From an uncultured Fretibacterium sp. (GTDB taxonomy: Bacteria > Synergistota > Synergistia > Synergistales > Aminobacteriaceae): a stretch of 64,000 nt of DNA. The notes beneath the pieces were generated by a model. It was not told the origin of the DNA. It saw only the letters and a list, made by a program, of their open reading frames with translations, and searched no databases. The position numbers and the translations under genes are program-made. The stretch lies in the NCBI GenBank assembly GCA_946183145.1, contig CAMGZM010000005.1, positions 1-64,000 of the forward strand. The letters run 5' to 3'. Shown here piece after piece: positions 1 to 64,000 of this stretch (the first letter of the stretch is position 1; every line of letters starts with the position of its first letter).

Positions 1-36
1 ATGACGAAAAATATACGTTTCATTGTGATTCCTCTC

Positions 37-1116
37 TTAGTGTTTGAGACTGTTGCGGTAATTTTCACGTATTTCACGTATGCTGACAAGATGATTATCC
101 CGGATTACGCACCAGTAATCGAAGCCGTTGACTCTTTCAGCGCGCAAATTTTTGGCGAGTGCCGCGCAAGTGTGCATGTCGATAATTTTCCCGCAGTACA
201 ATAATTTTCCGTCAGGCTGTAACTGTGCGTACTCTTTTCCGTCAGCAAGCAAAAACTTTTCACCCTCATGAAAATATCCGGCCCGAATCATTTCCGGCAT
301 TGTTGCTTTGATGGGCTTAACGTCATAATCAGCCCGCGAAATTTCAGAGTCCTCGAACGTTATCGATTTGAGTCTTTCATGGCCGTAATCGCAGTAAATT
401 TTCTCGCGCTCAATCATGATGTAATGACGGCCTAATTTCTTTGCGGCTGCTCCTGTCGTCATTGTTCCTGCAAAAGGGTCTAACACCAAATTACCGGGCT
501 TTGATGAGATTGCTATGATTCTCTCTAACATTGCGAGGGGCTTTTGTGTCGTGTGAATTTTGCGGCCCTGCGAATCTTTCAGCCGTTCATTACCTGAGCA
601 GACCGGGAAACGCCAGACGGATCCCATTTGCTTTGACGGTGATTCGTGATTGAGTGCCTTTGCTGTCTTGTAGTTGAACGTGAATTTTGACTTTCGGTCT
701 TTCACCGCCCAGATTAGAGTCTCGTGGCTGTTGTTGAGCCTTGAGCCTGTGAAGTTAGGAGTCGGGTTAGTCTTGTGCCATATTATGTCGTTGATGAGCC
801 AATAGCCTAATTTCTGCATGGCCGCGCCTATCGTGTAAATGCACTGCATAGAGCCTATGACCCACAAAGAGCCGGAACGCTTGAGGACTCTCCTGCACTC
901 TTTGAGCCATTGAAGCGAGAATGACTCGTAATCGTCGAGGGAGCTGAATTTGTCCCAGTCGTCATTACAGCCGTGAAACTCTGTGCCTTCCGTGCGCCGC
1001 AAAATTCCCTCCGTGCGCATCCAGTAAGGAGGATCAGCGAAAATCAAATCGACAGACTCAGCGGGCAATTTAGGGAGTTCGGTTAATGAGTCGCCGTTAA
1101 TGATTATGTCATACAA
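37..1116 (-). CDS. HinfI-like adenine-specific DNA methyltransferase (GANTC)
   Basis: Probable N6-adenine DNA methyltransferase of a type II restriction-modification system. The order of motifs is beta-class: DPPY at residues 28-31 (catalytic) comes before the SAM-binding DPFAG motif near residue 215. Residues after DPPY (WMRTEG, then a WDKF segment), the IWHKTNPTPNF stretch and a C-terminal domain after residue 250 closely follow my memory of M.HinfI, which methylates the A of GANTC. A GTG start at 1125 is possible, but an SD-like AGAGGTGAT sits directly over it and fits a TTG start at 1116, giving 359 residues, the usual length for this family. The divergent neighbour is the likely cognate nuclease. 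Specificity is inferred by homology only. Confidence 0.88.
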   Translation of the reverse strand: MYDIIINGDSLTELPKLPAESVDLIFADPPYWMRTEGILRRTEGTEFHGCNDDWDKFSSLDDYESFSLQWLKECRRVLKRSGSLWVIGSMQCIYTIGAAMQKLGYWLINDIIWHKTNPTPNFTGSRLNNSHETLIWAVKDRKSKFTFNYKTAKALNHESPSKQMGSVWRFPVCSGNERLKDSQGRKIHTTQKPLAMLERIIAISSKPGNLVLDPFAGTMTTGAAAKKLGRHYIMIEREKIYCDYGHERLKSITFEDSEISRADYDVKPIKATMPEMIRAGYFHEGEKFLLADGKEYAQLQPDGKLLYCGKIIDMHTCAALAKNLRAERVNGFDYWCVIRDNHLVSIREIRENYRNSLKH

Positions 1117-1132
1117 CGTAATCACCTCTTGT

Positions 1133-1138
1133 TATAAT
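1133..1138 (+). promoter_or_regulatory. -10 box (TATAAT) placed for a leaderless restriction-gene mRNA
   Basis: A perfect TATAAT lies six bases before the ATG of the restriction gene, so transcription would start at or next to the A of the ATG. There is no Shine-Dalgarno sequence in front of that ATG. No good -35 box is seen. The box also lies upstream of the divergent methyltransferase start, so the two genes' signals overlap in about 30 bp. Confidence 0.5.
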
Positions 1139-1144
1139 TTCAGC

Positions 1145-1939
1145 ATGATAAAGAATTACGATAATTTTACACGCGAACTTAACGAGAGAATAAAATCAGA
1201 CGATGAATTTTTCTACGAGCTTTTAATCACGGTCATAAAGAATCCTGAACGCTACACGGGAATATTCAGGGTCAGCAATGCACGTACAAAATTAATCCAG
1301 AATGTTACGCAGAGCAGGGAAATAAAATTCGGCGGATTCATGGAAGATATTGTTACGCAATACATTTCAGCAATGGGCTATGAGAATCTCAGCAAGAAAA
1401 TTTCAGATGAGCTTGAAGCGGATCAGCTGTTTGTGATGAATGAGAAAATATGCCTGATTGAGCAGAAAATACGGGATGACCACGACAGCACAAAAAAGCG
1501 CGGGCAATATGACAATTTCAGCAAAAAATACACGGCACTGAAGGGAAAATATCCCGGCCATGAAGTTACATCTGTGATGTGGTTCATTGATGACAGTCTC
1601 AAAAAGAACAGGAGATATTACACGGAGCGTGCAGAGGCAGAGTCATTGCGTGGCGTAAGCATTCACATAATATACGGCGGGGAATTGTTCACGGAAATTT
1701 TTGGACGGCCTGACGTTTGGGAGGAAATATGCGCTCACCTTTTACGGAACAAAAGCGAAAGAAGCCGCGAGATTCTCACAGTCCCGGATTTTGACACAAG
1801 CCCGGAGATTCTCACGGCATTACGCAGACTCAAAACAGAAAACGCACGACTCTACAGAAAATTATTATCATCTAGGCCGGAATATATACAGCTCAGGGCA
1901 GAATTATTCCCTTCAGGCTTTAACTTGCACAAATCTTAA
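1145..1939 (+). CDS. HinfI-like type II restriction endonuclease
   Basis: Probable restriction endonuclease partner of the divergent GANTC methyltransferase. Residues 93-108 hold a PD-(D/E)xK-type site: D93, then E106-Q-K108, followed by a charged segment (DDHDSTKKRGQ) that I associate with the HinfI family. From ATG 1145 the protein has 264 residues, close to R.HinfI (262). An upstream in-frame ATG at 1100 would overlap the methyltransferase and is less likely. The gene ends in a 4-nt tail overlap with the convergent Tim44-like gene. It appears intact. The assignment rests on the catalytic motif and on the neighbouring methyltransferase; cleavage specificity is inferred. Confidence 0.8.
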   Translation: MIKNYDNFTRELNERIKSDDEFFYELLITVIKNPERYTGIFRVSNARTKLIQNVTQSREIKFGGFMEDIVTQYISAMGYENLSKKISDELEADQLFVMNEKICLIEQKIRDDHDSTKKRGQYDNFSKKYTALKGKYPGHEVTSVMWFIDDSLKKNRRYYTERAEAESLRGVSIHIIYGGELFTEIFGRPDVWEEICAHLLRNKSERSREILTVPDFDTSPEILTALRRLKTENARLYRKLLSSRPEYIQLRAELFPSGFNLHKS

Positions 1940-2946
1940 GCTGTTCTCTGTGAGATTCCTCTCATGCCGCAAATCGCCCACTCAGAATTTACAGCAGTGA
2001 TTACGCTCCCGCAATACTCGCATTTTGCCGACGCATTGAGCTTCAGAGGCGCGCCACAATGAGGACACACAGCAGACTTAACGTCGTCAGACTCAGGACT
2101 CGTAATGCTGCCTGATTTCCTGCATAACTCTATCTCGTACTCCATAAATTTCTCGCGCTTTTTATCTCCCGAAATCAATTCCCCGGTTCTGTCATCAAGA
2201 ACGTATGACACAATCCGCGAATTGAGTCTCAGCGTGATATAGTCCATTCCCGCAGACTGTCTCCAGCCTAACAAGCCCGTGTTAAGCACCGCAATACGCT
2301 CGGTGTAATCTGTCCTTCCTGACTTCCTGAACTGGTCTAGCTGATTGTCCATCTGCGAGAAAAATTTATCCGTCATGTATGGCCGCAGAGGTGATATATC
2401 TTTCTTCTGCCAAGTCTCCTGCATCTGTATATACAGGTTCGACATGAGAGTCCTTATACGCTCCTCGTCAAATTCCGGGTCAAGCTGCAAGTATTCATTC
2501 ATCGGCCGCAATGCCCTTACTGTTTCCTGAACGTTAATGATTGTCTGCCCTACTTTTTGCTTCCTCTTGCTGTTAATGTGAATCATCAGCCAGAACACAA
2601 AGAACACCAGCAGCACAAACGCAATTCCGCCGAACTCTTCTGCGTCTTCCTCATCGAGACTCGGATTCTTGACTCCCTGATGACGGACTCCCGCGACGAC
2701 TCCGGGATTGATTCCCCCGCCGTATTCATTTGCGTGGCGACTCCGTGTGCGCGTTGTGCGTGATGGAGTGTACGGGTCCGACCAGTCAGAGCCGCCCGAA
2801 AATCCTCCGCCTGATGATGAACTTGATGATGATGATGAACTGCCGTAATCTGAATTTCCCGAAAAACTTCCGAAATCTGAATGTGATACCCCGGCGAATA
2901 TTAACGTGATGAGTATGATTATGCCGGGAATTATTTTGCGCTTCAT
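1936..2946 (-). CDS. Secreted/membrane Tim44-like domain protein with zinc ribbon
   Basis: The ATG at 2946 follows a strong GGAGG and gives 336 residues. The N-terminus is a signal peptide (MKRK, hydrophobic run to about residue 22), then a Ser/Gly-rich low-complexity stretch, an Arg-rich linker and one transmembrane helix (FGGIAFVLLVFFVFWLMIHI). A Tim44-like domain follows (about 140-270), with the family's pattern of helices and beta strands. Near the end a CPHC...CEYC zinc ribbon is visible. In bacteria such proteins are envelope proteins of unclear role; the mitochondrial homologue helps protein import. A 416-residue reading frame runs further upstream, but it crosses the tRNA-Asn gene and is not credible. 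Confidence 0.78.
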   Translation of the reverse strand: MKRKIIPGIIILITLIFAGVSHSDFGSFSGNSDYGSSSSSSSSSSGGGFSGGSDWSDPYTPSRTTRTRSRHANEYGGGINPGVVAGVRHQGVKNPSLDEEDAEEFGGIAFVLLVFFVFWLMIHINSKRKQKVGQTIINVQETVRALRPMNEYLQLDPEFDEERIRTLMSNLYIQMQETWQKKDISPLRPYMTDKFFSQMDNQLDQFRKSGRTDYTERIAVLNTGLLGWRQSAGMDYITLRLNSRIVSYVLDDRTGELISGDKKREKFMEYEIELCRKSGSITSPESDDVKSAVCPHCGAPLKLNASAKCEYCGSVITAVNSEWAICGMRGISQRTA

Positions 2947-2992
2947 GAATTTTGCCTCCTCGTTTGGGATTGTGCATTGTATTATAGCGGTG

Positions 2993-3022
2993 TTGACAAA
3001 AACGGGGTATGAGGGGTAAAAT
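2993..3022 (+). promoter_or_regulatory. Promoter of tRNA-Asn
   Basis: TTGACA (2993-2998), 18-bp spacer, TAAAAT (3017-3022), placing the start about 8 bp before the tRNA. On the other strand a TATAAT (2986-2981) could serve the Tim44-like gene, so the two promoters would overlap. Confidence 0.7.
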
Positions 3023-3036
3023 TCCTTTCGTTGCGT

Positions 3037-3112
3037 TCCGCCATAGCGCAATCGGCAGCGCGGATGACTGTTAATCATTAGGTTCCAGGTTCGAGTCCTG
3101 GTGGCGGAGCCA
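3037..3112 (+). tRNA. tRNA-Asn (anticodon GTT)
   Basis: A 76-nt cloverleaf with a 7-bp acceptor stem (TCCGCCA / TGGCGGA), a D-arm, an anticodon loop CTGTTAA with GTT at 3070-3072, a T-arm with GGTTCGAGTCC, and an encoded CCA end (3110-3112). It has its own promoter and a terminator 30 bp downstream. Confidence 0.97.
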
Positions 3113-3141
3113 AAAAACTTTAACATAACGATGAAATTTAC

Positions 3142-3178
3142 AGGAGCTTCCGAAATTGAAACGGGAGCTTCTTTTTTT
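3142..3178 (+). terminator. Rho-independent terminator of tRNA-Asn
   Basis: 11-bp stem (AGGAGCTTCCG at 3142-3152, CGGGAGCTTCT at 3162-3172, with G-T pairs), 9-nt loop, then seven T. Confidence 0.9.
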
Positions 3179-3261
3179 GCGTTCATTTTTGACGGTTGAT
3201 TTAATCCCGCGTCAGTCGTAATCTTGCGCGTGAATTTATTTCAGGAGTGAGATTTCTACAT

Positions 3262-4833
3262 ATGCTCATCAAATCATTGTTAGTGATATTGTTTTTCGGC
3301 CTGATGATCGCTATTGGGCTTTACTGCAGGAAACATTCAACCGATGTCAGCGGATTCGTTCTCGGAGGGCGTTCTGTAGGTCCTTGGCTCACGGCGTTTG
3401 CTTACGGGACTAGTTATTTCTCGGCTGTCGTTTTCGTGGGTTATGCCGGTCAGTTCGGATGGCGTTACGGAATCGCGGCGACATGGGCGGGACTCGGAAA
3501 TGCTTTCATCGGCTCATTAATGGCTTGGGCGGTTTTGGGACGGCGGACTCGAATCATGAGTCAGTATCTCAGCAGCGCAACAATGCCCGACTTTTTCGGC
3601 AAAAGATTCCAGAGCAGCGCGCTCAAAATTGCGGCCTCTGTGATTTGCTTCATCTTCCTGATTCCGTATACAGCTTCACTCTATAACGGCTTGAGCAGGC
3701 TGTTCGGTATGGCGTTCAGCGTCGATTACTCGGTGTGCGTCATAATCATGGCCGTATTGACGGGTATATATGTCGTTGCGGGCGGATATATGGCGACGGC
3801 GATAAACGATTTCATTCAGGGAATAATAATGCTTGCGGGAATCGTTGCGGTGATTGTTGCAGTCCTCGAAAGCAAGGGCGGACTCTCCGAATCACTCGCA
3901 GGACTCGCGGCAATTTCTGACTCTCACGCCGTAACACCTCTCGCAAAATCTCCCGGAATTTTCGCGTCATTCTTCGGCCCTGACCCCGTGAATCTCTTGG
4001 GCGTTGTCATTCTTACGAGCTTAGGCACTTGGGGACTCCCGCAGATGGTTCAGAAGTTCTACGCAATCAAGAATGAGTCGGACATCACAAAAGGCACAGT
4101 AATATCTACGTTGTTCGCTGTCGTTGTCGCTGGAGGCTGTTACTTCCTCGGCGGTTTCGGGAGACTCTTCACGTCTCAGCTTGACCCGTCAGGAATCGGA
4201 GTCCCTGCTGAAGGCTACGACTCTGTTGTTCCCGTAATGCTCTCAAATCTTCCTGATATGTTAATCGGCGTTGTTGTGATTCTCGTATTGTCCGCTTCAA
4301 TGTCTACACTGTCATCATTAGTGCTTGCGTCAAGCTCAACATTGACTCTTGATTTGCTCAAAGGCCACGTGATAAAAGACATGGACGAGAAAAAGCAGCT
4401 CTTCATAATGCGAGTCTTAATCGTGATATTCATCATAATATCTGTGGTGCTTGCGCTGATTCAATATTCCTCAAACGTAACATTCATAGCTCAGTTAATG
4501 GGAGTCTCATGGGGAGCATTAGCCGGAGCATTCCTCGCGCCGTTTATGTATAGTTTGTACTGGAAGGGCGTAACAAAATTATCATGCTGGGTAAACTTCA
4601 TATTCTCAAGCGTCGTAATGACCGCAAATATTTTCGTCCGTCCCGATTTCCCCGAATTGTTGCGCTCACCGATTAACGCCGGGGCTTTCTGTATGCTTGC
4701 GGGGTTCGTGATTGTCCCTGCCGTAAGCATAATCACTCCGAAGCCTGAACGTGAATTTGTTGATGACGCATTCTCATGCTACACGAGAACCGTAACAGTA
4801 AGACAGTCGCGGGCATTGGGCGATGATAATTGA
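3262..4833 (+). CDS. Sodium:solute symporter family (SSS) transporter
   Basis: A polytopic inner-membrane protein of about 523 residues with 12-13 predicted helices, belonging to the SSS family (PutP/PanF/SGLT type), which couples solute uptake to Na+. The start of the family is recognisable: hydrophobic helix 1, then the FVLGGRSVGPWLTAFAYGTSYFSAVVFVG segment near residues 31-58, abridged here; the SGADL-like core and PQMVQKFYAIKN loop near 265 are typical. ATG 3262 matches the usual N-terminus; GTG 3247 overlaps the AGGAG and is less likely. The next gene, an amidohydrolase, overlaps by 11 nt, so substrate uptake and hydrolysis may be linked. The substrate cannot be read from the sequence. 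Confidence 0.88.
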   Translation: MLIKSLLVILFFGLMIAIGLYCRKHSTDVSGFVLGGRSVGPWLTAFAYGTSYFSAVVFVGYAGQFGWRYGIAATWAGLGNAFIGSLMAWAVLGRRTRIMSQYLSSATMPDFFGKRFQSSALKIAASVICFIFLIPYTASLYNGLSRLFGMAFSVDYSVCVIIMAVLTGIYVVAGGYMATAINDFIQGIIMLAGIVAVIVAVLESKGGLSESLAGLAAISDSHAVTPLAKSPGIFASFFGPDPVNLLGVVILTSLGTWGLPQMVQKFYAIKNESDITKGTVISTLFAVVVAGGCYFLGGFGRLFTSQLDPSGIGVPAEGYDSVVPVMLSNLPDMLIGVVVILVLSASMSTLSSLVLASSSTLTLDLLKGHVIKDMDEKKQLFIMRVLIVIFIIISVVLALIQYSSNVTFIAQLMGVSWGALAGAFLAPFMYSLYWKGVTKLSCWVNFIFSSVVMTANIFVRPDFPELLRSPINAGAFCMLAGFVIVPAVSIITPKPEREFVDDAFSCYTRTVTVRQSRALGDDN

Positions 4834-5722
4834 TGTTCACGCGCACACATTCCCGGCGAAAATAGCCTCTCACGCATTGGGAGTCCTGAGCAGTAACAGC
4901 CACACGCGGCCATTCACTGACGGAACAATTCCGGGACTCTCGGAATCGATGAGCGAGTCAGGGATAACATGTACCATCATTCAGCCAGTCGCAACGAAGC
5001 CCGAACAGGTTATGCGGATAAACGACACGGCCATGAAGATTAATTCAGAGGGTGAGTCAACCGGGATATATTCATTCGGGGGGATTCACCCTTTCTTTGA
5101 GGACTGTTACGGAGAATTAGTGAGAATTTCTGAAGCGGGCATTAAGGGCGTGAAGATTCACCCGGTCTATCAGGGACTGAATATTGATGATGAACGTTAC
5201 GCGCGTATTCTGAAAATTGCGGGCGAATTGGGGCTAATCGTAATGATTCATGCGGGCTGGGATATAGGATTTCCCGGTGATGACTCTGCATTGCCCGTGA
5301 GGATTGCGAGAGTTCTTGATGTTTGTGATTGCCGTGTGATTCTCGCTCACATGGGCGGGTGGCGTTGCTGGAATGAATCGGCGGAACTTTTTGCGGGGCG
5401 TGAGAATGTTTATGTTGACACAGCGTTTTCACTCGGAAGATTTTACCCGAATGATGACGGATATTATCAGGGCGATGATGAATGCGGAATGCTGAGTGAT
5501 GACGAATTTGTGAGAATGATTCATGATTTCGGATCTGAGCGCGTAATTTTCGGGACTGACTCGCCGTGGTCATCTCAGAAAGATTGCGTGAAAGAATTTA
5601 TGTCTCTTCCGCTTGATGATAACGGGAAACAGAATATACTGTGCAATAACGCCTCGAAACTATTAGGCTATAATACACGAAAAATTTTATCGGAGGAAAA
5701 TTTATGTCAAGCAAAATGTTAA
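4823..5722 (+). CDS. Amidohydrolase-2 family metal-dependent hydrolase
   Basis: TIM-barrel hydrolase of 299 residues in the amidohydrolase superfamily (amidohydrolase-2 group, which includes ACMSD-like decarboxylases). Visible metal-ligand motifs are the N-terminal DVHAHTF (residues 4-10), KIHPVYQG near 110, MIHAGWD near 140, an AHMGG near 175, and FGTDSPW near 240, which carries the catalytic Asp. The start overlaps the symporter gene by 11 nt, which suggests translational coupling and a shared pathway: import a small molecule, then hydrolyse or decarboxylate it. Substrate unknown. It shows no sign of damage. Confidence 0.85.
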   Translation: MIIDVHAHTFPAKIASHALGVLSSNSHTRPFTDGTIPGLSESMSESGITCTIIQPVATKPEQVMRINDTAMKINSEGESTGIYSFGGIHPFFEDCYGELVRISEAGIKGVKIHPVYQGLNIDDERYARILKIAGELGLIVMIHAGWDIGFPGDDSALPVRIARVLDVCDCRVILAHMGGWRCWNESAELFAGRENVYVDTAFSLGRFYPNDDGYYQGDDECGMLSDDEFVRMIHDFGSERVIFGTDSPWSSQKDCVKEFMSLPLDDNGKQNILCNNASKLLGYNTRKILSEENLCQAKC

Positions 5723-5760
5723 TGGATACTGTTTCAGATTGGGAGGTCTGGAGCAGGTAA
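5704..5760 (+). CDS. Possible 18-codon small ORF
   Basis: An ATG 6 nt after a GGAGG (spacing suited to initiation) opens an 18-codon frame (MSSKMLMDTVSDWEVWSR) that overlaps the end of the amidohydrolase gene in another frame. It could be a tiny protein, a leader peptide for the following RNHCP gene, or the remnant of a longer gene. No family recognised; evidence is only the ribosome-binding site. Confidence 0.25.
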   Translation: MSSKMLMDTVSDWEVWSR

Positions 5761-5818
5761 CAAAAAATTTCCCGGCCTCCAAGAATCGAATCACAAAAAT
5801 ATTCAGGAGGTCTTACGG

Positions 5819-6217
5819 TTGAACAGAGAGAACAAGCGCAGGAGTCTCGACAAAAATTATTACAGGACGCACCCCTGCGAGGAAGGTTTTACGTGCAAAG
5901 TTTGCGGCTGGAAAGCCAACCCTCCTCTTTATGGTGAACGGCACAGGAATCACTGCCCGAATTGCCTTGCGAGTCTTCATCTCGATAATGAGCCGGGCGA
6001 CAGGGAGTCAGATTGCGGGGGAATAATGGACGCGATTGGCGTTTGGGTCAGGAATAACGGAGAATGGGCGATAATTCACAGGTGCAGGCGGTGCGGTCAT
6101 CTCAGCTCGAATCACATTGCGCCCGATGATAACCCCTTGAAATTAATCTCAGTCGCGGTTAAGCCAATAGCATTTCCGCCGTTCCCGATTGAGCGCATTG
6201 AAGAAATGATGAAGTAA
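5819..6217 (+). CDS. RNHCP domain protein
   Basis: A 132-residue protein with the RNHCP zinc-binding domain: C-x2-C near residues 26-29 (CKVCGWKANPP), the name-giving RNHCPNCL near 43, then CGGIM and a CRRCGHLSSNH motif near 97. Such proteins are small cytosolic zinc proteins, often with a role linked to RNA; function is unknown. The start is TTG at 5819, preceded by AGGAGGTC at good spacing. A terminator follows at 6228, so this is likely a single gene or the end of the symporter-amidohydrolase unit. Confidence 0.85.
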   Translation: MNRENKRRSLDKNYYRTHPCEEGFTCKVCGWKANPPLYGERHRNHCPNCLASLHLDNEPGDRESDCGGIMDAIGVWVRNNGEWAIIHRCRRCGHLSSNHIAPDDNPLKLISVAVKPIAFPPFPIERIEEMMK

Positions 6218-6227
6218 GAAGAAAGAG

Positions 6228-6255
6228 TCCGGGATTAAGTTTGTCCCGGATTTTT
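6228..6255 (+). terminator. Rho-independent terminator after RNHCP gene
   Basis: 7-bp stem TCCGGGA (6228-6234) / TCCCGGA (6244-6250), 9-nt loop, five T. Confidence 0.85.
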
Positions 6256-6318
6256 CATTTTCACAAACCAAAGTATTATAATTTCCCCGAAAAAATATTT
6301 TCAAAGGAGCAATGTTTC

Positions 6319-7026
6319 ATGAAAAAGTTTCTTGTTGTGTTATGCCTGATTCTTATGGCGTTTTCTGCTTTTGCTGAGGAAGATTTGGATCTCGACGCAG
6401 TTCAGAAGGGAGTCGAAAACGGCGACCCTGAAGCAATTAACGCGCTCGGAGTTGTGTATTACGAAGGCACAAACGGAGTGAAGCAGGATTACGCGAAGGC
6501 ACTGGAGCTTTTCACGAAAGCAGCGGACGCAGGAGACGCAACCGCATTGACGAATCTCGCACGCATGTACTACTTAGGCAGAGGAGTCAAGAAGGACGCA
6601 AAGAAAGCCGCCGAATATTTCACGAAAGCCGCCGAAAAGGGAGAACCTGAAGGGCAGTACGGACTCGCATTGATGTACGACAACGGCGAGGGAGGCTACA
6701 AGAAGGACAAGAAGAAAGCAGCAGAGCTTTACACGAAAGCAGCAGAAGCAGGATTCAGAGATGCGCAGAGCAATCTTGCCTCAATGTATTATTCAGGCGA
6801 CGGAATCAAAGAGGACAAAGAGCAGGCGTTCTTCTGGTACATGAAAGCTGCTGAACAAGGCGAGGCAAAATCACAGTACAATGTAGCAATCATGTACGAC
6901 AAAGGCGAGGGCGTTGAACAGAACGAAGATTTAGCGCGCGAATGGATGAAGAAGGCAGCAGATCAGGGATATGAAGACGCAGTCAAAGAGCTGAAAGAAG
7001 CAGAGAAAAATACGGACGCGAAATAA
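6319..7026 (+). CDS. Secreted Sel1-repeat protein
   Basis: 235 residues. ATG 6319 follows AAAGGAG; the N-terminus is a signal peptide (MKKFLVVLCLILMAFSAFA, cleavage after AFA). The rest is five Sel1 (TPR-like) repeats of 36 residues with the signature A-x-x-x-L-G-x-x-Y-x-x-G-x-G-V-x-x-D, such as LARMYYLGRGVKKDAKKA. Sel1 repeats form alpha-helical scaffolds for protein binding; in Gram-negative bacteria secreted members act in the periplasm or at the surface. Its partner is unknown. It is a single gene flanked by terminators. Confidence 0.88.
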   Translation: MKKFLVVLCLILMAFSAFAEEDLDLDAVQKGVENGDPEAINALGVVYYEGTNGVKQDYAKALELFTKAADAGDATALTNLARMYYLGRGVKKDAKKAAEYFTKAAEKGEPEGQYGLALMYDNGEGGYKKDKKKAAELYTKAAEAGFRDAQSNLASMYYSGDGIKEDKEQAFFWYMKAAEQGEAKSQYNVAIMYDKGEGVEQNEDLAREWMKKAADQGYEDAVKELKEAEKNTDAK

Positions 7027-7042
7027 AAATCCGTGAAAAGAA

Positions 7043-7085
7043 TCCGGGGTATCAGGCGCAAACCTTAAGCCCCCGGAATTTTTTT
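7043..7085 (+). terminator. Rho-independent terminator after Sel1 gene
   Basis: TCCGGGG (7043-7049) and CCCCGGA (7071-7077) form 7 bp around a 21-nt loop, followed by seven T. It lies between convergent genes. Confidence 0.75.
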
Positions 7086-7112
7086 GCCCTTTTGCCCTTT
7101 TGCCCTTTTGCC
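7086..7112. repeat. 8-bp tandem repeat (GCCCTTTT x3.4)
   Basis: Three exact copies of GCCCTTTT plus GCC between the Sel1 terminator and the stop of feoAB. Short simple-sequence repeats recur in intergenic spots of this window. Confidence 0.9.
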
Positions 7113-7115
7113 GAA

Positions 7116-9455
7116 TTACATCACCGCAAGCATTATCCATCTTGTAATCATGGCCGCAATCCACGCTATCACGCACTGCCAGATCACAACGCCTAACGCC
7201 CATTTTCCGCCCATCTCGCGACGAATTGACGCAACAGCCGCCGCGCATGGTGTGTACAACAGGCTGAACACTAACAGCGAGGCAGCAGACACTGACGACA
7301 ATACAGAGCTGACATTATCACCGAATAACACATTAAGGCTCGACACAACGCTTTCTTTCGCCAAAAATCCGCTGATTAATGACGTGCATATTCTCCAGTC
7401 GCCCAAACCCAACGGAGCGAACAGAGGCACAAGCATTCCCGAAACTGCCGCCAGAATGCTCTCGTCCTGATTCGCCGTGAAGCTGAAATGCGGCGTGAAC
7501 GTCTGCAAAAACCAAATCACAACCGTAGCAACAAATATCACGGAGAACGCCCGCTGAATGAAATCTTTTGCTTTCTCCCACATCAGCATCAATACATTTC
7601 TCGCGCCGGGCATACGGTAATTAGGCAGCTCCATAACGAACGGCACAGCCTCGCCACGAAACAGCGTATTTTTGTACAGCAATGCAACAAGAATCCCGAT
7701 CACGATTCCCAAAACGTAAAGCCCCGTCATAATGAGTCCTTCATGAGCCGGAAAAAACGCGTCAACAAAGAATGCGTATATCGGCAATTTCGCGGTGCAG
7801 CTCATGAACGGAGTCAATAATATCGTCATCCGTCTGTCTCTTTCACTGGGAAGAGGCCTCGTTGACATTACAGCAGGTACAGTACAGCCGAATCCTATCA
7901 ACATCGGGACAATGCTCCGCCCTGAGAGTCCTATCTTGCGGAGTAACTTATCCATGAAGAAAGCTACACGCGCCGTATATCCGCTGTCCTCAAGAATCGA
8001 CAGGAAGAAAAACAGCGTTATGATTATCGGGAGGAATGACAAAACGCTTCCGAGTCCCGCAAATACTCCGTCAATCACAAAGCCGTGAATGACATCATTG
8101 ACTCCCATCGCCGCCAGAAATCCGTCTGTGTGTTCCGTCAATGCCTCAATCCATCCTTCAAGGACTTCCTGAAAGTATGCGCCGATATACTCGAACGTAA
8201 GCCAGAATATCCCGGCCATGACCGCAATAAACAGAGGAATAGCCGTATATTTCCCCGTCAAAATCCCGTCAAGTTTCTGACTGCGTAAATGCTCCCGGCT
8301 CTCTTTGGGCTTCACGACAGACTGAGCGCAGACCCTCTCAATGAATGCGAATCTCATATCAGCCATTGCCGCGTTACGGTCTAATCCGCGTTCTTTTTCC
8401 ATCTGAACAATAATATGCTCTAACATTTCGCGCTCGTTTTGTTCTAGATTGAGTCGCTGTAAAATTAATTCGTCATTCTCAATCACTTTGCTTGCGGCGA
8501 ATCTCAGCGGGATATTTGCGCGTTCTGCATGGTCTTTTATGAGGTGGCATATTGCGTGTATTGCCCGGTGAACTGCTCCGCCGTGATCGTTTTCATCACA
8601 GAAATCATAGCGCGATGGTTTTTCCTGATACTTTGCGATGTGCACAGCGTGATTCACAAGCTCGTCAACGCCTTCATTCTTCAACGCCGAAATAGGCACG
8701 ACAGGAACGCCTAGCAATGACTCCATCCTGTTGATGTCTATTGATCCTCCGTTGCCGCTCAATTCATCCATCATGTTAAGCGCGACAACGGTAGGAATTT
8801 GCATCTCAAGCAACTGAACAGTGAGGTATAAATTTCTCTCAATGTTCGTAGCGTCAACGATATTGATTACGGCTTTGGGCTTCTCGTCAAGAATGAAATT
8901 ACGCGACACAATTTCTTCTCCGCTGTAAGGGGACATTGAGTATATGCCGGGCAAATCTGTAATGAGTGTGTCATTATGGCCGCGAATAACACCGTCTTTT
9001 CTGTCGACAGTAACGCCGGGGAAATTTCCGACTCTCTGTGATGCTCCTGTAAGCTGGTTGAAGAGTGTAGTTTTTCCGGAATTTTGATTCCCCGCAAGCG
9101 CAAATGTTAATGTCGTTCCGTCGGGCAAAGGCTCAGACTCTCCCTTGACGTGATATTTTCCCTCTTCACCGAGTCCGGGATGATCTATGCTGTGAAAAGC
9201 GTCAATGAATTTCGCGGCGGCCTCTGTGTCATTGGCGGGCGTGATTGTGATTCGTGAAGCGTCTTCAGCACGTAACGTTATCTCGTAATCGTGTATCCTG
9301 AACTCTAACGGATCCCCCATAGGAGCGGGGCGAATCATTTTGACTCTCGCGCCGGGGATTATGCCCATGTCTAACAAATGTTGTCGCAAATGATCTTCAC
9401 CGCCAACTGTATCAATGACGGCTGATTTTCCTTCTGATAATTCTTCAAGTGTCAT
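7116..9455 (-). CDS. feoB: Ferrous iron transporter, FeoA-FeoB fusion
   Basis: Imports Fe2+ across the inner membrane. Residues 1-75 are a FeoA SH3-like domain (MTLEEL, then DMGIIPGARVKM); these are fused to FeoB. The GTPase part has G1 GNQNSGKT (122-129), G3 DLPG, G4 NMMD and G5 SA. A membrane domain with two Gate motifs follows (CTVPAVMSTRP and SCTAKLPIY), and the C-terminus ends in helices. At 779 residues it is as long as FeoA plus FeoB. ATG 9455 follows AAGGAA. The promoter lies 40 bp upstream. FeoA usually sits as a separate gene, so the fusion is worth noting, though it occurs in several anaerobes. Confidence 0.95.
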   Translation of the reverse strand: MTLEELSEGKSAVIDTVGGEDHLRQHLLDMGIIPGARVKMIRPAPMGDPLEFRIHDYEITLRAEDASRITITPANDTEAAAKFIDAFHSIDHPGLGEEGKYHVKGESEPLPDGTTLTFALAGNQNSGKTTLFNQLTGASQRVGNFPGVTVDRKDGVIRGHNDTLITDLPGIYSMSPYSGEEIVSRNFILDEKPKAVINIVDATNIERNLYLTVQLLEMQIPTVVALNMMDELSGNGGSIDINRMESLLGVPVVPISALKNEGVDELVNHAVHIAKYQEKPSRYDFCDENDHGGAVHRAIHAICHLIKDHAERANIPLRFAASKVIENDELILQRLNLEQNEREMLEHIIVQMEKERGLDRNAAMADMRFAFIERVCAQSVVKPKESREHLRSQKLDGILTGKYTAIPLFIAVMAGIFWLTFEYIGAYFQEVLEGWIEALTEHTDGFLAAMGVNDVIHGFVIDGVFAGLGSVLSFLPIIITLFFFLSILEDSGYTARVAFFMDKLLRKIGLSGRSIVPMLIGFGCTVPAVMSTRPLPSERDRRMTILLTPFMSCTAKLPIYAFFVDAFFPAHEGLIMTGLYVLGIVIGILVALLYKNTLFRGEAVPFVMELPNYRMPGARNVLMLMWEKAKDFIQRAFSVIFVATVVIWFLQTFTPHFSFTANQDESILAAVSGMLVPLFAPLGLGDWRICTSLISGFLAKESVVSSLNVLFGDNVSSVLSSVSAASLLVFSLLYTPCAAAVASIRREMGGKWALGVVIWQCVIAWIAAMITRWIMLAVM

Positions 9456-9494
9456 GTGAAAATTCCTTCCTGTGAAAAGTTTTTGACGGCTAAA

Positions 9495-9522
9495 ATTTTA
9501 TGACAGCAAAAAGATTCGTCAA
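9495..9522 (-). promoter_or_regulatory. Promoter of feoAB
   Basis: Read on the minus strand: TTGACG (9522-9517), 16-bp spacer, TAAAAT (9500-9495), about 40 bp before the start codon. No Fur box was convincing by eye. Confidence 0.6.
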
Positions 9523-9630
9523 CCTTCAAAGCAAAATGGCCTTGCGATTCTTAACACTTCAGAATGACTCCGTTACTCTTGAAATTAACACGCTCCGTAA
9601 ATTTCTGGCAATGTTAAAAAAAGTAGGGGG

Positions 9631-9656
9631 TTGCATTTTTTTTTTTTCGGTATACT
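9631..9656 (+). promoter_or_regulatory. Candidate promoter with a T12 spacer tract
   Basis: TTGCAT (9631-9636) and TATACT (9651-9656) are only 14 bp apart, and 9636-9647 is an unbroken run of 12 T. Adding about three T would give the optimal 17-bp spacing, so slippage in the tract could switch the downstream small ORF and maturase on and off. This is inferred from spacing alone. Confidence 0.45.
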
Positions 9657-9705
9657 ACAGCCATCTAAAATAAACGCCTCAGGGCAGAAAGGACGAAACA
9701 CTATC

Positions 9706-9810
9706 ATGAAGTTATTATTTGACGTTTCCAACCGCAAGAGCGCAGCAAGAGTCATCAGGTCGTATAACAGTTGCAGAGGATGGGCAAAAATTTCCCTGTT
9801 CGTCCTGTAG
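9706..9810 (+). CDS. Small ORF, candidate RiPP precursor peptide
   Basis: A 34-residue ORF 98 bp before a radical SAM/SPASM gene and on the same strand. It is basic and starts MKLLFDV; residues 9-19 are Arg/Lys/Ala-rich and the tail holds Y20, C23, W26, K28 and F32 in a SCRGWAKISLF context. An AGAAAGGA lies 12 nt upstream of the ATG, a slightly long spacing. The short leader-like front, the few modifiable residues near the end and the adjacent maturase fit a ribosomally made, post-translationally modified peptide. A Trp-x-Lys or Cys-based crosslink is a guess. It is not recognised as any known precursor family. Confidence 0.5.
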   Translation: MKLLFDVSNRKSAARVIRSYNSCRGWAKISLFVL

Positions 9811-9844
9811 AAATCGGCAGCATAAAGCGTAATCAGTTAATCAC

Positions 9845-9882
9845 GGAGCAGTATAGGCGGTAAGAGTCTGTGCTGCTCTTTT
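9845..9882 (+). terminator. Attenuator-like hairpin between small ORF and maturase
   Basis: GAGCAG (9846-9851) pairs with CTGCTC (9873-9878), followed by four T. Placed between a likely precursor and its enzyme, a leaky stop would give more precursor than maturase mRNA, as in many RiPP operons. The short T-run suggests partial termination. Confidence 0.45.
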
Positions 9883-9908
9883 CGTATATTCAGAAGGGAG
9901 TGTGAATA

Positions 9909-11189
9909 ATGAACGTGCTACTTTACCCGCCTTATTTGCAGTGGGAAGTAATATCAGACTGCAATCACAAGTGCATTCACTGCTACAACTATTGGAGAGC
10001 GGATAATCTCGATGTCGTGAGGCATTCGGATTTTGACGCAATCACCGAGAAGATCATAGCCCGAAAGCCCGTATACATGGCCGTAACAGGAGGAGAGCCG
10101 CTGCTGGTCTTTGACGAGATAAAGCCCTGCATAGAGAAAATCATCAACGCCGGAACAAGAGTCTCGGTCTCATCAAACGGGACTCTAATCACGGAGGAAA
10201 TTGCAGAATTTTACGCCCGAAACAATATCGACACGGTGATTTCTTTTCCGTCAATAAATCCTGAGATATGCGATTCAGTCTGCGGGTCATCGGGAGTCGT
10301 CAGCAAGGTGAAAAAAAGCATTGCGATTCTCAAACGCCATAACGTGAAAGCCACAATCAATATCGTTCTCACAAAATTGAATCTGCCCTCATTGTGGGAG
10401 ACTCTGAAGGCCGTTAAGGAATGGGGACTCACAGCGCGAATCGGAATCGCACAGCGTCCAATTAATGCGTCAGATGAATATATGCGCTACGAGTTAAACA
10501 GGGAGGATTTCCGGCACATCGTAAGAGAATGTATCAGGGCAAAACATGAGCTTATGCTTGACGTAGATTTGTCAGTCTGCGTGCCTGACTGCGCGTTTGA
10601 CTCGGAAGAAGAATATATAGCGGTCGAAAAGGGAGAATGCTACGCCGGAACTATAGCATACTCAATCGGCACAGACGGAAGCGTGAAGGCTTGCCAGTGC
10701 GATATAAAGACTTACGGGAATATTCTGCGCGATGATTTCGGGGAAATATATTCGCGAATGTCCGAATGGCGGAACGGAGGAACGATTCCCCGCGAGTGCG
10801 AGTCATGCGGGCGTGTCGATATTTGCCGTGGCGGTTGCAGGGTCGAGGCGTTTGCAAGAGGGAATGACAGAAGGACTCTTCCTGAGTTCGCTAATCTTGA
10901 CAACCTCCCTGTGAATTACAGAAGGACGGAAAAAATCGTAAACTTCACTGACGATACAACATTCACAGTTTCAAACAATGTAAAATTTTTGAAGGACGCA
11001 GAATGTTACAGAGTATCTTCGGGAATACTTGCGGTACATCTCACGAATGATTTTGCAAAATGGCTGATGGATAATCTGTCATTCACATTCTCGGAGCTTC
11101 TCAGCGCAACGGGAGCTGACAAAGAAGAGCTGACATTGATTCTAAACATGCTCGCTAAAAATAATATCCTTATCATTCAAGAGAACTGA
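9909..11189 (+). CDS. Radical SAM/SPASM peptide maturase with C-terminal PqqD-like domain
   Basis: 426 residues. The radical SAM Cys triad C18-x3-C22-x2-C25 (CNHKCIHC) binds the SAM-cleaving [4Fe-4S] cluster; the GGEPLL motif follows near residue 60. The SPASM region carries C244, C262, C264, then C297-x2-C300-x5-C306-x3-C310, ligands for auxiliary clusters. Residues from about 375 (LTNDFAKWLMDNLSF, then two helices ending in NNILII) look like a PqqD/RRE winged-helix domain, which binds a precursor leader. This layout is typical of enzymes that form C-C or C-S crosslinks in peptides. ATG 9909 follows GGGAG. The small ORF upstream is the obvious substrate candidate; no exporter or peptidase is adjacent. 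Confidence 0.88.
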   Translation: MNVLLYPPYLQWEVISDCNHKCIHCYNYWRADNLDVVRHSDFDAITEKIIARKPVYMAVTGGEPLLVFDEIKPCIEKIINAGTRVSVSSNGTLITEEIAEFYARNNIDTVISFPSINPEICDSVCGSSGVVSKVKKSIAILKRHNVKATINIVLTKLNLPSLWETLKAVKEWGLTARIGIAQRPINASDEYMRYELNREDFRHIVRECIRAKHELMLDVDLSVCVPDCAFDSEEEYIAVEKGECYAGTIAYSIGTDGSVKACQCDIKTYGNILRDDFGEIYSRMSEWRNGGTIPRECESCGRVDICRGGCRVEAFARGNDRRTLPEFANLDNLPVNYRRTEKIVNFTDDTTFTVSNNVKFLKDAECYRVSSGILAVHLTNDFAKWLMDNLSFTFSELLSATGADKEELTLILNMLAKNNILIIQEN

Positions 11190-11205
11190 GAACCGCGAAA
11201 AAAAT

Positions 11206-11238
11206 ACCGGGATTCCTTTTCGGAGTCCCGGTGTTTTT
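11206..11238. terminator. Bidirectional terminator
   Basis: 11-bp stem (ACCGGGATTCC at 11206-11216, GGAGTCCCGGT at 11222-11232), 5-nt loop, with T-runs on both strands (11234-11238 and the A-run before the stem). It ends the maturase gene and the convergent surface-protein gene. Confidence 0.9.
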
Positions 11239-11262
11239 GTGGGGTAATGCTTAGTGAATGCG

Positions 11263-13794
11263 CTAACGTTTCTTGAGGAATATTGCGAGAAGTACTAATG
11301 ACGAAAGCGCAATACCTGATTCACATCCGCTGCTTGAGCTGCCTCCGATTGATATTCCCGCCTGAGTCACGGTAATGCTGAATGATTTTTCCGCGCTCTG
11401 TGAACCTGATACAGCCCTTACGGTGAATGTGTATGTGCCTGCCGTTGTGGGAATGCCGCTGATGACTCCTGTTGACTGGTTGAGAGTGAGTCCCGCGGGC
11501 AAATTCCCGGAAATCACAGACCATGTTACGCCCGACATATTCGCCGAAAGAGTCGCGCTGTAAGATTGTCCCGTTCTGCCTGAATTGAGACTCGCTGTCG
11601 TAATCGTGAGCGTTGTAACGGGAGGTGTAACAGTATCGTTGATTGTGATCGTGAATTGCTTTTCATCGCTCGCTGTGCTGTATGTCGCTCTTACGGTGAA
11701 TGTGTATGTTCCTGCTGTTGTGGGAGTGCCTGTAATCGCGCCTGTTGATGAATTGAGAGTGAGTCCCGCAGGAAGTGTCCCGCTAATCACGCTCCAGTTT
11801 GCGCCCGCTATGCTTGCTGAGAGAGTCGCGGAGTATGACGTTCCCACAGTCCCGGCATTAAGGCTCGCTGTAGTGATTGTGATTGTGGGAGTCGTGCTTA
11901 CGGTTAATGTGAGCTGTTTTTCGGCTGACTGTGAGTCCTTCACTGCCCTAACGGTGAATGTTGATGTGCCTGCGGCTGTTGGTGTCCCCGTGATTGCTCC
12001 TGTTGAGGCGTTGAGGGTGAGTCCTGTTGGGAGTGAACCTGAAATCACAGACCATGTTGCGCCCGTGAGATTTGCCGCGAGAGTTGCTGTGTACGGGGCG
12101 TTGAGGGTTGCGGAGGGAAGGGACGTTGTTGTGATTTCGAGGGCTTCAGCGGTGTAGAAGTGCCAGATGTAAATAGGCTCTCTTGAGTCTTCATATGATT
12201 TCAGTCTCACTTGAACGTTGTAAATCTGCTCCATCGGTATAGGCTCGCTGAATGTGAATGTTCCGCTGTGAGTGTCATGCACCCAGTTGCCCCGGAAAAG
12301 CCTGAACGTCTTTCCTGTTTCAGCGTCCCGCGCCTCAATATAGAACCTGAAATCAGTCCTGTATGAGGGAGTTAAAGCCGCTGAGGTGTCATTTGACGCA
12401 ACAAGCCTGTAATTTAACGCCGTGAGTTTTCCGTCTGAGCTTACTGCTTCAACATACGGAACAATCCCCGCAAGCTGTTCTGCTGTAGACTTGAAATTAG
12501 GCAGAATCTCGCTTCCGTCCATGCTCAAATCAGCCGGGAATGTCCATGATATATTTCTCCCGTTAAGCCCGGTCTCTGCTCCGCCCGCGAATGCTACATC
12601 CCTTCCGCTGTCGTCTATAGGCCCATATTCCGCCCATGTCTTTCCGATGTATGACCTGTTTGTTCTGTTAGTATTCATTCTCAGGCCGAACGTCATATCC
12701 CTTCCTGACGCTATGTTGTCAAGCACTGCTTTTGATGATACTTCGTTTGTCTCGTCATCCGAAATAACCGTATATCCTCCGCCGGGTATAGTGATCGTTC
12801 CCTCGTCCGTGAAATATTTTGCCTCCGCGATAATATTCTCGGCTTCAATGTACGTATCGACTTGAGCAAACTTTGCGCCCCTGTAGTAGGATTTGCCGTT
12901 GATGAAACGCGCCTGTGTGTCGTGAGGCCGCCAGAGGTAAATATTCGGTGTCAGCTTGTTGTCGAAGAAGTACCAGTTATAAGCCTTGCTGTTGTAATCG
13001 CCGATTATCCCATCGGTGAACCAAATCTCAGTCGCCCATATGTTTGACTCCTCGACAGGCTCATCAAATGATACAGTGCCTTCTACAGTGTCGCCGGGGT
13101 CAAAAGCATACCATCCGCCGGTCTTGGCTTCCTCTCTGGTATATGTGAGAAAGTTCCAGTTTGTTCCCCATATGTTGAAGAATACGTTTGTGTAATTTTC
13201 AGCAGGGAGCGCGGTTTCTGTGTCAGAGCTTACGACTAACCTATATTTCAGCCCCGTTACTTTTGTGCCGTCGCGGACATACTCAATGTAGGGTACATAC
13301 TCATTCAGCTGCTCCTGAGTCGTGCGGAAAGTTCCGAGATTCACAGAGCCGTCAAACGAAGTCATCGCCGGGAAATGGCACGAGACTTCCACGCCGTTCA
13401 AGCCCGTCTCATTCTCAGGAATGAGATACACTACATCGCCGTTATTGTCCTGCATCTCGAAAATGACTGAACCGTCACGCACATTGGTAACCTCTGTAAA
13501 CGGGAATGTCATTGTGTCGCCTGACACTTTCTGCATTTCGCGCCCGTTCCAGAATGAATATCTCCCTCCCGAAATTGTGAGGCTTCCTGAGACTTTCGCA
13601 ATCTCCTCCGTTACAGGAACTTCCGAATCAATAAGCCGAATCGCGAACCTGAAAAATCTTGCGTTGGAATAATCCGATTTCCCGTCCGATATGTCAGCAA
13701 TCGAAGCAGAACTACCGAATAAATTCCATGTCGCCCACGCGCCCGAACACCATAACACTACCAACAATAAACACGCTAAAACTTTTTTGACCAT
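11263..13794 (-). CDS. Surface protein with putative-Ig repeats and Synergist-CTERM signal
   Basis: 843 residues from ATG 13794, which follows AAAGGAG. A signal peptide (MVKKVLACLLLVVLWCSGAWA) is followed by about 500 residues without recognised domain, holding two duplicated segments, each with a Trp/Tyr-rich beta-type pattern. Three putative-Ig (He_PIG-like) repeats of about 80 residues follow, each with SGxLPxGLTLNxSTGxIxGxPTxAGTxTFTVRA. The end is GGSSSSGCESGIALSSLVLLAIFLKKR, abridged: an S-G-C motif, hydrophobic stretch and basic tail, as in the Synergist-CTERM sorting signal. It is likely processed and anchored at the cell surface. Its role (adhesion?) is inferred only. Confidence 0.85.
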   Translation of the reverse strand: MVKKVLACLLLVVLWCSGAWATWNLFGSSASIADISDGKSDYSNARFFRFAIRLIDSEVPVTEEIAKVSGSLTISGGRYSFWNGREMQKVSGDTMTFPFTEVTNVRDGSVIFEMQDNNGDVVYLIPENETGLNGVEVSCHFPAMTSFDGSVNLGTFRTTQEQLNEYVPYIEYVRDGTKVTGLKYRLVVSSDTETALPAENYTNVFFNIWGTNWNFLTYTREEAKTGGWYAFDPGDTVEGTVSFDEPVEESNIWATEIWFTDGIIGDYNSKAYNWYFFDNKLTPNIYLWRPHDTQARFINGKSYYRGAKFAQVDTYIEAENIIAEAKYFTDEGTITIPGGGYTVISDDETNEVSSKAVLDNIASGRDMTFGLRMNTNRTNRSYIGKTWAEYGPIDDSGRDVAFAGGAETGLNGRNISWTFPADLSMDGSEILPNFKSTAEQLAGIVPYVEAVSSDGKLTALNYRLVASNDTSAALTPSYRTDFRFYIEARDAETGKTFRLFRGNWVHDTHSGTFTFSEPIPMEQIYNVQVRLKSYEDSREPIYIWHFYTAEALEITTTSLPSATLNAPYTATLAANLTGATWSVISGSLPTGLTLNASTGAITGTPTAAGTSTFTVRAVKDSQSAEKQLTLTVSTTPTITITTASLNAGTVGTSYSATLSASIAGANWSVISGTLPAGLTLNSSTGAITGTPTTAGTYTFTVRATYSTASDEKQFTITINDTVTPPVTTLTITTASLNSGRTGQSYSATLSANMSGVTWSVISGNLPAGLTLNQSTGVISGIPTTAGTYTFTVRAVSGSQSAEKSFSITVTQAGISIGGSSSSGCESGIALSSLVLLAIFLKKR

Positions 13795-13910
13795 GAATAT
13801 ACGTCTCCTTTCAGACATAAAAAATCGCCCTCACATTCAGGAAAAATTTTCCCAAACATAAGAGCGTTGGTCTCCGTATTCTTTCTTTCAGCAATCAGGG
13901 CATAGTTATA
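13795..13910 (-). other. 5' leader of the surface-protein gene
   Basis: Between the 7-bp repeats and the start codon the minus-strand leader holds GCCCT (near 13900) and AGGGC (near 13829) that can close a large stem, followed by a run of six T, and a small palindrome GGAAAA/TTTTCC. It could be an attenuator, but the stem is only 5 bp. No known riboswitch class is recognised. Confidence 0.25.
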
Positions 13911-13971
13911 GCTTGTGGCTTGTGGCTTGTGGCTTGTGGCTTGTGGCTTGTGGCTTGTGGCTTGTGGCTTG
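13911..13971. repeat. 7-bp tandem repeat (GCTTGTG x8.7)
   Basis: Eight exact copies of GCTTGTG plus GCTTG. On the minus strand this is (CACAAGC)n and begins right after the -10 box of the promoter at 13972-14010, so it lies at the transcription start and in the leader. Compare the similar array at 57729-57779. Confidence 0.95.
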
Positions 13972-14010
13972 ATTATAGCCGCCGAATCGCATTGTGTCTA
14001 CGTCCTTTCT
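13972..14010 (-). promoter_or_regulatory. AGAAAGGACG-promoter module of the surface-protein gene
   Basis: On the minus strand: AGAAAGGACG (14010-14001), directly joined to TAGACA (14000-13995, -35), 17-bp spacer, TATAAT (13977-13972). The same arrangement occurs at 57691-57728. The 7-bp repeats start next to the -10 box. Confidence 0.7.
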
Positions 14011-14129
14011 GCTGAATTTTTTGGTAAAACTGCTGAAACTTTTTATTAAGATTGGAATTTGAAGAATTATATCACACCTCACATCACAAAATCTTAACCG
14101 CGATTCAAACATGGCCGCTTCAATTCTGG

Positions 14130-14135
14130 TATAAT
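14130..14135 (+). promoter_or_regulatory. -10 box for the deoxynucleoside kinase operon
   Basis: TATAAT about 47 bp before the TTG start and 40 bp before AAGGAGCT; TG is close upstream. The -35 region is weak by eye. Confidence 0.45.
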
Positions 14136-14181
14136 CCCTTCATTCTCACACATTCAATTTTCATCAAGGAGCTGTAAATTT

Positions 14182-14835
14182 TTGGGACAGATTCAAATCA
14201 TCGTTGAAGGAATGACAGCCAGCGGAAAATCTACAGTTGTTGACCTTCTCGCAAAACGTTTAGGCTTTCAGGTAATGCCCGAAGAGTTCAGAGACCCTTT
14301 AGACCTTCTCGGACGTTTTCACCATGACAGGAAATGGGCTTTTCCAATGCAGCTTAACTTTCTTGTTACGCGTTTCGCACAGTACTTATGCGCGAGCGAG
14401 GAGGACAACTACATTCTTGACCGCTCTGTTTTCGGCGACAAAGTTTATGCCATGCTCTATTACAAGGACAGGTACTTCAAGGACAGTCAGTTCGGCTGCT
14501 ATTTGACTCTCTATGACTCACTGCTTCATTATGTCAAAAAGCCGAGACTCTTTGTGATTGTCCGCTGTGAGTTTGACGAGATCATGAGGCGCATACATTC
14601 TCGCGGAAGGCAGGACGAAATTGACGCGGGCGAGTCGTATTGGCGGAATCTCTATGATGCTTACATGCCGTTTCTTGACTTCCTGAAATCAGAATTGCCC
14701 GGGGATATTGACTTCTTGGAGCTGGATCTCACTGACCCGAAATTTATCGAGACTCCTTCAATGGTTGATGAGTTTCTCGGACGAGTCGCAAAATATTTCC
14801 CTGAACGCAGGATAATTCCCGCCGATGAATGTTAG
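14182..14835 (+). CDS. Deoxynucleoside kinase family protein
   Basis: 217 residues of the dNK/thymidylate-kinase-like P-loop family. P-loop GMTASGKST (residues 10-18), the EEF motif near 35, an LDRS (DRS) near 76 and an R-rich lid near 135-138. Such enzymes phosphorylate deoxynucleosides in salvage. The start is TTG at 14182 with AAGGAGCT at 14167-14174. It is the first gene of a co-oriented run; the next gene overlaps by 11 nt. The exact nucleoside cannot be told. Confidence 0.8.
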   Translation: MGQIQIIVEGMTASGKSTVVDLLAKRLGFQVMPEEFRDPLDLLGRFHHDRKWAFPMQLNFLVTRFAQYLCASEEDNYILDRSVFGDKVYAMLYYKDRYFKDSQFGCYLTLYDSLLHYVKKPRLFVIVRCEFDEIMRRIHSRGRQDEIDAGESYWRNLYDAYMPFLDFLKSELPGDIDFLELDLTDPKFIETPSMVDEFLGRVAKYFPERRIIPADEC

Positions 14836-15583
14836 CGGACTTTTGCGGCATATTGATACGTTCGCGCCGTTTGAGCTTGCGGAGGAATGGGACAATTCCG
14901 GGCTTATCGTGGGAGATTACAGCGCAGAGGTGAAACGCATAGCCGTATGTCTTGACGCAGTGAGCGAGGCTGTAATTTCTGCTGACGAATTAGGCTGCAA
15001 CGTTCTTGTAGCTCATCACCCGTTAATATTCCGTGCAGTCAAAAACATCACGCTTAACACGGAGCAGGGACTCACGATTTTCGAGGCCGTAAGACGCAAC
15101 ATCAACATAATCGCTACACATACGAACTGGGACAAAACAGCAGGGGGAGTGAATGACATTCTCGGAGCGTTGATAGGCTTGAAGCATCCTGAGAGTCTCG
15201 GTGATTTCGGGGTATACGGCGCAATAATCCCGAAAATGAAGCTCAAAACTTTTGCCGAACACGTAAAATCATCTTGGGGACTCTCGCATATCGACATTTA
15301 TTCAGGCACGAACAAGCAAATATCACGGGCTGCACTTTGCGGGGGATCCGGCGCGGAGTTCTGGCGGTCAGCAAAAAGAGTCGGTGCTGACGTATATATT
15401 ACGGCGGATATGAAGTATCATGAAATTTCTGACGCAGTGAACGAGGGACTGTCAATCGCGTTATGTGATCACGGAGAAATGGAGCGTGTATCAGTTTCAC
15501 AGCTCGCAAGCAAGCTCGAAGGGTGCGGAATTGAGACGGTAATTCTTGACGTGAAAGCCCTTCCCCCAATAATCAGAATATAA
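14825..15583 (+). CDS. Nif3-like dinuclear metal center protein
   Basis: 252 residues of the Nif3/YbgI/YqfO family, sometimes named GTP cyclohydrolase I type 2. Recognisable pieces: EEWDNSGL near residue 21, then LVAHHPLIF near 60 (metal-binding His pair), THTNWDKTAGGVND near 98 and CDHGEMERVS near 215 (further metal ligands). It lacks the inserted PII-like domain of longer members. Function is poorly known; a metal-dependent hydrolase fold is assumed. It overlaps the kinase gene by 11 nt. Confidence 0.88.
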   Translation: MNVSGLLRHIDTFAPFELAEEWDNSGLIVGDYSAEVKRIAVCLDAVSEAVISADELGCNVLVAHHPLIFRAVKNITLNTEQGLTIFEAVRRNINIIATHTNWDKTAGGVNDILGALIGLKHPESLGDFGVYGAIIPKMKLKTFAEHVKSSWGLSHIDIYSGTNKQISRAALCGGSGAEFWRSAKRVGADVYITADMKYHEISDAVNEGLSIALCDHGEMERVSVSQLASKLEGCGIETVILDVKALPPIIRI

Positions 15584-15602
15584 ATCACAGGAGAAAATAT
15601 AA

Positions 15603-16616
15603 TTGAAGAAACGAGTATTAAGCGCAATGAGACCAACCGGCCCGCTACATTTGGGACACATGGCCGGAGCTTTAAGCAACTTCATCAAGCTGCAGAACGA
15701 TGAAAATTACGAGTGCTTTTACGCGATTGCAGACTGGCACGCGCTCACATCAAACTACGAGGACAGCTCTAATACCGCTGAATTTTGCTACACGGCATTG
15801 CTTGACTGGTTAGCTGTCGGACTTGACCCGGAGAAATCGCCGCTATTCATTCAGTCTCATGTGCCACAGCACGCGGAATTAGCCCTAGCTCTCGGAATGA
15901 TTACCCCGTTAGGCTGGCTTTACCGAAATCCCACGTACAAAGAGCAGCTCTTCAACATCCGCAACAAGGATTTAGGCACATACGGCTTCTTAGGTTATCC
16001 CGTTTTGATGGCGGCTGATATTTTGCTGTACAAAGCTGAGTTAGTCCCTGTTGGAGAGGATCAGAGCGCGCATCTTGAGATTTCCCGCGAGCTTGTGAGG
16101 CACTTCAACAACATTTTCGGAGAAGGATTACTCGTTGAGCCTCAGCCGTTATTCACGAAGACTCCCAAAGTCCCAGGCACAGACGGCCGCAAAATGAGCA
16201 AGTCATACGGGAATGCGCTGGAGATTTCCGAGAGTGAAGAGTCAATGTGGCAGAAATTACGCACAATGATGACAGACCCGGCGAGAATGAGGCGCAAAGA
16301 CCCCGGAGACCCGGAGAAATGCCCAGTGTGGGATCTGCACAAAGTCTTCAACCATGACGAAAACGAGAAATCCGAAATCTGCGAGGGCTGCAAAACTGCG
16401 GGAATCGGCTGTATTGACTGCAAGAAGAAACTTAACGCTCATATTCAGGAGATGATGACTCCAGTCCGTGAACGCCGCGCAAAATATGAGGGCAAAAAGT
16501 CGTTGCTTGATGAGATTCTTGCTGACGGCGCGGAAAAGGCCGGGAGAGTCGCACGCCAGACGATGAGCGAAATTTATCCGGCTATGGGATTATTAAGGAA
16601 TCCTGAGAGATTATGA
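15603..16616 (+). CDS. trpS: Tryptophanyl-tRNA synthetase with [4Fe-4S] Cys motif
   Basis: Charges tRNA-Trp. Class I signatures are HLGH (residues 16-19) and KMSKS near 197; 337 residues is normal length. C240, C263, C270 and C273 give C-x22-C-x6-C-x2-C exactly, the spacing known for the [4Fe-4S]-binding TrpRS of Thermotoga maritima; an extra Cys at 260 lies in between. The cluster sits in the anticodon-binding region in that family. The start is TTG 15603 after AGGAG. The next gene begins in its ATGA stop overlap. Confidence 0.96.
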   Translation: MKKRVLSAMRPTGPLHLGHMAGALSNFIKLQNDENYECFYAIADWHALTSNYEDSSNTAEFCYTALLDWLAVGLDPEKSPLFIQSHVPQHAELALALGMITPLGWLYRNPTYKEQLFNIRNKDLGTYGFLGYPVLMAADILLYKAELVPVGEDQSAHLEISRELVRHFNNIFGEGLLVEPQPLFTKTPKVPGTDGRKMSKSYGNALEISESEESMWQKLRTMMTDPARMRRKDPGDPEKCPVWDLHKVFNHDENEKSEICEGCKTAGIGCIDCKKKLNAHIQEMMTPVRERRAKYEGKKSLLDEILADGAEKAGRVARQTMSEIYPAMGLLRNPERL

Positions 16617-17254
16617 TTGATATCGATTCGTGGCTCAAAATATTTTCGGGACGGCTTGAGGCGGAATTTTCCGGGCGTATATGGTTCATTGGGCTTCAGG
16701 GAAGTTACGCAAGAGGCGAGGCAAAAGAAACCAGCGATATTGATATAGTTGTGATTTTCGACAGGCTTTCAGTGAATGATTTGACAGCATACCGCAAAAT
16801 GCTTGATGGTATTCCTGAGCGCGGGAAAATTTGCGGTTTCGTTTCAGGGCGCGATGAGATTATGAATTGGGAGCCTTCTGACCTGTTGCAGTTCTGTTAT
16901 GACACAATCCCCGTGAAGGGAAGCCTTGAAGATTTGCTTGCGCTCGTTGACGGTGAAGCAGTAAAACATGCCGTGAAAATCGGAGCTTGCAATATATACC
17001 ATGCCTGCGTTCATAACTTTCTTCACGAAAAATCCCCGGATATTCTCAAAGGGTTATTCAAATCTGCGGCGTTTGTGATTCAGGCTGAATATTTCTTGAA
17101 GACAGGACGCTATATCAGGAAGCATTCTGAGCTTTGCGGGCTTTTGCCTCAAGACGAACAGCGAATATTAGTGCCTGAAAACTTGGGATTTGATGATTTG
17201 TCGCTGATTTTGTTCACATGGTCGGGACGGCTGATTGCGAATGACGGATTTTGA
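16613..17254 (+). CDS. MNT-type nucleotidyltransferase domain protein
   Basis: 213 residues. The front has GSYARGEAKETSDIDIVV near residues 30-47, the G-S-x-x-(R)G ... D-x-D signature of the polymerase-beta-like nucleotidyltransferase (NTP_transf_2) fold, with the metal-binding Asp pair. The C-terminal half is helical, HEPN-like (FKSAAFVIQAEYFLKTGRYIRKH). Such single proteins can modify small molecules, tRNA or toxins; a free-standing MNT next to HEPN would be toxin-antitoxin-like, but here both lie in one polypeptide, and housekeeping genes surround it. The start overlaps trpS by 4 nt. Confidence 0.75.
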   Translation: MIDIDSWLKIFSGRLEAEFSGRIWFIGLQGSYARGEAKETSDIDIVVIFDRLSVNDLTAYRKMLDGIPERGKICGFVSGRDEIMNWEPSDLLQFCYDTIPVKGSLEDLLALVDGEAVKHAVKIGACNIYHACVHNFLHEKSPDILKGLFKSAAFVIQAEYFLKTGRYIRKHSELCGLLPQDEQRILVPENLGFDDLSLILFTWSGRLIANDGF

Positions 17255-17981
17255 CGTAAACATTGACGGGTATTCAGGGCCTTTTGACCTTCTATGTTCA
17301 CTCGTTGAGAGCGGGAAATTCAGAGTCTCAGGGATAAAAATTTCTCAGCTCATAAAGATTTACGGATTGTACCTCGTCAAAACCAGACAGACTCCGGCGG
17401 ATACTCTTGCTGATTTCTTCATGATGACGGCGGGATTAGTCCTTGAGAAAACGCGCTCACTCCTCCCGAATTATGATGATGATTCTGACTCTGAGATTAT
17501 CCCCGATGAAGAAGAGTTCATGAAATCCCTTGAGCGTTACAAGCCGTACAGGAAAATATATTTGTGGCTTGCGGAAAAATTTGCTCTGTCCTCAATGTCA
17601 TATCCCCGCGGCGTTCCTGAAATCCCCGAAAAGAGCCGTGATGTTGTTATTGATTCTTCAGGAGCATATACCCTCGCTAAAACGTGGAAGGAAATCAACA
17701 CCCGTTACACTCAGAACGCAGCAAAGCGCAAAATTCTCACGGAGGCCGAGTCAAATGCAGATTGGGACGGATTCGCGCAGGATGACCAGAAGCAAATAGA
17801 AGCGAGAGTCGCGGAGATTGAGTCGCTGTTGAGCATGTCAAAATCTCTGAGCCTTCACGAAATCGCGGGCAATAATCTTGTTGTTACGTTATTGGCTGTC
17901 CTTGAGCTTTGCAGAATGGGACGCGCAAAAATTGAGCAGGATGAATTATTTTCAGATGTCAGAATTATCACGAAAGATTGA
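17241..17981 (+). CDS. scpA: Segregation and condensation protein A
   Basis: Kleisin subunit of SMC condensin. The N-terminus FDVNIDGYSGPFDLLCSLVESGK, abridged, is typical; helices near 60-80 (LADFFMMTAGLVLEKTRSLLP) bind SMC, and the C-terminal winged helix (near 215-245) binds the other SMC head. About 246 residues from ATG 17241, normal for the family. A TTG at 17235 is an alternative. It overlaps the nucleotidyltransferase gene upstream and scpB downstream, so the pair is co-translated. Confidence 0.93.
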   Translation: MTDFDVNIDGYSGPFDLLCSLVESGKFRVSGIKISQLIKIYGLYLVKTRQTPADTLADFFMMTAGLVLEKTRSLLPNYDDDSDSEIIPDEEEFMKSLERYKPYRKIYLWLAEKFALSSMSYPRGVPEIPEKSRDVVIDSSGAYTLAKTWKEINTRYTQNAAKRKILTEAESNADWDGFAQDDQKQIEARVAEIESLLSMSKSLSLHEIAGNNLVVTLLAVLELCRMGRAKIEQDELFSDVRIITKD

Positions 17982-18489
17982 GGCTCTACTCTTCATATCA
18001 TCATCACCCGTAACAGAACGCGAATTACGAGAAGCATTAGGAGTCTCATTGCGTGAGATTCGATCCGCGCTTGAAGAGTTGCAGATGATTCTTGACGGTG
18101 AGAATCACGGAGTCTTTCTGCGTACGTTGGCAGGAGGATATATCATTGAGACAAAGCCGGAACTCTCAGACATTGCAGGACGATTCCGCGACAATGCCGG
18201 GAAAAATCGAGTCAGACTCAGCAAAGCCGCAATAGAAACCGCCGCCGTAATCGCAAAACGTCAGCCCGTAACACGCACAGAGATTGACGACATTCGCGGG
18301 GTAAACTCTTCAAGCCCTCTCGCAAAACTCTTAGAGCTTGGACTCGTCAAGACAGCAGGGCGCAAAAAGGAAGGTCGTCCCTCACTGCTTTATGTTACGA
18401 CAGCAAAATTTCTTGAGACTTTTGGGATTGATGATATAAATGATATTCCTGATCTTGATGAAATTGACACGGAGGAGGAATCAACATGA
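17956..18489 (+). CDS. scpB: Segregation and condensation protein B
   Basis: Partner of ScpA in the SMC complex; two winged-helix domains. MSELSRKIEALLFISSSPVT opens the family alignment. The core motif KAAIETAAVIAKRQPVTRTEI near residues 88-108 and the later KLLELGLVKTAGRKKEGRP are family hallmarks. Starting from ATG 17956 the protein has 177 residues; upstream starts at 17941 and 17878 are in frame but add unusual sequence. It overlaps scpA by 26 nt and the next gene by 4 nt. Confidence 0.93.
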   Translation: MSELSRKIEALLFISSSPVTERELREALGVSLREIRSALEELQMILDGENHGVFLRTLAGGYIIETKPELSDIAGRFRDNAGKNRVRLSKAAIETAAVIAKRQPVTRTEIDDIRGVNSSSPLAKLLELGLVKTAGRKKEGRPSLLYVTTAKFLETFGIDDINDIPDLDEIDTEEEST

Positions 18490-19202
18490 GGCTTAACGCT
18501 TACTTGTCATCATGCGGGGCAGCGTCGAGGCGAAAATCTGAGGCAATAATCTTAAGCGGAAGGGTGCAGGTAAACGGAAAAATTGTTCTTGCGCCCTTCT
18601 TTAGTGTTGACCCTGAGAATGATACTGTTACTCTTGACCGTCATCCCCTGAAACTTTCACAGCACTTCTATTACGTCATCAACAAGCCCGCCGGATATGT
18701 ATGCGCCGCAAGTGATAAATATGATCCCGTTGTTGTTGATTTGATTCGCGGCCATGAAGGAAGGCTTTACCCTGTCGGAAGGCTTGACCGTGAATCAGAA
18801 GGCTTGCTCATCCTCACGAATGACGGACAATTTACGCAGAATATCATTCACCCGTCAAAAGAGATTCACAAAGAGTATGAAGCACTGCTGAACATACCGA
18901 TTAACGCAAAACAGATTGAGAGATGGCGAAAAGGATTCGAGATTGCAGAAGGTCATCACGTTGCGCCGATAAGCATAAGGGTTATGGATATGAGTCCTGC
19001 AAATCAATGGGTCAATATAGTCATCGCTGAGGGACTCAAGCGTGAGATAAGACTCATGGCGAAAAGCGCGGGCTTCAGAGTCGAGCGTTTAATACGCAGG
19101 AGAATCGGCAAGATGAAACTTGAGACTTTGAAGAGCGGTGAATATGTGAGTTTGTCATTTTCTGAACTGTACACTAAAATATTTAATGGCGGTATCGTTT
19201 GA
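18486..19202 (+). CDS. rluB: Pseudouridine synthase, RsuA/RluB family
   Basis: 238 residues with an N-terminal S4 RNA-binding domain (RLNAYLSSCGAASRRKSEA) followed by the catalytic domain with GRLDRESEGLLILTNDG near residue 100 (catalytic Asp in GRLDxxxxG). Modifies a uridine in rRNA; the RluB-like scpA-scpB-rluB order is common in many bacteria. Whether it acts on 23S (RluB) or 16S (RsuA) cannot be told; context favours RluB. The ATG is in the stop codon overlap of scpB. Confidence 0.88.
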   Translation: MRLNAYLSSCGAASRRKSEAIILSGRVQVNGKIVLAPFFSVDPENDTVTLDRHPLKLSQHFYYVINKPAGYVCAASDKYDPVVVDLIRGHEGRLYPVGRLDRESEGLLILTNDGQFTQNIIHPSKEIHKEYEALLNIPINAKQIERWRKGFEIAEGHHVAPISIRVMDMSPANQWVNIVIAEGLKREIRLMAKSAGFRVERLIRRRIGKMKLETLKSGEYVSLSFSELYTKIFNGGIV

Positions 19203-19230
19203 TTTTCCACAACAAAAGGGGGTTAAGTCC

Positions 19231-20121
19231 GTGAGTGAAATTGATGAGAAATCCAGAGAATTAATCAAGACGCGAATATTAAGCAACATGCAGAACATAA
19301 AATCATTCCCGCAGTTTGTTCTTGAGACGATGAGAAAACTTAATGACCCCGAAAGCAATGCGGCGGACGTTGCTCAGAGTCTCTCACGCGATGAAGGTCT
19401 TGTGCTTCGTATACTCAAGCTCGCAAATTCCGTAGCCTATGGAGTCAGCCGTAACATCTCAAACATTGCGGAGGCGATAACACTTCTCGGCTATAAGTCA
19501 GTCAGCAACATCATACTTGCGGCAACTGTATATTCAGCGATGGACAAAGGGTTGACGGGCTATGCGCTTGACCGCGGGGAACTTTGGCGGCATTCTCTCA
19601 TGGTTGCGTACACGTCAAGGCACCTCGCAGGCATAACGGGCAAAGTCAGCACTGAAGACGCTTACGTAGGAGGATTGCTTCACGACATCGGAAAAGTTAT
19701 CCTCAACGACTATGTGAGATTCGGTTACGGGATAATCGTCAAGATGGTTGAAGAGAAGCACATACCGTTTACTGACGCTGAAACGCAGGTGCTTGGATTC
19801 GATCACGCCGCAATAGGTGAGCTTTTAGTCGAAAAGTGGTCAATGCCGGACTCGTACAAAGTTCCGATTGCGTATCACCACAAGCCTAATGATTTGCCCG
19901 AAGACAAGAAGCAGTATCAGCCGTTGCTTGACGTTGTTACAGTCGCGAACTCGATATGCCTGATGCTGGGGATTGGACTCGGTGCTGACGGATTACAGGC
20001 GTATATGTTCCCTGAGCCTATAGAGAGACTCGGAATAACGAATTTCGACAGCCTTCTTTCGGAGATGATAGACTTTGCCGGAAGCGTGGCCAGTGATATG
20101 GGCGACATGGCCGGATTGTAG
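19231..20121 (+). CDS. HDOD-domain signalling protein
   Basis: 296 residues from GTG 19231, which has AGGGGG at good spacing (an upstream ATG at 19186 lies in rluB and has no ribosome site). The sequence carries the HDOD (HD-related output) domain: helix-rich, with a GGLLHDIGKVIL motif near 155. HDOD proteins regulate in response to other signals and often lack HD catalysis. It is positioned between rluB and cmk, so it may be transcribed with them. Signal unknown. Confidence 0.85.
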   Translation: MSEIDEKSRELIKTRILSNMQNIKSFPQFVLETMRKLNDPESNAADVAQSLSRDEGLVLRILKLANSVAYGVSRNISNIAEAITLLGYKSVSNIILAATVYSAMDKGLTGYALDRGELWRHSLMVAYTSRHLAGITGKVSTEDAYVGGLLHDIGKVILNDYVRFGYGIIVKMVEEKHIPFTDAETQVLGFDHAAIGELLVEKWSMPDSYKVPIAYHHKPNDLPEDKKQYQPLLDVVTVANSICLMLGIGLGADGLQAYMFPEPIERLGITNFDSLLSEMIDFAGSVASDMGDMAGL

Positions 20122-20122
20122 A

Positions 20123-20791
20123 ATGTCATACGTAATCACGATAGACGGCCCTGCTGGTGCGGGTAAAAGCACAGTGGCTAAAGATGTTGCGCGGGCTTTG
20201 GGGATAAATTATCTTGACACGGGAGCGATTTACCGGGCTATTGCGCTGATACTTTACGAGTCAGAAGTGAAAGCTGTTGATGATTATATTATGCGCGAGG
20301 CTCTCAGCAAGATAAAAATTGAGCTTTGCGGAAAATCTGTTCTCGTGAACGGCTTTGATGTTACGGGCGAGATTCGGACTCCTCTTGTCGATGAATTGTC
20401 GTCAATGTACTCTGCGATTCCCTCAGTCAGAAAAGCTCTCTTATCCCTCCAGAAAGAACAGGAGTATCACGGCTCAATCGTAGCAGAAGGCCGCGACGTT
20501 GGCAGCGTGGTATTTCCGAACGCGCAGGCAAAATTCTTCCTCACAGCAAGCCCCGAAGCACGAGCCAAGCGACGTTATGACGAACGGGTCGCAAAAGGGA
20601 AATCAGCCGACTACAACGAGATATTACAGGCGATAATTGAGCGCGACAAGAACGACTCAAGCCGTGAAGTTTCACCCCTCACAATCCCGGAAGGCGCAAC
20701 ATACATCGACACTTCCGACATTACCGAACAAGAAGCAGTGCAAAAAATTCTCGACAAAGTGAAAGAAGTCATACCCAATGAAGCAAAGTAA
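20123..20791 (+). CDS. cmk: Cytidylate kinase
   Basis: Phosphorylates CMP/dCMP. The P-loop DGPAGAGKST lies at residues 8-17, the AMP-binding-like region LDTGAIYRAIAL near 30, and the AEGRDVGSVVFP motif near 128 is typical of CMP kinases. 222 residues, normal. ATG 20123 is two nt after the HDOD stop, so translation is probably coupled. The gene end overlaps plsC by 14 nt. Confidence 0.95.
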   Translation: MSYVITIDGPAGAGKSTVAKDVARALGINYLDTGAIYRAIALILYESEVKAVDDYIMREALSKIKIELCGKSVLVNGFDVTGEIRTPLVDELSSMYSAIPSVRKALLSLQKEQEYHGSIVAEGRDVGSVVFPNAQAKFFLTASPEARAKRRYDERVAKGKSADYNEILQAIIERDKNDSSREVSPLTIPEGATYIDTSDITEQEAVQKILDKVKEVIPNEAK

Positions 20792-21404
20792 GATATTCTA
20801 TTGGATCGTCAAAAATTTCTTCAAGTTTCTACTTATTATATATAACCGCTGTTCGTCAAAATGGCTTGAGAAACTTCCGAAAAATGAGAAATTCATAGTA
20901 GCGTGCAACCATGCGAGCAATTTAGACCCGTTAATAGTCGGGTGCTTTTTCCCGCGCATGCTGCGTTATCTCGCGAAAGAGGAGCTTTTCACAGGCTGGT
21001 TTCTCGGAACGTGCATTAGGGCATTGGGAGCAGTCCCCGTATCACGCACAACAAACGCATCAGCCGCAGGAGCGTTAAAAGGATTCATGAAGCTCTATCA
21101 GGAAGGAAGCGACGTGCTGATATTCCCTGAAGGAGGCCGGACTCTTGACGGAAAATTACAGCCTCTTGAAGCCGGAGTCGCATTAATCGCAGCTCATGAA
21201 CACGCGCCAATTCTCCCGGTGTTTATTCACGGCTCATTTAAGGCAATGCCGCCCGGTTCAGCGTTCGTAAAGCCGACAAAATTACGCGTAACTTTCGGTA
21301 AGCCATTACGTTTTAGCGATGATGTTTACGACAGCAAAGCAGGACGCAAAATCATAATGGACTCACTGACAGAGACATTCAGACAGCTTGAAGCAGGAGA
21401 ATAA
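20778..21404 (+). CDS. plsC: 1-acyl-sn-glycerol-3-phosphate acyltransferase (PlsC-type)
   Basis: 208 residues. Acyltransferase block I NHASNLD (H-x4-D catalytic pair) is near residue 47, block III FPEGGRT near 122. An N-terminal hydrophobic helix (FFKFLLIIYN) anchors it at the inner membrane. It makes phosphatidic acid for membrane lipids. cmk-plsC pairs are common. It overlaps cmk by 14 nt. Confidence 0.92.
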   Translation: MKQSKIFYWIVKNFFKFLLIIYNRCSSKWLEKLPKNEKFIVACNHASNLDPLIVGCFFPRMLRYLAKEELFTGWFLGTCIRALGAVPVSRTTNASAAGALKGFMKLYQEGSDVLIFPEGGRTLDGKLQPLEAGVALIAAHEHAPILPVFIHGSFKAMPPGSAFVKPTKLRVTFGKPLRFSDDVYDSKAGRKIIMDSLTETFRQLEAGE

Positions 21405-21409
21405 CCGCA

Positions 21410-22294
21410 ATGTTCATCAGCATGACAGGATTCGGGAGCAAATCATATTCATTCTCATGGGGAAGCGTGAAGATTGAGATTAGCTCCGTCAACCACAAGT
21501 ATCAGGATTTCACAGTGAAACTTCCGCGTGAATTGTTGTCGCTCGAAAACAGGCTGTTAATGATACTGCGTGAAAAGATTATGCGGGGAAAAGTGAAACT
21601 TTCAGCCGAAATTGTTTGGAATCCCGGCTCAAAAATTCCCGTGCTCGACAATGACAGCCTTCGAGTCTTCATCAGCCAGGTACGCACAATCGCAAAACGC
21701 AACAGCCTTGAAGCCGCCAATGACATAACAAGTTTCCTCATGATTCCGGGAGTGCTTGATGTTTCGGCAAATGTCGCTGAGGAAGAAGCACGAGAACACC
21801 CGGAGATTTGGGACAATCTCACGCTTGAAGCAATTGACGAGATGAACGAGATGAAGAAAGCTGAGGGCGAAAAGTTACGCGCAAAAGTTGAGGCTGACCT
21901 CGTGAGTCTTGAAGGCATAATTGAGACTCTCAAATCACGCTGGAAAATCGCGAGTGCAGAAGCCATTGAAGGACTCAGGACTCGAATCGAAACATTGACG
22001 GAACATTACAGCTTGGAGCTTGACGAGGCAAGAATCGCGCAGGAAGTTGCGTTTTTGTCGGACAAATGGGACGTATCAGAGGAAGTTGCGAGGCTTGAGG
22101 CTCATACGGGGAAATTCCGCAAGGTTATGGACGAAAATTTTTGCGGGAAAAAGCTGGACTTCCTCATTCAGGAAATGAACAGGGAGATTAACACAATGGG
22201 AAGCAAAGTTAATGATGCCAATTTCAGATGGGGAGTCGTTGAGGCAAAATCATGTATCGAAAGAATGAGGGAGCAAATACAGAATATAGAGTAA
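21410..22294 (+). CDS. yicC: YicC/YloC family endoribonuclease
   Basis: 294 residues. N-terminal MTGFGSKSYSF and INHKYQDFTVKLP-like segments and the C-terminal DFLIQEMNREINTMGSK motif define the family, whose members have been reported to cut RNA. It often precedes remA (DUF370), gmk and rpoZ; here a 320-bp non-coding gap takes the place of remA. The start is ATG 21410 after CAGGAG. Confidence 0.93.
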   Translation: MFISMTGFGSKSYSFSWGSVKIEISSVNHKYQDFTVKLPRELLSLENRLLMILREKIMRGKVKLSAEIVWNPGSKIPVLDNDSLRVFISQVRTIAKRNSLEAANDITSFLMIPGVLDVSANVAEEEAREHPEIWDNLTLEAIDEMNEMKKAEGEKLRAKVEADLVSLEGIIETLKSRWKIASAEAIEGLRTRIETLTEHYSLELDEARIAQEVAFLSDKWDVSEEVARLEAHTGKFRKVMDENFCGKKLDFLIQEMNREINTMGSKVNDANFRWGVVEAKSCIERMREQIQNIE

Positions 22295-22617
22295 ACAGCT
22301 GACGACTAAAATCGCGAGCTTTCAGAGAAAAATGGCACATGGCCTAACGTCTGAGCACCGAATGTTTACGCCTCAGAGTACCATTCTTCGCTGGGACTGG
22401 CTTACACAGCCTCTATTCGGTAGATTCTTATTGCTCATCCGGCTACGTTTTAATTTGTCATGTGCAGTTTGCACTATCGTTTTTGCAGAACGTCTAACTG
22501 TCTTGCACCTTAAGTACGTTTAAGACTTTACAGACGGAACGTGTTAAAATTCGTCCGGCCAACTCCCATAGTCTTAACTCGTTAAAGGCCGAAAACATTA
22601 TAGCAGAGAAAGGAAAA
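22295..22617. other. 320-bp non-coding gap with hairpins before gmk
   Basis: No protein is convincing here. Seen: hairpins TCTGAG/CTCAGA (near 22350-22376), GTGCA/TGCAC with a 3-nt loop (near 22462-22474), CTTAA/TTAAG (near 22508-22524), GGCT/AGCC (near 22399-22411), and a possible long pairing of GGCCTAACG (near 22341) with CGTTA-AA-GGCC (near 22580). These could belong to a structured leader or small RNA. No known class (6S, tmRNA, SRP RNA) is recognised. Confidence 0.35.
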
Positions 22618-23217
22618 GTGAACGCAATTCTTATCACGACTAAAGCAACGAGTGTCATTGCGCAAAATATGAAGACAGGAAAATTATTTGTGCTTTCAGG
22701 CCCAAGCGGAGTCGGTAAAGGAACGTTAAGACAGCACGCACTGAACAACGCGCCGAATCTCAAATACTCCATATCATGCACAACCCGCAAGCCCCGTGAA
22801 GGTGAGACGGACGGAGTCGAATATCGATTCATTTCCCACGCAAAATTTCAGGAATATATATCGTGTGAATTGTTCCTTGAATACGCTCATGTTCACGAGG
22901 ATTATTACGGGACTCTGAAAGCTGACGTGATGAATGACCTTGAGTCCGGCCATGATGTTTTGCTTGAGATTGACGTTCAGGGAGCTTTGCAGGTCAAAGA
23001 GAAAATGCCCGAAGCCGTATTGATATTCGTCGCGCCTCCAAGCGTTGAAGTTCTGACGCAGAGACTCACAGGCCGGGGGACTGAGAACGCAGAAAGCCTT
23101 AACGTAAGACTCAATAATGCGATCGGCGAGCTTTCGTACAAAGATAAGTATGATTATGTGATTGTGAACGATGATTTAGAGTCAGCATGTGAGGAATTGA
23201 GACGGATAATATTATGA
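22618..23217 (+). CDS. gmk: Guanylate kinase
   Basis: Converts GMP to GDP. P-loop LSGPSGVGKGTL near residue 25 (from GTG 22618), the SCTTRKPREGE and GVEYRFIS segments (GMP binding) and an AEVLIFVAPPS-like stretch are typical. GTG 22618 has AAAGGA in front; ATG 22669 gives the common shorter N-terminus but has no ribosome site. Core length is normal (about 183-200). The next gene starts in its stop overlap. Confidence 0.95.
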   Translation: MNAILITTKATSVIAQNMKTGKLFVLSGPSGVGKGTLRQHALNNAPNLKYSISCTTRKPREGETDGVEYRFISHAKFQEYISCELFLEYAHVHEDYYGTLKADVMNDLESGHDVLLEIDVQGALQVKEKMPEAVLIFVAPPSVEVLTQRLTGRGTENAESLNVRLNNAIGELSYKDKYDYVIVNDDLESACEELRRIIL

Positions 23218-23654
23218 CGATGGATAAATTTTTGCGCTGGATGCTTTTCTGCGCGGGGATAATCACGGCAATTTTCGCGGGCTATATGTTCAGCGAGTCA
23301 AGAAGCGACTGGGGCGCGGCGTGGCTTTCTGTTACAGTAGGATTCTTGTGTTTCGCAACGAGAATCAAGCCGGAAAAATCACATTCATCATCAGACGATG
23401 ACAGCAAAGACCTTCATGACCTCGCAATGTTAATCGCTGATTTGTCGGTTATGAGCCTGAAGAATATAGGCAGGACAATTCCCCCCGGAACAAAAGAGAT
23501 TAACGACATGGAGGAAAAGTTAAGCAGTTTTCTTGACGTTATGCCTTTAAGCAGTGATGAAAGGGATGAAATATCAGAAGAATTTGACCGCCTCAGAGAC
23601 AGGACAAAACGAAACGAAAGCGGGCGGGCTATAATGAGAAGCGCAAGGCTTTAG
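23214..23654 (+). CDS. Small membrane protein of unknown function
   Basis: 146 residues. Two predicted transmembrane helices near residues 8-24 and 33-49, then a charged, mostly helical cytosolic part with an Asp/Ser-rich stretch (SHSSSDDDSKD). No family recognised. It sits between gmk and ftsH with a 4-nt overlap with gmk, in the place where rpoZ is often found; it does not look like RpoZ. Confidence 0.7.
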   Translation: MTMDKFLRWMLFCAGIITAIFAGYMFSESRSDWGAAWLSVTVGFLCFATRIKPEKSHSSSDDDSKDLHDLAMLIADLSVMSLKNIGRTIPPGTKEINDMEEKLSSFLDVMPLSSDERDEISEEFDRLRDRTKRNESGRAIMRSARL

Positions 23655-23675
23655 ACTTTCACAGGAGATAATTTC

Positions 23676-25568
23676 ATGAACAAAGGACAAAAATTTTCTA
23701 TATGGTATTTTCTCATCGCGCTGATTGTCGCGTGGCTTTTCTCAGAGTATATCTACAAGCCTTACACGGAAGGCAAAACAGAAGTCCCCTACAGCGAGTT
23801 CCTTGACGACCTCAGCAACAAACGAATCGAGAACGCAGACATAACAGACACACGCATAATTTTCACCCTCAAAGAAGACATAAGCCCCGACAAACGTCCG
23901 ATAGTTGACGGAAAAATTCTCACGTCAAAACGAGCAAAATCGCAGGAGAACGTAAAAAGCTCCGTGAGACTCACAGACCCGTTTTTGATTGAGAGGCTTG
24001 CGAGCGCGGATATAAAATTCGGCGGGATTCTTCACAGGGACGGACTAATAGATCTCTTCATGGGTATACTTCTCCCAATGCTGCCGCTGATAATAATATG
24101 GTACTTCATCTTCAGGAACATGCACGGGGGCGGAGGCGGAATATTCTCGTTCGGACGTAGCCGGGCTAAAGAGCTTCAGGGCGAAATGAGCGGTGTGCAC
24201 TTCAGCGACATAGGCGGGGCAGGTGAGGCAGAAGTTGAGCTGCGAGAAATTATAGACTTCCTCAAAGAACCGAAACACTTCGACAAATTCGGGGCGAAAT
24301 TACCGCGGGGCGTTCTGCTTGTAGGCCCTCCCGGTACAGGAAAGACTCTTCTAGCTAAGGCTTGTGCTGGTGAAGCGGGCGTTCCGTTCTTCTTCATCAC
24401 GGGTTCGAGTTTCGTTGAGATGTTTGTCGGAGTCGGTGCCGCAAGAGTGAGAGACCTTTTTGAGCAGGCAAAGAAGAAAGCTCCCTGCATAATTTTTGTT
24501 GACGAAATTGACGCAATAGGACAATCAAGAATGCGTAACTTCAACAGCAATTCAGAGCAGGAAGCAACATTGAATCAATTACTCGCTGAAATGGACGGAT
24601 TCGAGCCTAACAACGGAGTCGTAATCATGGGAGCGACTAACAGGCCGGAAATTTTAGACCAGGCATTATTGAGGCCGGGAAGATTCGACAGACAGATTCA
24701 AGTTGTTCTGCCTACAGAGGAAGGGCGCGAGGAAATTCTCAAGATTCACACAAAGAATTTGCCTCTTGACCCCGCAATAAGTTTGAAGTCAATCGCAAAA
24801 GTTACGCCGGGTTTCTCTGGTGCTGACCTCGCAAATATCGCAAATGAAGCATCACTCTTAGCCGCAAGACGTAAGGCCGACAAAGTTTCAATGAATGATT
24901 TTGACCTCGCAATAGAGAGAGTCGTTGCAGGTTTGCAGAGAAAGACTCCTTTAACGCCTGAAGTACGCAAGAAAGTAGCCTATCATGAAACGGGACATGC
25001 TTTAGTCTCGTGCTATCTGCCCGGATCAGATCCCGTTCACAAAGTCAGCATAATTCCCACGACAAAAGGCGCGTTAGGCTACACACTCAACATGCCGACA
25101 GAAGATAAATATCTCGTTACTGAAGCTGAATTGCGCACTCGTATGGCCGTAATGTTGGGCGGAAGGGCTGCGGAATTGCTCATATTCGGTGAAGCGTCAA
25201 CAGGAGCGTCAAATGACCTCGAACGCGCAACAGAAACCGCACGCAGAATGGTTACGGAGTTCGGAATGTCCGACAAGCTCGGCCCCGTCCGTTATGCGTC
25301 GCCATCAATGATGTATTTGCACGGAAATTTAGAGGTACGTACTGACATCGGAGAAGGCACAGCAGGTATTATTGACGGAGAAATCAAGCGGCTTGTCATT
25401 GAAGCGCAGGAGAAAGCAGAGTCAATACTCCGTGAGCATGAGAAAATTCTTCATGATGTCGCGGCTGTCTTACAGGAAAAAGAAGTCATAAACAGCGACG
25501 AGATTAAAGCGATTGTTGACCGTGAAAATCTTAACGCTGAATCAGAATCCGAAAATGTAACGCAATAA
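23676..25568 (+). CDS. ftsH: ATP-dependent zinc metalloprotease FtsH
   Basis: Membrane-bound AAA protease for quality control. N-terminal helix ([13 protein letters not shown]), a periplasmic stretch, a second helix near 125-145, then AAA with Walker A GPPGTGKT near 216, Walker [12 protein letters not shown], and the SRH motif; the zinc site HETGH is near 437. 630 residues, normal. It ends the long co-oriented run; a strong terminator follows. Confidence 0.98.
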
Positions 25569-25596
25569 TCATAATCACAACAGAAAAATTTTTTGC

Positions 25597-25625
25597 CTCC
25601 TCTGTAAACGCAGGGGAGTTTTTTT
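25597..25625 (+). terminator. Rho-independent terminator after ftsH
   Basis: 8-bp stem CTCCTCTG (25597-25604) / CAGGGGAG (25611-25618), 6-nt loop, seven T. Confidence 0.9.
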
Positions 25626-25689
25626 GTGTGTGCTATAATTTTCACAATCCAATTTTTAAACAGCAAATGTAAATTTCACACTTTCAAGC

Positions 25690-25705
25690 AGGAAGGACGA
25701 TGACA
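25690..25705 (+). promoter_or_regulatory. AGGAAGGACG-ATGACA element
   Basis: AGGAAGGACG (25690-25699) next to ATGACA (25700-25705) resembles the AGAAAGGACG plus -35 modules at 14010 and 57691, with one mismatch in the decamer. A clear -10 is not seen. The same bases could be the ribosome site and start of the small ORF at 25700. Confidence 0.35.
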
Positions 25706-25864
25706 TTTTTGTTGAAATATGCCATTGTAAAAAATTTAGGCAGCATCACTCAAAATGTTGTCATGAGTCAATCCTGCAAAACTGCACACGATTCTGAAAA
25801 CACAATCACGCTTCATTTATTAGGGAAGGGTTCATCATACAGCCGCGAGGAAAAACCGCCTTAG
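25700..25864 (+). CDS. Possible 54-residue small protein
   Basis: ATG 25700 follows AGGAAGG and opens a 54-codon frame with one Cys (C26, in a VVMSQSCKTAHD context), a hydrophobic start (MTFLLKYAIVKNLG) and a basic-acidic end (SSYSREEKPP). No family recognised. It lies 80 bp before the giant repeat protein. It could be a real small protein or chance; the shared decamer upstream makes it worth noting. Confidence 0.3.
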   Translation: MTFLLKYAIVKNLGSITQNVVMSQSCKTAHDSENTITLHLLGKGSSYSREEKPP

Positions 25865-25943
25865 TTAATTCTGGAATGAATCACGGCGCACATAAGGCAC
25901 AAGGGATTTCATTTCAGAGTTAAACAGAGAAGGTGAAAAATTC

Positions 25944-28900
25944 ATGCGTAGAAGTAAAATTGTGTTTTTCTTTGCGTTAATCGCGGCACTTTTCTGCGGA
26001 ACTGCATGGGCTGAAGCGGTTCTTGATCTCAGCATGGACATATACGGCGAATTTCCCACAGCTTACACCACAAGCACATGGTATGACAATTATGTCAGCG
26101 TGAGCGGCGGGGACAGCGGTTACAAGTTCACGATTATGAGCGGTGATCTGCCTCCTGATTTCTACATCAGCCAGAACGGAGAGTATTTCTATCTTCGCGG
26201 TATACCGAACACGCCCGGCACGTGGGATTTCACACTGAGAGCTTCTGACTGGCGGGATCACTACACGGAGAAGGTTTTTTCTGTTACGGTTGCGGGAGAA
26301 CTCTTTGAGGCTTCATCCGATGATATGAGCTTCAGTACAGAAATATATTACGATGAAGAGTATAACTATCACTATTATCCGGGCTTCAAGACATCAGGCA
26401 CAGCCGGCGAATCATACTCAAGTCGCATTAATGTAAACGGCGGAAATGGGGATTATACGTTCAGCACTTCGGGCGCGATTCCTCCGGGGCTGTCTGTCAG
26501 GCAGAGCGGTTACCATTTCTATCTTGAGGGAACACCGACAACGCCAGGGACGAACACATTTGTCCTGAGAGTCATCGACAAGCGCGGCGCATACATTGAT
26601 ATTCCCAGCACAATATCAATAGCGGAAGGCTCATACACTGCTCCTTCAAAAGCTGATGACATGGCCGTTGCCGGGAGCATTACGACAGAGATAAGAGTGA
26701 ACGGCAGCTACTCATCAAGCCTGACTCTCAGCGGCTCGGAAAACAGCACGTGCATGTGGATGATTTCAAAAGGCGAGCTTCCTCCGGGGCTGTATCTCAG
26801 CAGCGGTTCTTTCAACAGCGTATCGATTAGCGGTAAAGCCAATACAGCCGGGGAATACAAATTCACCGTCAGAGGAATTGACAGCAGCACAAACACTTAC
26901 GCAGAGAGGGAATTTACCATTAAAGTCAACGAGACTCCCGTCAATGATTCTGCGATGTCTTTTTCGGGCGTTTTCACGTCTGAATGGAAGATGAATGAAG
27001 AATACTCAAGCAATATTTCTCTCAGCGGTCATTCAGGCAATGTATATTTGACAGTAACAAGCGGGGATATTCCTCCGGGGTTAACGCTGCGCACTGGCAG
27101 TTACTACAGCAGCAGCAGCAGTATAACTTGTTACTTATCCGGCACTCCCAGCACAAGCGGAACATACACATTCACGCTCAGAGCAACGGACAGCAGGTAT
27201 CATTACACCGAGAAAGATTTTACGGTGAAGATAAACGATATACCGTATTTAGCGGCTGACATGTCTGTTACGGGTGAATTTCCGCCGGAGTGGAGAATGA
27301 ACGAATACTATTATTCAGGCTACTATTCAGGCTACTACAGATATGGTTATTCTTCAGGCTACGTTGTCAGTGTAAGCGGCGGTACAGGCACTAAATATGT
27401 GAATGTGGTAAAGGGCGAGCTTCCTCCGGGATTATCGCTGCGGCTTAATAACTCATACATTTATCTTTACGGCATACCGAACACAGCAGGCTCATACATG
27501 TTCACGCTGAGAATCACAGACAGCAGGAACGCATATACTGACGCTGTATTCACGGTGAAGATAAACGACACGCCTTACTCAGCATCAGACATGTCGATTA
27601 CCGGAGATTTTGCGGCTGAATGGAAGGTGAACGAGAACAACTCAACATCCGCTACTATTACAGGTGCACTCACTACTTCAAGATATTTCACTGATCTGCA
27701 TATGACTGTAGCAAGCGGCGACCTTCCTCCCGGATTATCACTGAAGACTTCTGAAAACAGATATTACGACTCCAGCGAGGGCGGTTATCGTTACACCGGG
27801 AACTGTGAGCTTTACGGAATCCCAAGCGCGCCGGGGACATACACATTCACGCTCAGGGCGACAGACTACAGGAATGCCTATGCTGAAAAGGATTTCACCG
27901 TAACAGTGAGCGGCGACAAACCTGCTGACCCTTCATCAGCGGCGGATATGTCATTAAGCGGCTCATTCCCTGAAAGCTACACCTTAAGCACATGGTATTC
28001 ACAAAGCGTACAGGTGAGCGGCGGAACACCGAGCTATTCATTCAGCATATCAGGCGGCGCACTTCCTCCGGGATTCTACATCCGGCAGGACAACGGAACT
28101 TTCTACCTTGAGGGAGTCCCGAATACGGCCGGGGAATACAAGTTCACGCTGAGAGTGATAGACAGGCGCAACGCTTACACCGAGAAAGAATTTACCGTGA
28201 AGATCAATGGCGACCACACTAAAGGCGACGGCATGTCAATAACCGGGAGGCTGCCCGATGCTTACACAACTTCTTCATGGTACACCAATTCAACGCCTTT
28301 GAAGATAATCGGCGGAAACGGCACTTACACGTTCAAGATCACAAGCGGCGGCCTTCCTCCGGGATTCTATGTCAGGCAGGGAACACCAAGCTATTCGAGC
28401 TATTACGATGATGATGACCGCGCCGACCATTGCACCTATTACACCTACAATAATGAAAATTTCTATGTTGAAGGCATTCCGACAAAACCGGGAACATATA
28501 CATTCACCCTTCAGATTACGGACAGCAGCGACAAATACGCCGAACGAAACCTCACGCTGAATATATACGGAAATGAGCTGACAGTCCCCGAACCCGCTGA
28601 CCCTGTGAAGATAACAACGACTTCACTGAAGGACGCTCTTATGGGAGAAGCATACAGCCAGGACATAACATATGCCGGGACTGCAACGTCATGGAGCATA
28701 ACGAGCGGAGATCTTCCGGCGGGTCTGTCTCTTGACGCTTCAACGGGAAAAATCACAGGGACTGTAGCAGACACCGCAATAGACCACAACGCCGCTTCAG
28801 CGAAAGCATACACGTTCACAGTTCTTGCGGCGAATGCTTCGGGCGGAAAGTCATCACAGACTCTCACTATAAGCGTGTCGGAGCGCGTGCATTTCACGAC

Positions 28901-31598
28901 AGACGCAGCACTTCCCAACGGCAAAGTCGGTGAACCATACGAGGCCACAATCAATGTCAGCGGCACAGCAGTAGACAGTATATACAGGTATACTACATTG
29001 CCCAGCGGACTTTCTTATACCTCAAGCGGAAGAACAGTAATCATATCTGGAACGCCGGAGAGAGCCGGAACATATCAGCTCAGATTCTATGCGTCTAACT
29101 CCTGGACATCGGACAACAAAATGTTCACGCTTACGATTGAGCAGAGAGCCGACCCGGTAGAAATAATGACATCATACATTGAGCCGGCCGGAACAGGAAC
29201 GGAATACAGTTTTGCGTTTACAGCATCAGGCGACGCAACTTTGTGGCAGGTCAGCGGTGATTTGCCTGAGGGACTCTCGCTTGACACAGTAAAAGGCGTA
29301 ATCGGCGGTACAATCTCTGAGAATGTCCTTGAGAAATATTCCGGCAAGAACTATTACCCGTCAAAAGAGTATTCATTCACTGTTACAGTCTCGAACTCAA
29401 CGGGCGGAATTGACAGCAGGAATTTGTCCATGACCGTTTACGCGCCTGTAAAAATTCTCACAGATACTCTTGCTGATGCTCAGGCGGAGCAGGAATATAA
29501 CGCGGAAATCGAGATCACAGGCACGAGCGTGTACAGATACAACACCATTACAGGCCGCCATGATTACTATGCTCCTACATATTCTGTAAGCGGAATGCCG
29601 GAAGGCTTGAGTCATTATCAGGCAGACAACGGAAATATACGCCTCAATGGAAAACCAGCCCAGCAGGGAACGTACAGCATAGCAATACAGCTCAGAAATA
29701 GTTACAGCAGCCAGGATAAAACGTTCGAGCTTTATGTTGCTCCAAAGCCCGCGCCAACGCCCAAGCCGCAAATCATAGTGCCGGATAATTATGACGGAAT
29801 ACTTGAGGCGGGCAAAAATTACAGCTTCAAATTCAGAGTAGCAGGCACAAATCCTGTAATTTCGACATCAGGCACACTTCCTGCAGGACTCTCGTTCGAC
29901 ACGTCAACTTGCACTCTAAGCGGAACAGTAACGGCTGTTGACTCCGGAAAATATTCGCACAGCCAGCTGTCTTACAGATTCACAATCATCGCAACGAACA
30001 GCGGAGGCACTGACTCAGCAACAGTGAATATGTCTGTATACTATCCTCCGTCGATTGTTACGGGCACGGCTCTTCCTGAAGGAGAAATCAGCACACTCTA
30101 CAATCAGGAAATTACTGCTGAGGGTACAGAGGCTTCAATGACGTGGAAGAAAACATCAGGAAATCTCCCGGCAGGACTGAAGCTCATAACAAACAATAAC
30201 AGTAGAACTTGCGCGATTACCGGCGTGCCGACAAAAACAGGAACGTATAACTTCACGCTCTCTCTTTCTGCTCTCATTGGATTCACAACGGAAACGACAA
30301 AGAAAGAATTTACCATCACAGTGAACGATGTGAGCGATACTGGAGAAGGCGGACCGGTAATTTCAACGGCAGCACTTCCGGCGGGTACATTAGGCGGCAT
30401 ATATTTCGAGGTTCTTGAAGCGACGGGGCAGAAGCCTATAACGTGGAAAAAGTCAGGCTCATTCCCAAGCGGCTTGAAGTTCGACACAAAGTCCGGGACA
30501 ATCTCAGGCATACCGAAAAAAGCAGGCACGTATACTTTCACGGTAACAGCTTCAAACAAAGTCAACAAGAAGACCGTGAAAACTTCGCAGACCTTCACAA
30601 TAGAGATAACGGGCGACATCTACAAAAAGCCGTCAATCAGTTCTGTGAAAGCTCCTGCCGCTACAGTGGATCAGCCTTACAGCCTCCAGCTTTCAGCAGT
30701 GGGGACTAACACAGCGGAATGCCCGATAACGTGGAGTTTTGCGAACAACAAATACCCGGCCGGACTTATGATTGATTCAGAGACAGGATTAATCTCCGGG
30801 ACTCCGAAAGAGATCGGAAACTTCAGCGTGAAAGTCAAGGCTGAAAACAATATTGGATCAGCTACAAAGTCAATCAGCATTAAGGTGAACGGTGAGGCTC
30901 CCGAAATCCTCAATGAAGAGCTTGCAGGCGGCACTGCCGGGGAATCTTACAGCGAGCAGCTTGTAGCCAACGGGACAAACACCTCAAAGATAGCGATAAC
31001 GTGGACAGCTTCCGGGCTTCCTTCCGGCCTGAGAGTCACGGACAGGAAAGCAGGCATAATCTCAGGAACACCCAGAAAAGCAGGCACATTCAATGTCAAG
31101 ATTACAGCCAAGAACAAATACGGCAGGGCAATCAAGACATTCACAATGACTGTTGCAGATGCGGCTGCTTCAGCACTGCCCGAAAATGAACCGTCTGAAA
31201 CTGAATCACCTGAAGAAATCGCATACAGCACTTCAGACTCAGAGCCTCAAGATTTCGCCGTTACAGAAGAATATTCACAGGCTGAAATTGATACGGGAAT
31301 TTACGCGAATAACTCGGAGACTGATATGTACGTTGTGAGCGGTGATGAGGAACTCAGAGGAGAAATTTACGCCCCTGAAGGAAAGCCCTTGACGTTCGTT
31401 ATTGGGACATGGCCGGGAGCTGTAAAGGATTCGGACATCGTGATATTCATCGCTGACGAGGCTACAGAAATTGAAGCGGATGATAACACGTTCACGATTC
31501 CGGGCGAACTTGTGAAGGATGAATTTGTGATTTACGCGAAGGCTGGCGACATGAAGACGATTGAGCTTTATGTTGTCGCTGAAACGGAAGAAGAGTAA
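25944..31598 (+). CDS. Giant secreted protein of putative-Ig (He_PIG) repeats
   Basis: 1,884 residues. Signal peptide MRRSKIVFFFALIAALFCGTAWA. The N-terminal half is about eight related beta-repeats of 80-110 residues, each with a GxLPPGxxL...GIPxxPGTYTFTLRxxD...YxExxFTV pattern; the middle has larger repeats with KITTTSL-type starts, and the C-terminal part has four shorter putative-Ig repeats (AGTLGGIYFEVLEATG..., GLKFDTKSGTISGIPKKAGTYTFTV). The last 150 residues form an acidic domain (EPSETESPEEIA) without a Synergist-CTERM or anchor that I recognise. A large adhesin or cell-wall-like filament is plausible. ATG 25944 follows AGAAGGTG. Confidence 0.85.
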   Translation: MRRSKIVFFFALIAALFCGTAWAEAVLDLSMDIYGEFPTAYTTSTWYDNYVSVSGGDSGYKFTIMSGDLPPDFYISQNGEYFYLRGIPNTPGTWDFTLRASDWRDHYTEKVFSVTVAGELFEASSDDMSFSTEIYYDEEYNYHYYPGFKTSGTAGESYSSRINVNGGNGDYTFSTSGAIPPGLSVRQSGYHFYLEGTPTTPGTNTFVLRVIDKRGAYIDIPSTISIAEGSYTAPSKADDMAVAGSITTEIRVNGSYSSSLTLSGSENSTCMWMISKGELPPGLYLSSGSFNSVSISGKANTAGEYKFTVRGIDSSTNTYAEREFTIKVNETPVNDSAMSFSGVFTSEWKMNEEYSSNISLSGHSGNVYLTVTSGDIPPGLTLRTGSYYSSSSSITCYLSGTPSTSGTYTFTLRATDSRYHYTEKDFTVKINDIPYLAADMSVTGEFPPEWRMNEYYYSGYYSGYYRYGYSSGYVVSVSGGTGTKYVNVVKGELPPGLSLRLNNSYIYLYGIPNTAGSYMFTLRITDSRNAYTDAVFTVKINDTPYSASDMSITGDFAAEWKVNENNSTSATITGALTTSRYFTDLHMTVASGDLPPGLSLKTSENRYYDSSEGGYRYTGNCELYGIPSAPGTYTFTLRATDYRNAYAEKDFTVTVSGDKPADPSSAADMSLSGSFPESYTLSTWYSQSVQVSGGTPSYSFSISGGALPPGFYIRQDNGTFYLEGVPNTAGEYKFTLRVIDRRNAYTEKEFTVKINGDHTKGDGMSITGRLPDAYTTSSWYTNSTPLKIIGGNGTYTFKITSGGLPPGFYVRQGTPSYSSYYDDDDRADHCTYYTYNNENFYVEGIPTKPGTYTFTLQITDSSDKYAERNLTLNIYGNELTVPEPADPVKITTTSLKDALMGEAYSQDITYAGTATSWSITSGDLPAGLSLDASTGKITGTVADTAIDHNAASAKAYTFTVLAANASGGKSSQTLTISVSERVHFTTDAALPNGKVGEPYEATINVSGTAVDSIYRYTTLPSGLSYTSSGRTVIISGTPERAGTYQLRFYASNSWTSDNKMFTLTIEQRADPVEIMTSYIEPAGTGTEYSFAFTASGDATLWQVSGDLPEGLSLDTVKGVIGGTISENVLEKYSGKNYYPSKEYSFTVTVSNSTGGIDSRNLSMTVYAPVKILTDTLADAQAEQEYNAEIEITGTSVYRYNTITGRHDYYAPTYSVSGMPEGLSHYQADNGNIRLNGKPAQQGTYSIAIQLRNSYSSQDKTFELYVAPKPAPTPKPQIIVPDNYDGILEAGKNYSFKFRVAGTNPVISTSGTLPAGLSFDTSTCTLSGTVTAVDSGKYSHSQLSYRFTIIATNSGGTDSATVNMSVYYPPSIVTGTALPEGEISTLYNQEITAEGTEASMTWKKTSGNLPAGLKLITNNNSRTCAITGVPTKTGTYNFTLSLSALIGFTTETTKKEFTITVNDVSDTGEGGPVISTAALPAGTLGGIYFEVLEATGQKPITWKKSGSFPSGLKFDTKSGTISGIPKKAGTYTFTVTASNKVNKKTVKTSQTFTIEITGDIYKKPSISSVKAPAATVDQPYSLQLSAVGTNTAECPITWSFANNKYPAGLMIDSETGLISGTPKEIGNFSVKVKAENNIGSATKSISIKVNGEAPEILNEELAGGTAGESYSEQLVANGTNTSKIAITWTASGLPSGLRVTDRKAGIISGTPRKAGTFNVKITAKNKYGRAIKTFTMTVADAAASALPENEPSETESPEEIAYSTSDSEPQDFAVTEEYSQAEIDTGIYANNSETDMYVVSGDEELRGEIYAPEGKPLTFVIGTWPGAVKDSDIVIFIADEATEIEADDNTFTIPGELVKDEFVIYAKAGDMKTIELYVVAETEEE

Positions 31599-31612
31599 CA
31601 CGGAAATTTTTC

Positions 31613-31643
31613 GGGGGGTATCTTAACGGGTACTCCCCTTTTT
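31613..31643 (+). terminator. Rho-independent terminator of the giant protein gene
   Basis: 9-bp stem GGGGGGTAT (31613-31621) / GTACTCCCC (31630-31638) with G-T pairs, five T. It overlaps the stop of the convergent pgeF gene. Confidence 0.8.
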
Positions 31644-32279
31644 GATTCGCACGCTGAGAGTCATTCTCTCGTGAATATCCCCACGCCTGTATGAACAGCA
31701 CCGTGAATCCGTCAGCGTGTTTATCCCTGAGAGCGCAATATTCTCACGTCTCAATCCCTCATCAAGAAGCTGACTCGCAATTTCCCCCGCCAAATCAAAA
31801 TATACTTTGTCGCCGTCAACCGAAAAATTTTCACGGTGAAATGAGGTTATCCCTCTCAACGTCCATTCGTCGTTAATCTTCCTGAAGTATTCACGCCCTA
31901 TACACGGCCCAATCCACGCGCATGACCCGCTTACGTCAACAAAAATTTCACGCGCAATTCTCAGACCTTCACACGAAATATTGAGGACTGTACCCTTATA
32001 GCCCGAATGAAGAATCATAACCCATGAAGAGTCCCATATCATTACGGGCGCGCAGTCAGCAAAACGCAATGAAGCTGTAACATCCGAAACTGTCAGAATT
32101 ACCCCGTCAGCATCAGGCCGCAAAGGCAATGAGCAATCCGCAACATTTGAGCCGTCAACAACAAGAATATTTTTCCCGTGAACCTGCGAGGGCTTTACGT
32201 GAGGAAATGAATCGGAGTCAGGAGTCTCGCCTCTCATGAAAAATTCTGCGTAAATATTTCCGTTAGTCTCAATTCTCAT
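31623..32279 (-). CDS. pgeF: Polyphenol oxidase/peptidoglycan editing factor family (YfiH)
   Basis: 218 residues of the PgeF/YfiH/LACC1 family, known as purine nucleoside phosphorylase-like or laccase-domain proteins. QVHG near residue 33, [10 protein letters not shown] near 72, the HSGYKGT segment near 91 (usually HAGWRGT) and CSYRRGD near 196 hold the metal- and substrate-binding His/Cys residues. Tyr replaces Trp of the HAGW motif, so activity might differ. It shares a 4-nt overlap with the macro-domain gene, with which it is co-transcribed. Confidence 0.83.
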
Positions 32280-32773
32280 CTCACAAGCTCCGGGAAAATT
32301 TCACAGGCAATTTTCATGATACTGTCATCAAAAACTGCTATCGTTATGTCAATGTCATCAAAATTTTGCAGGGATTTCACCGCAATTTTTAGCGCGTCAT
32401 CTTTGGGATAACCGTAAACGCCCGCCGATATTAACGGGAATGCTACAGACTTGCAGCCGTTCTCTTTAGCGAGCCTCATGGAATTTGCGTAACATGATGC
32501 GAGGAGTCCCGGTTCACCGTGAGTCCCTCCGTGCCATATCGGACCGACTGTATGAATCACGAACTTTGCGGGAAGGTTATAGCCCTTTGTGATTTTCGCG
32601 CCTCCAGTCTGACAGCCTCCCAGAGTTTTGCATTCTGTGAGCAATTCCGGGCCTGCTGCTTTGTGTATTGCTCCGTCAACACCTCCGCCGCCCAAAAGAC
32701 TTTTATTCGCAGCGTTCACAATCGCGTCAACGTTGAGAGTCGTAATATCTGCCTTGATTATCTGCAACGACAT
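32276..32773 (-). CDS. Macro domain protein (ADP-ribose/O-acetyl-ADP-ribose binding)
   Basis: 165 residues forming a single macro domain. [26 protein letters not shown], abridged, near residues 15-40 is the diagnostic ADP-ribose-binding loop, with VNAAN and GGGGVDGAI; the second loop [11 protein letters not shown] near 113-123 is intact. Related enzymes (YmdB) deacetylate O-acetyl-ADP-ribose or remove ADP-ribose. It is the first gene of a two-gene unit with pgeF. Confidence 0.92.
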
Positions 32774-32832
32774 TATGATTCATCCTTTGTGTGTTAAGAT
32801 TACGGGAAATTTTTTCACGGGGGAATTTTACA

Positions 32833-33777
32833 ATGAGCCTTGATTTTTTCACAGTAGCTTCTAATCTCATAAGCCTTTTTGCGTTAATCGCCGCCGGATA
32901 TATCGCCGTAAAAACAGGAGCGTTAAAGCCGGAATCGTCGCCGTATTTCTCCGCGCTTCTTCTGAAAATCACATTGCCATGCACAATATTTGTATCACTC
33001 GTAACACGCGAATATAATTCATCATTTGCACATGACGGAATCACGATAATCATTGCCGGGATGATTGCGTTTCCTGCTATGCTGTATACATCGCGTTTGC
33101 TTGCGAAAATCTTTCACGTTCCTGAAGGCAGGCGGGGAGTCTGGGCTTTCATCTGCGCTTACAGCAATTCGGGATTTATGGGCTTCCCGATTGCGCTTGC
33201 TCTTTTCGGCACTGAGGGACTCGCGCTTTCTGTCATGCTCAATGTGTCATTCAACATTACGCTTTACACACTCGGAGCTATGGAGCTTATACGCGATAAT
33301 CCCAATCACAAATCAGAAGGGCTTGACGTTAAAGCAATAATCTTCAGCAACATCAATATAGCTACAGCGTTGAGCCTGATATTTTACTTCGGGCGGATAA
33401 ATGTCCCGTCAGCCGTAATTGTCCCTCTGAAATATCTTTCTGACGTTACGACTCCAATCTCGATGGTGATAATCGGTATGGCTCTCGCGCACTCTAAAGC
33501 GTCATCACTTTTCACGGACATTCATGCGTGGACAGCTTCAGCATTCAGGCTCATAATTTATCCTGTGATATTATGCGGAATATTGCGATTCATCCCGCTG
33601 AGTGATAACCGTCTTGTTGCCGCGATTCTGATTCTGATTAACGCAATGCCGGGCGCGAGTGTTACGGCTGTGCTTAGTGAGATGTACGGGGCTGATGTAG
33701 ATTTTGCGGCAAGGATAATGTTCATTCAGAATCTGGCGTGCATGATAACGATTCCGGCGGTGTGCATGTTGATATAG
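32833..33777 (+). CDS. AEC family transporter
   Basis: 314 residues, ten predicted transmembrane helices in two groups of five, the auxin-efflux-carrier (AEC) type. Typical features are the start ASNLISLFALIAAGYIAVKTG and the mid-protein ICAYSNSGFMGFPIALALFG, with the conserved N-x-G-F-x-G-x-P. In bacteria such proteins often export or import malate or related acids; substrate unknown. From ATG 32833 (GGGGGA upstream), not the 14-codon-longer frame start. Confidence 0.88.
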   Translation: MSLDFFTVASNLISLFALIAAGYIAVKTGALKPESSPYFSALLLKITLPCTIFVSLVTREYNSSFAHDGITIIIAGMIAFPAMLYTSRLLAKIFHVPEGRRGVWAFICAYSNSGFMGFPIALALFGTEGLALSVMLNVSFNITLYTLGAMELIRDNPNHKSEGLDVKAIIFSNINIATALSLIFYFGRINVPSAVIVPLKYLSDVTTPISMVIIGMALAHSKASSLFTDIHAWTASAFRLIIYPVILCGILRFIPLSDNRLVAAILILINAMPGASVTAVLSEMYGADVDFAARIMFIQNLACMITIPAVCMLI

Positions 33778-33803
33778 GACGCTGAATCAGGCTGCCTCCT
33801 CCG

Positions 33804-33812
33804 TGTTATAAT
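33804..33812 (+). promoter_or_regulatory. Extended -10 promoter (TGTTATAAT)
   Basis: TGT-TATAAT (33804-33812), then GCCTCT, which can pair with AGAGG of the ribosome site (33830-33834). TATAATGCCT also occurs at 35511 and 57723. Confidence 0.55.
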
Positions 33813-33843
33813 GCCTCTAATTATTACGAGAGGAGGTATTATT

Positions 33844-35504
33844 TTGTCGTTTCTTCAAATGGAAATTGATCCTGCAGGAAAAGTAACGAGTCATTCTCTT
33901 AGCCCCGATGTGAAAATTGACCGCGAAAATCTTTTGTCCCCTGATGATATTTTGTCGGGTTCAAGCCTTCAGGATAATATTTTCATCTCTCTTGATTCTT
34001 CTGACACTTTCAAGTTCATCGCGCTTCCGTCATATTTCAGTAGGGAAATTTACGTAAGTAATTCAGGGGGAGGGGTATACGCCTATCTACTGACTTCTTC
34101 AATCTCTGTTCGTCATTTGACAAGCTCACTGTTAATACTGAGGCCGCAGAATATTTTCTGAAGAAAGGTTACTGCCCAAGAGGTGAGACATTCTTCAACG
34201 AAATTCAGAGGCTCGGCAACAACTCAGTATACACTCTCAGCGGCGGCAAATTATCACGCAGAAATATATCTTTCACCGAAAATCTTCCCGATGATGACGA
34301 GGAATGTTACAGTCTCTTCAAGTACAGCCTTAACACCGTAATTGACAGCTACAGCGTGAAGAAGCCCGGAATATTATTGAGCGGAGGAGCTGACAGCCGA
34401 CTCGTTTTATTATTGCTCCGTGAAAGATTCGATAACGTTCAGGCAGTAACAAACAAGCAGATTCCGACATTCTACGAGAACGCAGAAGACGTAATGAACG
34501 CGCACAGAATCGCAGAACTGACCGGGTGCAGCATCATCGACTCTTGCAACTCATATGACAGCACGCAGCCTGAAGACATTGAGCCGATAATACGCCGTAT
34601 GCCCTTATGCTCGCATTCTGCAATCGGATTCATAGCGATGTTCAGGGCAATGGCCGGAATGAATGTTGACAGCGTCTGGTCAGGCCAGAACATGGACTCG
34701 CTCTACAATCTCGGAATCACTGACCGCTCCGCGCTGACTCCAGCTGGAATAGCATTCACGCTCCGGCGATTCTTCACCAGCGAGGAATATATATCAACTC
34801 TGAGAGATGTACCCGTAAAATCAAGCCTCAAAGTGAAAGCAATATCACGGATCGGACTCGCAATGTTCCGGTATCGTCTCAAACAGAAAAATTTGCGTCT
34901 TCCCGTCAATGCCGCCGAATATATACACAACTTCTGCAGCTCAGGAGAAGGATCAATATTCAGCGAGGGCAGCGAAAAATTTGATGACGGAAAATTCACA
35001 TCACCCCTTGAGGTAAAACGCAGGCTCTTTGACGCGAAACTTGAATTTATACGCGGCGGAGATCCTACAGTCATAAGCACATGCGGAGAGATAAACAACA
35101 TTCCCGTGATACTCCCCTATTCATCGCAGAGAATGATAAAGTACTTCTGCAATCTCAGATTGACTCTCCGTGATGTTCTCAGGCCGAAAAGATACGTGTA
35201 CCGATATATATCCGAGTTCGCAGAGAAATACGGGGAAGGGATAAACGTTTTCGGCGCGGACAAAAAAGAAGTGAGGCAGAAATTCCCGCAGATAAAGACT
35301 CTCGTTGAAGTATTTGATGATGCGTTGAACAGAAGCTCTTACGGAAAATTCCTGCATGAGAACGCAAAAACAAACGTAAGCGCAAGATGGTCGCTAAAAC
35401 AATTCGAGAGGCTGTTAAGTGCTTACTGGCTGAAGCGTGTTTTAACGGTTCTGTCTGAAGAATGCGGAACAACGATAGAAGGCGCAGGAGAATTTCTCAG
35501 CTGA
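33844..35504 (+). pseudogene. Asparagine-synthase-like gene with one frameshift
   Basis: From TTG 33844 (GAGGAGG upstream) the frame reads N-terminal amidotransferase-like sequence to about 34075, then stops at 34159. The rest continues without a break in the -1 frame (STDFFNLCSSFDKL...) to 35504, including the ATP-pyrophosphatase motif LSGGADSRLVL near 34375. The two frames join at GGGGGAGGGG (34066-34075): total length is one base short of a multiple of three, consistent with one lost base. The protein, if whole, would be about 553 residues. There is no N-terminal Cys, so no glutaminase. It may be an amide-forming enzyme of unknown product; a sequencing error or phase-variable G-tract are alternatives. 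Confidence 0.72.
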
Positions 35505-35510
35505 TTAACG

Positions 35511-35545
35511 TATAATGCCTCCTAACACAAAAGGAGGCGTTTTTT
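35511..35545 (+). promoter_or_regulatory. Promoter nested in a terminator-like hairpin before metH
   Basis: TATAAT (35511-35516) is followed by GCCTCC (35517-35522) and GGAGGC (35533-35538), then six T (35540-35545). Transcripts from upstream would form a terminator stem; transcripts from this promoter would start near 35523, lose the 5' arm and leave the AGGAGGC ribosome site free. Confidence 0.6.
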
Positions 35546-37933
35546 ATGTTCACGCTTGACCCGCAAAGAATATACTTTTTTGACGGCGCAATGGGTTCAA
35601 TGTTGCAGGCAAGAGGCTTAAAGCTCCGTGAGATTCCTGAAGCCCTCAACCTGACTCAGCCCAAATTAATCCGCTCAATTCACCGCGAATATCTTAACGC
35701 AGGATCAGACTTCATCACCGCAAATACTTTCGGCGCAAACCGATTCAAGCTCAAAGATTCAGGCCATGACGTGAAGGAAATTATCACGGCGGGACTCAGA
35801 TTAGCGCGTGAAGTTGCAGAAGGGACTCCGGCAAAAATCGCTCTCGATATTGGCTCAACGGGACGCGTTATGTACCCTTCCGGCGATTCTTCATTCGGTG
35901 AAATCTATGATGCTGTTTCTGAGATGGTCATCGCGGGGAAAAATTTATGTGATGTGATTTTGCTTGAGACTTTTACGGATCTACATGAGCTTAAAGCGGC
36001 GGTTATTGCAGCGCGTGAAAATTCTGATCTGCCCATATTCGCGACAATGAGCTTTGAGGAATCGGGACGGACGTTTTTCGGCGCAAGCGTTGAGGCAATG
36101 ACAGCGACTCTTGAGGGACTCGGCGTTAGTGCTTTAGGCGTTAATTGTTCGTTAGGGCCGGCGCAATTGCTCCCGATTGTCGAGAGATTTTGCGCGTGTT
36201 CACACATTCCCGTGATGGTTCAGCCTAATGCGGGATTGCCTGTTATGGTTGACGGGAAATCACATTATGACGTTACGCCGGAAGATTTTGCGGAAATTTC
36301 GACTCGTTTTGCTGAAATGGGTGCGAATATTCTCGGAGGCTGCTGCGGTACGACTCCCCGTCATATCGCACTCATGAAACAGTCCGTAACAAAAAGACTC
36401 GGCCATGCTGTAACACGCAACGTACCTGATGACACAATAGTTTGTTCTCCGTCAAAAGTCGTAACATTCGGCAAAAAATTTATCGTCATCGGTGAAAGGC
36501 TTAATCCTACAGGCAAAAAATTACTGCAGAAGGCTTTGCGTGAAGGCGATACTGATTACTTGCTGAAAGAGGCCGTGAAGCAGCAGGATCAGGGAGCGGA
36601 TATTCTTGACCTTAACGCGGGATTGCCGGACATTAACGAGCCGGAAGTTTTGACTCACGCTTTGACCGAAATACAGGGAGTCGTGAACTTGCCGATTCAG
36701 ATTGACAGCTCAAACGCACAAGCATTAGAGTCTGCCGCAAGAGTCTACAACGGTAAGCCTATACTTAACTCCGTAAACGGCAAATCATCAAGCCTTGAGT
36801 CAGTTTTGCCCGTTGCGAAAAAATACGGTGCGTGCGTTTTGGGACTCACTCTTGACGACAAGGGAATACCTGAGTCAGCAGAAGACAGACTCAAAATTGC
36901 GCGTCTGATTGTAGACATGGCCGAGTCGGTTGGCATCCCGCGCCGTAACATTCTCATTGACTGCTTGACGCTCACAGCATCAGCACAGCAGAAACTTGTT
37001 CCCGAAACGTTAAGGGCTGTACGTCTCGTTCGTGATGAATTGGGCGTGAAAACTGTATTGGGACTCAGTAATGTATCATTCGGACTCCCCCGTCGGACTC
37101 TCGTGAATCGTACTATGATGGTTGCGGCGATAATGAACGGACTCGACAGCGCGATAATCAACCCCGGAGACGCTGACTTGAAAGAAACTCTCTTAGCGTG
37201 GAATCTTCTCTCAGGAAATGAAGAGGATATGCAGAATTATATCTCTTACTGCGAGCTTCACCCCGCTGTAACATCATCATCATCACAAGCCGTAACAGCA
37301 AAAACTGATTCAGCCGTAAACGACCTCAACACGGCGATAATACGCGGCCTCAAAGAAGAGTCAGCAAACATGACACGGGAATTACTCAAATCATCAAAGC
37401 CCCTCGAAATCATAGAGAATAATATTGTTCCCGCGCTTGATTCTGTCGGAAAAAGCTACGAATCGGGAAAATTATTCCTCCCTCAGCTCATAAAGTCAGC
37501 GGAAGCGGCAAAATCTGCGTTTGAAGTCTTGTCGCTCAACATAGACAAAGCAGAGTCAGCCGGAAAAGCAAAAGGCCCTGTGATTCTCGCAACAGTTTAC
37601 GGTGATGTTCACGACATAGGGAAAAATATTGTGCGTACGATTTTCGAGAACTACAATTTTGATGTGATTGACTTGGGAAAAGATGTTCCGCCGGAAAAAA
37701 TTGTTGACGCTGTAATCTCACGCGGGGTTAATGTCGTAGGACTCAGCGCGTTGATGACGACAACCGTAGCAAGCATGAAGGAGACAATAACGAAACTCAA
37801 AGAGTCATGCCCGAATGTGAAAGTTATTGCGGGCGGTGCTGTGTTGACACCTGAATTAGCGAATTATGCGGGGGCTGATTTTTACGCACGCGACGCTATG
37901 GAGGGTGTGAGAATAGTATCATCTCTGCTGTAA
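35546..37933 (+). CDS. metH: Cobalamin-dependent methionine synthase, no activation domain
   Basis: 795 residues with homocysteine-binding domain (1-290; zinc-site GGCCGTTPRHI near 268), pterin-binding domain (about 310-565; GERLNPTGKKL), B12 cap and B12-binding domain (about 590-795; DVHDIGKNIV motif, where the His binds cobalt). E. coli MetH is 1,227 residues long and has a C-terminal reactivation domain; this one ends after the B12 domain. Therefore a separate reactivase or partner must act, as in other short forms (e.g. Thermotoga). Start ATG 35546 after AAGGAGG. Confidence 0.93.
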   Translation: MFTLDPQRIYFFDGAMGSMLQARGLKLREIPEALNLTQPKLIRSIHREYLNAGSDFITANTFGANRFKLKDSGHDVKEIITAGLRLAREVAEGTPAKIALDIGSTGRVMYPSGDSSFGEIYDAVSEMVIAGKNLCDVILLETFTDLHELKAAVIAARENSDLPIFATMSFEESGRTFFGASVEAMTATLEGLGVSALGVNCSLGPAQLLPIVERFCACSHIPVMVQPNAGLPVMVDGKSHYDVTPEDFAEISTRFAEMGANILGGCCGTTPRHIALMKQSVTKRLGHAVTRNVPDDTIVCSPSKVVTFGKKFIVIGERLNPTGKKLLQKALREGDTDYLLKEAVKQQDQGADILDLNAGLPDINEPEVLTHALTEIQGVVNLPIQIDSSNAQALESAARVYNGKPILNSVNGKSSSLESVLPVAKKYGACVLGLTLDDKGIPESAEDRLKIARLIVDMAESVGIPRRNILIDCLTLTASAQQKLVPETLRAVRLVRDELGVKTVLGLSNVSFGLPRRTLVNRTMMVAAIMNGLDSAIINPGDADLKETLLAWNLLSGNEEDMQNYISYCELHPAVTSSSSQAVTAKTDSAVNDLNTAIIRGLKEESANMTRELLKSSKPLEIIENNIVPALDSVGKSYESGKLFLPQLIKSAEAAKSAFEVLSLNIDKAESAGKAKGPVILATVYGDVHDIGKNIVRTIFENYNFDVIDLGKDVPPEKIVDAVISRGVNVVGLSALMTTTVASMKETITKLKESCPNVKVIAGGAVLTPELANYAGADFYARDAMEGVRIVSSLL

Positions 37934-37957
37934 CTCATCACAAGAAAGGGGAATAAC

Positions 37958-39256
37958 ATGGAAAATCTTTTCAGGCAGAATGAAATCAGCGTAAATCATG
38001 ATGTCATGGAACGCGCAAATCCCATCTTCAACACCGCAAAGACTACAATATTTCTTCTCGCCTCATCGGGAAATAATGACGCAAAAATTCTCGCGGCTGA
38101 ACTCGGACTCAGTTTCGACAGCACGCAGAACGCAGGTAACAACAAGACAACGGAAGATACATTCATCACTACAATGATTGTGCTTGAGACTCGCTACAGG
38201 ACGATGAATATACTTGCCGAAAATAGCGGCTGTGATTCCGATATAGATCTCCCATGCGGATATTCTGCGAGGGCGTTAAGTTACGCGAGGAAGGGAAAAA
38301 GATTCGTCGGCTTGGATCTTCCGGCTGTGATTCAGGAAGTGAAGCCCAAAATTATGCGGTTGATTGACGCGGGAAAACGGGATTTCGTCAAGTTGTCGGC
38401 TGTTGACGCTACGAATTATGACTCTCTCGAAAATGCGTTGAAGGGCATCAACGGAACATTCTGCATAACCACTGAAGGATTGCTGATGTACTTCACCGAC
38501 TCCGAACTCACAGCCATAACGGAAAATATCAGGAAAATACTTTCACGGCACGGCGGATGCTGGATAACTTCTGATCCCGAACTGCTGAAGACTCATTCTC
38601 TCATCTCAAAGGCTCTGACATGCGGAAAATTATCCGACTCAGCATCTAAGGCAGCTTCAATCTTTGAAGAGAAGTCCGACACCTTAGCGGGCGGGTTGGG
38701 AAATTCAGTTTGTCCGCGCATAAGCTGCAATGATTTCGAGGAAGCAGCAAGAAAGGGTATAAAGTTTTTCGAGTCTCACGGGTTCAATGTTGAGAGGCTC
38801 ACTTTTGCCGACAATATGCCCGAACTTAACGCATATTCACTCCTTAAGCCTGAGCAGGTTTCAGCCCTAAAAGAAGCAATGACTCACGCGGCTTGCTGGA
38901 AGATGACTCTTTCGGAGAACGCAGAGACTTCACAGACATCATCAGCGGGAAAAAATTTTGACATTCACGCAAAAATCACGGGCGGTATTCTATCACTGAA
39001 TCTTTCAGGAAGGCTTGACACAATAACAGCCCCGGAGCTTCTGGCCTTCTGGGAAAAAGTCAACGCTGAAAACGAAATCAACGCCGTGAAAATCGATTGT
39101 GATTCGCTGGAATATATTTCATCAGCGGGACTCAGAGTGCTTTTGATGATGCAGAAGGGAAGCAATGAAGGTGTTGAACTTTCAGCCGTCAACAATACAG
39201 TGAGGGATATTATTTCACAGACGGGATTCGATTCACTGCTGAAAATTTCGGAATGA
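37958..39256 (+). CDS. SAM-dependent methyltransferase fused to STAS domain
   Basis: 432 residues. The front (about 1-320) resembles leucine-carboxyl/O-methyltransferase-like (LCM/PKS-type) enzymes: N-terminal helix, DIDLPCGYSARALSY near 95, VGLDLPAV near 117 (SAM acidic residue), LLMYF near 170. The last 100 residues form a STAS domain: NLSGRLDTITAPELL, then IDCDSLEYISSAGLRVLLMM with the Ser of the anti-sigma-antagonist site. STAS proteins bind switch kinases and can be phosphorylated on that Ser, so methyl transfer may be controlled by partner switching. Target unknown. ATG 37958 follows AAAGGGG. Confidence 0.8.
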   Translation: MENLFRQNEISVNHDVMERANPIFNTAKTTIFLLASSGNNDAKILAAELGLSFDSTQNAGNNKTTEDTFITTMIVLETRYRTMNILAENSGCDSDIDLPCGYSARALSYARKGKRFVGLDLPAVIQEVKPKIMRLIDAGKRDFVKLSAVDATNYDSLENALKGINGTFCITTEGLLMYFTDSELTAITENIRKILSRHGGCWITSDPELLKTHSLISKALTCGKLSDSASKAASIFEEKSDTLAGGLGNSVCPRISCNDFEEAARKGIKFFESHGFNVERLTFADNMPELNAYSLLKPEQVSALKEAMTHAACWKMTLSENAETSQTSSAGKNFDIHAKITGGILSLNLSGRLDTITAPELLAFWEKVNAENEINAVKIDCDSLEYISSAGLRVLLMMQKGSNEGVELSAVNNTVRDIISQTGFDSLLKISE

Positions 39257-39282
39257 GTTTTGTGTTTTGTGCTTTTGGTGAG

Positions 39283-39324
39283 AAAAAAGCCCCCTGAGTT
39301 TTCACGCTCAGAGGGTAAATTTTT
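39283..39324. terminator. Bidirectional terminator
   Basis: Stem CCCCCTGAG (39290-39298) / CTCAGAGGG (39307-39315), one mismatch. T-runs on both sides: 39320-39324 on plus and the A-run 39283-39288 read as T on minus. Ends the STAS fusion and the coiled-coil gene. Confidence 0.8.
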
Positions 39325-39823
39325 AGTGTGTACGTCTTCTTTCACGCTCAATGCGCCGCTGTGCTTCATCCTGCTTCTGTTCCTCGCGGTCAATTCGGAG
39401 CTGTTTTTCGTCCTGCTTGCTTCTCTCACGCTCGATGCGTTTCTGGCTTTCTTCCTGCCTCTGTCTTTCACGCTCAATACGCCGCTGGGCTTCCGCCTGC
39501 TTTTTTCTCTCGTATTCTATGCGACTGCTGTTGATGTTATCGCTTCTTCTCTCACGGTCAATGCGTTTCTGACTCTCGATCTGCTTTTGTCTCTCACGGT
39601 CAATGCGACGCTGAGAATCTGCCTGCTTCTTTCTTTCACGGTCAATGCGTCTCTGCTCCTGAGCCTGCTTTTGTCTCTCACGCTCAATTTTACGCTGACT
39701 CTCGATCTGCTTCCTTCTCTGATACTCTATTTCACGCTTTGAGCTTGAAGCATCAGCCGGAACAATCCAAAAACCTGCCGCAATAAACCCCGAAATCATT
39801 AACGCTGCTATAAATTTTTTCAT
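39323..39823 (-). CDS. Secreted coiled-coil protein with 14-residue repeats
   Basis: 166 residues from ATG 39823 (AGAGGTGA upstream). Signal peptide (MKKFIAALMISGFIAAGFWIVPADA), then about nine imperfect repeats of 14 residues with the pattern Q-x-x-I-x-R-E-R-x-K-Q-x-x-S, all charged and Gln-rich. They form a long alpha-helix or coiled coil outside the membrane. No known family; repeats are encoded by 42-bp units, so recombination may change their number. The opposite strand also reads open for a long way because of the repeat and should not be called as a gene. Confidence 0.75.
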   Translation of the reverse strand: MKKFIAALMISGFIAAGFWIVPADASSSKREIEYQRRKQIESQRKIERERQKQAQEQRRIDRERKKQADSQRRIDRERQKQIESQKRIDRERRSDNINSSRIEYERKKQAEAQRRIERERQRQEESQKRIERERSKQDEKQLRIDREEQKQDEAQRRIERERRRTH

Positions 39824-39832
39824 GTTGTTCAC

Positions 39833-40192
39833 CTCTTCTTAATGGTTATTATATTGTGTGTTGTAGAAATTTTGTAGAGATAAGATGATTAACGTGTGAA
39901 AATTTTTGCCGTCCCTCGTTAACTTTCAATGAGTGTATTAAGATTCTTTACTTGTTTTGCACTGAAATATTATAATAAACAAAATATTCGGTGAATCACA
40001 TAGTTCTGAACAGAGACGACGAACAAGACATCGAATGAAGCAGCAAACAAAAGTAGTCAGGAATGCAGAAATGCGGACTTGATAGAGGTGTGTAGTACGC
40101 CAGCAGTTTTTACTGTAAAGCTAGTGAAATATATTATGTTTCGGGCAACTATAATACAGAATATTTTTTCACAAAGAGAGGAATAATATTAC
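39833..40192. other. 360-bp gap between coiled-coil gene and nadE
   Basis: Holds TTTACT (39947-39952), 18-bp spacer and TATAAT (39971-39976), pointing to a start near 39983, about 210 bp before nadE. The leader has a CAGT/ACTG hairpin (near 40106-40117) and GTGAAATAT-type pairing with ATATTTTTTCAC just before nadE. A second TATAAT is at 40150-40155. A long leader or small RNA is possible; no known class recognised. Confidence 0.4.
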
Positions 40193-40906
40193 TTGCGCGA
40201 CGTTGTAATTCAGTGTGAAAAATGGCTGCGTGATGAAGTGAGTCATGCCGGTGCACAAGGTATAATTCTCGGACTCTCAGGCGGAATTGACTCATCAGTC
40301 CTCGCCGCGTTAGGCCGTGAAGCATTAGGCCGTGAAAGAGTCTTAGGCGTGATTATGCCGTGCGGAAGCAATCCCGATGACGAGGAAGACGCAAAGTTGC
40401 TCGCAGAATCTCTTGACGTTCGTTATACACGCGTTGACTTGTCCGAAACTTTTCGCGTAATGTGCAGCTCAATCGGCGGAAATTTATCCCCGCTCGTATG
40501 CTCAAACATGAAGGCGCGACTCCGAATGGTTACGCTTTACGCATTGGGTCAGTCAAACGGGCTTTTAGTCTGCGGGACGAGCAACAGATCAGAATACGAG
40601 ACAGGATATTTCACGAAATACGGCGACTCAGGCTCTGACTTGATGCCGCTTGTGAGTTTCCTGAAGCGTGATATTCGTGCGATGGCGAAAATTTTGGGAG
40701 TCCCTGAACGCATAATCACGAAAGCACCGAGCGCGGGACTTGTTGACGGACAAACAGATGAAGGCGATATGGGATTTACGTATGACGTACTTGACGAATA
40801 TTTAGCCTCCGGGACAATCGCAGACCCTTCAGCAAAAGAACGCATTGACGTTATGCGCCGCCGTTCAGAACACAAACGCAAGCCGATTCCTTTCTTCAAA
40901 CCATAA
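40193..40906 (+). CDS. nadE: NH3-dependent NAD+ synthetase
   Basis: 237 residues, short single-domain form: ATP-pyrophosphatase motif LSGGIDSS at residues 28-35, NRSEYETGYFTKYGDSGSDLMPL, abridged, near 124-145 and PSAGLVDGQTDEGDMGF near 182. No glutaminase domain, so ammonia is the nitrogen donor. It makes NAD+ from deamido-NAD+. The start is TTG 40193 with AGAGAGG upstream. Confidence 0.94.
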   Translation: MRDVVIQCEKWLRDEVSHAGAQGIILGLSGGIDSSVLAALGREALGRERVLGVIMPCGSNPDDEEDAKLLAESLDVRYTRVDLSETFRVMCSSIGGNLSPLVCSNMKARLRMVTLYALGQSNGLLVCGTSNRSEYETGYFTKYGDSGSDLMPLVSFLKRDIRAMAKILGVPERIITKAPSAGLVDGQTDEGDMGFTYDVLDEYLASGTIADPSAKERIDVMRRRSEHKRKPIPFFKP

Positions 40907-40926
40907 TACTAATCAGGAGTGATAAT

Positions 40927-41682
40927 ATGTCAGGACATTCAAAATGGGCGAACATTAAGCACAGGAAAGCAGCACAGGACGCAAAACGCGGAAATCTCTT
41001 TCAGAAACTCGTGCGCGCAATAATCATCGCGGCAAAAGACGGCGGAGGAGATCCGGCCATGAACATGCGCCTGAAAACCGCAATCGAACGCGCAAAAGCC
41101 GTAAGCGTACCCAATGACAACATAACACGCGCAATAAAACGCGGAACGGGCGAGCTTGGCGACATCTCTTATGACGAACTCACATATGAAGTCATCGGCC
41201 CTTCAGGTATAGCAGTCCTCGTAAACGTAATGACAGACAACCGCAACCGCACGACTCCCGAAATACGCGCTCTCCTTGCGAGAAACGGCGGGCAGATGGG
41301 TTCAGAAGGCTCTGTAGCGTGGATGTTTGACCGTAAAGGCGTGATTGAAGTCAAAGGCAAGAATATCGACGAGGACGAATTAATGACACTCGGACTCGAT
41401 TCGGGTATGTCCGACATGGAAGCGAACGACGAGGGATTTACGCTGTATTGTGAGCCGTCAGACCTTGACACTTTGCAGAAGGCACTTGAGGACGCGAAAT
41501 ATGTTGTCGACAATGCAGAAGTCTCAATGATCGCGAAAACTCCCGTTGAAGTCTCAGACCCTGACTCAGCACGAAAAGTTTTGCGTCTCGTTGATGCTCT
41601 TGAAGAACATGATGATGTGCAGAATGTTTACTCGAATTTTGACATCCCTGACGAGGTAGCGTCAAAGATTGAGGAAGAATAG
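40927..41682 (+). CDS. yebC: YebC/PmpR family protein
   Basis: 251 residues. The invariant start MSGHSKWANIKHRKAAQDAK and GPSGIAVLVNVMTDNRNRT near 89-107 identify the YebC/TACO1 family, which acts in transcription control or in helping ribosomes at proline-rich stretches. The next gene, ruvC, begins in the base after its stop; yebC-ruvC is a common pair. Confidence 0.96.
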   Translation: MSGHSKWANIKHRKAAQDAKRGNLFQKLVRAIIIAAKDGGGDPAMNMRLKTAIERAKAVSVPNDNITRAIKRGTGELGDISYDELTYEVIGPSGIAVLVNVMTDNRNRTTPEIRALLARNGGQMGSEGSVAWMFDRKGVIEVKGKNIDEDELMTLGLDSGMSDMEANDEGFTLYCEPSDLDTLQKALEDAKYVVDNAEVSMIAKTPVEVSDPDSARKVLRLVDALEEHDDVQNVYSNFDIPDEVASKIEEE

Positions 41683-42162
41683 TTGCGTGTATGTCTGGGA
41701 ATAGATCCCGGCCTTGCGCGTTTGGGTTACGGCGCTGTAATGATGACGGACTCCGGGCTTCACGCTCTCGATTACGGCTGCATAGAGACAACCCCGGCCA
41801 TGACATTCACAGAAAGACTGCTGAAGATTCACACTGACTTGCAGGAGCGAATCACGTCAATATGCCCTGACTTTGTGTCAATAGAGCGGTTGTTTTTCGG
41901 GAAAAACGCAAGAACAGCGGAGTATGTATATCAGGCACGCGGCGTAATAATGCTCCTGATTGCACAGAATAATTTACCCGTTATCGAGCTTACTCCCAAC
42001 AACATAAAACGCAATCTCACAGGAAACGGGAAGTCAAAGAAGCGCGAAATCCAGACGGCAATACGGGATATACTTTCACTTGACGACATACCAAGGCCCG
42101 ATGACACTGCTGATGCTTTAGCGGCGGCTGTAGCGGGTCTTTCTTTATACGAGGGGGGATGA
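41683..42162 (+). CDS. ruvC: Crossover junction endodeoxyribonuclease RuvC
   Basis: Resolves Holliday junctions. 159 residues; GIDPG (D8) near the start, the SIERLFFGKNARTA motif near 68 and DDTADALAAAV near the end give the catalytic acidic residues. Start TTG 41683 directly follows the yebC stop, with GAGGAAG inside yebC as ribosome site. It overlaps the SpoIID gene by 4 nt. ruvA/ruvB are not in the window. Confidence 0.95.
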   Translation: MRVCLGIDPGLARLGYGAVMMTDSGLHALDYGCIETTPAMTFTERLLKIHTDLQERITSICPDFVSIERLFFGKNARTAEYVYQARGVIMLLIAQNNLPVIELTPNNIKRNLTGNGKSKKREIQTAIRDILSLDDIPRPDDTADALAAAVAGLSLYEGG

Positions 42163-43532
42163 TTGATATACGGTGCAGAATTTTTGTCATTATGGCATTC
42201 ATTCTCACATGGCCGTGTGAAACTTTTGCGCGTGATGTTTATGTGAGGCTGTCAAATTCCGGCTCTTACTCAATCGGAATCACAGAAGGAATGCTTACGA
42301 TGACAGACGCGGAAGGAAGGCTCGCGAATCTCGGAGACAGCGCAGAGATAACAGCCAATAACGGCTATGCGGTAATCATGGGCAATGCGTTTCCTATGCC
42401 CGTAAGGATTTCGGGATCAGGGCTGTTACAGTTCAAAGGGAGGACATACCGGGGGGCTTTTCTGATAACACAGCGTGCGGGGTTGCTGAATGTTATTGAC
42501 GTTGAGGAATATTTATGCGGAGTATTGCCGGCTGAAGTCGGAGCTGACTGGCACAATGAAGCGTTGCGGACTCAGGCTATTTGCGCCCGTACTTACGTCC
42601 TAAAGCAGAGCATGAAGCGCGCTGAAAAGGGATTTGATGTTGTTGACACTGACGCGGATCAGGTCTACAAAGGCGTAGGAGTTGAGACGGCGAAAACGAA
42701 TCAGGCAGTCGCAAGCACAGCGGGTGAAGTCCTGACTTACGGCAAAGAATTGGCGATTACGTACTTTCATTCAGACAGCGGAGGACATACAGCAGACATT
42801 ACAGACGTTTGGGGATCTGATTACCCGTACTTGAAGGGAGTCCCCGAAATCGTGAACTACAAATCCCCCGTATCAGTCTGGAACGCTAAAATCTCATCGC
42901 AGAGAATACGCAACGCCGTACAGAAAGTTACAGGCACGGACATCGGCGAAATCTCAGAGGTTCAAGTCTCAGAAGTTGACGACGGCGGAAGAGCTGTAAC
43001 AATGACATTCATCGGCGCAAACGGCACGAAGTCAATGAAGGCCAGCCAGTTCCGTACAGCAACAGGCCCGCGCGAACTCAAAAGCACAATGCTCACACCA
43101 TCGGGCGGGGCGTTCAGAGTCGAAAACAAAACTACACCGAGCGGAATTGTTGCACAGAGAAATTCTCAGCCATCAGGGAATGAGCTTACGTTTGAGGAAG
43201 AGCAGGGCATCGCGAAAATGGCATCAGAAGGAGTTTTCACGACAACAGAACTTGTTGACATGCTCTCTAACCTCGACAAGCGGAAGAAATATTACCAGAT
43301 AGGAATCAGCAGGACGGGACGAAAAGCAGAAGCCCCCGCACAAACTCCGCGCAAAAAATACGGCTATACAGTCGAAAAAGCCGGGGATGATTTCATCTTT
43401 TACGGGCGCGGCTGGGGACACGGAGTCGGTATGTCCCAATGGGGAGCTATGGCGATGGCTAAAGAAGGCTACACAGCAGAGAAAATTCTCGCTCACTATT
43501 ACCCCGGAACAACTGTAAGGAAGATAAAGTGA
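42159..43532 (+). CDS. SpoIID/LytB domain protein
   Basis: 457 residues; signal peptide to about residue 24 (IFVIMAFILTWPCETFA). SpoIID-type lytic transglycosylase domain: EYLCGVLPAEVGADWHNEALRTQAICARTYVLKQ, abridged, near 120-150, then YFHSDSGGHTADI near 205 and the C-terminal GRGWGHGVGMSQWGAMAMA near 420. It cleaves denuded peptidoglycan in SpoIID; in non-spore formers it is a cell-wall remodelling protein. There is an insert of about 90 residues (PSGNELTFEEEQGIAKMAS) between the motifs. Co-translated with ruvC. Confidence 0.9.
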   Translation: MIDIRCRIFVIMAFILTWPCETFARDVYVRLSNSGSYSIGITEGMLTMTDAEGRLANLGDSAEITANNGYAVIMGNAFPMPVRISGSGLLQFKGRTYRGAFLITQRAGLLNVIDVEEYLCGVLPAEVGADWHNEALRTQAICARTYVLKQSMKRAEKGFDVVDTDADQVYKGVGVETAKTNQAVASTAGEVLTYGKELAITYFHSDSGGHTADITDVWGSDYPYLKGVPEIVNYKSPVSVWNAKISSQRIRNAVQKVTGTDIGEISEVQVSEVDDGGRAVTMTFIGANGTKSMKASQFRTATGPRELKSTMLTPSGGAFRVENKTTPSGIVAQRNSQPSGNELTFEEEQGIAKMASEGVFTTTELVDMLSNLDKRKKYYQIGISRTGRKAEAPAQTPRKKYGYTVEKAGDDFIFYGRGWGHGVGMSQWGAMAMAKEGYTAEKILAHYYPGTTVRKIK

Positions 43533-44620
43533 AGACTATCACGCATGAACAGCTTTACGATTTAGCGTCATATGATTATTTGCTTCCTCCTGAGAATATA
43601 GCTCAGACTCCCGCAAGCCCCCGCGATTCTTCACGTCTCTTAGTGTGGAATGTGAAAGATGACACGACAGAAGAGAGAATTTTCCGGGACATCACAGAAT
43701 ATTTCAGGCCGGGAGATTTGCTTGTGCTTAATGACACGAGAGTCATACCCGCAAGATTAACGGGACGGCGTGAGACAGGCGGAAAATTTGAGCTGTTACT
43801 GTTACGGAATCTCACACCCGATTTTCTCGAATGGGAAGCACTCGTTAAGCCCGCAAAGAAGATTCATTCAGGCGACATTCTCACGATTTCCGGCCATGAT
43901 GTAATGATTGTTGATGATTTGCCGGAAGGACTCCGAAAGGTGAGATTCGGTTTTGCAGCTCGCGATGAATTTATGACGTTTCTGGATGAGGCCGGGAATG
44001 TTCCTCTTCCACCGTATATTCACGGCGATAACTCAATGAGAGAGTCATACCAGACTGTTTTTGCCCGCAATGACGGATCCTCGGCAGCTCCTACAGCAAG
44101 TTTGCATTTCACGCCCGAATTGCTCGCAAAGATTCAGGGGATGGGAGTCAGAGTTGCATATGTTACTTTGCACGTTGGGTTAGGGACATTCCGCCCGGTG
44201 AAATCGTCTGACATTCGCAATCATCACATTCACACGGAGCATTGCGAGATTTCCCCTTCAGCCGCGAAAATGATTCGTGAGTGCAAAGAATCCGGCGGGA
44301 GAGTCATTGCTTCAGGCACAACATCAGCGCGGACTCTTGAGTCTTTTGCTGACGAAAACGGGATTATTACATCGGGCGTAAAAGACACGGGATTATTCAT
44401 TTATCCGGGCTATAGATTTCATGTTGTTGACGCGTTAATCACAAATTTCCATTTGCCTCAAAGCTCGCTGATTATGCTTGTGTCATCTTTTGCCGCAAAC
44501 AAAGCAAACGCATTCGGCCATGAGGAAGAAATTTTGTCGCGCCTGATTGAGATTTACGAGAAAGCAGCGGGAGAAGGCTGGCGTTTTTTCTCATTCGGCG
44601 ACGCAATGTTTATATTTTAG
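43529..44620 (+). CDS. queA: S-adenosylmethionine:tRNA ribosyltransferase-isomerase
   Basis: 363 residues; makes epoxyqueuosine on tRNA. Family motifs: YDYLLPPENIAQTPASPRDSSRLLV, abridged, near residue 15, LNDTRVIPARL near 66, ARNDGSSAAPTASLHFT near 180, VGLGTFRPV, and LITNFHLPQSSL near 307. Start GTG 43529 overlaps the SpoIID stop (GTGA). Tgt is not in the window. Normal length. Confidence 0.95.
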   Translation: MKTITHEQLYDLASYDYLLPPENIAQTPASPRDSSRLLVWNVKDDTTEERIFRDITEYFRPGDLLVLNDTRVIPARLTGRRETGGKFELLLLRNLTPDFLEWEALVKPAKKIHSGDILTISGHDVMIVDDLPEGLRKVRFGFAARDEFMTFLDEAGNVPLPPYIHGDNSMRESYQTVFARNDGSSAAPTASLHFTPELLAKIQGMGVRVAYVTLHVGLGTFRPVKSSDIRNHHIHTEHCEISPSAAKMIRECKESGGRVIASGTTSARTLESFADENGIITSGVKDTGLFIYPGYRFHVVDALITNFHLPQSSLIMLVSSFAANKANAFGHEEEILSRLIEIYEKAAGEGWRFFSFGDAMFIF

Positions 44621-44637
44621 GATGGTGAGTGTATAAT
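44609..44637 (+). promoter_or_regulatory. Candidate internal promoter before glutathione peroxidase
   Basis: TTTATA (44609-44614), 17-bp spacer, TATAAT (44632-44637). Its start would lie near 44644, after the first ATG (44636), so only the second start (44696) would be translated. Confidence 0.4.
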
Positions 44638-45241
44638 GACAGGTATAATTTTCATACTAGCACTGACATTAATACTAAACACGGAGGCTTACGCAATGAG
44701 CAAAATTTACGATTATTCCGTATTCACGCCCAAAGGTGAAGAGGTAAAACTCTCAGCGTTTGAGGGCAAAGTTCTTCTCATCGTCAACACCGCGACAGGC
44801 TGCGGCTTCACACCTCAGTATGAGCAGCTCGAAGAAATGTACAGGCAGTATCACGACAAAGGACTCGAAATCATCGACATACCCTGCAACCAGTTCGGCA
44901 ATCAGGCACCCGGCAGCGACGAGGAAATTCACGCATTCTGCACGCTTCACTTCAACACGACTTACGACCAGTACAAGAAAGCAGAAGTAAACGGCCCGAA
45001 TGAATTACCCCTCTATACGTACCTGAAGAGCCAGAAAGGTTTTGAGGGATTCGGCGAGCACAAACTCACGGCGGTTCTTAATGAGATGCTCGCAAAGGCT
45101 GATCCCGATTACGCGAAGAAGCCAGATATCAAATGGAACTTCACGAAATTTGTCGTTGACCGCAAAGGAAATGTAGTCGCACGCTTTGAGCCTACAGCAG
45201 ACATGGCCGAAGTCGAAAAGTGCGTTGCGTCTCTGCTCTAG
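44636..45241 (+). CDS. Glutathione/thioredoxin peroxidase (GPx family)
   Basis: Reduces peroxides. Catalytic Cys in NTATGCGFTPQY, Gln in PCNQFGNQ and Trp-Asn in KWNFTKFVVD complete the GPx triad; Cys, not selenocysteine. Two possible starts: ATG 44636 (201 residues) adds MTGIIFILALTLILNTEAYA, which looks like a signal peptide; ATG 44696 (181 residues) has GGAGG at 8 nt and gives the usual cytosolic protein. Both could be used. A thioredoxin gene follows 12 bp later, which suggests it is the reductant, as for many bacterial GPx proteins. Confidence 0.9.
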   Translation: MTGIIFILALTLILNTEAYAMSKIYDYSVFTPKGEEVKLSAFEGKVLLIVNTATGCGFTPQYEQLEEMYRQYHDKGLEIIDIPCNQFGNQAPGSDEEIHAFCTLHFNTTYDQYKKAEVNGPNELPLYTYLKSQKGFEGFGEHKLTAVLNEMLAKADPDYAKKPDIKWNFTKFVVDRKGNVVARFEPTADMAEVEKCVASLL

Positions 45242-45253
45242 GGAGGAATCACA

Positions 45254-45568
45254 ATGGCCGTAAAAGTTATCACGAACGATGACGACTCCGCCCTCAATGC
45301 CGCGAAAGTTGCGCTTCTTGATGTTTGGGCGACATGGTGCGGGCCGTGCAAGATGATCGCTCCCGTTGTCGAGGATCTGTCAGAAGAATTTGCAGACCGC
45401 GCAGAGTTCTACAAGGCTGACGCTGAAGAGAATCCCGGACTCGCAAAGAAACTCCGCGTTATGAGCATTCCCAACATCGTAATCATGAAGGAAGGAAAAG
45501 TAACAGCCAGGCACGTAGGCTTTCAGGACGCAGAAGAGCTGCGAGCATGGTTTGAAGCGAACGTATAG
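45254..45568 (+). CDS. trxA: Thioredoxin
   Basis: 104 residues. Active site WCGPC at 28-32, cis-Pro in MSIPNIVIMKEG near 76, normal length. It has GGGAGG at 45242-45247 as ribosome site and follows the GPx gene by 12 bp, so the two are probably co-transcribed as a peroxide-reducing pair. A strong terminator follows. Confidence 0.96.
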   Translation: MAVKVITNDDDSALNAAKVALLDVWATWCGPCKMIAPVVEDLSEEFADRAEFYKADAEENPGLAKKLRVMSIPNIVIMKEGKVTARHVGFQDAEELRAWFEANV

Positions 45569-45586
45569 CAGTCGGAAAAATTTTTG

Positions 45587-45619
45587 TCCCTTCTCCTTAA
45601 ACGGGGGAGGGATTTTTTT
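45587..45619 (+). terminator. Rho-independent terminator after thioredoxin
   Basis: 10-bp stem TCCCTTCTCC (45587-45596) / GGGGGAGGGA (45603-45612) with G-T pairs, then seven T. Confidence 0.9.
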
Positions 45620-45683
45620 GTTCGTTTTTTGACAGAGTATAATTATCCGCGTTTATCCCAATCACATTAGGAGGATTCTTACC

Positions 45684-46214
45684 ATGAGGAAATTTTCTGT
45701 TCTCTCGTGCCTCGTCATTCTCATTCTCTTTTCACCGTCATATAGTGAAGCAGCAGCAGGAATAAGCGCGGTGTTTGACGGGTTAAGCGCAATAACCTCG
45801 GCGGACGCGGGAACATCGGAGGCGTATAAATTTGTTGTTCGTTCGGGAGACTCTGTTCTGCCTGAGAGTGATTACACGGTTTCACTTGATGTTACGATCG
45901 GAGCGGATGAGGCTGATCCATCAATCGCAGAGTTGACTTACGACAGCGGGTCAGAGTCCATCATCATCACAGCATACTCAAACGGAAATACACAGTACAC
46001 ACTGAGCTATTACGCGAGAATATACTACATTCCGGCCGGGAAAATTTACGGTTACGGCAACAGCTTCAACATTACGGTGAAAGTCAGCACGCCTAATCAG
46101 CCTCAGGAAGGAGTCTCAAACGGAAGGTCATCATCCGGCGGCTGTGAAATGAGATTTGGAATCGCGGCATTAATTCCGGGGATCTTTTTCGCAGTCAGTC
46201 GGAGAAAATTTTGA
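45684..46214 (+). CDS. Small Synergist-CTERM surface protein
   Basis: 176 residues; signal peptide (MRKFSVLSCLVILILFSPSYSEAAA), a beta-type domain of about 120 residues without recognised family, then GRSSSGGCEMRFGIAALIPG, abridged, and a hydrophobic stretch ending in SRRKF. The S-G-G-C, hydrophobic helix and basic tail fit the Synergist-CTERM sorting signal, also seen in the protein at 11263-13794. Probably anchored or processed at the surface. ATG 45684 follows AGGAGG. Function unknown. Confidence 0.8.
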   Translation: MRKFSVLSCLVILILFSPSYSEAAAGISAVFDGLSAITSADAGTSEAYKFVVRSGDSVLPESDYTVSLDVTIGADEADPSIAELTYDSGSESIIITAYSNGNTQYTLSYYARIYYIPAGKIYGYGNSFNITVKVSTPNQPQEGVSNGRSSSGGCEMRFGIAALIPGIFFAVSRRKF

Positions 46215-46243
46215 CTCTGAATTTACGTGTAAAGCAAAAACAC

Positions 46244-46272
46244 TTGACAGGTTAATTTGCGTTTCATATAAT
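46244..46272 (+). promoter_or_regulatory. Consensus promoter of the ylxM-ffh operon
   Basis: TTGACA (46244-46249), 17-bp spacer, TATAAT (46267-46272): both hexamers match the consensus. The start would fall at 46279-46280, i.e. at the ATG of ylxM, giving a leaderless mRNA; no ribosome site lies between. Confidence 0.85.
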
Positions 46273-46279
46273 CGTCATT

Positions 46280-46633
46280 ATGATTGACAGCGCGAATGAT
46301 GACAGCGATATATTAAAACGCAGGGTACATTTCAACCTTCTATACGATTTCTATTCACCCTTGCTCACAGAGAGACAGCGAAAAGTTTACGAGACATTAT
46401 GCTTTTCGGATTTGACGTTATCAGAGGCAGCAGAAGTTTTAGGAATAAGCAGGCAGGCGGTGTACACTCTTGCGCGGAATGTCATGAAGAAGCTCGAAGG
46501 CATAGAGAAAAATCTCTGCTTTGCGGTGAACACGCGACATCTAGAGGAGAAAATCAAGAAATTAGAGTCGGAGAATGAATCACTGCGCGAGAAATTACGC
46601 GAGAAGGAGGAAGAAACATGTTTGACGCACTGA
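46280..46633 (+). CDS. ylxM: YlxM family (UPF0122) DNA-binding protein
   Basis: 117 residues. The N-terminal part has a sigma-70 region 4-like helix-turn-helix: LTLSEAAEVLGISRQAVYTLARN near residues 45-67; the C-terminal part is a charged coiled coil (EEKIKKLESENESLREKLREK, abridged). YlxM normally precedes ffh and has been linked to the SRP. It likely starts as a leaderless mRNA. It overlaps ffh by 16 nt. Confidence 0.9.
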   Translation: MIDSANDDSDILKRRVHFNLLYDFYSPLLTERQRKVYETLCFSDLTLSEAAEVLGISRQAVYTLARNVMKKLEGIEKNLCFAVNTRHLEEKIKKLESENESLREKLREKEEETCLTH

Positions 46634-47952
46634 AGGAAAAATTATCGGCTGTATTCTCGAAACTCGGCGGCAAGGGAAAATTATCGCCGGAAGACATTGA
46701 CTCGGCCATGCGTGAATTGCGGCGGTCATTGCTTGAGGCTGATGTAGATTTCCGAACCGCAAAAGACTTTATAGCCCGTGTCCGTGAAAGAGCGTCAGGC
46801 GCGGAAGTCCTCCAGTCAATCACACCCAGCGAGCGAATCTCGGCGATCGTCTACGAGGAATTGATTTCGCTCATGGGAAAACCTGCCCCCCTTATCATTT
46901 CCCCAAAGCCCCCGACAGTCATACTCATGGCCGGATTGCAGGGTTCAGGAAAAACGACAAGTGCCGTGAAGTTAGCGCGGAATCTCAAAGGCTCTCACAA
47001 TCCGTTAGTTGTTGCGTGCGATTTGAGGCGGCCTGCTGCTGTCGAACAGTTGAGAGTCCTCGCTGAAGGCGCAAAAGTCGCGTTTTACGGCCCGGAAAAA
47101 GCTGGCGATTCTGACGTTTTAGCGGTTGTTCGTGGCGCGGTGAAATTCGCTGAAGGCCACATGAATGACGTGATAATTCTTGACACGGCCGGGCGGCTTC
47201 ACATTGATGATGAGCTGATGAACGAGCTTAAGAGCATTGCGGAAGTATTGCCCCCTCATGAGAAAATTCTTGTTGTTGACTCGATGGCGGGTCAGGAGGC
47301 TGTAAATTCTGCAAAAGCATTCCACGAACTTTTGAGCTTAACGGGACTCATTCTCACGAAACTTGACGGCGATGCTCGCGGAGGTAGTGCGCTCTCAATC
47401 AGAGCCGTAACAGGAATCCCCGTAAAATTCGCTGGAGTCGGCGAAAACACGGACGCTTTAGAGGTGTTCAGCCCTCAGAGAATGGCCGGGCGCATTATGG
47501 GAATGGGCGACATTCAGGGACTCGCGGAAAAAGTCAAGGCAGCAGGTATAGCGGATACGGAGATCAAATCCCCCGGGAAAATCGCAAAGTCATTCGATCT
47601 TGATATGCTTCTCAAACAGTTTGAGGCACTTGAAAAGATGGGGCCTCTTGAGAAAATCATGGGAATGATTCCCGGGATGGATAAGATAAAAGGTTTCAAG
47701 GCTGAAGACGCTGACGCAAACGCATTGAAGCGGAGCAAGGCAATAATCCAGTCAATGACCCGCGAAGAGAGACGCAATCCGAGAATAATAAAAGGCTCAA
47801 GACGGCGGAGAATTGCACAGGGTTCGGGGACTTCAGTCCAGAGCGTAAACCAACTGCTTGCCCAGTATGAACAGATGAAGAAGATGTTCAAGTCCTTCAC
47901 CGGCTCAGGGGGAAGCAGACGGCTGAAATCGTTATTCGGTTTCGGAAGATAA
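46618..47952 (+). CDS. ffh: Signal recognition particle protein Ffh
   Basis: 444 residues. N domain helices, G domain with LQGSGKTT near 107, DTAGR near 185, [10 protein letters not shown] near 243; M domain from about 290, with a methionine-rich tract ([14 protein letters not shown]-like) and the [13 protein letters not shown]-binding motif near 395. It targets nascent membrane proteins. ATG 46618 lies after GGAGG in ylxM. Confidence 0.97.
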
Positions 47953-47987
47953 CACAGCGAAATACTACAGGAGGTGCGAAAACAAGA

Positions 47988-48254
47988 ATGGCGGTAAAGA
48001 TTCGTTTGTCGCGTCAGGGCAGAAAGAAAGCTCCCTTTTACAGGCTTGTTGTAGCAGATGAGCGTTCACCGAGGGACGGAAAATTCATTGAGCTTATTGG
48101 AACGTATAACCCGATGACGGATCCGGCCACAGTGAACATTAACGAGGAGCGTGCTCTCTATTGGCTGAAGAATGGTGCATTGCCTTCAGACACGGCGCGC
48201 GGGCTTTTGAAAAAGCAGGGAATCTGGGAGAAGTTCAAGACAAAAGAAGCATAG
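47988..48254 (+). CDS. rpsP: 30S ribosomal protein S16
   Basis: 88 residues, with the family start [25 protein letters not shown] and [25 protein letters not shown]. Part of the 30S subunit. ATG 47988 is 11 nt after AGGAGGTG. It begins the rpsP-khpA-trmD-rplS ribosomal/tRNA cluster downstream of ffh. Confidence 0.97.
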
Positions 48255-48337
48255 CAGTACGGCTTTCTTTTAAGACAGCATTAGCAGTAAACACAATTTC
48301 ATCGTAGACCGCGAATAAAACAGGAGGTGCCACTTTA

Positions 48338-48580
48338 ATGGTCAATTACAAAGAGCTTGTAGAGTTTATCGTCAAACACCTTGTTACACAGCCTGACTCA
48401 GTTGAAGTAGAGAACGGCGAGGAGGACGGCGGGAGCAAAATCCTGATCCGGGTTGCCCATGAGGATGTGGGGCGGGTAATCGGTAAGAGAGGAGCAACGA
48501 TCAACGCTATCCGGCTGTTGGCCAAAGCGGCAGCAGTCAAGGCTGGAGAGAGAGTTGATGTTGACATCATCGAGGACTAG
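48338..48580 (+). CDS. khpA: KH-domain RNA-binding protein KhpA
   Basis: 80 residues with one KH domain: RVIGKRGATINAIRLLAKAA near residues 45-64. KhpA with KhpB binds many RNAs. ATG 48338 after AGGAGGTG. The start of trmD lies 3 nt after its stop. A rimM gene, expected between them in many species, is absent. Confidence 0.95.
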   Translation: MVNYKELVEFIVKHLVTQPDSVEVENGEEDGGSKILIRVAHEDVGRVIGKRGATINAIRLLAKAAAVKAGERVDVDIIED

Positions 48581-48582
48581 CC

Positions 48583-49710
48583 ATTAACGTAAGTATATTA
48601 ACGGCATTCCCGGAGCTATTCGCGGAATTTCTACATACAAGTATTCCGGGGCGTGCTGTTGTCGGAGGGCTTGTCGGCGTAAATCTGGTGAATTTGCGCG
48701 GTTTCGGCAGGGGAAATTACAGGCAGATAGATGATTACGCGTTCGGTTCGGGCGGAATGGTATTAGCAGCTCCGCAATTGAAGGAAGCACTAGACTCCGT
48801 GAAGACTGAATCGGGGAAAAAGCCTTATGTAGTTTACCCATCGCCGCAGGGAGCATTAATCAGCCAGGAGATTATAGAGACTCTTGCGCGTCAGGAGCAT
48901 GTAGCGATAATCTGCGGGCATTACGAGGGAATAGACGAGCGTTTTGTTGAACGTTATGTAGACTGCGAAATATCGATAGGAGACTGCGTTCTTACAGGCG
49001 GAGAGATTCCCGCAATGCTGATAGTTGACGCAATGTCGCGGCTTGTTCCCGGCGCGGTCGGAAAAATCAAGGCAGTAATCGAGGACTCATTTTACCGGGG
49101 AATGCTCGACAATCCGAATTATACCCGCCCGGCAGTTTGGGAAGGTGCTGGAGTCCCTGAAGTTTTGACGGGAGGAAACGCGCACGAGATTTCCCGCTGG
49201 AGAAGGCGCGAGGCAATAAGACGGACATTAACGAGAAGGCCGGATTTAGTTTCGCGTGCATCAGTCCGGGAATATTTGCAGGGTGTGAATGTCGCAGTAA
49301 TCGCGGAAAATGAGAGCGTGAATCTTTCGGGGCTTTGTGATATCTGCAGGGCTTATGACGCCGGGAGACCGTACATAATCGCCGAACGAAAAGAACTCCG
49401 CGAGGCCATGAAGAGAGAATATCCCGGAGCAAAAATCATCGGGAGCATGAAGAAAATCACGGGCATAAACGGAGAAGACACATTAACGGTGAAAGTGGCG
49501 GAATCACCAAGCGTAAACTCACTTCACAGCCTGGAAGTTAAGCGCAAATGCCTTGAGCATGACGGAAATGTTTTGTTCGTGTTCGCGCAGAATGACAGAA
49601 TGCTTGAAGATGTTGACGGCCTGACGGGGTATATATTCGGTGAAAGCTCAGATATTCCGGCAGTCGCAAGAATCGCTGTAACGCTTGACAGGCTTATAGG
49701 GAAACGTTGA
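48583..49710 (+). CDS. trmD: tRNA (guanine-N1)-methyltransferase TrmD with extra C-terminal methyltransferase domain
   Basis: 375 residues if it starts at ATT 48583, three bases after khpA; the peptide then begins INVSILTAFPELFAEFL, the normal TrmD start, with GAGGA at 48573-48576 as ribosome site. The first downstream NTG is GTG 48688, which would cut off the conserved N-terminus. TrmD core: YVVYPSPQGALI, ICGHYEGIDERF near 105, DCVLTGGEIPAMLI near 130 (SAM knot). Residues about 235-375 form a further SPOUT-like RNA methyltransferase domain (PF09936-like), seen in some Synergistota and Thermotogae. TrmD makes m1G37 in tRNAs. Confidence 0.92.
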   Translation: MNVSILTAFPELFAEFLHTSIPGRAVVGGLVGVNLVNLRGFGRGNYRQIDDYAFGSGGMVLAAPQLKEALDSVKTESGKKPYVVYPSPQGALISQEIIETLARQEHVAIICGHYEGIDERFVERYVDCEISIGDCVLTGGEIPAMLIVDAMSRLVPGAVGKIKAVIEDSFYRGMLDNPNYTRPAVWEGAGVPEVLTGGNAHEISRWRRREAIRRTLTRRPDLVSRASVREYLQGVNVAVIAENESVNLSGLCDICRAYDAGRPYIIAERKELREAMKREYPGAKIIGSMKKITGINGEDTLTVKVAESPSVNSLHSLEVKRKCLEHDGNVLFVFAQNDRMLEDVDGLTGYIFGESSDIPAVARIAVTLDRLIGKR

Positions 49711-49731
49711 AAGAAGGAGGCAAATACAGAG

Positions 49732-50094
49732 TTGAACGCAGTAGAATTAGTGCAGAAGAAATACTACAGAGCCGAGCCTCTGCCTGATTTCAGGCCGGGT
49801 GATACTCTGAGGGTACACGTAAAAATCAAAGAAGGAACCCGCGAACGTATACAGGTCTTTGAGGGAATCGTAATCGCCAAACAGCACGGCGGACTTGATG
49901 AGACATTCACAGTCAGGAAGATCTCAAACGGAGTCGGTGTAGAAAGAATTTTCCCGGTGCATTGTCCGAGCATTGATCATGTAGAAGTTCAGCGCAAAGG
50001 AAAAGTGAGACGCGCAAAGCTGTATTACCTGAGGAAGTTAAGCGGGAAGGCAGCAAGAATCAAAGAGCGCAGGAAGTTCACGGAAGCACAGTAA
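49732..50094 (+). CDS. rplS: 50S ribosomal protein L19
   Basis: 120 residues. Signature: [22 protein letters not shown] near 38-59 and [20 protein letters not shown] near 74-93. Start TTG 49732 with AAAGGAGG 14 nt upstream. Last gene of the rpsP-khpA-trmD-rplS set; terminator right after. Confidence 0.97.
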
Positions 50095-50105
50095 CAGAAA
50101 GAAAA

Positions 50106-50137
50106 TCCCCTGTCAGAAACGGCGGGGGAATTTTTTT
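50106..50137 (+). terminator. Rho-independent terminator after rplS
   Basis: 9-bp stem TCCCCTGTC (50106-50114) / GGCGGGGGA (50121-50129) with G-T pairs, seven T. Confidence 0.9.
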
Positions 50138-50165
50138 GCGTGTGTATGTCTGAACAGGGCTGAGA

Positions 50166-51269
50166 TTAACGTGTGATGAAGGAGAGTAACGACATCAATA
50201 AAATGAAGGCGACAACTAAAACGAATATTACTCCTTTGATTGCCGCGGCTCGTTCTTCTGCTTGTTTCTTTGCGAGTTCTGCGCGCTCTAATTCTTTAGC
50301 ATAGTGTTTCCATGTCTCGTCAGCAAGAATTTTGCTGTCTCTGTAGTCTCCGAGTTCCGTAAACATTTCTGCGGCATATTCCAGTGTGGATACATCATGT
50401 TTTATTTCGCCGTAATGTTGAGCGTCACAAGCCTTGCGGTATCTTTTCTCCTGTGATTCAAGCTCGCGCCGTCTCTGCTCTTCTTCCTGCCTTTACTGAG
50501 CCTCAAGCCTTATGTGTTCAAGGTATTCTGTATTTGCTGCAAGACATTTCAGTATCGCGGGCTTCTGGCTGTCATTGGCAAACTCAACAGCACGCCTGAA
50601 TAAATTCTGCTCTTTCAGCGGTGAAGATACCCTGCTTAATTCACCAAGATTATGGACTCTCAATTGCGCCATCAATTTGCCCAAATACGCAAGAGAATTT
50701 TCCGGATCCTGCTTCAATGCCTGCTCAAAATACTGTTCGGCCTCGCTGAAATCTCCGTCGCTCAGGAATATTTTTCCCCGCTTTATTAGTGCTGTTGTTT
50801 CTATTCCGATTAAAGGCTCATAATGTTTTTTGGGTTAAAGAATATTGCCTAACGCAGGAAAAGAAAATGAATTTGCTGACGAATCATGAATGCTGTCAAT
50901 GTAGGCGCATACTGCTGAAGCAAAGTAGAATAATGCCCAGAGAAAAAACATTCCGACAGATAAAGACATTAACACGCAGAGGACTCCGCAGGCCGCAAGA
51001 CCGATAACGTAATCCGCAAGTGTAATAAGATTTCCGCCTGCACTGAAAGTGATGCTTTTCCACGTCTTTCTTGTGAGTGCCAATGCACCGAAAGTTACAG
51101 CAATGACTGCCACAATGAGAACAATAACGCCGTAAGACTTTAATTCGGAATTTGGAGCAGACAGCAAATCAAAATAGCTGATACTCCCTAAAAACGGAAT
51201 AGTTACAACCGGCTAGAACAAACTCAGGCTTGCACCGATAAGCGCGAGAAGAAACGCAGCAATATTCAT
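50166..51269 (-). pseudogene. Membrane/TPR protein gene broken by three in-frame stops
   Basis: One frame on the minus strand can be read from ATG 51269 (AGGAGG upstream) to 50166, 367 codons, but it holds three stops: TAG at 51215-51213, TAA at 50837-50835, TAA at 50495-50493. The frame is otherwise kept with no shift, and the segments join logically: N-terminal helices (FLLALIGASLSLF), four membrane spans (VIVLIVAVIAVTFGALAL...), a TPR-like part (GDFSEAEQYFEQALK), a charged coil (RQEEEQRRRELESQEKRY) and a C-terminal anchor helix (GVIFVLVVAFILLMSLLSF). All three stops could come from C-to-T changes in Gln codons. A young pseudogene is the simple reading; stop readthrough is less likely. Confidence 0.78.
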
Positions 51270-51385
51270 AATTATTATCCTCCTAATGCTTTATATTTTG
51301 GATTTTGAGATTGTAGAGTAAATTTACTTTTTTTTAATAGTAATATTACTTAATTGCTAGATGAATTTATTGTTTGTGTTTGTGC

Positions 51386-51415
51386 TTGACATTTGGCGGT
51401 GTGATTGCGTATAAT
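51386..51415 (+). promoter_or_regulatory. Promoter of tRNA-Ala
   Basis: TTGACA (51386-51391), 18-bp spacer, TATAAT (51410-51415), about 12 bp before the tRNA start. Confidence 0.85.
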
Positions 51416-51433
51416 TCTCGCTGTTGTTCATAC

Positions 51434-51506
<73 letters not shown>

Positions 51507-51516
51507 TCAATAAGAA

Positions 51517-51543
51517 GCCCGCTTTAATCAGGCGGGTTTTTTT
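51517..51543 (+). terminator. Rho-independent terminator after tRNA-Ala
   Basis: GCCCGC (51517-51522) pairs with GCGGGT (51532-51537), loop 9 nt, then seven T. Confidence 0.85.
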
Positions 51544-51592
51544 GTGCCTAATCACAGCCGAAAAACTTTCATTATTTTGTGATATATATTAC

Positions 51593-51620
51593 TTGACAGA
51601 AATCATTTATGCGGTATAAT
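51593..51620 (+). promoter_or_regulatory. Consensus promoter of DUF1659-DUF2922 genes
   Basis: TTGACA (51593-51598), 16-bp spacer, TATAAT (51615-51620). Both hexamers match the consensus perfectly, which suggests strong constitutive expression. Confidence 0.85.
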
Positions 51621-51673
51621 AATCACCGTCAAGGCAGCCAAGACGAAAATACAAAGGAAGGAGGGAAAAAGTA

Positions 51674-51898
51674 ATGGCGAACACAGCATTGAAGAAAGTC
51701 AGCGTAAGATTGAAACTTGAGAACGGTATAGATGACGCGGGAAATTACAAGTATGTTAATCTTTCACTCGGAAGCCTCAGCAAGGACAATTTTGATGCAG
51801 ACAAAGCACTTGCGGTGAAAGCAGTACTCGCGCCGTGTCTCAGCAAGACAGTAGGAAGCGTAGAGATGACACAGGTAAGCGAGATTATAGCGGCATAG
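51674..51898 (+). CDS. DUF1659 domain protein
   Basis: 74 residues. Fits the DUF1659 pattern (start KKVSVRLKLENGIDDAGNYKYVNLS, abridged, with D-x-G-x-x-x-Y). Function unknown; small beta-type proteins that are found next to DUF2922 in Firmicutes and Synergistota. ATG 51674 with GGAAGGAGG upstream; strong promoter. Confidence 0.88.
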   Translation: MANTALKKVSVRLKLENGIDDAGNYKYVNLSLGSLSKDNFDADKALAVKAVLAPCLSKTVGSVEMTQVSEIIAA

Positions 51899-51949
51899 CA
51901 CGAAAGCAGCACTAAAGAAATATTAACGCATAAAAGGAGGTGTAAAGTA

Positions 51950-52171
51950 ATGGCATCCGGAGTAAAATTAGTATTAGGATTTGAGACGGCAGAGGGGAAG
52001 AGCATGACACTTACGTACAATTACGCGAAACCTTCAGCGACTGCGGCGCAGGTGAAAGCCCTGATGGAGGGTATAATCACGAACGGCAGCATTTTCACGA
52101 ATGCACCCGCAACGGCAAAGAGCGCGACTAAGGTAGTAACAGAAGAGAGCGAATACGATCTCAGCGCATAG
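51950..52171 (+). CDS. DUF2922 domain protein
   Basis: 73 residues. Pattern LVLGFETAEGKSMTLTYNYAKP, abridged, then AAQVKALMEGIITNGSIFT matches DUF2922. It follows the DUF1659 gene with AGGAGGTG at the start and probably shares its promoter. The two small proteins likely interact; role unknown. Terminator at 52201. Confidence 0.88.
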   Translation: MASGVKLVLGFETAEGKSMTLTYNYAKPSATAAQVKALMEGIITNGSIFTNAPATAKSATKVVTEESEYDLSA

Positions 52172-52200
52172 GTTTGAACACGTAAATACGGTAAAATTAG

Positions 52201-52228
52201 CAGGGGAGTTAAAAGCTTCCCTGTTTTT
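52201..52228 (+). terminator. Rho-independent terminator after DUF2922
   Basis: 8-bp stem CAGGGGAG (52201-52208) / CTTCCCTG (52216-52223), 7-nt loop, five T; the mutL ribosome site begins 8 bp after. Confidence 0.85.
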
Positions 52229-52249
52229 GTTATGGAGAGGAGTCTATAC

Positions 52250-53959
52250 ATGGCCGCAATAATGGCACTTCCTGAAAATGTATGGTCAAGAATAGCAGCC
52301 GGGGAAGTTGTAGAGCGTCCAGCTTCAGCCGTAAAAGAACTCACAGAAAACGCCCTTGACGCAGGAGCAAGCCGAATATCAGTAACACTTTCTGACGGAG
52401 GAAGGCTGCGTATAATAGTTTCTGACAATGGGGAAGGAATAGCGTATGATGAGCTTCCTTTGGCGTTGATGTATCACGCGACAAGCAAATTACGTGAGAT
52501 TTCAGACCTTGAGCGCATAAGCACATTGGGTTATCGCGGAGAAGCATTAGCGAGCCTCGCAGCAGTAGCAGACGTAGAAATCAGAAGCCGCAGAGCAAAT
52601 GACGCAGAAGGCGGATTAATCCGTACACATGACGGGAAAATCACAGAGCACTTGCGCATAAATTGTATGCAGGGGACTCGCGTTCAGATTTCGGATCTAT
52701 TCTCAGGACTCCCGGCACGCCGGAAATTCCTCAAAAGCGCGTCAGGGGAATTACGGCGTTCGGCTGTCTTTATCCGTGAGTATGCCGTCTGCAATCCTTC
52801 AGTGTCATTCATGCTTGAACACGACGGAAAAGAGATTTTCAGCACAGACGGAAGCGGAGAACGTCAAAAAGTCCTCACTAAAATCTGGCCTGAAGGAGCA
52901 GAGATTCAGCCCGTAAATATACAGTCCCAGCATATGACTCTTGAGTGCTGGTTTCAGTCAAGGGCGGGAATATCCGGGCGCGGTGATATTATGTCGTTCG
53001 TCAATGGCCGCGCGGTTAATGATCCCGTCATAAAATCTGCCGTTTCTGCCGCAGGGCGTGAGCTTGCAGGAAATTGGGCGTTATTCTTCACTCTTGAGCC
53101 TTCACTCGTTGACGTGAATATTCATCCCGCAAAAGCTGAAGTCCGATTCCGTTATCCCGATGAGATATATTCACTGCTTCACAACGCCGTCAAAAGTCTC
53201 GGAAGCCCCGCATATATTCCCGGAATCACAGCAGAAAGCGCAAAATCTCCCGTCAAAATTACCCCGTCAGCAAGAATACAGACTCCGCAAACGCGATCGG
53301 GTTGGAACTTTCACGACTCTGAACAAAGTATTTCAGGCACAAAAACTTCCAGCCATGAAGAGAATATTTTTGCCGAAATTGAGAATGATACGGGGGAATC
53401 TGTTTCTTTCATGGGACAAAATTCCGGCGGGTATCTCGTCTATGACACTCCTGAAGGACTCGTGATTATTGACCCTCACGCGGCTCATGAAAGGATAAAT
53501 TACGAGCGCATAAAATCATCAGCGGAAAAATCTCAAAATGTGCAGAAGCTGTTAATGCCTGTGATTTTGCATCCTACGTTAGCGCTTGAGGCGGCAGAAT
53601 TTGAGACGGCTCTGAAAGATTCGGGCTTTGAGCTTGAGAATACAGAGTCAGGCGTTGAGATGAAATCAGTGCCATCAATCGGAAGCGTTGACTTTGAGCC
53701 TGAAGCGTTATTGCGTGCGTCTTTGAGGGCGTTGAAGAATAATCATGACGGTGATACGAGAAATATTTTGTGGCGTACTTGGGCGACAATGGCCTGCAAA
53801 GCCTCTGTGAAGCTCACCACAAAATTAACACATGACGAGGCGTTAATCTTGTGGCGGAGTCTTCATGAGTGTAAACAGCCGTATGTTTGTCCGCATGGCC
53901 GGCCCGTTATGATTGAGCTGAAGAATGATGACTTGCTGAAAAGATTCGGGCGGGAGTAA
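52250..53959 (+). CDS. mutL: DNA mismatch repair protein MutL
   Basis: 569 residues from ATG 52250 (AGAGGAG upstream); an ATG at 52232 lies in frame but has no ribosome site. GHKL ATPase motifs: ENALDAG near residue 33, DNGEGI near 60, GYRGEALASL near 92. C-terminal domain has DPHAAHERINYE, which fits the endonuclease motif D-x-H-A-x2-E-x4-E, so this is a nicking MutL. MutS is not in the window. Flanked by a terminator upstream and a convergent gene downstream. Confidence 0.94.
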   Translation: MAAIMALPENVWSRIAAGEVVERPASAVKELTENALDAGASRISVTLSDGGRLRIIVSDNGEGIAYDELPLALMYHATSKLREISDLERISTLGYRGEALASLAAVADVEIRSRRANDAEGGLIRTHDGKITEHLRINCMQGTRVQISDLFSGLPARRKFLKSASGELRRSAVFIREYAVCNPSVSFMLEHDGKEIFSTDGSGERQKVLTKIWPEGAEIQPVNIQSQHMTLECWFQSRAGISGRGDIMSFVNGRAVNDPVIKSAVSAAGRELAGNWALFFTLEPSLVDVNIHPAKAEVRFRYPDEIYSLLHNAVKSLGSPAYIPGITAESAKSPVKITPSARIQTPQTRSGWNFHDSEQSISGTKTSSHEENIFAEIENDTGESVSFMGQNSGGYLVYDTPEGLVIIDPHAAHERINYERIKSSAEKSQNVQKLLMPVILHPTLALEAAEFETALKDSGFELENTESGVEMKSVPSIGSVDFEPEALLRASLRALKNNHDGDTRNILWRTWATMACKASVKLTTKLTHDEALILWRSLHECKQPYVCPHGRPVMIELKNDDLLKRFGRE

Positions 53960-54019
53960 TTCACTGTCTGATTCTTGGGTTGAAGTGTTTTAGCCCTCTG
54001 CGCCCCGGCATAATACGAC

Positions 54020-54955
54020 TCATTGCCGGATATATCCCCATTTGTTTTCGACTTTTACGGCGGCGAGTCCTTCGCTGAAAGTTCTTGCGTCCTCATACTG
54101 CGCTGAAATCTCCCATTCTGCCGCGATATTCACATACCCCCATCGGGTATCAGCCGCTACAGGCGCGAGTCCGTCCCCAAAATTCCCGGCGTTGTTGTAG
54201 CGTCGGGGAATAGCTTTGTTGTTCCAGTGTCCTATATAGCCCCATCCGCGATATGTTGTGCGTGTTCTGACGGGCGCGACTCCGTAGGCGAAATCTCCCG
54301 CTTCTGTGTATTGCGGGCGGATTGCGTATTTTCCTTCTTTGTTGATGTAACCCCATTTGCCCCGAATGTAGACAGCCGCGAGTCCCTCGTGAAACTCTCT
54401 TGCACGTACAAATTTCGGCTGAATTACCCAGTTCCCCCGAACGTCTATATATCCCCATAAGCCATTACGGCGGGCGGGTGCGAGTCCGTCTACGAATCTT
54501 CCAGCTCTCTCGAATGAAGGCGGTATCAGGTAATTTCCCATCATGTCAATATATCCCCACTGGCCTGCAACTTGTACGGCGGCCATTCCCTGCGAAAAGG
54601 GGAGTCCGTTCGAGAAAAATCTCTCTGTCCGTTCGTCTGTGTCAGGGTCAATCCGGACAAATGCGGGCTGTCCTTCCGTGTCGATATAGTGATCTCCCAC
54701 AAACGCAAATCCCTCGGCGAAATCTCCGGCTTCTGGTACTCTGTGCACGAAAGGTATTGCGATTCTTCCGAGATAGTCGACATATCCCCAGCGGTCTCCG
54801 GATTTTACGGCGGCTAATCCCTCGTGGAAGTCTCTTGCGTCCTGAAAACGAGGCGTTATTACGAACGTCGCGGGGCGGGTATATGCTGCGTATGATGCTG
54901 ATGATGATAATAATATGAATGTGAAAAGCAACAAGGTGGTTAATCTGTGTTTCAT
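54020..54955 (-). CDS. Secreted WG-repeat protein
   Basis: 311 residues from ATG 54955. Signal peptide MKHRLTTLLLFTFILLSSSASYA. It then has nine or so repeats of the WG (KWG) type, each a short beta-unit with EGLAAVKxxxxWGYIDxxGxxxIxPxF, e.g. EGLAAVYIRGKWGYINKEGKYAI, abridged. WG-repeat proteins are probably beta-propeller-like and can sit at the surface. A longer frame from 55054 runs into the next gene and is not credible. Confidence 0.85.
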   Translation of the reverse strand: MKHRLTTLLLFTFILLSSSASYAAYTRPATFVITPRFQDARDFHEGLAAVKSGDRWGYVDYLGRIAIPFVHRVPEAGDFAEGFAFVGDHYIDTEGQPAFVRIDPDTDERTERFFSNGLPFSQGMAAVQVAGQWGYIDMMGNYLIPPSFERAGRFVDGLAPARRNGLWGYIDVRGNWVIQPKFVRAREFHEGLAAVYIRGKWGYINKEGKYAIRPQYTEAGDFAYGVAPVRTRTTYRGWGYIGHWNNKAIPRRYNNAGNFGDGLAPVAADTRWGYVNIAAEWEISAQYEDARTFSEGLAAVKVENKWGYIRQ

Positions 54956-55010
54956 GAGTGAGTCATCAGTCCTTTCACGGGTATTATATGCCATTTGAGG
55001 CAGCCTGAAG

Positions 55011-55586
55011 TTATGACTTGTAAACAAAAAAATACCATGAGTAATAAACAGCAAGAGCAGCTATTACAAAATCATTAAGCAAAAGCCACAGCGAAATGCC
55101 CATAATAAACACTGCAAATATAACCTGCTCATAGTCCACTTTTATGTGAGGCTTGTTTCGAGATTTCTGAACTGCGTCAAGTTTCCTTTGAGCTTCCTTT
55201 CTGAGTATTTCTTCTTCTGCTTTCTTCGCTTCTGCCTGCCTCAATAATTCCTGCTGACGCTTAATTTCTGCTTTGATTCTCTCTTCTTCCCTGCGTTTTT
55301 CGTCAAGCTGCTTCTGTATTTCTGTCCTCTTCTGAATCTCTTCAGCCGTTTTTGACTCTGTATGCTCTAAGGCTTCCTTATTGCGTTTAAGCTCATCTTT
55401 CAGACGTGATAATTTTTCATCTTCCTGACGCAAAATTTCAGCATCATTAGCATTCTGACTCTTGTACCTGAAAAATTTTCTGAAGCCAGGAAAAAGCCAC
55501 AATAACGCCGTAATCATCACAGCACCGATGATTTCAGCCGCAAATTTCTTCAGCCCAGCAAATATAAACTCAATTACAGATTCCAT
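55011..55586 (-). CDS. Coiled-coil membrane protein
   Basis: 191 residues from ATG 55586 (GGGAGGCGG upstream). One membrane helix near 15-35 (FAAEIIGAVMITALLWLFP), a long charged coiled coil (about 55-145, with LRQEDEKLSRLKDELKRNKEALEH), and a hydrophobic C-terminus with two helices (VIFAVFIMGISLWLLL, VIAALAVYYSWYFFV). No family recognised. It may be a scaffold in the cell envelope. Confidence 0.7.
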   Translation of the reverse strand: MESVIEFIFAGLKKFAAEIIGAVMITALLWLFPGFRKFFRYKSQNANDAEILRQEDEKLSRLKDELKRNKEALEHTESKTAEEIQKRTEIQKQLDEKRREEERIKAEIKRQQELLRQAEAKKAEEEILRKEAQRKLDAVQKSRNKPHIKVDYEQVIFAVFIMGISLWLLLNDFVIAALAVYYSWYFFVYKS

Positions 55587-55632
55587 GATTCCGCCTCCCT
55601 TGCTCATATTGTAACAGCGCAAAAAACGCAAC

Positions 55633-55662
55633 AAAAATCCCCCTGCCATTTACGACAAGGGG
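55633..55662 (-). terminator. Rho-independent terminator after typA
   Basis: On the minus strand: CCCCTTGTC (55662-55654) / GGCAGGGGG (55647-55639), 9 bp with G-T pairs, then a T-run (55637-55633). Confidence 0.8.
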
Positions 55663-55680
55663 AAAATATTTTCTCTGTGA

Positions 55681-57573
55681 TTATTCCTGCGTTCCGGGGG
55701 CGACTCTTCTTGCCTTCCTCCGTTCAAGCTCGTCAAGTATCGCCTTCCTGAGTCTTACGGATTGCGGCGTAACTTCTACAAGCTCATCTGACTCTATCCA
55801 CTCCATAGCCTTTTCGAGCGGCATTCTTCTAGGCACGTCAAGTTTCGTTGTGAGTTCCTTTGTCGCTGAACGGTGGTTAGTCTGCTGCTTCTTCTTTGTC
55901 GGGTTGCAGGGAATATCACCCGGCCTCGAATTTTCGCCGATAATCATTCCGTTGTAGACCTGCTCAAGAGGTGAGATGAACAATACGCCACGGCTCTGCA
56001 AGTTCTCAAGCTGATATGCTGTAGCTTCTCCCGTGTCCATGCTTACGAGTGAGCCGCGATTACGCGTGATGAGATCTCCCGCCCATTCTTTATAGCCGCT
56101 GAAACAGTTTGACATTATCCCAAGTCCGCGTGTGTCAGTCAGAAATTCCCCCCTATAACCGATTAATCCTCTTGTCGGAATCTCTATCTCAATTCGCAAC
56201 AATCCCCGGTCAGGATTCTCAATGTTAAGCACCTTGCCTTTTCTCCGCGTCATTTTCTCGAACACGATACCTTGATACTCTTCGGGTACGTCAATAGTAA
56301 CAAGCTCGTAAGGCTCAAACTTTTTCCCGTCGTGATACTCAACAATAACTTCAGGCTTTGAGACGCAGAACTCCATCCCCTCGCGCCGCATTTCCTCAAT
56401 GAGAATACCAAGCTGCAATTCACCGCGCCCGGAAATTTTCACACCGTCAGGCCGTCCAAGATCCTCCATTCGCAGAGAAACATTTACGTGCATTTCACGC
56501 TGCAATCTCGCCTTGAGCTGACGCAACGTTACCGCTTGACCCTCGCGTCCGGCAAATGGCCCTGAGTTTACGAGGAAAAACATTGATACGGTAGGTTCCT
56601 CAATAGATAGAGGCTTAAGGGGTGAGTCAGAAATTTCTTCAGCGCAAAAAGTATCGCCGATATTAATCTCGTTCGGGCCTGTAATCCACACTATATCGCC
56701 CGCGCTTACCTCGTCAACTTCCGTGCGGTCAAGCCCCCGTGTTACCCACAATTGCGCCGCCTTTGCGTTTTCATGGCCGGTAATCTCCCAGTCATCGCCC
56801 GTGTGATCTGTAGTGTTCCATTTTGTTGACACACGGGTAAACGGCTCGCCCTTGCGTATATGTCCCTGCAATATTTTGCCGCAACCTATTCGGCCGACAT
56901 ACTCATTCCACGCCAATGTACTCACCTGCATCAAGAAGGGTTTTTCAGGGTCAACATCAGGTGCAGGAACGTAATCTATTATCGCCTGGAACAAGTCATC
57001 CATTCCCTCATGAGGCTTGCTGAGGTCATTAACCGCCCAGCCGTTTAAGCCTGAACCGTAAAGAACGGGAAAATCTGCCTGCTCATCACTCGCTCCAAGC
57101 TCAAAGAACAAATCAAACGTTAGGTTTAACGCCCTGTTAGGGTCAGCTCCTTCACGGTCTACTTTGTTGATGAATACAAGCGGCTTCATTCCGATTGATA
57201 ATGCGTGCTGCAAGACGTAACGAGTCTGCGGCATTGGGCCTTCGTTAGCGTCAACGATAAGTATTACGCTGTCAACTGTCGACAAGATTCTCTCAACCTC
57301 GCCGGAAAAATCTGCGTGCCCGGGCGTGTCAATGATATTTATCTGGTAGCCTTTCCATGAAACTGTGCAGGGTTTTGAACGGATTGTGATTCCCCGTTCG
57401 CGTTCGAGGGGATTTGAGTCCATTACGCGCTCGGCTACTTGTGTGTGTGCTGCGAATGTCTGCGCGGCTCTGAAGATTGAGTCGATTAATGTAGTTTTGC
57501 CGTGATCTATGTGTGCGACGATGGCAAGATTACGGATGTTCTTTGCGTTCTGTGTGCTTTTGGGCATTTGCAT
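55681..57573 (-). CDS. typA: Translational GTPase TypA/BipA
   Basis: 630 residues, normal length. G1 AHIDHGKTT near 20, G2/G3 ([16 protein letters not shown]), G4 NKVD near 131. EF-G-like domains follow, then the TypA-type C-terminus with [25 protein letters not shown], abridged. It binds ribosomes and acts in assembly and stress. Start ATG 57573; no strong ribosome site is seen right before it, a GAGGACTGAAAA lies about 13 nt upstream. Confidence 0.97.
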
Positions 57574-57690
57574 GTAAAAATTTTCAGTCCTGTTATCATA
57601 AAATTTTTTTTCGCAATTTTAGCACAATAATTTTTTCAGGCCGTTTATGATGCGATTCTTTCTGCTATAATTCTTAATGCAAATTTCCCA

Positions 57691-57728
57691 AGAAAGGACG
57701 TTGACATTCATTGCAGATTCTGTATAAT
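57691..57728 (+). promoter_or_regulatory. AGAAAGGACG-promoter module of the methyltransferase gene
   Basis: AGAAAGGACG (57691-57700) joined to TTGACA (57701-57706), 16-bp spacer, TATAAT (57723-57728). Same plan as 14010-13972 on the other strand. 7-bp repeats start at the next base. A further TATAAT is at 57665-57670. Confidence 0.75.
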
Positions 57729-57779
57729 GCCTTGTGCCTTGTGCCTTGTGCCTTGTGCCTTGTGCCTTGTGCCTTGTGC
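57729..57779. repeat. 7-bp tandem repeat (GCCTTGT x7.3)
   Basis: Seven exact copies of GCCTTGT plus GC, beginning one base after the -10 box, so inside the leader of the methyltransferase mRNA. It differs by one base from the repeat unit at 13911-13971 (TTGTGCC against TTGTGGC). Confidence 0.95.
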
Positions 57780-57862
57780 GTATCGTCTGCTCTTTTATCC
57801 CCGTCAATAATTTCTGACATTCACAAAAAGATTTTCACGCGCTCGCTTCAGGAGGGGTTATT

Positions 57863-58816
57863 ATGCTGGTAGAATCTCCCTTGAAGCTCAATGAAGAGGA
57901 AGTGCGAAAATTCTCCGAAAAATATATCATGTCGCTTGAGTATGAATATCTCTTCAATGCGGAGAGTCTAAGGTGTTCTTCACAGAAAGCACGCATAAAA
58001 AGCATAGAGGACAGAATTTTTTCTGAAGCTGATTTGCTGGAAAAATATTCGAATCCTGAAGTACTTGATGTAGGTTCAAGCAGGATATGCAGCGTAGGGA
58101 CAATATCACCTTTTCCCGGTCATAAAATTTCTTTGCGTGCATGTGATGCGCTTGCCCCTGCGTATAATGTTCAGAATAAACTTTATGGTCTGAAGCCGTA
58201 TGTGGAAGTTGAGTTTGCGTTTGTTGAACGACTCACGGAAAAATACCCCCCGGACAGCTTTGACATAGTGAGAATGCGTAATGCTTTAGACCACTGCTAT
58301 GATCCGTTTATAGGAGTGTTTGAGATGCTCAGGGTTGTGAAGAAAGGCGGAACTGTGCGCTTGATTCACGCTGAGAATGAAGCAGAACGCGAAATGCACT
58401 ACGGTATGCACCAATGGAACATCACAAGCAAGGGGTCTGACTCCATGCTGATATGGCGCGAGGGATTCAGCGCGGACTTAAGAGACATTCTCGGCGGTGC
58501 TGTCAGCATACACACAGAGGCCAAAACAAACGACAAGGGCATAAAGATGATACACACTGACATAGTGAAGCTCGATGACATAGAAATATCCGTGAAGACA
58601 GGCATGAATATACTTGATGACACAATGATAACATTCTGCATGATGAAAAACTGCGGAAGATTCGAGTCAGCATACAGGAAAGTGTTTCACCGTTCGCCGT
58701 TCTCAAAGAGCATTTTCAGGAAGATGATAGACTCTTCACCCGTCCGAATGAGGAAGCATATTCCACAGTGGATAAAACGCCCCGTTAAAACTATCCTCAA
58801 CCGCATAGGACATTAG
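57863..58816 (+). CDS. SAM-dependent methyltransferase
   Basis: 317 residues. A class I methyltransferase core from about residue 60: EVLDVGSSRICSVGTI, then ACDALAPAY, FAFVERLTEKYPPDSFDIVRMRNALDHCYDP, abridged, near 120-150 and EMLRVVKKGGTVRLIHAENEAE near 160. The C-terminal 100 residues are of unknown type, ending in a basic tail (PVKTILNRIGH). Substrate unknown; resembles sugar/polysaccharide-associated methyltransferases by the SFDIV...ALDH pattern only. ATG 57863 follows AGGAGGGG. It is controlled by the AGAAAGGACG module. Confidence 0.78.
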   Translation: MLVESPLKLNEEEVRKFSEKYIMSLEYEYLFNAESLRCSSQKARIKSIEDRIFSEADLLEKYSNPEVLDVGSSRICSVGTISPFPGHKISLRACDALAPAYNVQNKLYGLKPYVEVEFAFVERLTEKYPPDSFDIVRMRNALDHCYDPFIGVFEMLRVVKKGGTVRLIHAENEAEREMHYGMHQWNITSKGSDSMLIWREGFSADLRDILGGAVSIHTEAKTNDKGIKMIHTDIVKLDDIEISVKTGMNILDDTMITFCMMKNCGRFESAYRKVFHRSPFSKSIFRKMIDSSPVRMRKHIPQWIKRPVKTILNRIGH

Positions 58817-58821
58817 CGCAC

Positions 58822-58868
58822 AAAAAAGGGCAGGCATTCACGCAAGATTCCCCGCGCAAAACCTGCCC
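58822..58868 (-). terminator. Rho-independent terminator of the TrpB2 gene
   Basis: On the minus strand: GGGCAGG (58868-58862) / CCTGCCC (58834-58828) around a 27-nt loop, then six T (58827-58822). It also lies after the plus-strand methyltransferase. Confidence 0.7.
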
Positions 58869-58883
58869 CGTGTAATTTTCCCC

Positions 58884-60251
58884 CTAAAGATTCACGTTCG
58901 GGATCGTCGCAAATCCTTTCGCTAAATCCTCGTCCGTCGGTATATAGTCGGACATTTCACCGTTGTTGTACTTCTCGTATGCTGTCATGTCGAAATATCC
59001 CGTGCCAGTCAGCCCGAAAATTATCGTCTTCTCTTCTCCCGTCTCTTTGCACTTCAACGCCTCGTCAACCGCAACACGAATCGCATGTGCGCTTTCAGGT
59101 GCAGGCAGAATCCCTTCAACCCTCGCGAACATTTCAGCGGCCTCGAATACGCTCGTCTGTTCAACAGATACGGCCTCCATCATTCCATCATGATAGAGCT
59201 GCGACAATATGCTGCTCATTCCGTGATAGCGCAGTCCGCCCGCGTGGTTTGCTGACGGTATAAAGTCATGGCCGAGTGTGTACATTTTCGCCATAGGGCA
59301 GACCTTCCCCGTGTCGCAGAAGTCATACGCGAATTTTCCCCTCGTGAAGCTCGGACAGCTCGCAGGTTCTACAGCAATGATCCTGTAGTCAGCCTCGCCC
59401 CGCAGCTTTTCACCCATGAACGGAGAAATGAGTCCGCCCAAGTTTGAGCCGCCGCCCGCGCACCCGATAATCATATCAGGCTTTATCCCGTATTTTTCGC
59501 ACGCCGCTTTTGTCTCAAGCCCTATCACAGACTGATGAAGCAATACCTGATTCAACACGCTTCCGAGTACGTATCTATATCCCTCTGTTGATGTCGCGAC
59601 TTCTACAGCCTCGCTTATCGCACAGCCAAGTGAACCAGTTGTGCCGGGATGTTCAGCGTTAATCTTCCGGCCTATTTCTGTGTCCATTGACGGAGAAGGT
59701 GTTACGCTCGCGCCGTATGTACGCATGACTTCACGCCTGAAAGGTTTTTGCTCGTATGACACTTTCACCATGTAGACTTTGCAGCCCAGCTTGAAGAATG
59801 AGCACGCCATAGCTAGAGCTGTACCCCATTGACCTGCGCCCGTCTCTGTCGTTACGCCTTTGAGGCCCTGAGTCTTTGCGTAATATGCCTGAGCTATCGC
59901 GCTGTTCAGTTTGTGGGAGCCTGATGTGTTATTCCCCTCGAACTTGTAGAAGATATGTGCGGGAGTGCCGAGTAATTCCTCAAGAAATACCGCGTGTACT
60001 AACGGTGAGGGACGGTACATTTTGTAGAAGCTGAGAATTTCATCGGGTATCGGTATGTATGCTGTATTGTCGTCAAGCTCCTGGCGTATAAGCTCGTCGC
60101 AGAATATCGGCCTCATTTCCTCGAACGTCAAAGGCTTCAGCGTTCCCGGATGAATGAGCGGTGCGGGCTTGTTCTTCATGTCCGCTCTTACGTTGTACCA
60201 TGATGTAGGAATTTCGGACTCGTCAAGATATATTTTGTACGGAATGTTCAT
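58884..60251 (-). CDS. trpB: Tryptophan synthase beta chain, TrpB2 type
   Basis: 455 residues, the longer TrpB2 form. PLP-Lys in SGSHKLNSA near 111; GAGQWGTA near 137; phosphate-binding CAGGGSNLGG near 265. TrpB2 makes tryptophan from indole and serine and can work without TrpA. No trpA is next to it, so the enzyme may scavenge indole. Start ATG 60251 follows CAGGAGGAG. A TATAAT lies about 40 bp upstream. Specificity is inferred from family. Confidence 0.9.
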   Translation of the reverse strand: MNIPYKIYLDESEIPTSWYNVRADMKNKPAPLIHPGTLKPLTFEEMRPIFCDELIRQELDDNTAYIPIPDEILSFYKMYRPSPLVHAVFLEELLGTPAHIFYKFEGNNTSGSHKLNSAIAQAYYAKTQGLKGVTTETGAGQWGTALAMACSFFKLGCKVYMVKVSYEQKPFRREVMRTYGASVTPSPSMDTEIGRKINAEHPGTTGSLGCAISEAVEVATSTEGYRYVLGSVLNQVLLHQSVIGLETKAACEKYGIKPDMIIGCAGGGSNLGGLISPFMGEKLRGEADYRIIAVEPASCPSFTRGKFAYDFCDTGKVCPMAKMYTLGHDFIPSANHAGGLRYHGMSSILSQLYHDGMMEAVSVEQTSVFEAAEMFARVEGILPAPESAHAIRVAVDEALKCKETGEEKTIIFGLTGTGYFDMTAYEKYNNGEMSDYIPTDEDLAKGFATIPNVNL

Positions 60252-60330
60252 AGAGTTTTCTCCTCCTGTAAAAAGTAATGGGCGTTATTATAGTGCATGG
60301 GTAAAATTTTCCATGTGGCATAATTGATTG

Positions 60331-61203
60331 TTATCTGTTCCCGAAAAGAATCGCAAGTATCACCGCTATAATCAGAAGAGGCAGAAAGATTTTGTTCACA
60401 TACCAGCTTTTTGCGTCATCATATTTTTTGCGTGAGAATATATTTCGCTTTTTCCCTTCAGATTTCCACGTGCAATTTTTGAGTTTTTGCCCGTGCCATG
60501 TTCCTGTCGCTGTGAAATTTTTTCCCGGCGTTAACGTTTTGAGCCTCTCTTCAAGCCTTGACGGAAAATAGCAGTCAACTTTGTGTACAGTACTCATCAC
60601 AGCAGACACATTTTCAGGACTCGACAGAAGAGTTACGACAAAAGCATTTTCACCCTCTTGTGAACGCCTGACTTTCAGCACACGCCATCCCGTGATTGTC
60701 ATGTGCCTTCCGTTGTATTTTTTTCCGGCTGATATTGAGTCCTGCTCGTATTCATTCATGAGGTCTGTGATTGAGATTGTTACGTGTGAAAGGTTAGCGT
60801 TTTCTGTGATGATTGATTTGTTTCCGCCGTAATTCTTCATGAGCCATTCACATAAAGTTTTCGCCTGCTTCAGGAGCATTATGTTTTCTTTCTGTGATGT
60901 GTCCTCGTTGTGAGCGTTCTTGTTCCTGAATATTCTCATGCTGTGGAGAATGCGCGTAATTTTCCCGCTGATAATCTTTTTCTGCTTCAGCTCGTCAATA
61001 AGCTCCGATAAATTTCTGTCTCTTCCTTCTGATTTGAGGTTAATATTGTTGAGAGTGCATAGAGTTTTGAGAATGTTATCGAACACTCGCGAAATGTAGA
61101 ACATACACGCCGCGTTATCGGTGAAGAGATAATTTTCTGCTTTCTGCCCGTCATCTGAAATCTCAGGAAATTTTGAACGCATGAAATCAAAGCTCCCCGG
61201 CAT
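60331..61203 (-). CDS. DUF4145-like and OB-fold membrane protein
   Basis: 290 residues. The N-terminal part has a helical domain like DUF4145/HEPN (R-x-x-RNKNAHNED near 93), the middle (about 150-245) a tRNA_anti-like OB fold (YNGRHMTITGWRVL, then VDCYFPSR and TATGTWHGQKLKNCTW), and the end a hydrophobic anchor (KIFLPLLIIAVILAILFGNR, abridged). Such OB-fold proteins may bind RNA or peptides; role unknown. ATG 61203 follows GGAGG. Divergent from tig. Confidence 0.72.
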   Translation of the reverse strand: MPGSFDFMRSKFPEISDDGQKAENYLFTDNAACMFYISRVFDNILKTLCTLNNINLKSEGRDRNLSELIDELKQKKIISGKITRILHSMRIFRNKNAHNEDTSQKENIMLLKQAKTLCEWLMKNYGGNKSIITENANLSHVTISITDLMNEYEQDSISAGKKYNGRHMTITGWRVLKVRRSQEGENAFVVTLLSSPENVSAVMSTVHKVDCYFPSRLEERLKTLTPGKNFTATGTWHGQKLKNCTWKSEGKKRNIFSRKKYDDAKSWYVNKIFLPLLIIAVILAILFGNR

Positions 61204-61348
61204 TATAACAACCTCCGAATATATTAATTATCTGTGATTATACACTGAGTAATTTTTTGTGATACAATCTGCGATAATTACGCCCTGTTGAAAGTTTCAG
61301 GGCACCGACAAAAATCTACTTTTCACAAAAGGAGTCCTGAATATCACA

Positions 61349-62731
61349 ATGAGAACTGAATTATTAGGGCAGGAGAAAAATATCATCAAAATCAAGGCCG
61401 AAATAGAAGCCTCCGATTTCACAAAAGCAATCAGCAAAACAATCACGCAGTTATCACAGCAGGCGAATTTTCCCGGATTCAGAAAAGGACATGCGCCCCG
61501 GCAAATAGTAGAGATGAGATTCGGACGCGCCGCAATCTACAATGAGACGATCGAGACATTAGTGAGCAATGAGCTTCAGCAGATTATGACCGATTACGAG
61601 CTTGAACCCATCGAGACTCCAACGCTTAACGTTACGGAAAAAGTAGAGGAAGGGAAGCCCGTTGTCTGTGAGATAACGTTCGAGGTGAAGCCGGAAGTTA
61701 CGCTCCCTGAGATTGACGGAATGGAGATAGAGAAAGTTGTTACGGAAGTGAGTGAAGCTGATGTTGACCGCCTCTCAAAACGCATTCAGATTCAGCTTTC
61801 GGAGATAAAAGAAGCAGACAGGCCGATAAATGACGGAGATTTAGTTGATGTTGACCTCACAATACGCGTGCTTAACCCTGACGGATCAGAAGCGCAGGAG
61901 CAGCCCAAGCCCGTAACAACCCGTGAGAAAATCAATCTTTCTGACGAGACAATAAGGGCGGAAGTACGAGCGTCATTAATGGGGAAGTCAAAAGGCGAGG
62001 AAGTTACAGCAGTATTTGACGTAGAGGAAGGCCACGCAGACCGCGCATTAGCCGGAAAACACGTAAGCTACAAGATGAAAATTGATACGATCTCTGAGTA
62101 CGTTTTGCCGGAAATCAACGAGAAATTTTACCGCGATGTATTCGGCGAGAACACTGACATAAAGGACGAAGCCGCATACCGTGAAAGACTCAGGCAGGAC
62201 ATCACCGAAGAAGTTTCACAGCAGAACAAAGCAGACCTTGACAGCCGCGCTCTTGACCTCGTAGCGTCAAAATCAACGTTAGAGCTTCCCGACAAATTCA
62301 TAGAGCGTCAGATTGTCGCAATGAGGCAGGAAGATGCAAACTGGGCGCAGTCAAACGGAATCGACATGGATACAGCGTTCGGAATCGGCACTGAGGAAGG
62401 CCGCAAAGGTTATGAGGCACTCCTGAGAACACGCGCCGAAAATGCTGTGCGTAATGCTCTTGTGCTTGACGAGCTTGCGAAAAAGTACGACATTCATATA
62501 GAACAGGAAGATTTAGACGCAGAATTTGACCGCAGAGCTGAAGAATTGCACGTCTCAAAAGGTTTCGTGGCAAAATATTTCTACGAGAACAAGAACCAGT
62601 TAGACCGTCTCACAGACCAATTGAGATGGGACAAAACTATAGGCGCGGCACTCTCACACATGGCCGTGAAGGAAGTCAAAGAACTCTCAAAGCCTGAAGA
62701 GCAGACAGAGAGTCAAACACAGGGAGAATAA
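61349..62731 (+). CDS. tig: Trigger factor
   Basis: 460 residues. Ribosome-binding N-terminus with NFPGFRKGHAPRQIV near residue 38, PPIase domain (about 155-235, GDLVDVDLTIRV) and C-terminal helical arms. Chaperone at the ribosome exit. Start ATG 61349 after AAAGGAG. It is the first gene of tig-clpP-clpX. Length is near normal (about 430-450). Confidence 0.96.
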   Translation: MRTELLGQEKNIIKIKAEIEASDFTKAISKTITQLSQQANFPGFRKGHAPRQIVEMRFGRAAIYNETIETLVSNELQQIMTDYELEPIETPTLNVTEKVEEGKPVVCEITFEVKPEVTLPEIDGMEIEKVVTEVSEADVDRLSKRIQIQLSEIKEADRPINDGDLVDVDLTIRVLNPDGSEAQEQPKPVTTREKINLSDETIRAEVRASLMGKSKGEEVTAVFDVEEGHADRALAGKHVSYKMKIDTISEYVLPEINEKFYRDVFGENTDIKDEAAYRERLRQDITEEVSQQNKADLDSRALDLVASKSTLELPDKFIERQIVAMRQEDANWAQSNGIDMDTAFGIGTEEGRKGYEALLRTRAENAVRNALVLDELAKKYDIHIEQEDLDAEFDRRAEELHVSKGFVAKYFYENKNQLDRLTDQLRWDKTIGAALSHMAVKEVKELSKPEEQTESQTQGE

Positions 62732-62737
62732 ACCCTC

Positions 62738-63322
62738 ATGGCGTACTATATACCCTACGTAATCGAGCAGACCGGGCGCGGTGAAAGAAGCTATGACATC
62801 TACAGCCGATTGCTTAAGGACAGGATAATATTTCTCGGCTCAGAAATCGTTGACGACGTAGCAAACTCAATCGTCGCGCAAATGCTCTTTCTTGAGAGTG
62901 AAGACCCCGAAAAGGACATAAACATTTACATCAACAGCCCCGGCGGAAGCGTTACGGCCGGGCTTGCGATATATGACACAATGCAGTACATAAAGCCGCA
63001 AGTCTCCACAATATGCGTTGGACTCGCCGCGAGCATGGCAGCAATTCTCCTCGCAGGAGGCGCAAAGGGCAAACGTCTCGCGCTCCCTAATGCAGAAGTG
63101 ATGATACATCAGCCCTTAGGAGGCGCAAGAGGCCAGGCAAGCGACATAGAGATTCAAGCGAAAAACATCATCAAGACGAAAGAGCGAATGAACCGAATAT
63201 TGTCATCGCACACGGGGCAGGATTACGAGACAATAGCAAGAGACACAGACCGCGACAACTACATGACAGCAGAAGAGGCACTGAAATACGGCCTTATAGA
63301 CAAGATAATCGAGGCAAGATAG
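62738..63322 (+). CDS. clpP: ATP-dependent Clp protease proteolytic subunit
   Basis: 194 residues. Catalytic Ser in [14 protein letters not shown] near 98, His in VMIHQPLGG near 123 and Asp in DTDRDNYM near 172. It works with ClpX in regulated proteolysis. Starts 6 nt after tig (GGGAG upstream). Confidence 0.97.
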
Positions 63323-63325
63323 ATT

Positions 63326-64000
63326 ATGCCTTCAGACAAGAACAAGAACGACGAAATATATTGCTCATTCTGCGGAAAACCCCGCTCAATGGTCAATGAC
63401 ATGCTAGAAGGCCCAAGCGGCAACGTGAGAATCTGCGATCAGTGCGTGGCCTTGTGCAATCTCATGATGTCGGGAAAACCGGGGCAGGATGTTTACGTTC
63501 CGCACGATAATTTTTCGGACATAAACAGCATATTGCTTGAGGAAGAAGAGCATTCCGCAAAAGCTCCGGGGAAATTCTCAAACGCTCCCATAAAGCCGCG
63601 TGAGTTAAGCGAGTATTTAGACCAGTATGTTATAGGGCAGTCGAGAGCGAAAAAAGTTGTCTCCGTTGCAGTCTACAATCATTACCAGCGTGTGAGGAAC
63701 AATCTTGACCGCAATAACGCAGATGTAGAACTCCAGAAAAGCAATGTGCTTCTCTTAGGCCCTACAGGTTCAGGGAAGACTCTCATAGCTCAGACTTTAG
63801 CGCGCAAGCTCAATGTGCCGTTTGCGATTGCTGATGCTACGACATTGACGGAAGCGGGCTATGTAGGCGAGGACGTAGAGAATATACTCGTGAGACTTTT
63901 GCAGGCGGCCGATTATGACCTCAAAGCAGCAGAACGCGGAATAATCTATCTTGATGAGGTTGACAAAATTTCGCGCAAATCCGAGTCAACGTCAATAACA
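63326..64000 (+). CDS. clpX: ATP-dependent Clp protease ATP-binding subunit ClpX (partial)
   Basis: The first 225 residues; the gene runs off the window end at 64000. N-terminal zinc-binding domain CSFCGKP...CDQCVALC near 13-40, then Walker A GPTGSGKT near 149, [10 protein letters not shown] and Walker B YLDEVDKI near 214. It unfolds substrates for ClpP. ATG 63326 is 4 nt after the clpP stop. Confidence 0.97.

Follow-up and report, generated by a model that had tools for sequence, protein, structure and literature searches.

A conserved peptide-maturase pair in two phyla

In the window, the whole 64,000-nucleotide stretch analyzed here, which comes from a gut-type Synergistota genome, a gene encoding a 34-residue peptide (9706..9810, + strand) is followed by one encoding a 426-residue radical SAM/SPASM maturase with a C-terminal RRE (9909..11189, +), and homologous peptides adjoin both of the closest related maturases. 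Within a known class of modified peptides, the locus appears to be a variant that has not been described. We tentatively interpret it, with slightly less than even confidence, as a minimal RiPP locus in which the peptide is the substrate and the maturase forms a Trp26-Lys28 three-residue cyclophane. The pairing was observed directly, and we infer the chemistry and the biological role.

A scan of 84,980 species genomes returned 12 loci. The two closest maturases were those of L002 (Synergistales, red deer; 74% identity), where the peptide encoded directly upstream is MKLLFNVFDSGNNTFGKSPADVSQDSLVSYSSCRGWSRIPLFRTFSSCRGWSRIPNYALSY, and L001 (Clostridia, rabbit gut; 56% identity), where it is MKKLICNVFDDNDFEDRPRETVSMSSCRGWSRIRFNVVKMSSCRGWCKIALYAAKF. 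All three members of this group, which spans two phyla, thus have the core peptide, with similar leaders, encoded upstream of the maturase, a pairing beyond chance, and the three maturases were monophyletic (support 100/100). The sequence-only reading had named a 34-codon ORF with C23, W26 and K28 as the substrate; ORF and residues are all present (MKLLFDVSNRKSAARVIRSYNSCRGWAKISLFVL), and the pairing, whose loss among maturase homologs would have counted against that proposal, was kept in both close relatives. Substrate status is supported by the two-phylum pairing, repeated cores under purifying selection, the conserved leader, and the RRE fold of the enzyme.

The maturase was carried by only two of 188 Synergistota genomes, that of the window and the L002-type genome, and small peptides with the core motif were likewise confined to these two; elsewhere among the 188, the core DNA pattern gave scattered matches in unrelated frames. 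Two of the closest species, whose FeoAB are 94 to 95% identical, lack the locus; their homology to the window ends near 9500, beyond which they carry different genes. Given this occurrence and the absence from close species, the locus is sporadic and was probably moved horizontally, although its base composition resembles that of its surroundings. No further members of the SCRGW clade were found in approximately 1,070 genome slots (order, family, and class samples around the Clostridia relative, some genomes being counted more than once). Plasmids and phages contained no close relative, and viral contigs yielded one weak 25% match at most.

The flank upstream of feoAB (9456-9500) is variable, since the gene adjoining feoAB differs from one close species to another. 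The adjoining feoAB had prompted us to consider iron regulation, a candidate that was dropped: L001 and L002 have no feoAB beside the locus in the stretch examined, and close relatives carry other genes beside feoAB. No transporter, peptidase, or immunity genes were found beside the window locus. Downstream, 11263-13818 (-) encodes a surface-type protein of 851 residues in which Ig-like stretches recur and whose C-terminal SGCESGIALSSLVLLAIFLKKR tail resembles a sorting signal; a similar tail is apparently encoded beside feoAB in a congener. At 13906-14000 lies a short tandem repeat of TGGCTTGTGGCT units, encoding SHKPQAT on the - strand.

Leader, core, and expression signals

The peptide begins with MKLLFDV (9706..9726, +), a proposed RRE-binding strand with counterparts in L002 (MKLLFNV), L001 (MKKLICNV), L003 and L004 (FFVNV), and L006 (FFVNP). 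Its core, NSCRGWAKI (residues 21-29; 9766..9792, +), is one of five copies across three peptides, being present twice each in the L001 and L002 peptides. All five follow [SN]SCRGW[ASC][KR]I: C, R, G, W, and I are invariant, while the residue after W is free (A, S, or C) and is followed by K or R. The two L002 copies differ by eight synonymous codons and one non-synonymous codon, and their protein sequence is therefore under purifying selection. All three codon differences between the L001 copies are non-synonymous, so the duplication there looks more recent than in L002. Pfam and NCBIfam scans gave no useful matches for the precursors.

A promoter-like element, TTGCA-T(n)-GTATACT (9632..9657, +), aligned with L002 but was not listed by a generic promoter scan; the ribosome-binding site of the peptide gene, AGAAAGGA (9688..9695, +), is conserved in L002. 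Between the two genes, the previously noted hairpin with four T was found at 9845..9878 (+), followed by TTTT. It has 14 pairs and a folding energy of -22.6 kcal/mol (z -5.2; none of 200 shuffles was equally stable), and L002 has an equivalent in the same place with a partly conserved loop (z -3.5). In L001, only 12 bases without a hairpin separate the genes, so the hairpin is no general part of the locus, and it is a plausible attenuator, as proposed, in the two Synergistota loci only. There it most likely limits read-through, probably terminating most transcripts past the peptide and thereby raising the peptide-to-enzyme ratio.

A maturase with a SPASM-like region and a C-terminal RRE

The maturase matched the Radical_SAM domain (PF04055, E 3.5e-18), and its cluster motif, C18-x3-C22-x2-C25, is invariant in the 12 homologs, as are seven cysteines of the SPASM region (228, 244, 262, 297, 300, 306, and 310). 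The earlier description of a C-x3-C-x2-C motif with seven SPASM cysteines stands, except that these are not the textbook seven-Cys set: the usual last SPASM cysteine, after C310, is missing in all 12 homologs. Pfam SPASM (PF13186) scored 19.3 bits, just under its cut-off of 21.5. An AlphaFold2 model (pLDDT 85) showed a radical SAM barrel and a SPASM-like part, and the catalytic part was most alike to SuiB, anSME, SkfB, and TigE, which are SPASM or twitch modifiers of peptides or proteins.

The C-terminus (residues 338-426; 10920..11186, +) had been described as PqqD-like. PqqD/RRE sequence profiles gave no match there, but modelled alone the region adopted an RRE fold (pLDDT 90) whose top structural matches were mostly RREs: that of TigE (Z 8.8 over 78 residues, 2.8 A), TbiB1 (8.2), PbtF (8.2), and PqqD (8.0), then MccB and NisB. 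Some non-RRE proteins, such as GdmN and ribosomal oxygenases, were also among the matches. In radical SAM RiPP enzymes the RRE is generally N-terminal, unlike that of the window maturase, and C-terminal RREs have been described for proteusin epimerases (PMC8326336).

Distant relatives pair with CxC-rich peptides

Maturases at 24 to 35% identity occurred in Clostridia, Saccharibacteria, and other Patescibacteria. At eight of the nine loci (L003, L004, and L006-L011) they adjoined short CxC-rich peptides, the exception being L005, which has a different kind of gene neighborhood; additional members from order and family searches showed a similar pattern. The possibility that another peptide is always paired with the maturase thus holds only for relatives at approximately 35% identity or less, and even there the leaders are similar, with starts such as FFVNV, FFVNP, YGYVSLL, and GFVGLM resembling LLFDV of the window and LLFNV of L002. 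In the window clade, by contrast, the peptide gene is directly upstream and the core holds one Cys along with Trp and Lys/Arg. Since the distant maturases pair with CxC-rich peptides of similar leader, the window clade appears to have switched substrates within a little-known family of maturases with C-terminal RREs.

The CxC-rich peptides are encoded at L003 6311-6475, L004 1765-1884, L007 3941-4099, and L011 4437-4568, and at approximately L006 6316-6430, L008 6309-6435, L009 6315-6445, and L010 6260-6460. They have an (F/Y)(F/Y)V(N/S)-like leader and lie beside radical SAM/SPASM enzymes whose RRE is C-terminal; together, these peptides and maturases of Clostridia and Patescibacteria apparently form an undescribed RiPP family. 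Genes for HExxH zincin-type peptidases, some of which match Peptidase_MA_2 with weak to moderate scores, lie beside several of the distant maturases (L003 6681-7202 (-), L004 1928-2647 (-), L007 4188-4877, L010 6559-7227 (-), L011 4642-5382, and L012 4191-4904 (-)) and are candidate leader peptidases. At L012 4992-5165 the maturase-like gene ends after 57 codons, while the peptidase gene beside it looks intact; this is apparently a broken copy.

Comparison with known maturases

Family models scored the window maturase far below their cut-offs: mycofactocin MftC 84.6 bits (cut-off 265), PapB 63.0 (340), and DynA and WgkB 44.7 each, DynA (cut-off 450) serving as a proxy for a DarE-type enzyme. 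The locus shares with daropeptides (DarA/DarE) a radical SAM/SPASM enzyme and a W-x-K or W-x-R core, whose Trp and Lys/Arg are joined in daropeptides (PMC9055067). It differs in having a C-terminal RRE, an invariant Cys, and no adjoining transporter genes; the core lacks the W-N-W part, offering only W-x-K/R in place of W-x-W-x-K/R, with Arg two residues before Trp. Triceptides (XncB, OscB, and YhhB) likewise have repeated motifs of an aromatic residue, a free residue, and then a C-beta-linked residue, and this aromatic-x-x motif, as W-[ASC]-[KR], was found in five of five cores. The YhhB model, however, was absent from the 25 top-scoring models of the window enzyme and scored 43.5 bits on L003, against a cut-off of 445. 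Ranthipeptide maturases (PapB and CteB) also combine radical SAM/SPASM and RRE domains, and the distant relatives share their Cys-rich peptides, whereas the window has its RRE at the C-terminus and one Cys per core. The mycofactocin and PQQ systems (MftC/MftB and PqqE/PqqD) provided the best profile score and a PqqD-like fold; MftB and PqqD, however, are separate proteins, whereas this fold is a fused domain in the window maturase, the substrate is unlike MftA or PqqA, and cofactor-pathway genes are not nearby.

Proposed chemistry and its alternatives

In the mechanism that we propose, the leader strand MKLLFDV would dock on the C-terminal RRE, which would feed the core SCRGWAKI into the radical SAM/SPASM active site. 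A 5'-deoxyadenosyl radical would abstract the beta-hydrogen of Lys28 (Arg in relatives), and the resulting carbon radical would couple to the Trp26 indole, giving a W-x-K/R cyclophane with a loss of 2 Da per core copy. The invariant Cys23 could undergo a second modification or form a disulphide, and the leader would then be cut off by a peptidase encoded elsewhere. The five cores, from three loci, share an i/i+2 pattern: invariant W, a free residue, K/R, then I. DarE crosslinks W-S-K and W-S-R cores, Arg in place of Lys keeping the darobactin ring (PMC9055067), and XncB links Trp C6 to the C-beta of Arg or Asn at i+2 (PMC11002830). Darobactin and triceptides are crosslinked across this same W-[ASC]-[KR] arrangement, so a Trp26-Lys28 cyclophane is the most likely chemistry, with a Cys thioether as its main rival. 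Four points disfavor the cyclophane: such a ring does not require the invariant Cys; the CxC-rich substrates of distant maturases lack W-x-K/R, which suggests that Cys chemistry was the ancestral reaction; profile scores do not place the maturase nearest to enzymes that form cyclophanes; and no more than three loci, with five core copies, are known.

A serious, though less likely, alternative is that the same enzyme instead makes a Cys23 thioether of the sactipeptide or ranthipeptide type, with Trp, Arg, and Lys acting as recognition residues only. Cys is invariant in five of five cores, CxC-rich peptides accompany the distant members of the family, and the best model for the L003 enzyme is the PapB ranthipeptide maturase (85 bits), yet W and K/R are conserved to the same degree as Cys, each core has one Cys with no constant acceptor at the spacing known for SCIFF or PapB, and all family-model scores fall far under their cut-offs. 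Absence of the last SPASM cysteine may leave an open site on an auxiliary cluster, a feature linked with sacti- and ranthipeptide synthases (PMC8326336).

Less probable again is another outcome of the same pairing, such as a Cys-Trp link, a fused C23-W26-K28 bicycle, epimerization, or a different bond. None of C, R, G, W, and I varies among the cores, C-x-W stretches end two distant precursors (CNWG in L003 and CNW in L006) and CDW occurs in L010, and C-terminal RREs are known in proteusin epimerases; none of this is direct support, however, and the window enzyme has cysteines of the SPASM type, which sets it apart from the proteusin epimerases reviewed in PMC8326336. A specific form of this reading, which we think improbable, has one enzyme using Cys23, Trp26, and Lys/Arg28 together to build a fused bicycle, e.g., a Cys-Trp link plus the Trp-Lys cyclophane; such an enzyme would have evolved from the C-terminal-RRE maturases of CxC-rich peptides in Patescibacteria and Clostridia. 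To our knowledge, no RiPP has a fused Cys-Trp-Lys/Arg bicyclic scaffold. Finally, with a strong hairpin between it and the enzyme gene, the small ORF could encode a regulatory attenuation leader peptide and no substrate, but L001 keeps the peptide without the hairpin, L001 and L002 each carry the motif twice, conservation is seen in the amino acids and not in the codons, and the enzyme has an RRE fold, making this highly implausible.

Implications

Radical SAM/SPASM RiPPs are a known class, and what sets this locus apart is its precursor family and the position of its RRE; the precursors match no NCBIfam or Pfam family, and a full-text search of open-license papers returned no description of the motif, of Patescibacteria precursors, or of CXC ranthipeptides. 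The locus defines a new precursor motif in a small two-gene system ready for testing. It also points to a substrate switch in one maturase family, with CxC-rich peptides in Patescibacteria and Clostridia on one side and, in Synergistota and a single genome of Clostridia, a Trp/Lys-Arg core on the other. The leader strand is similar across this apparent switch, so the family lends itself to asking how core chemistry can change while a maturase still recognizes its leader. If the Trp-Lys ring is indeed formed, a daropeptide-like ring would be made by an unrelated subfamily.
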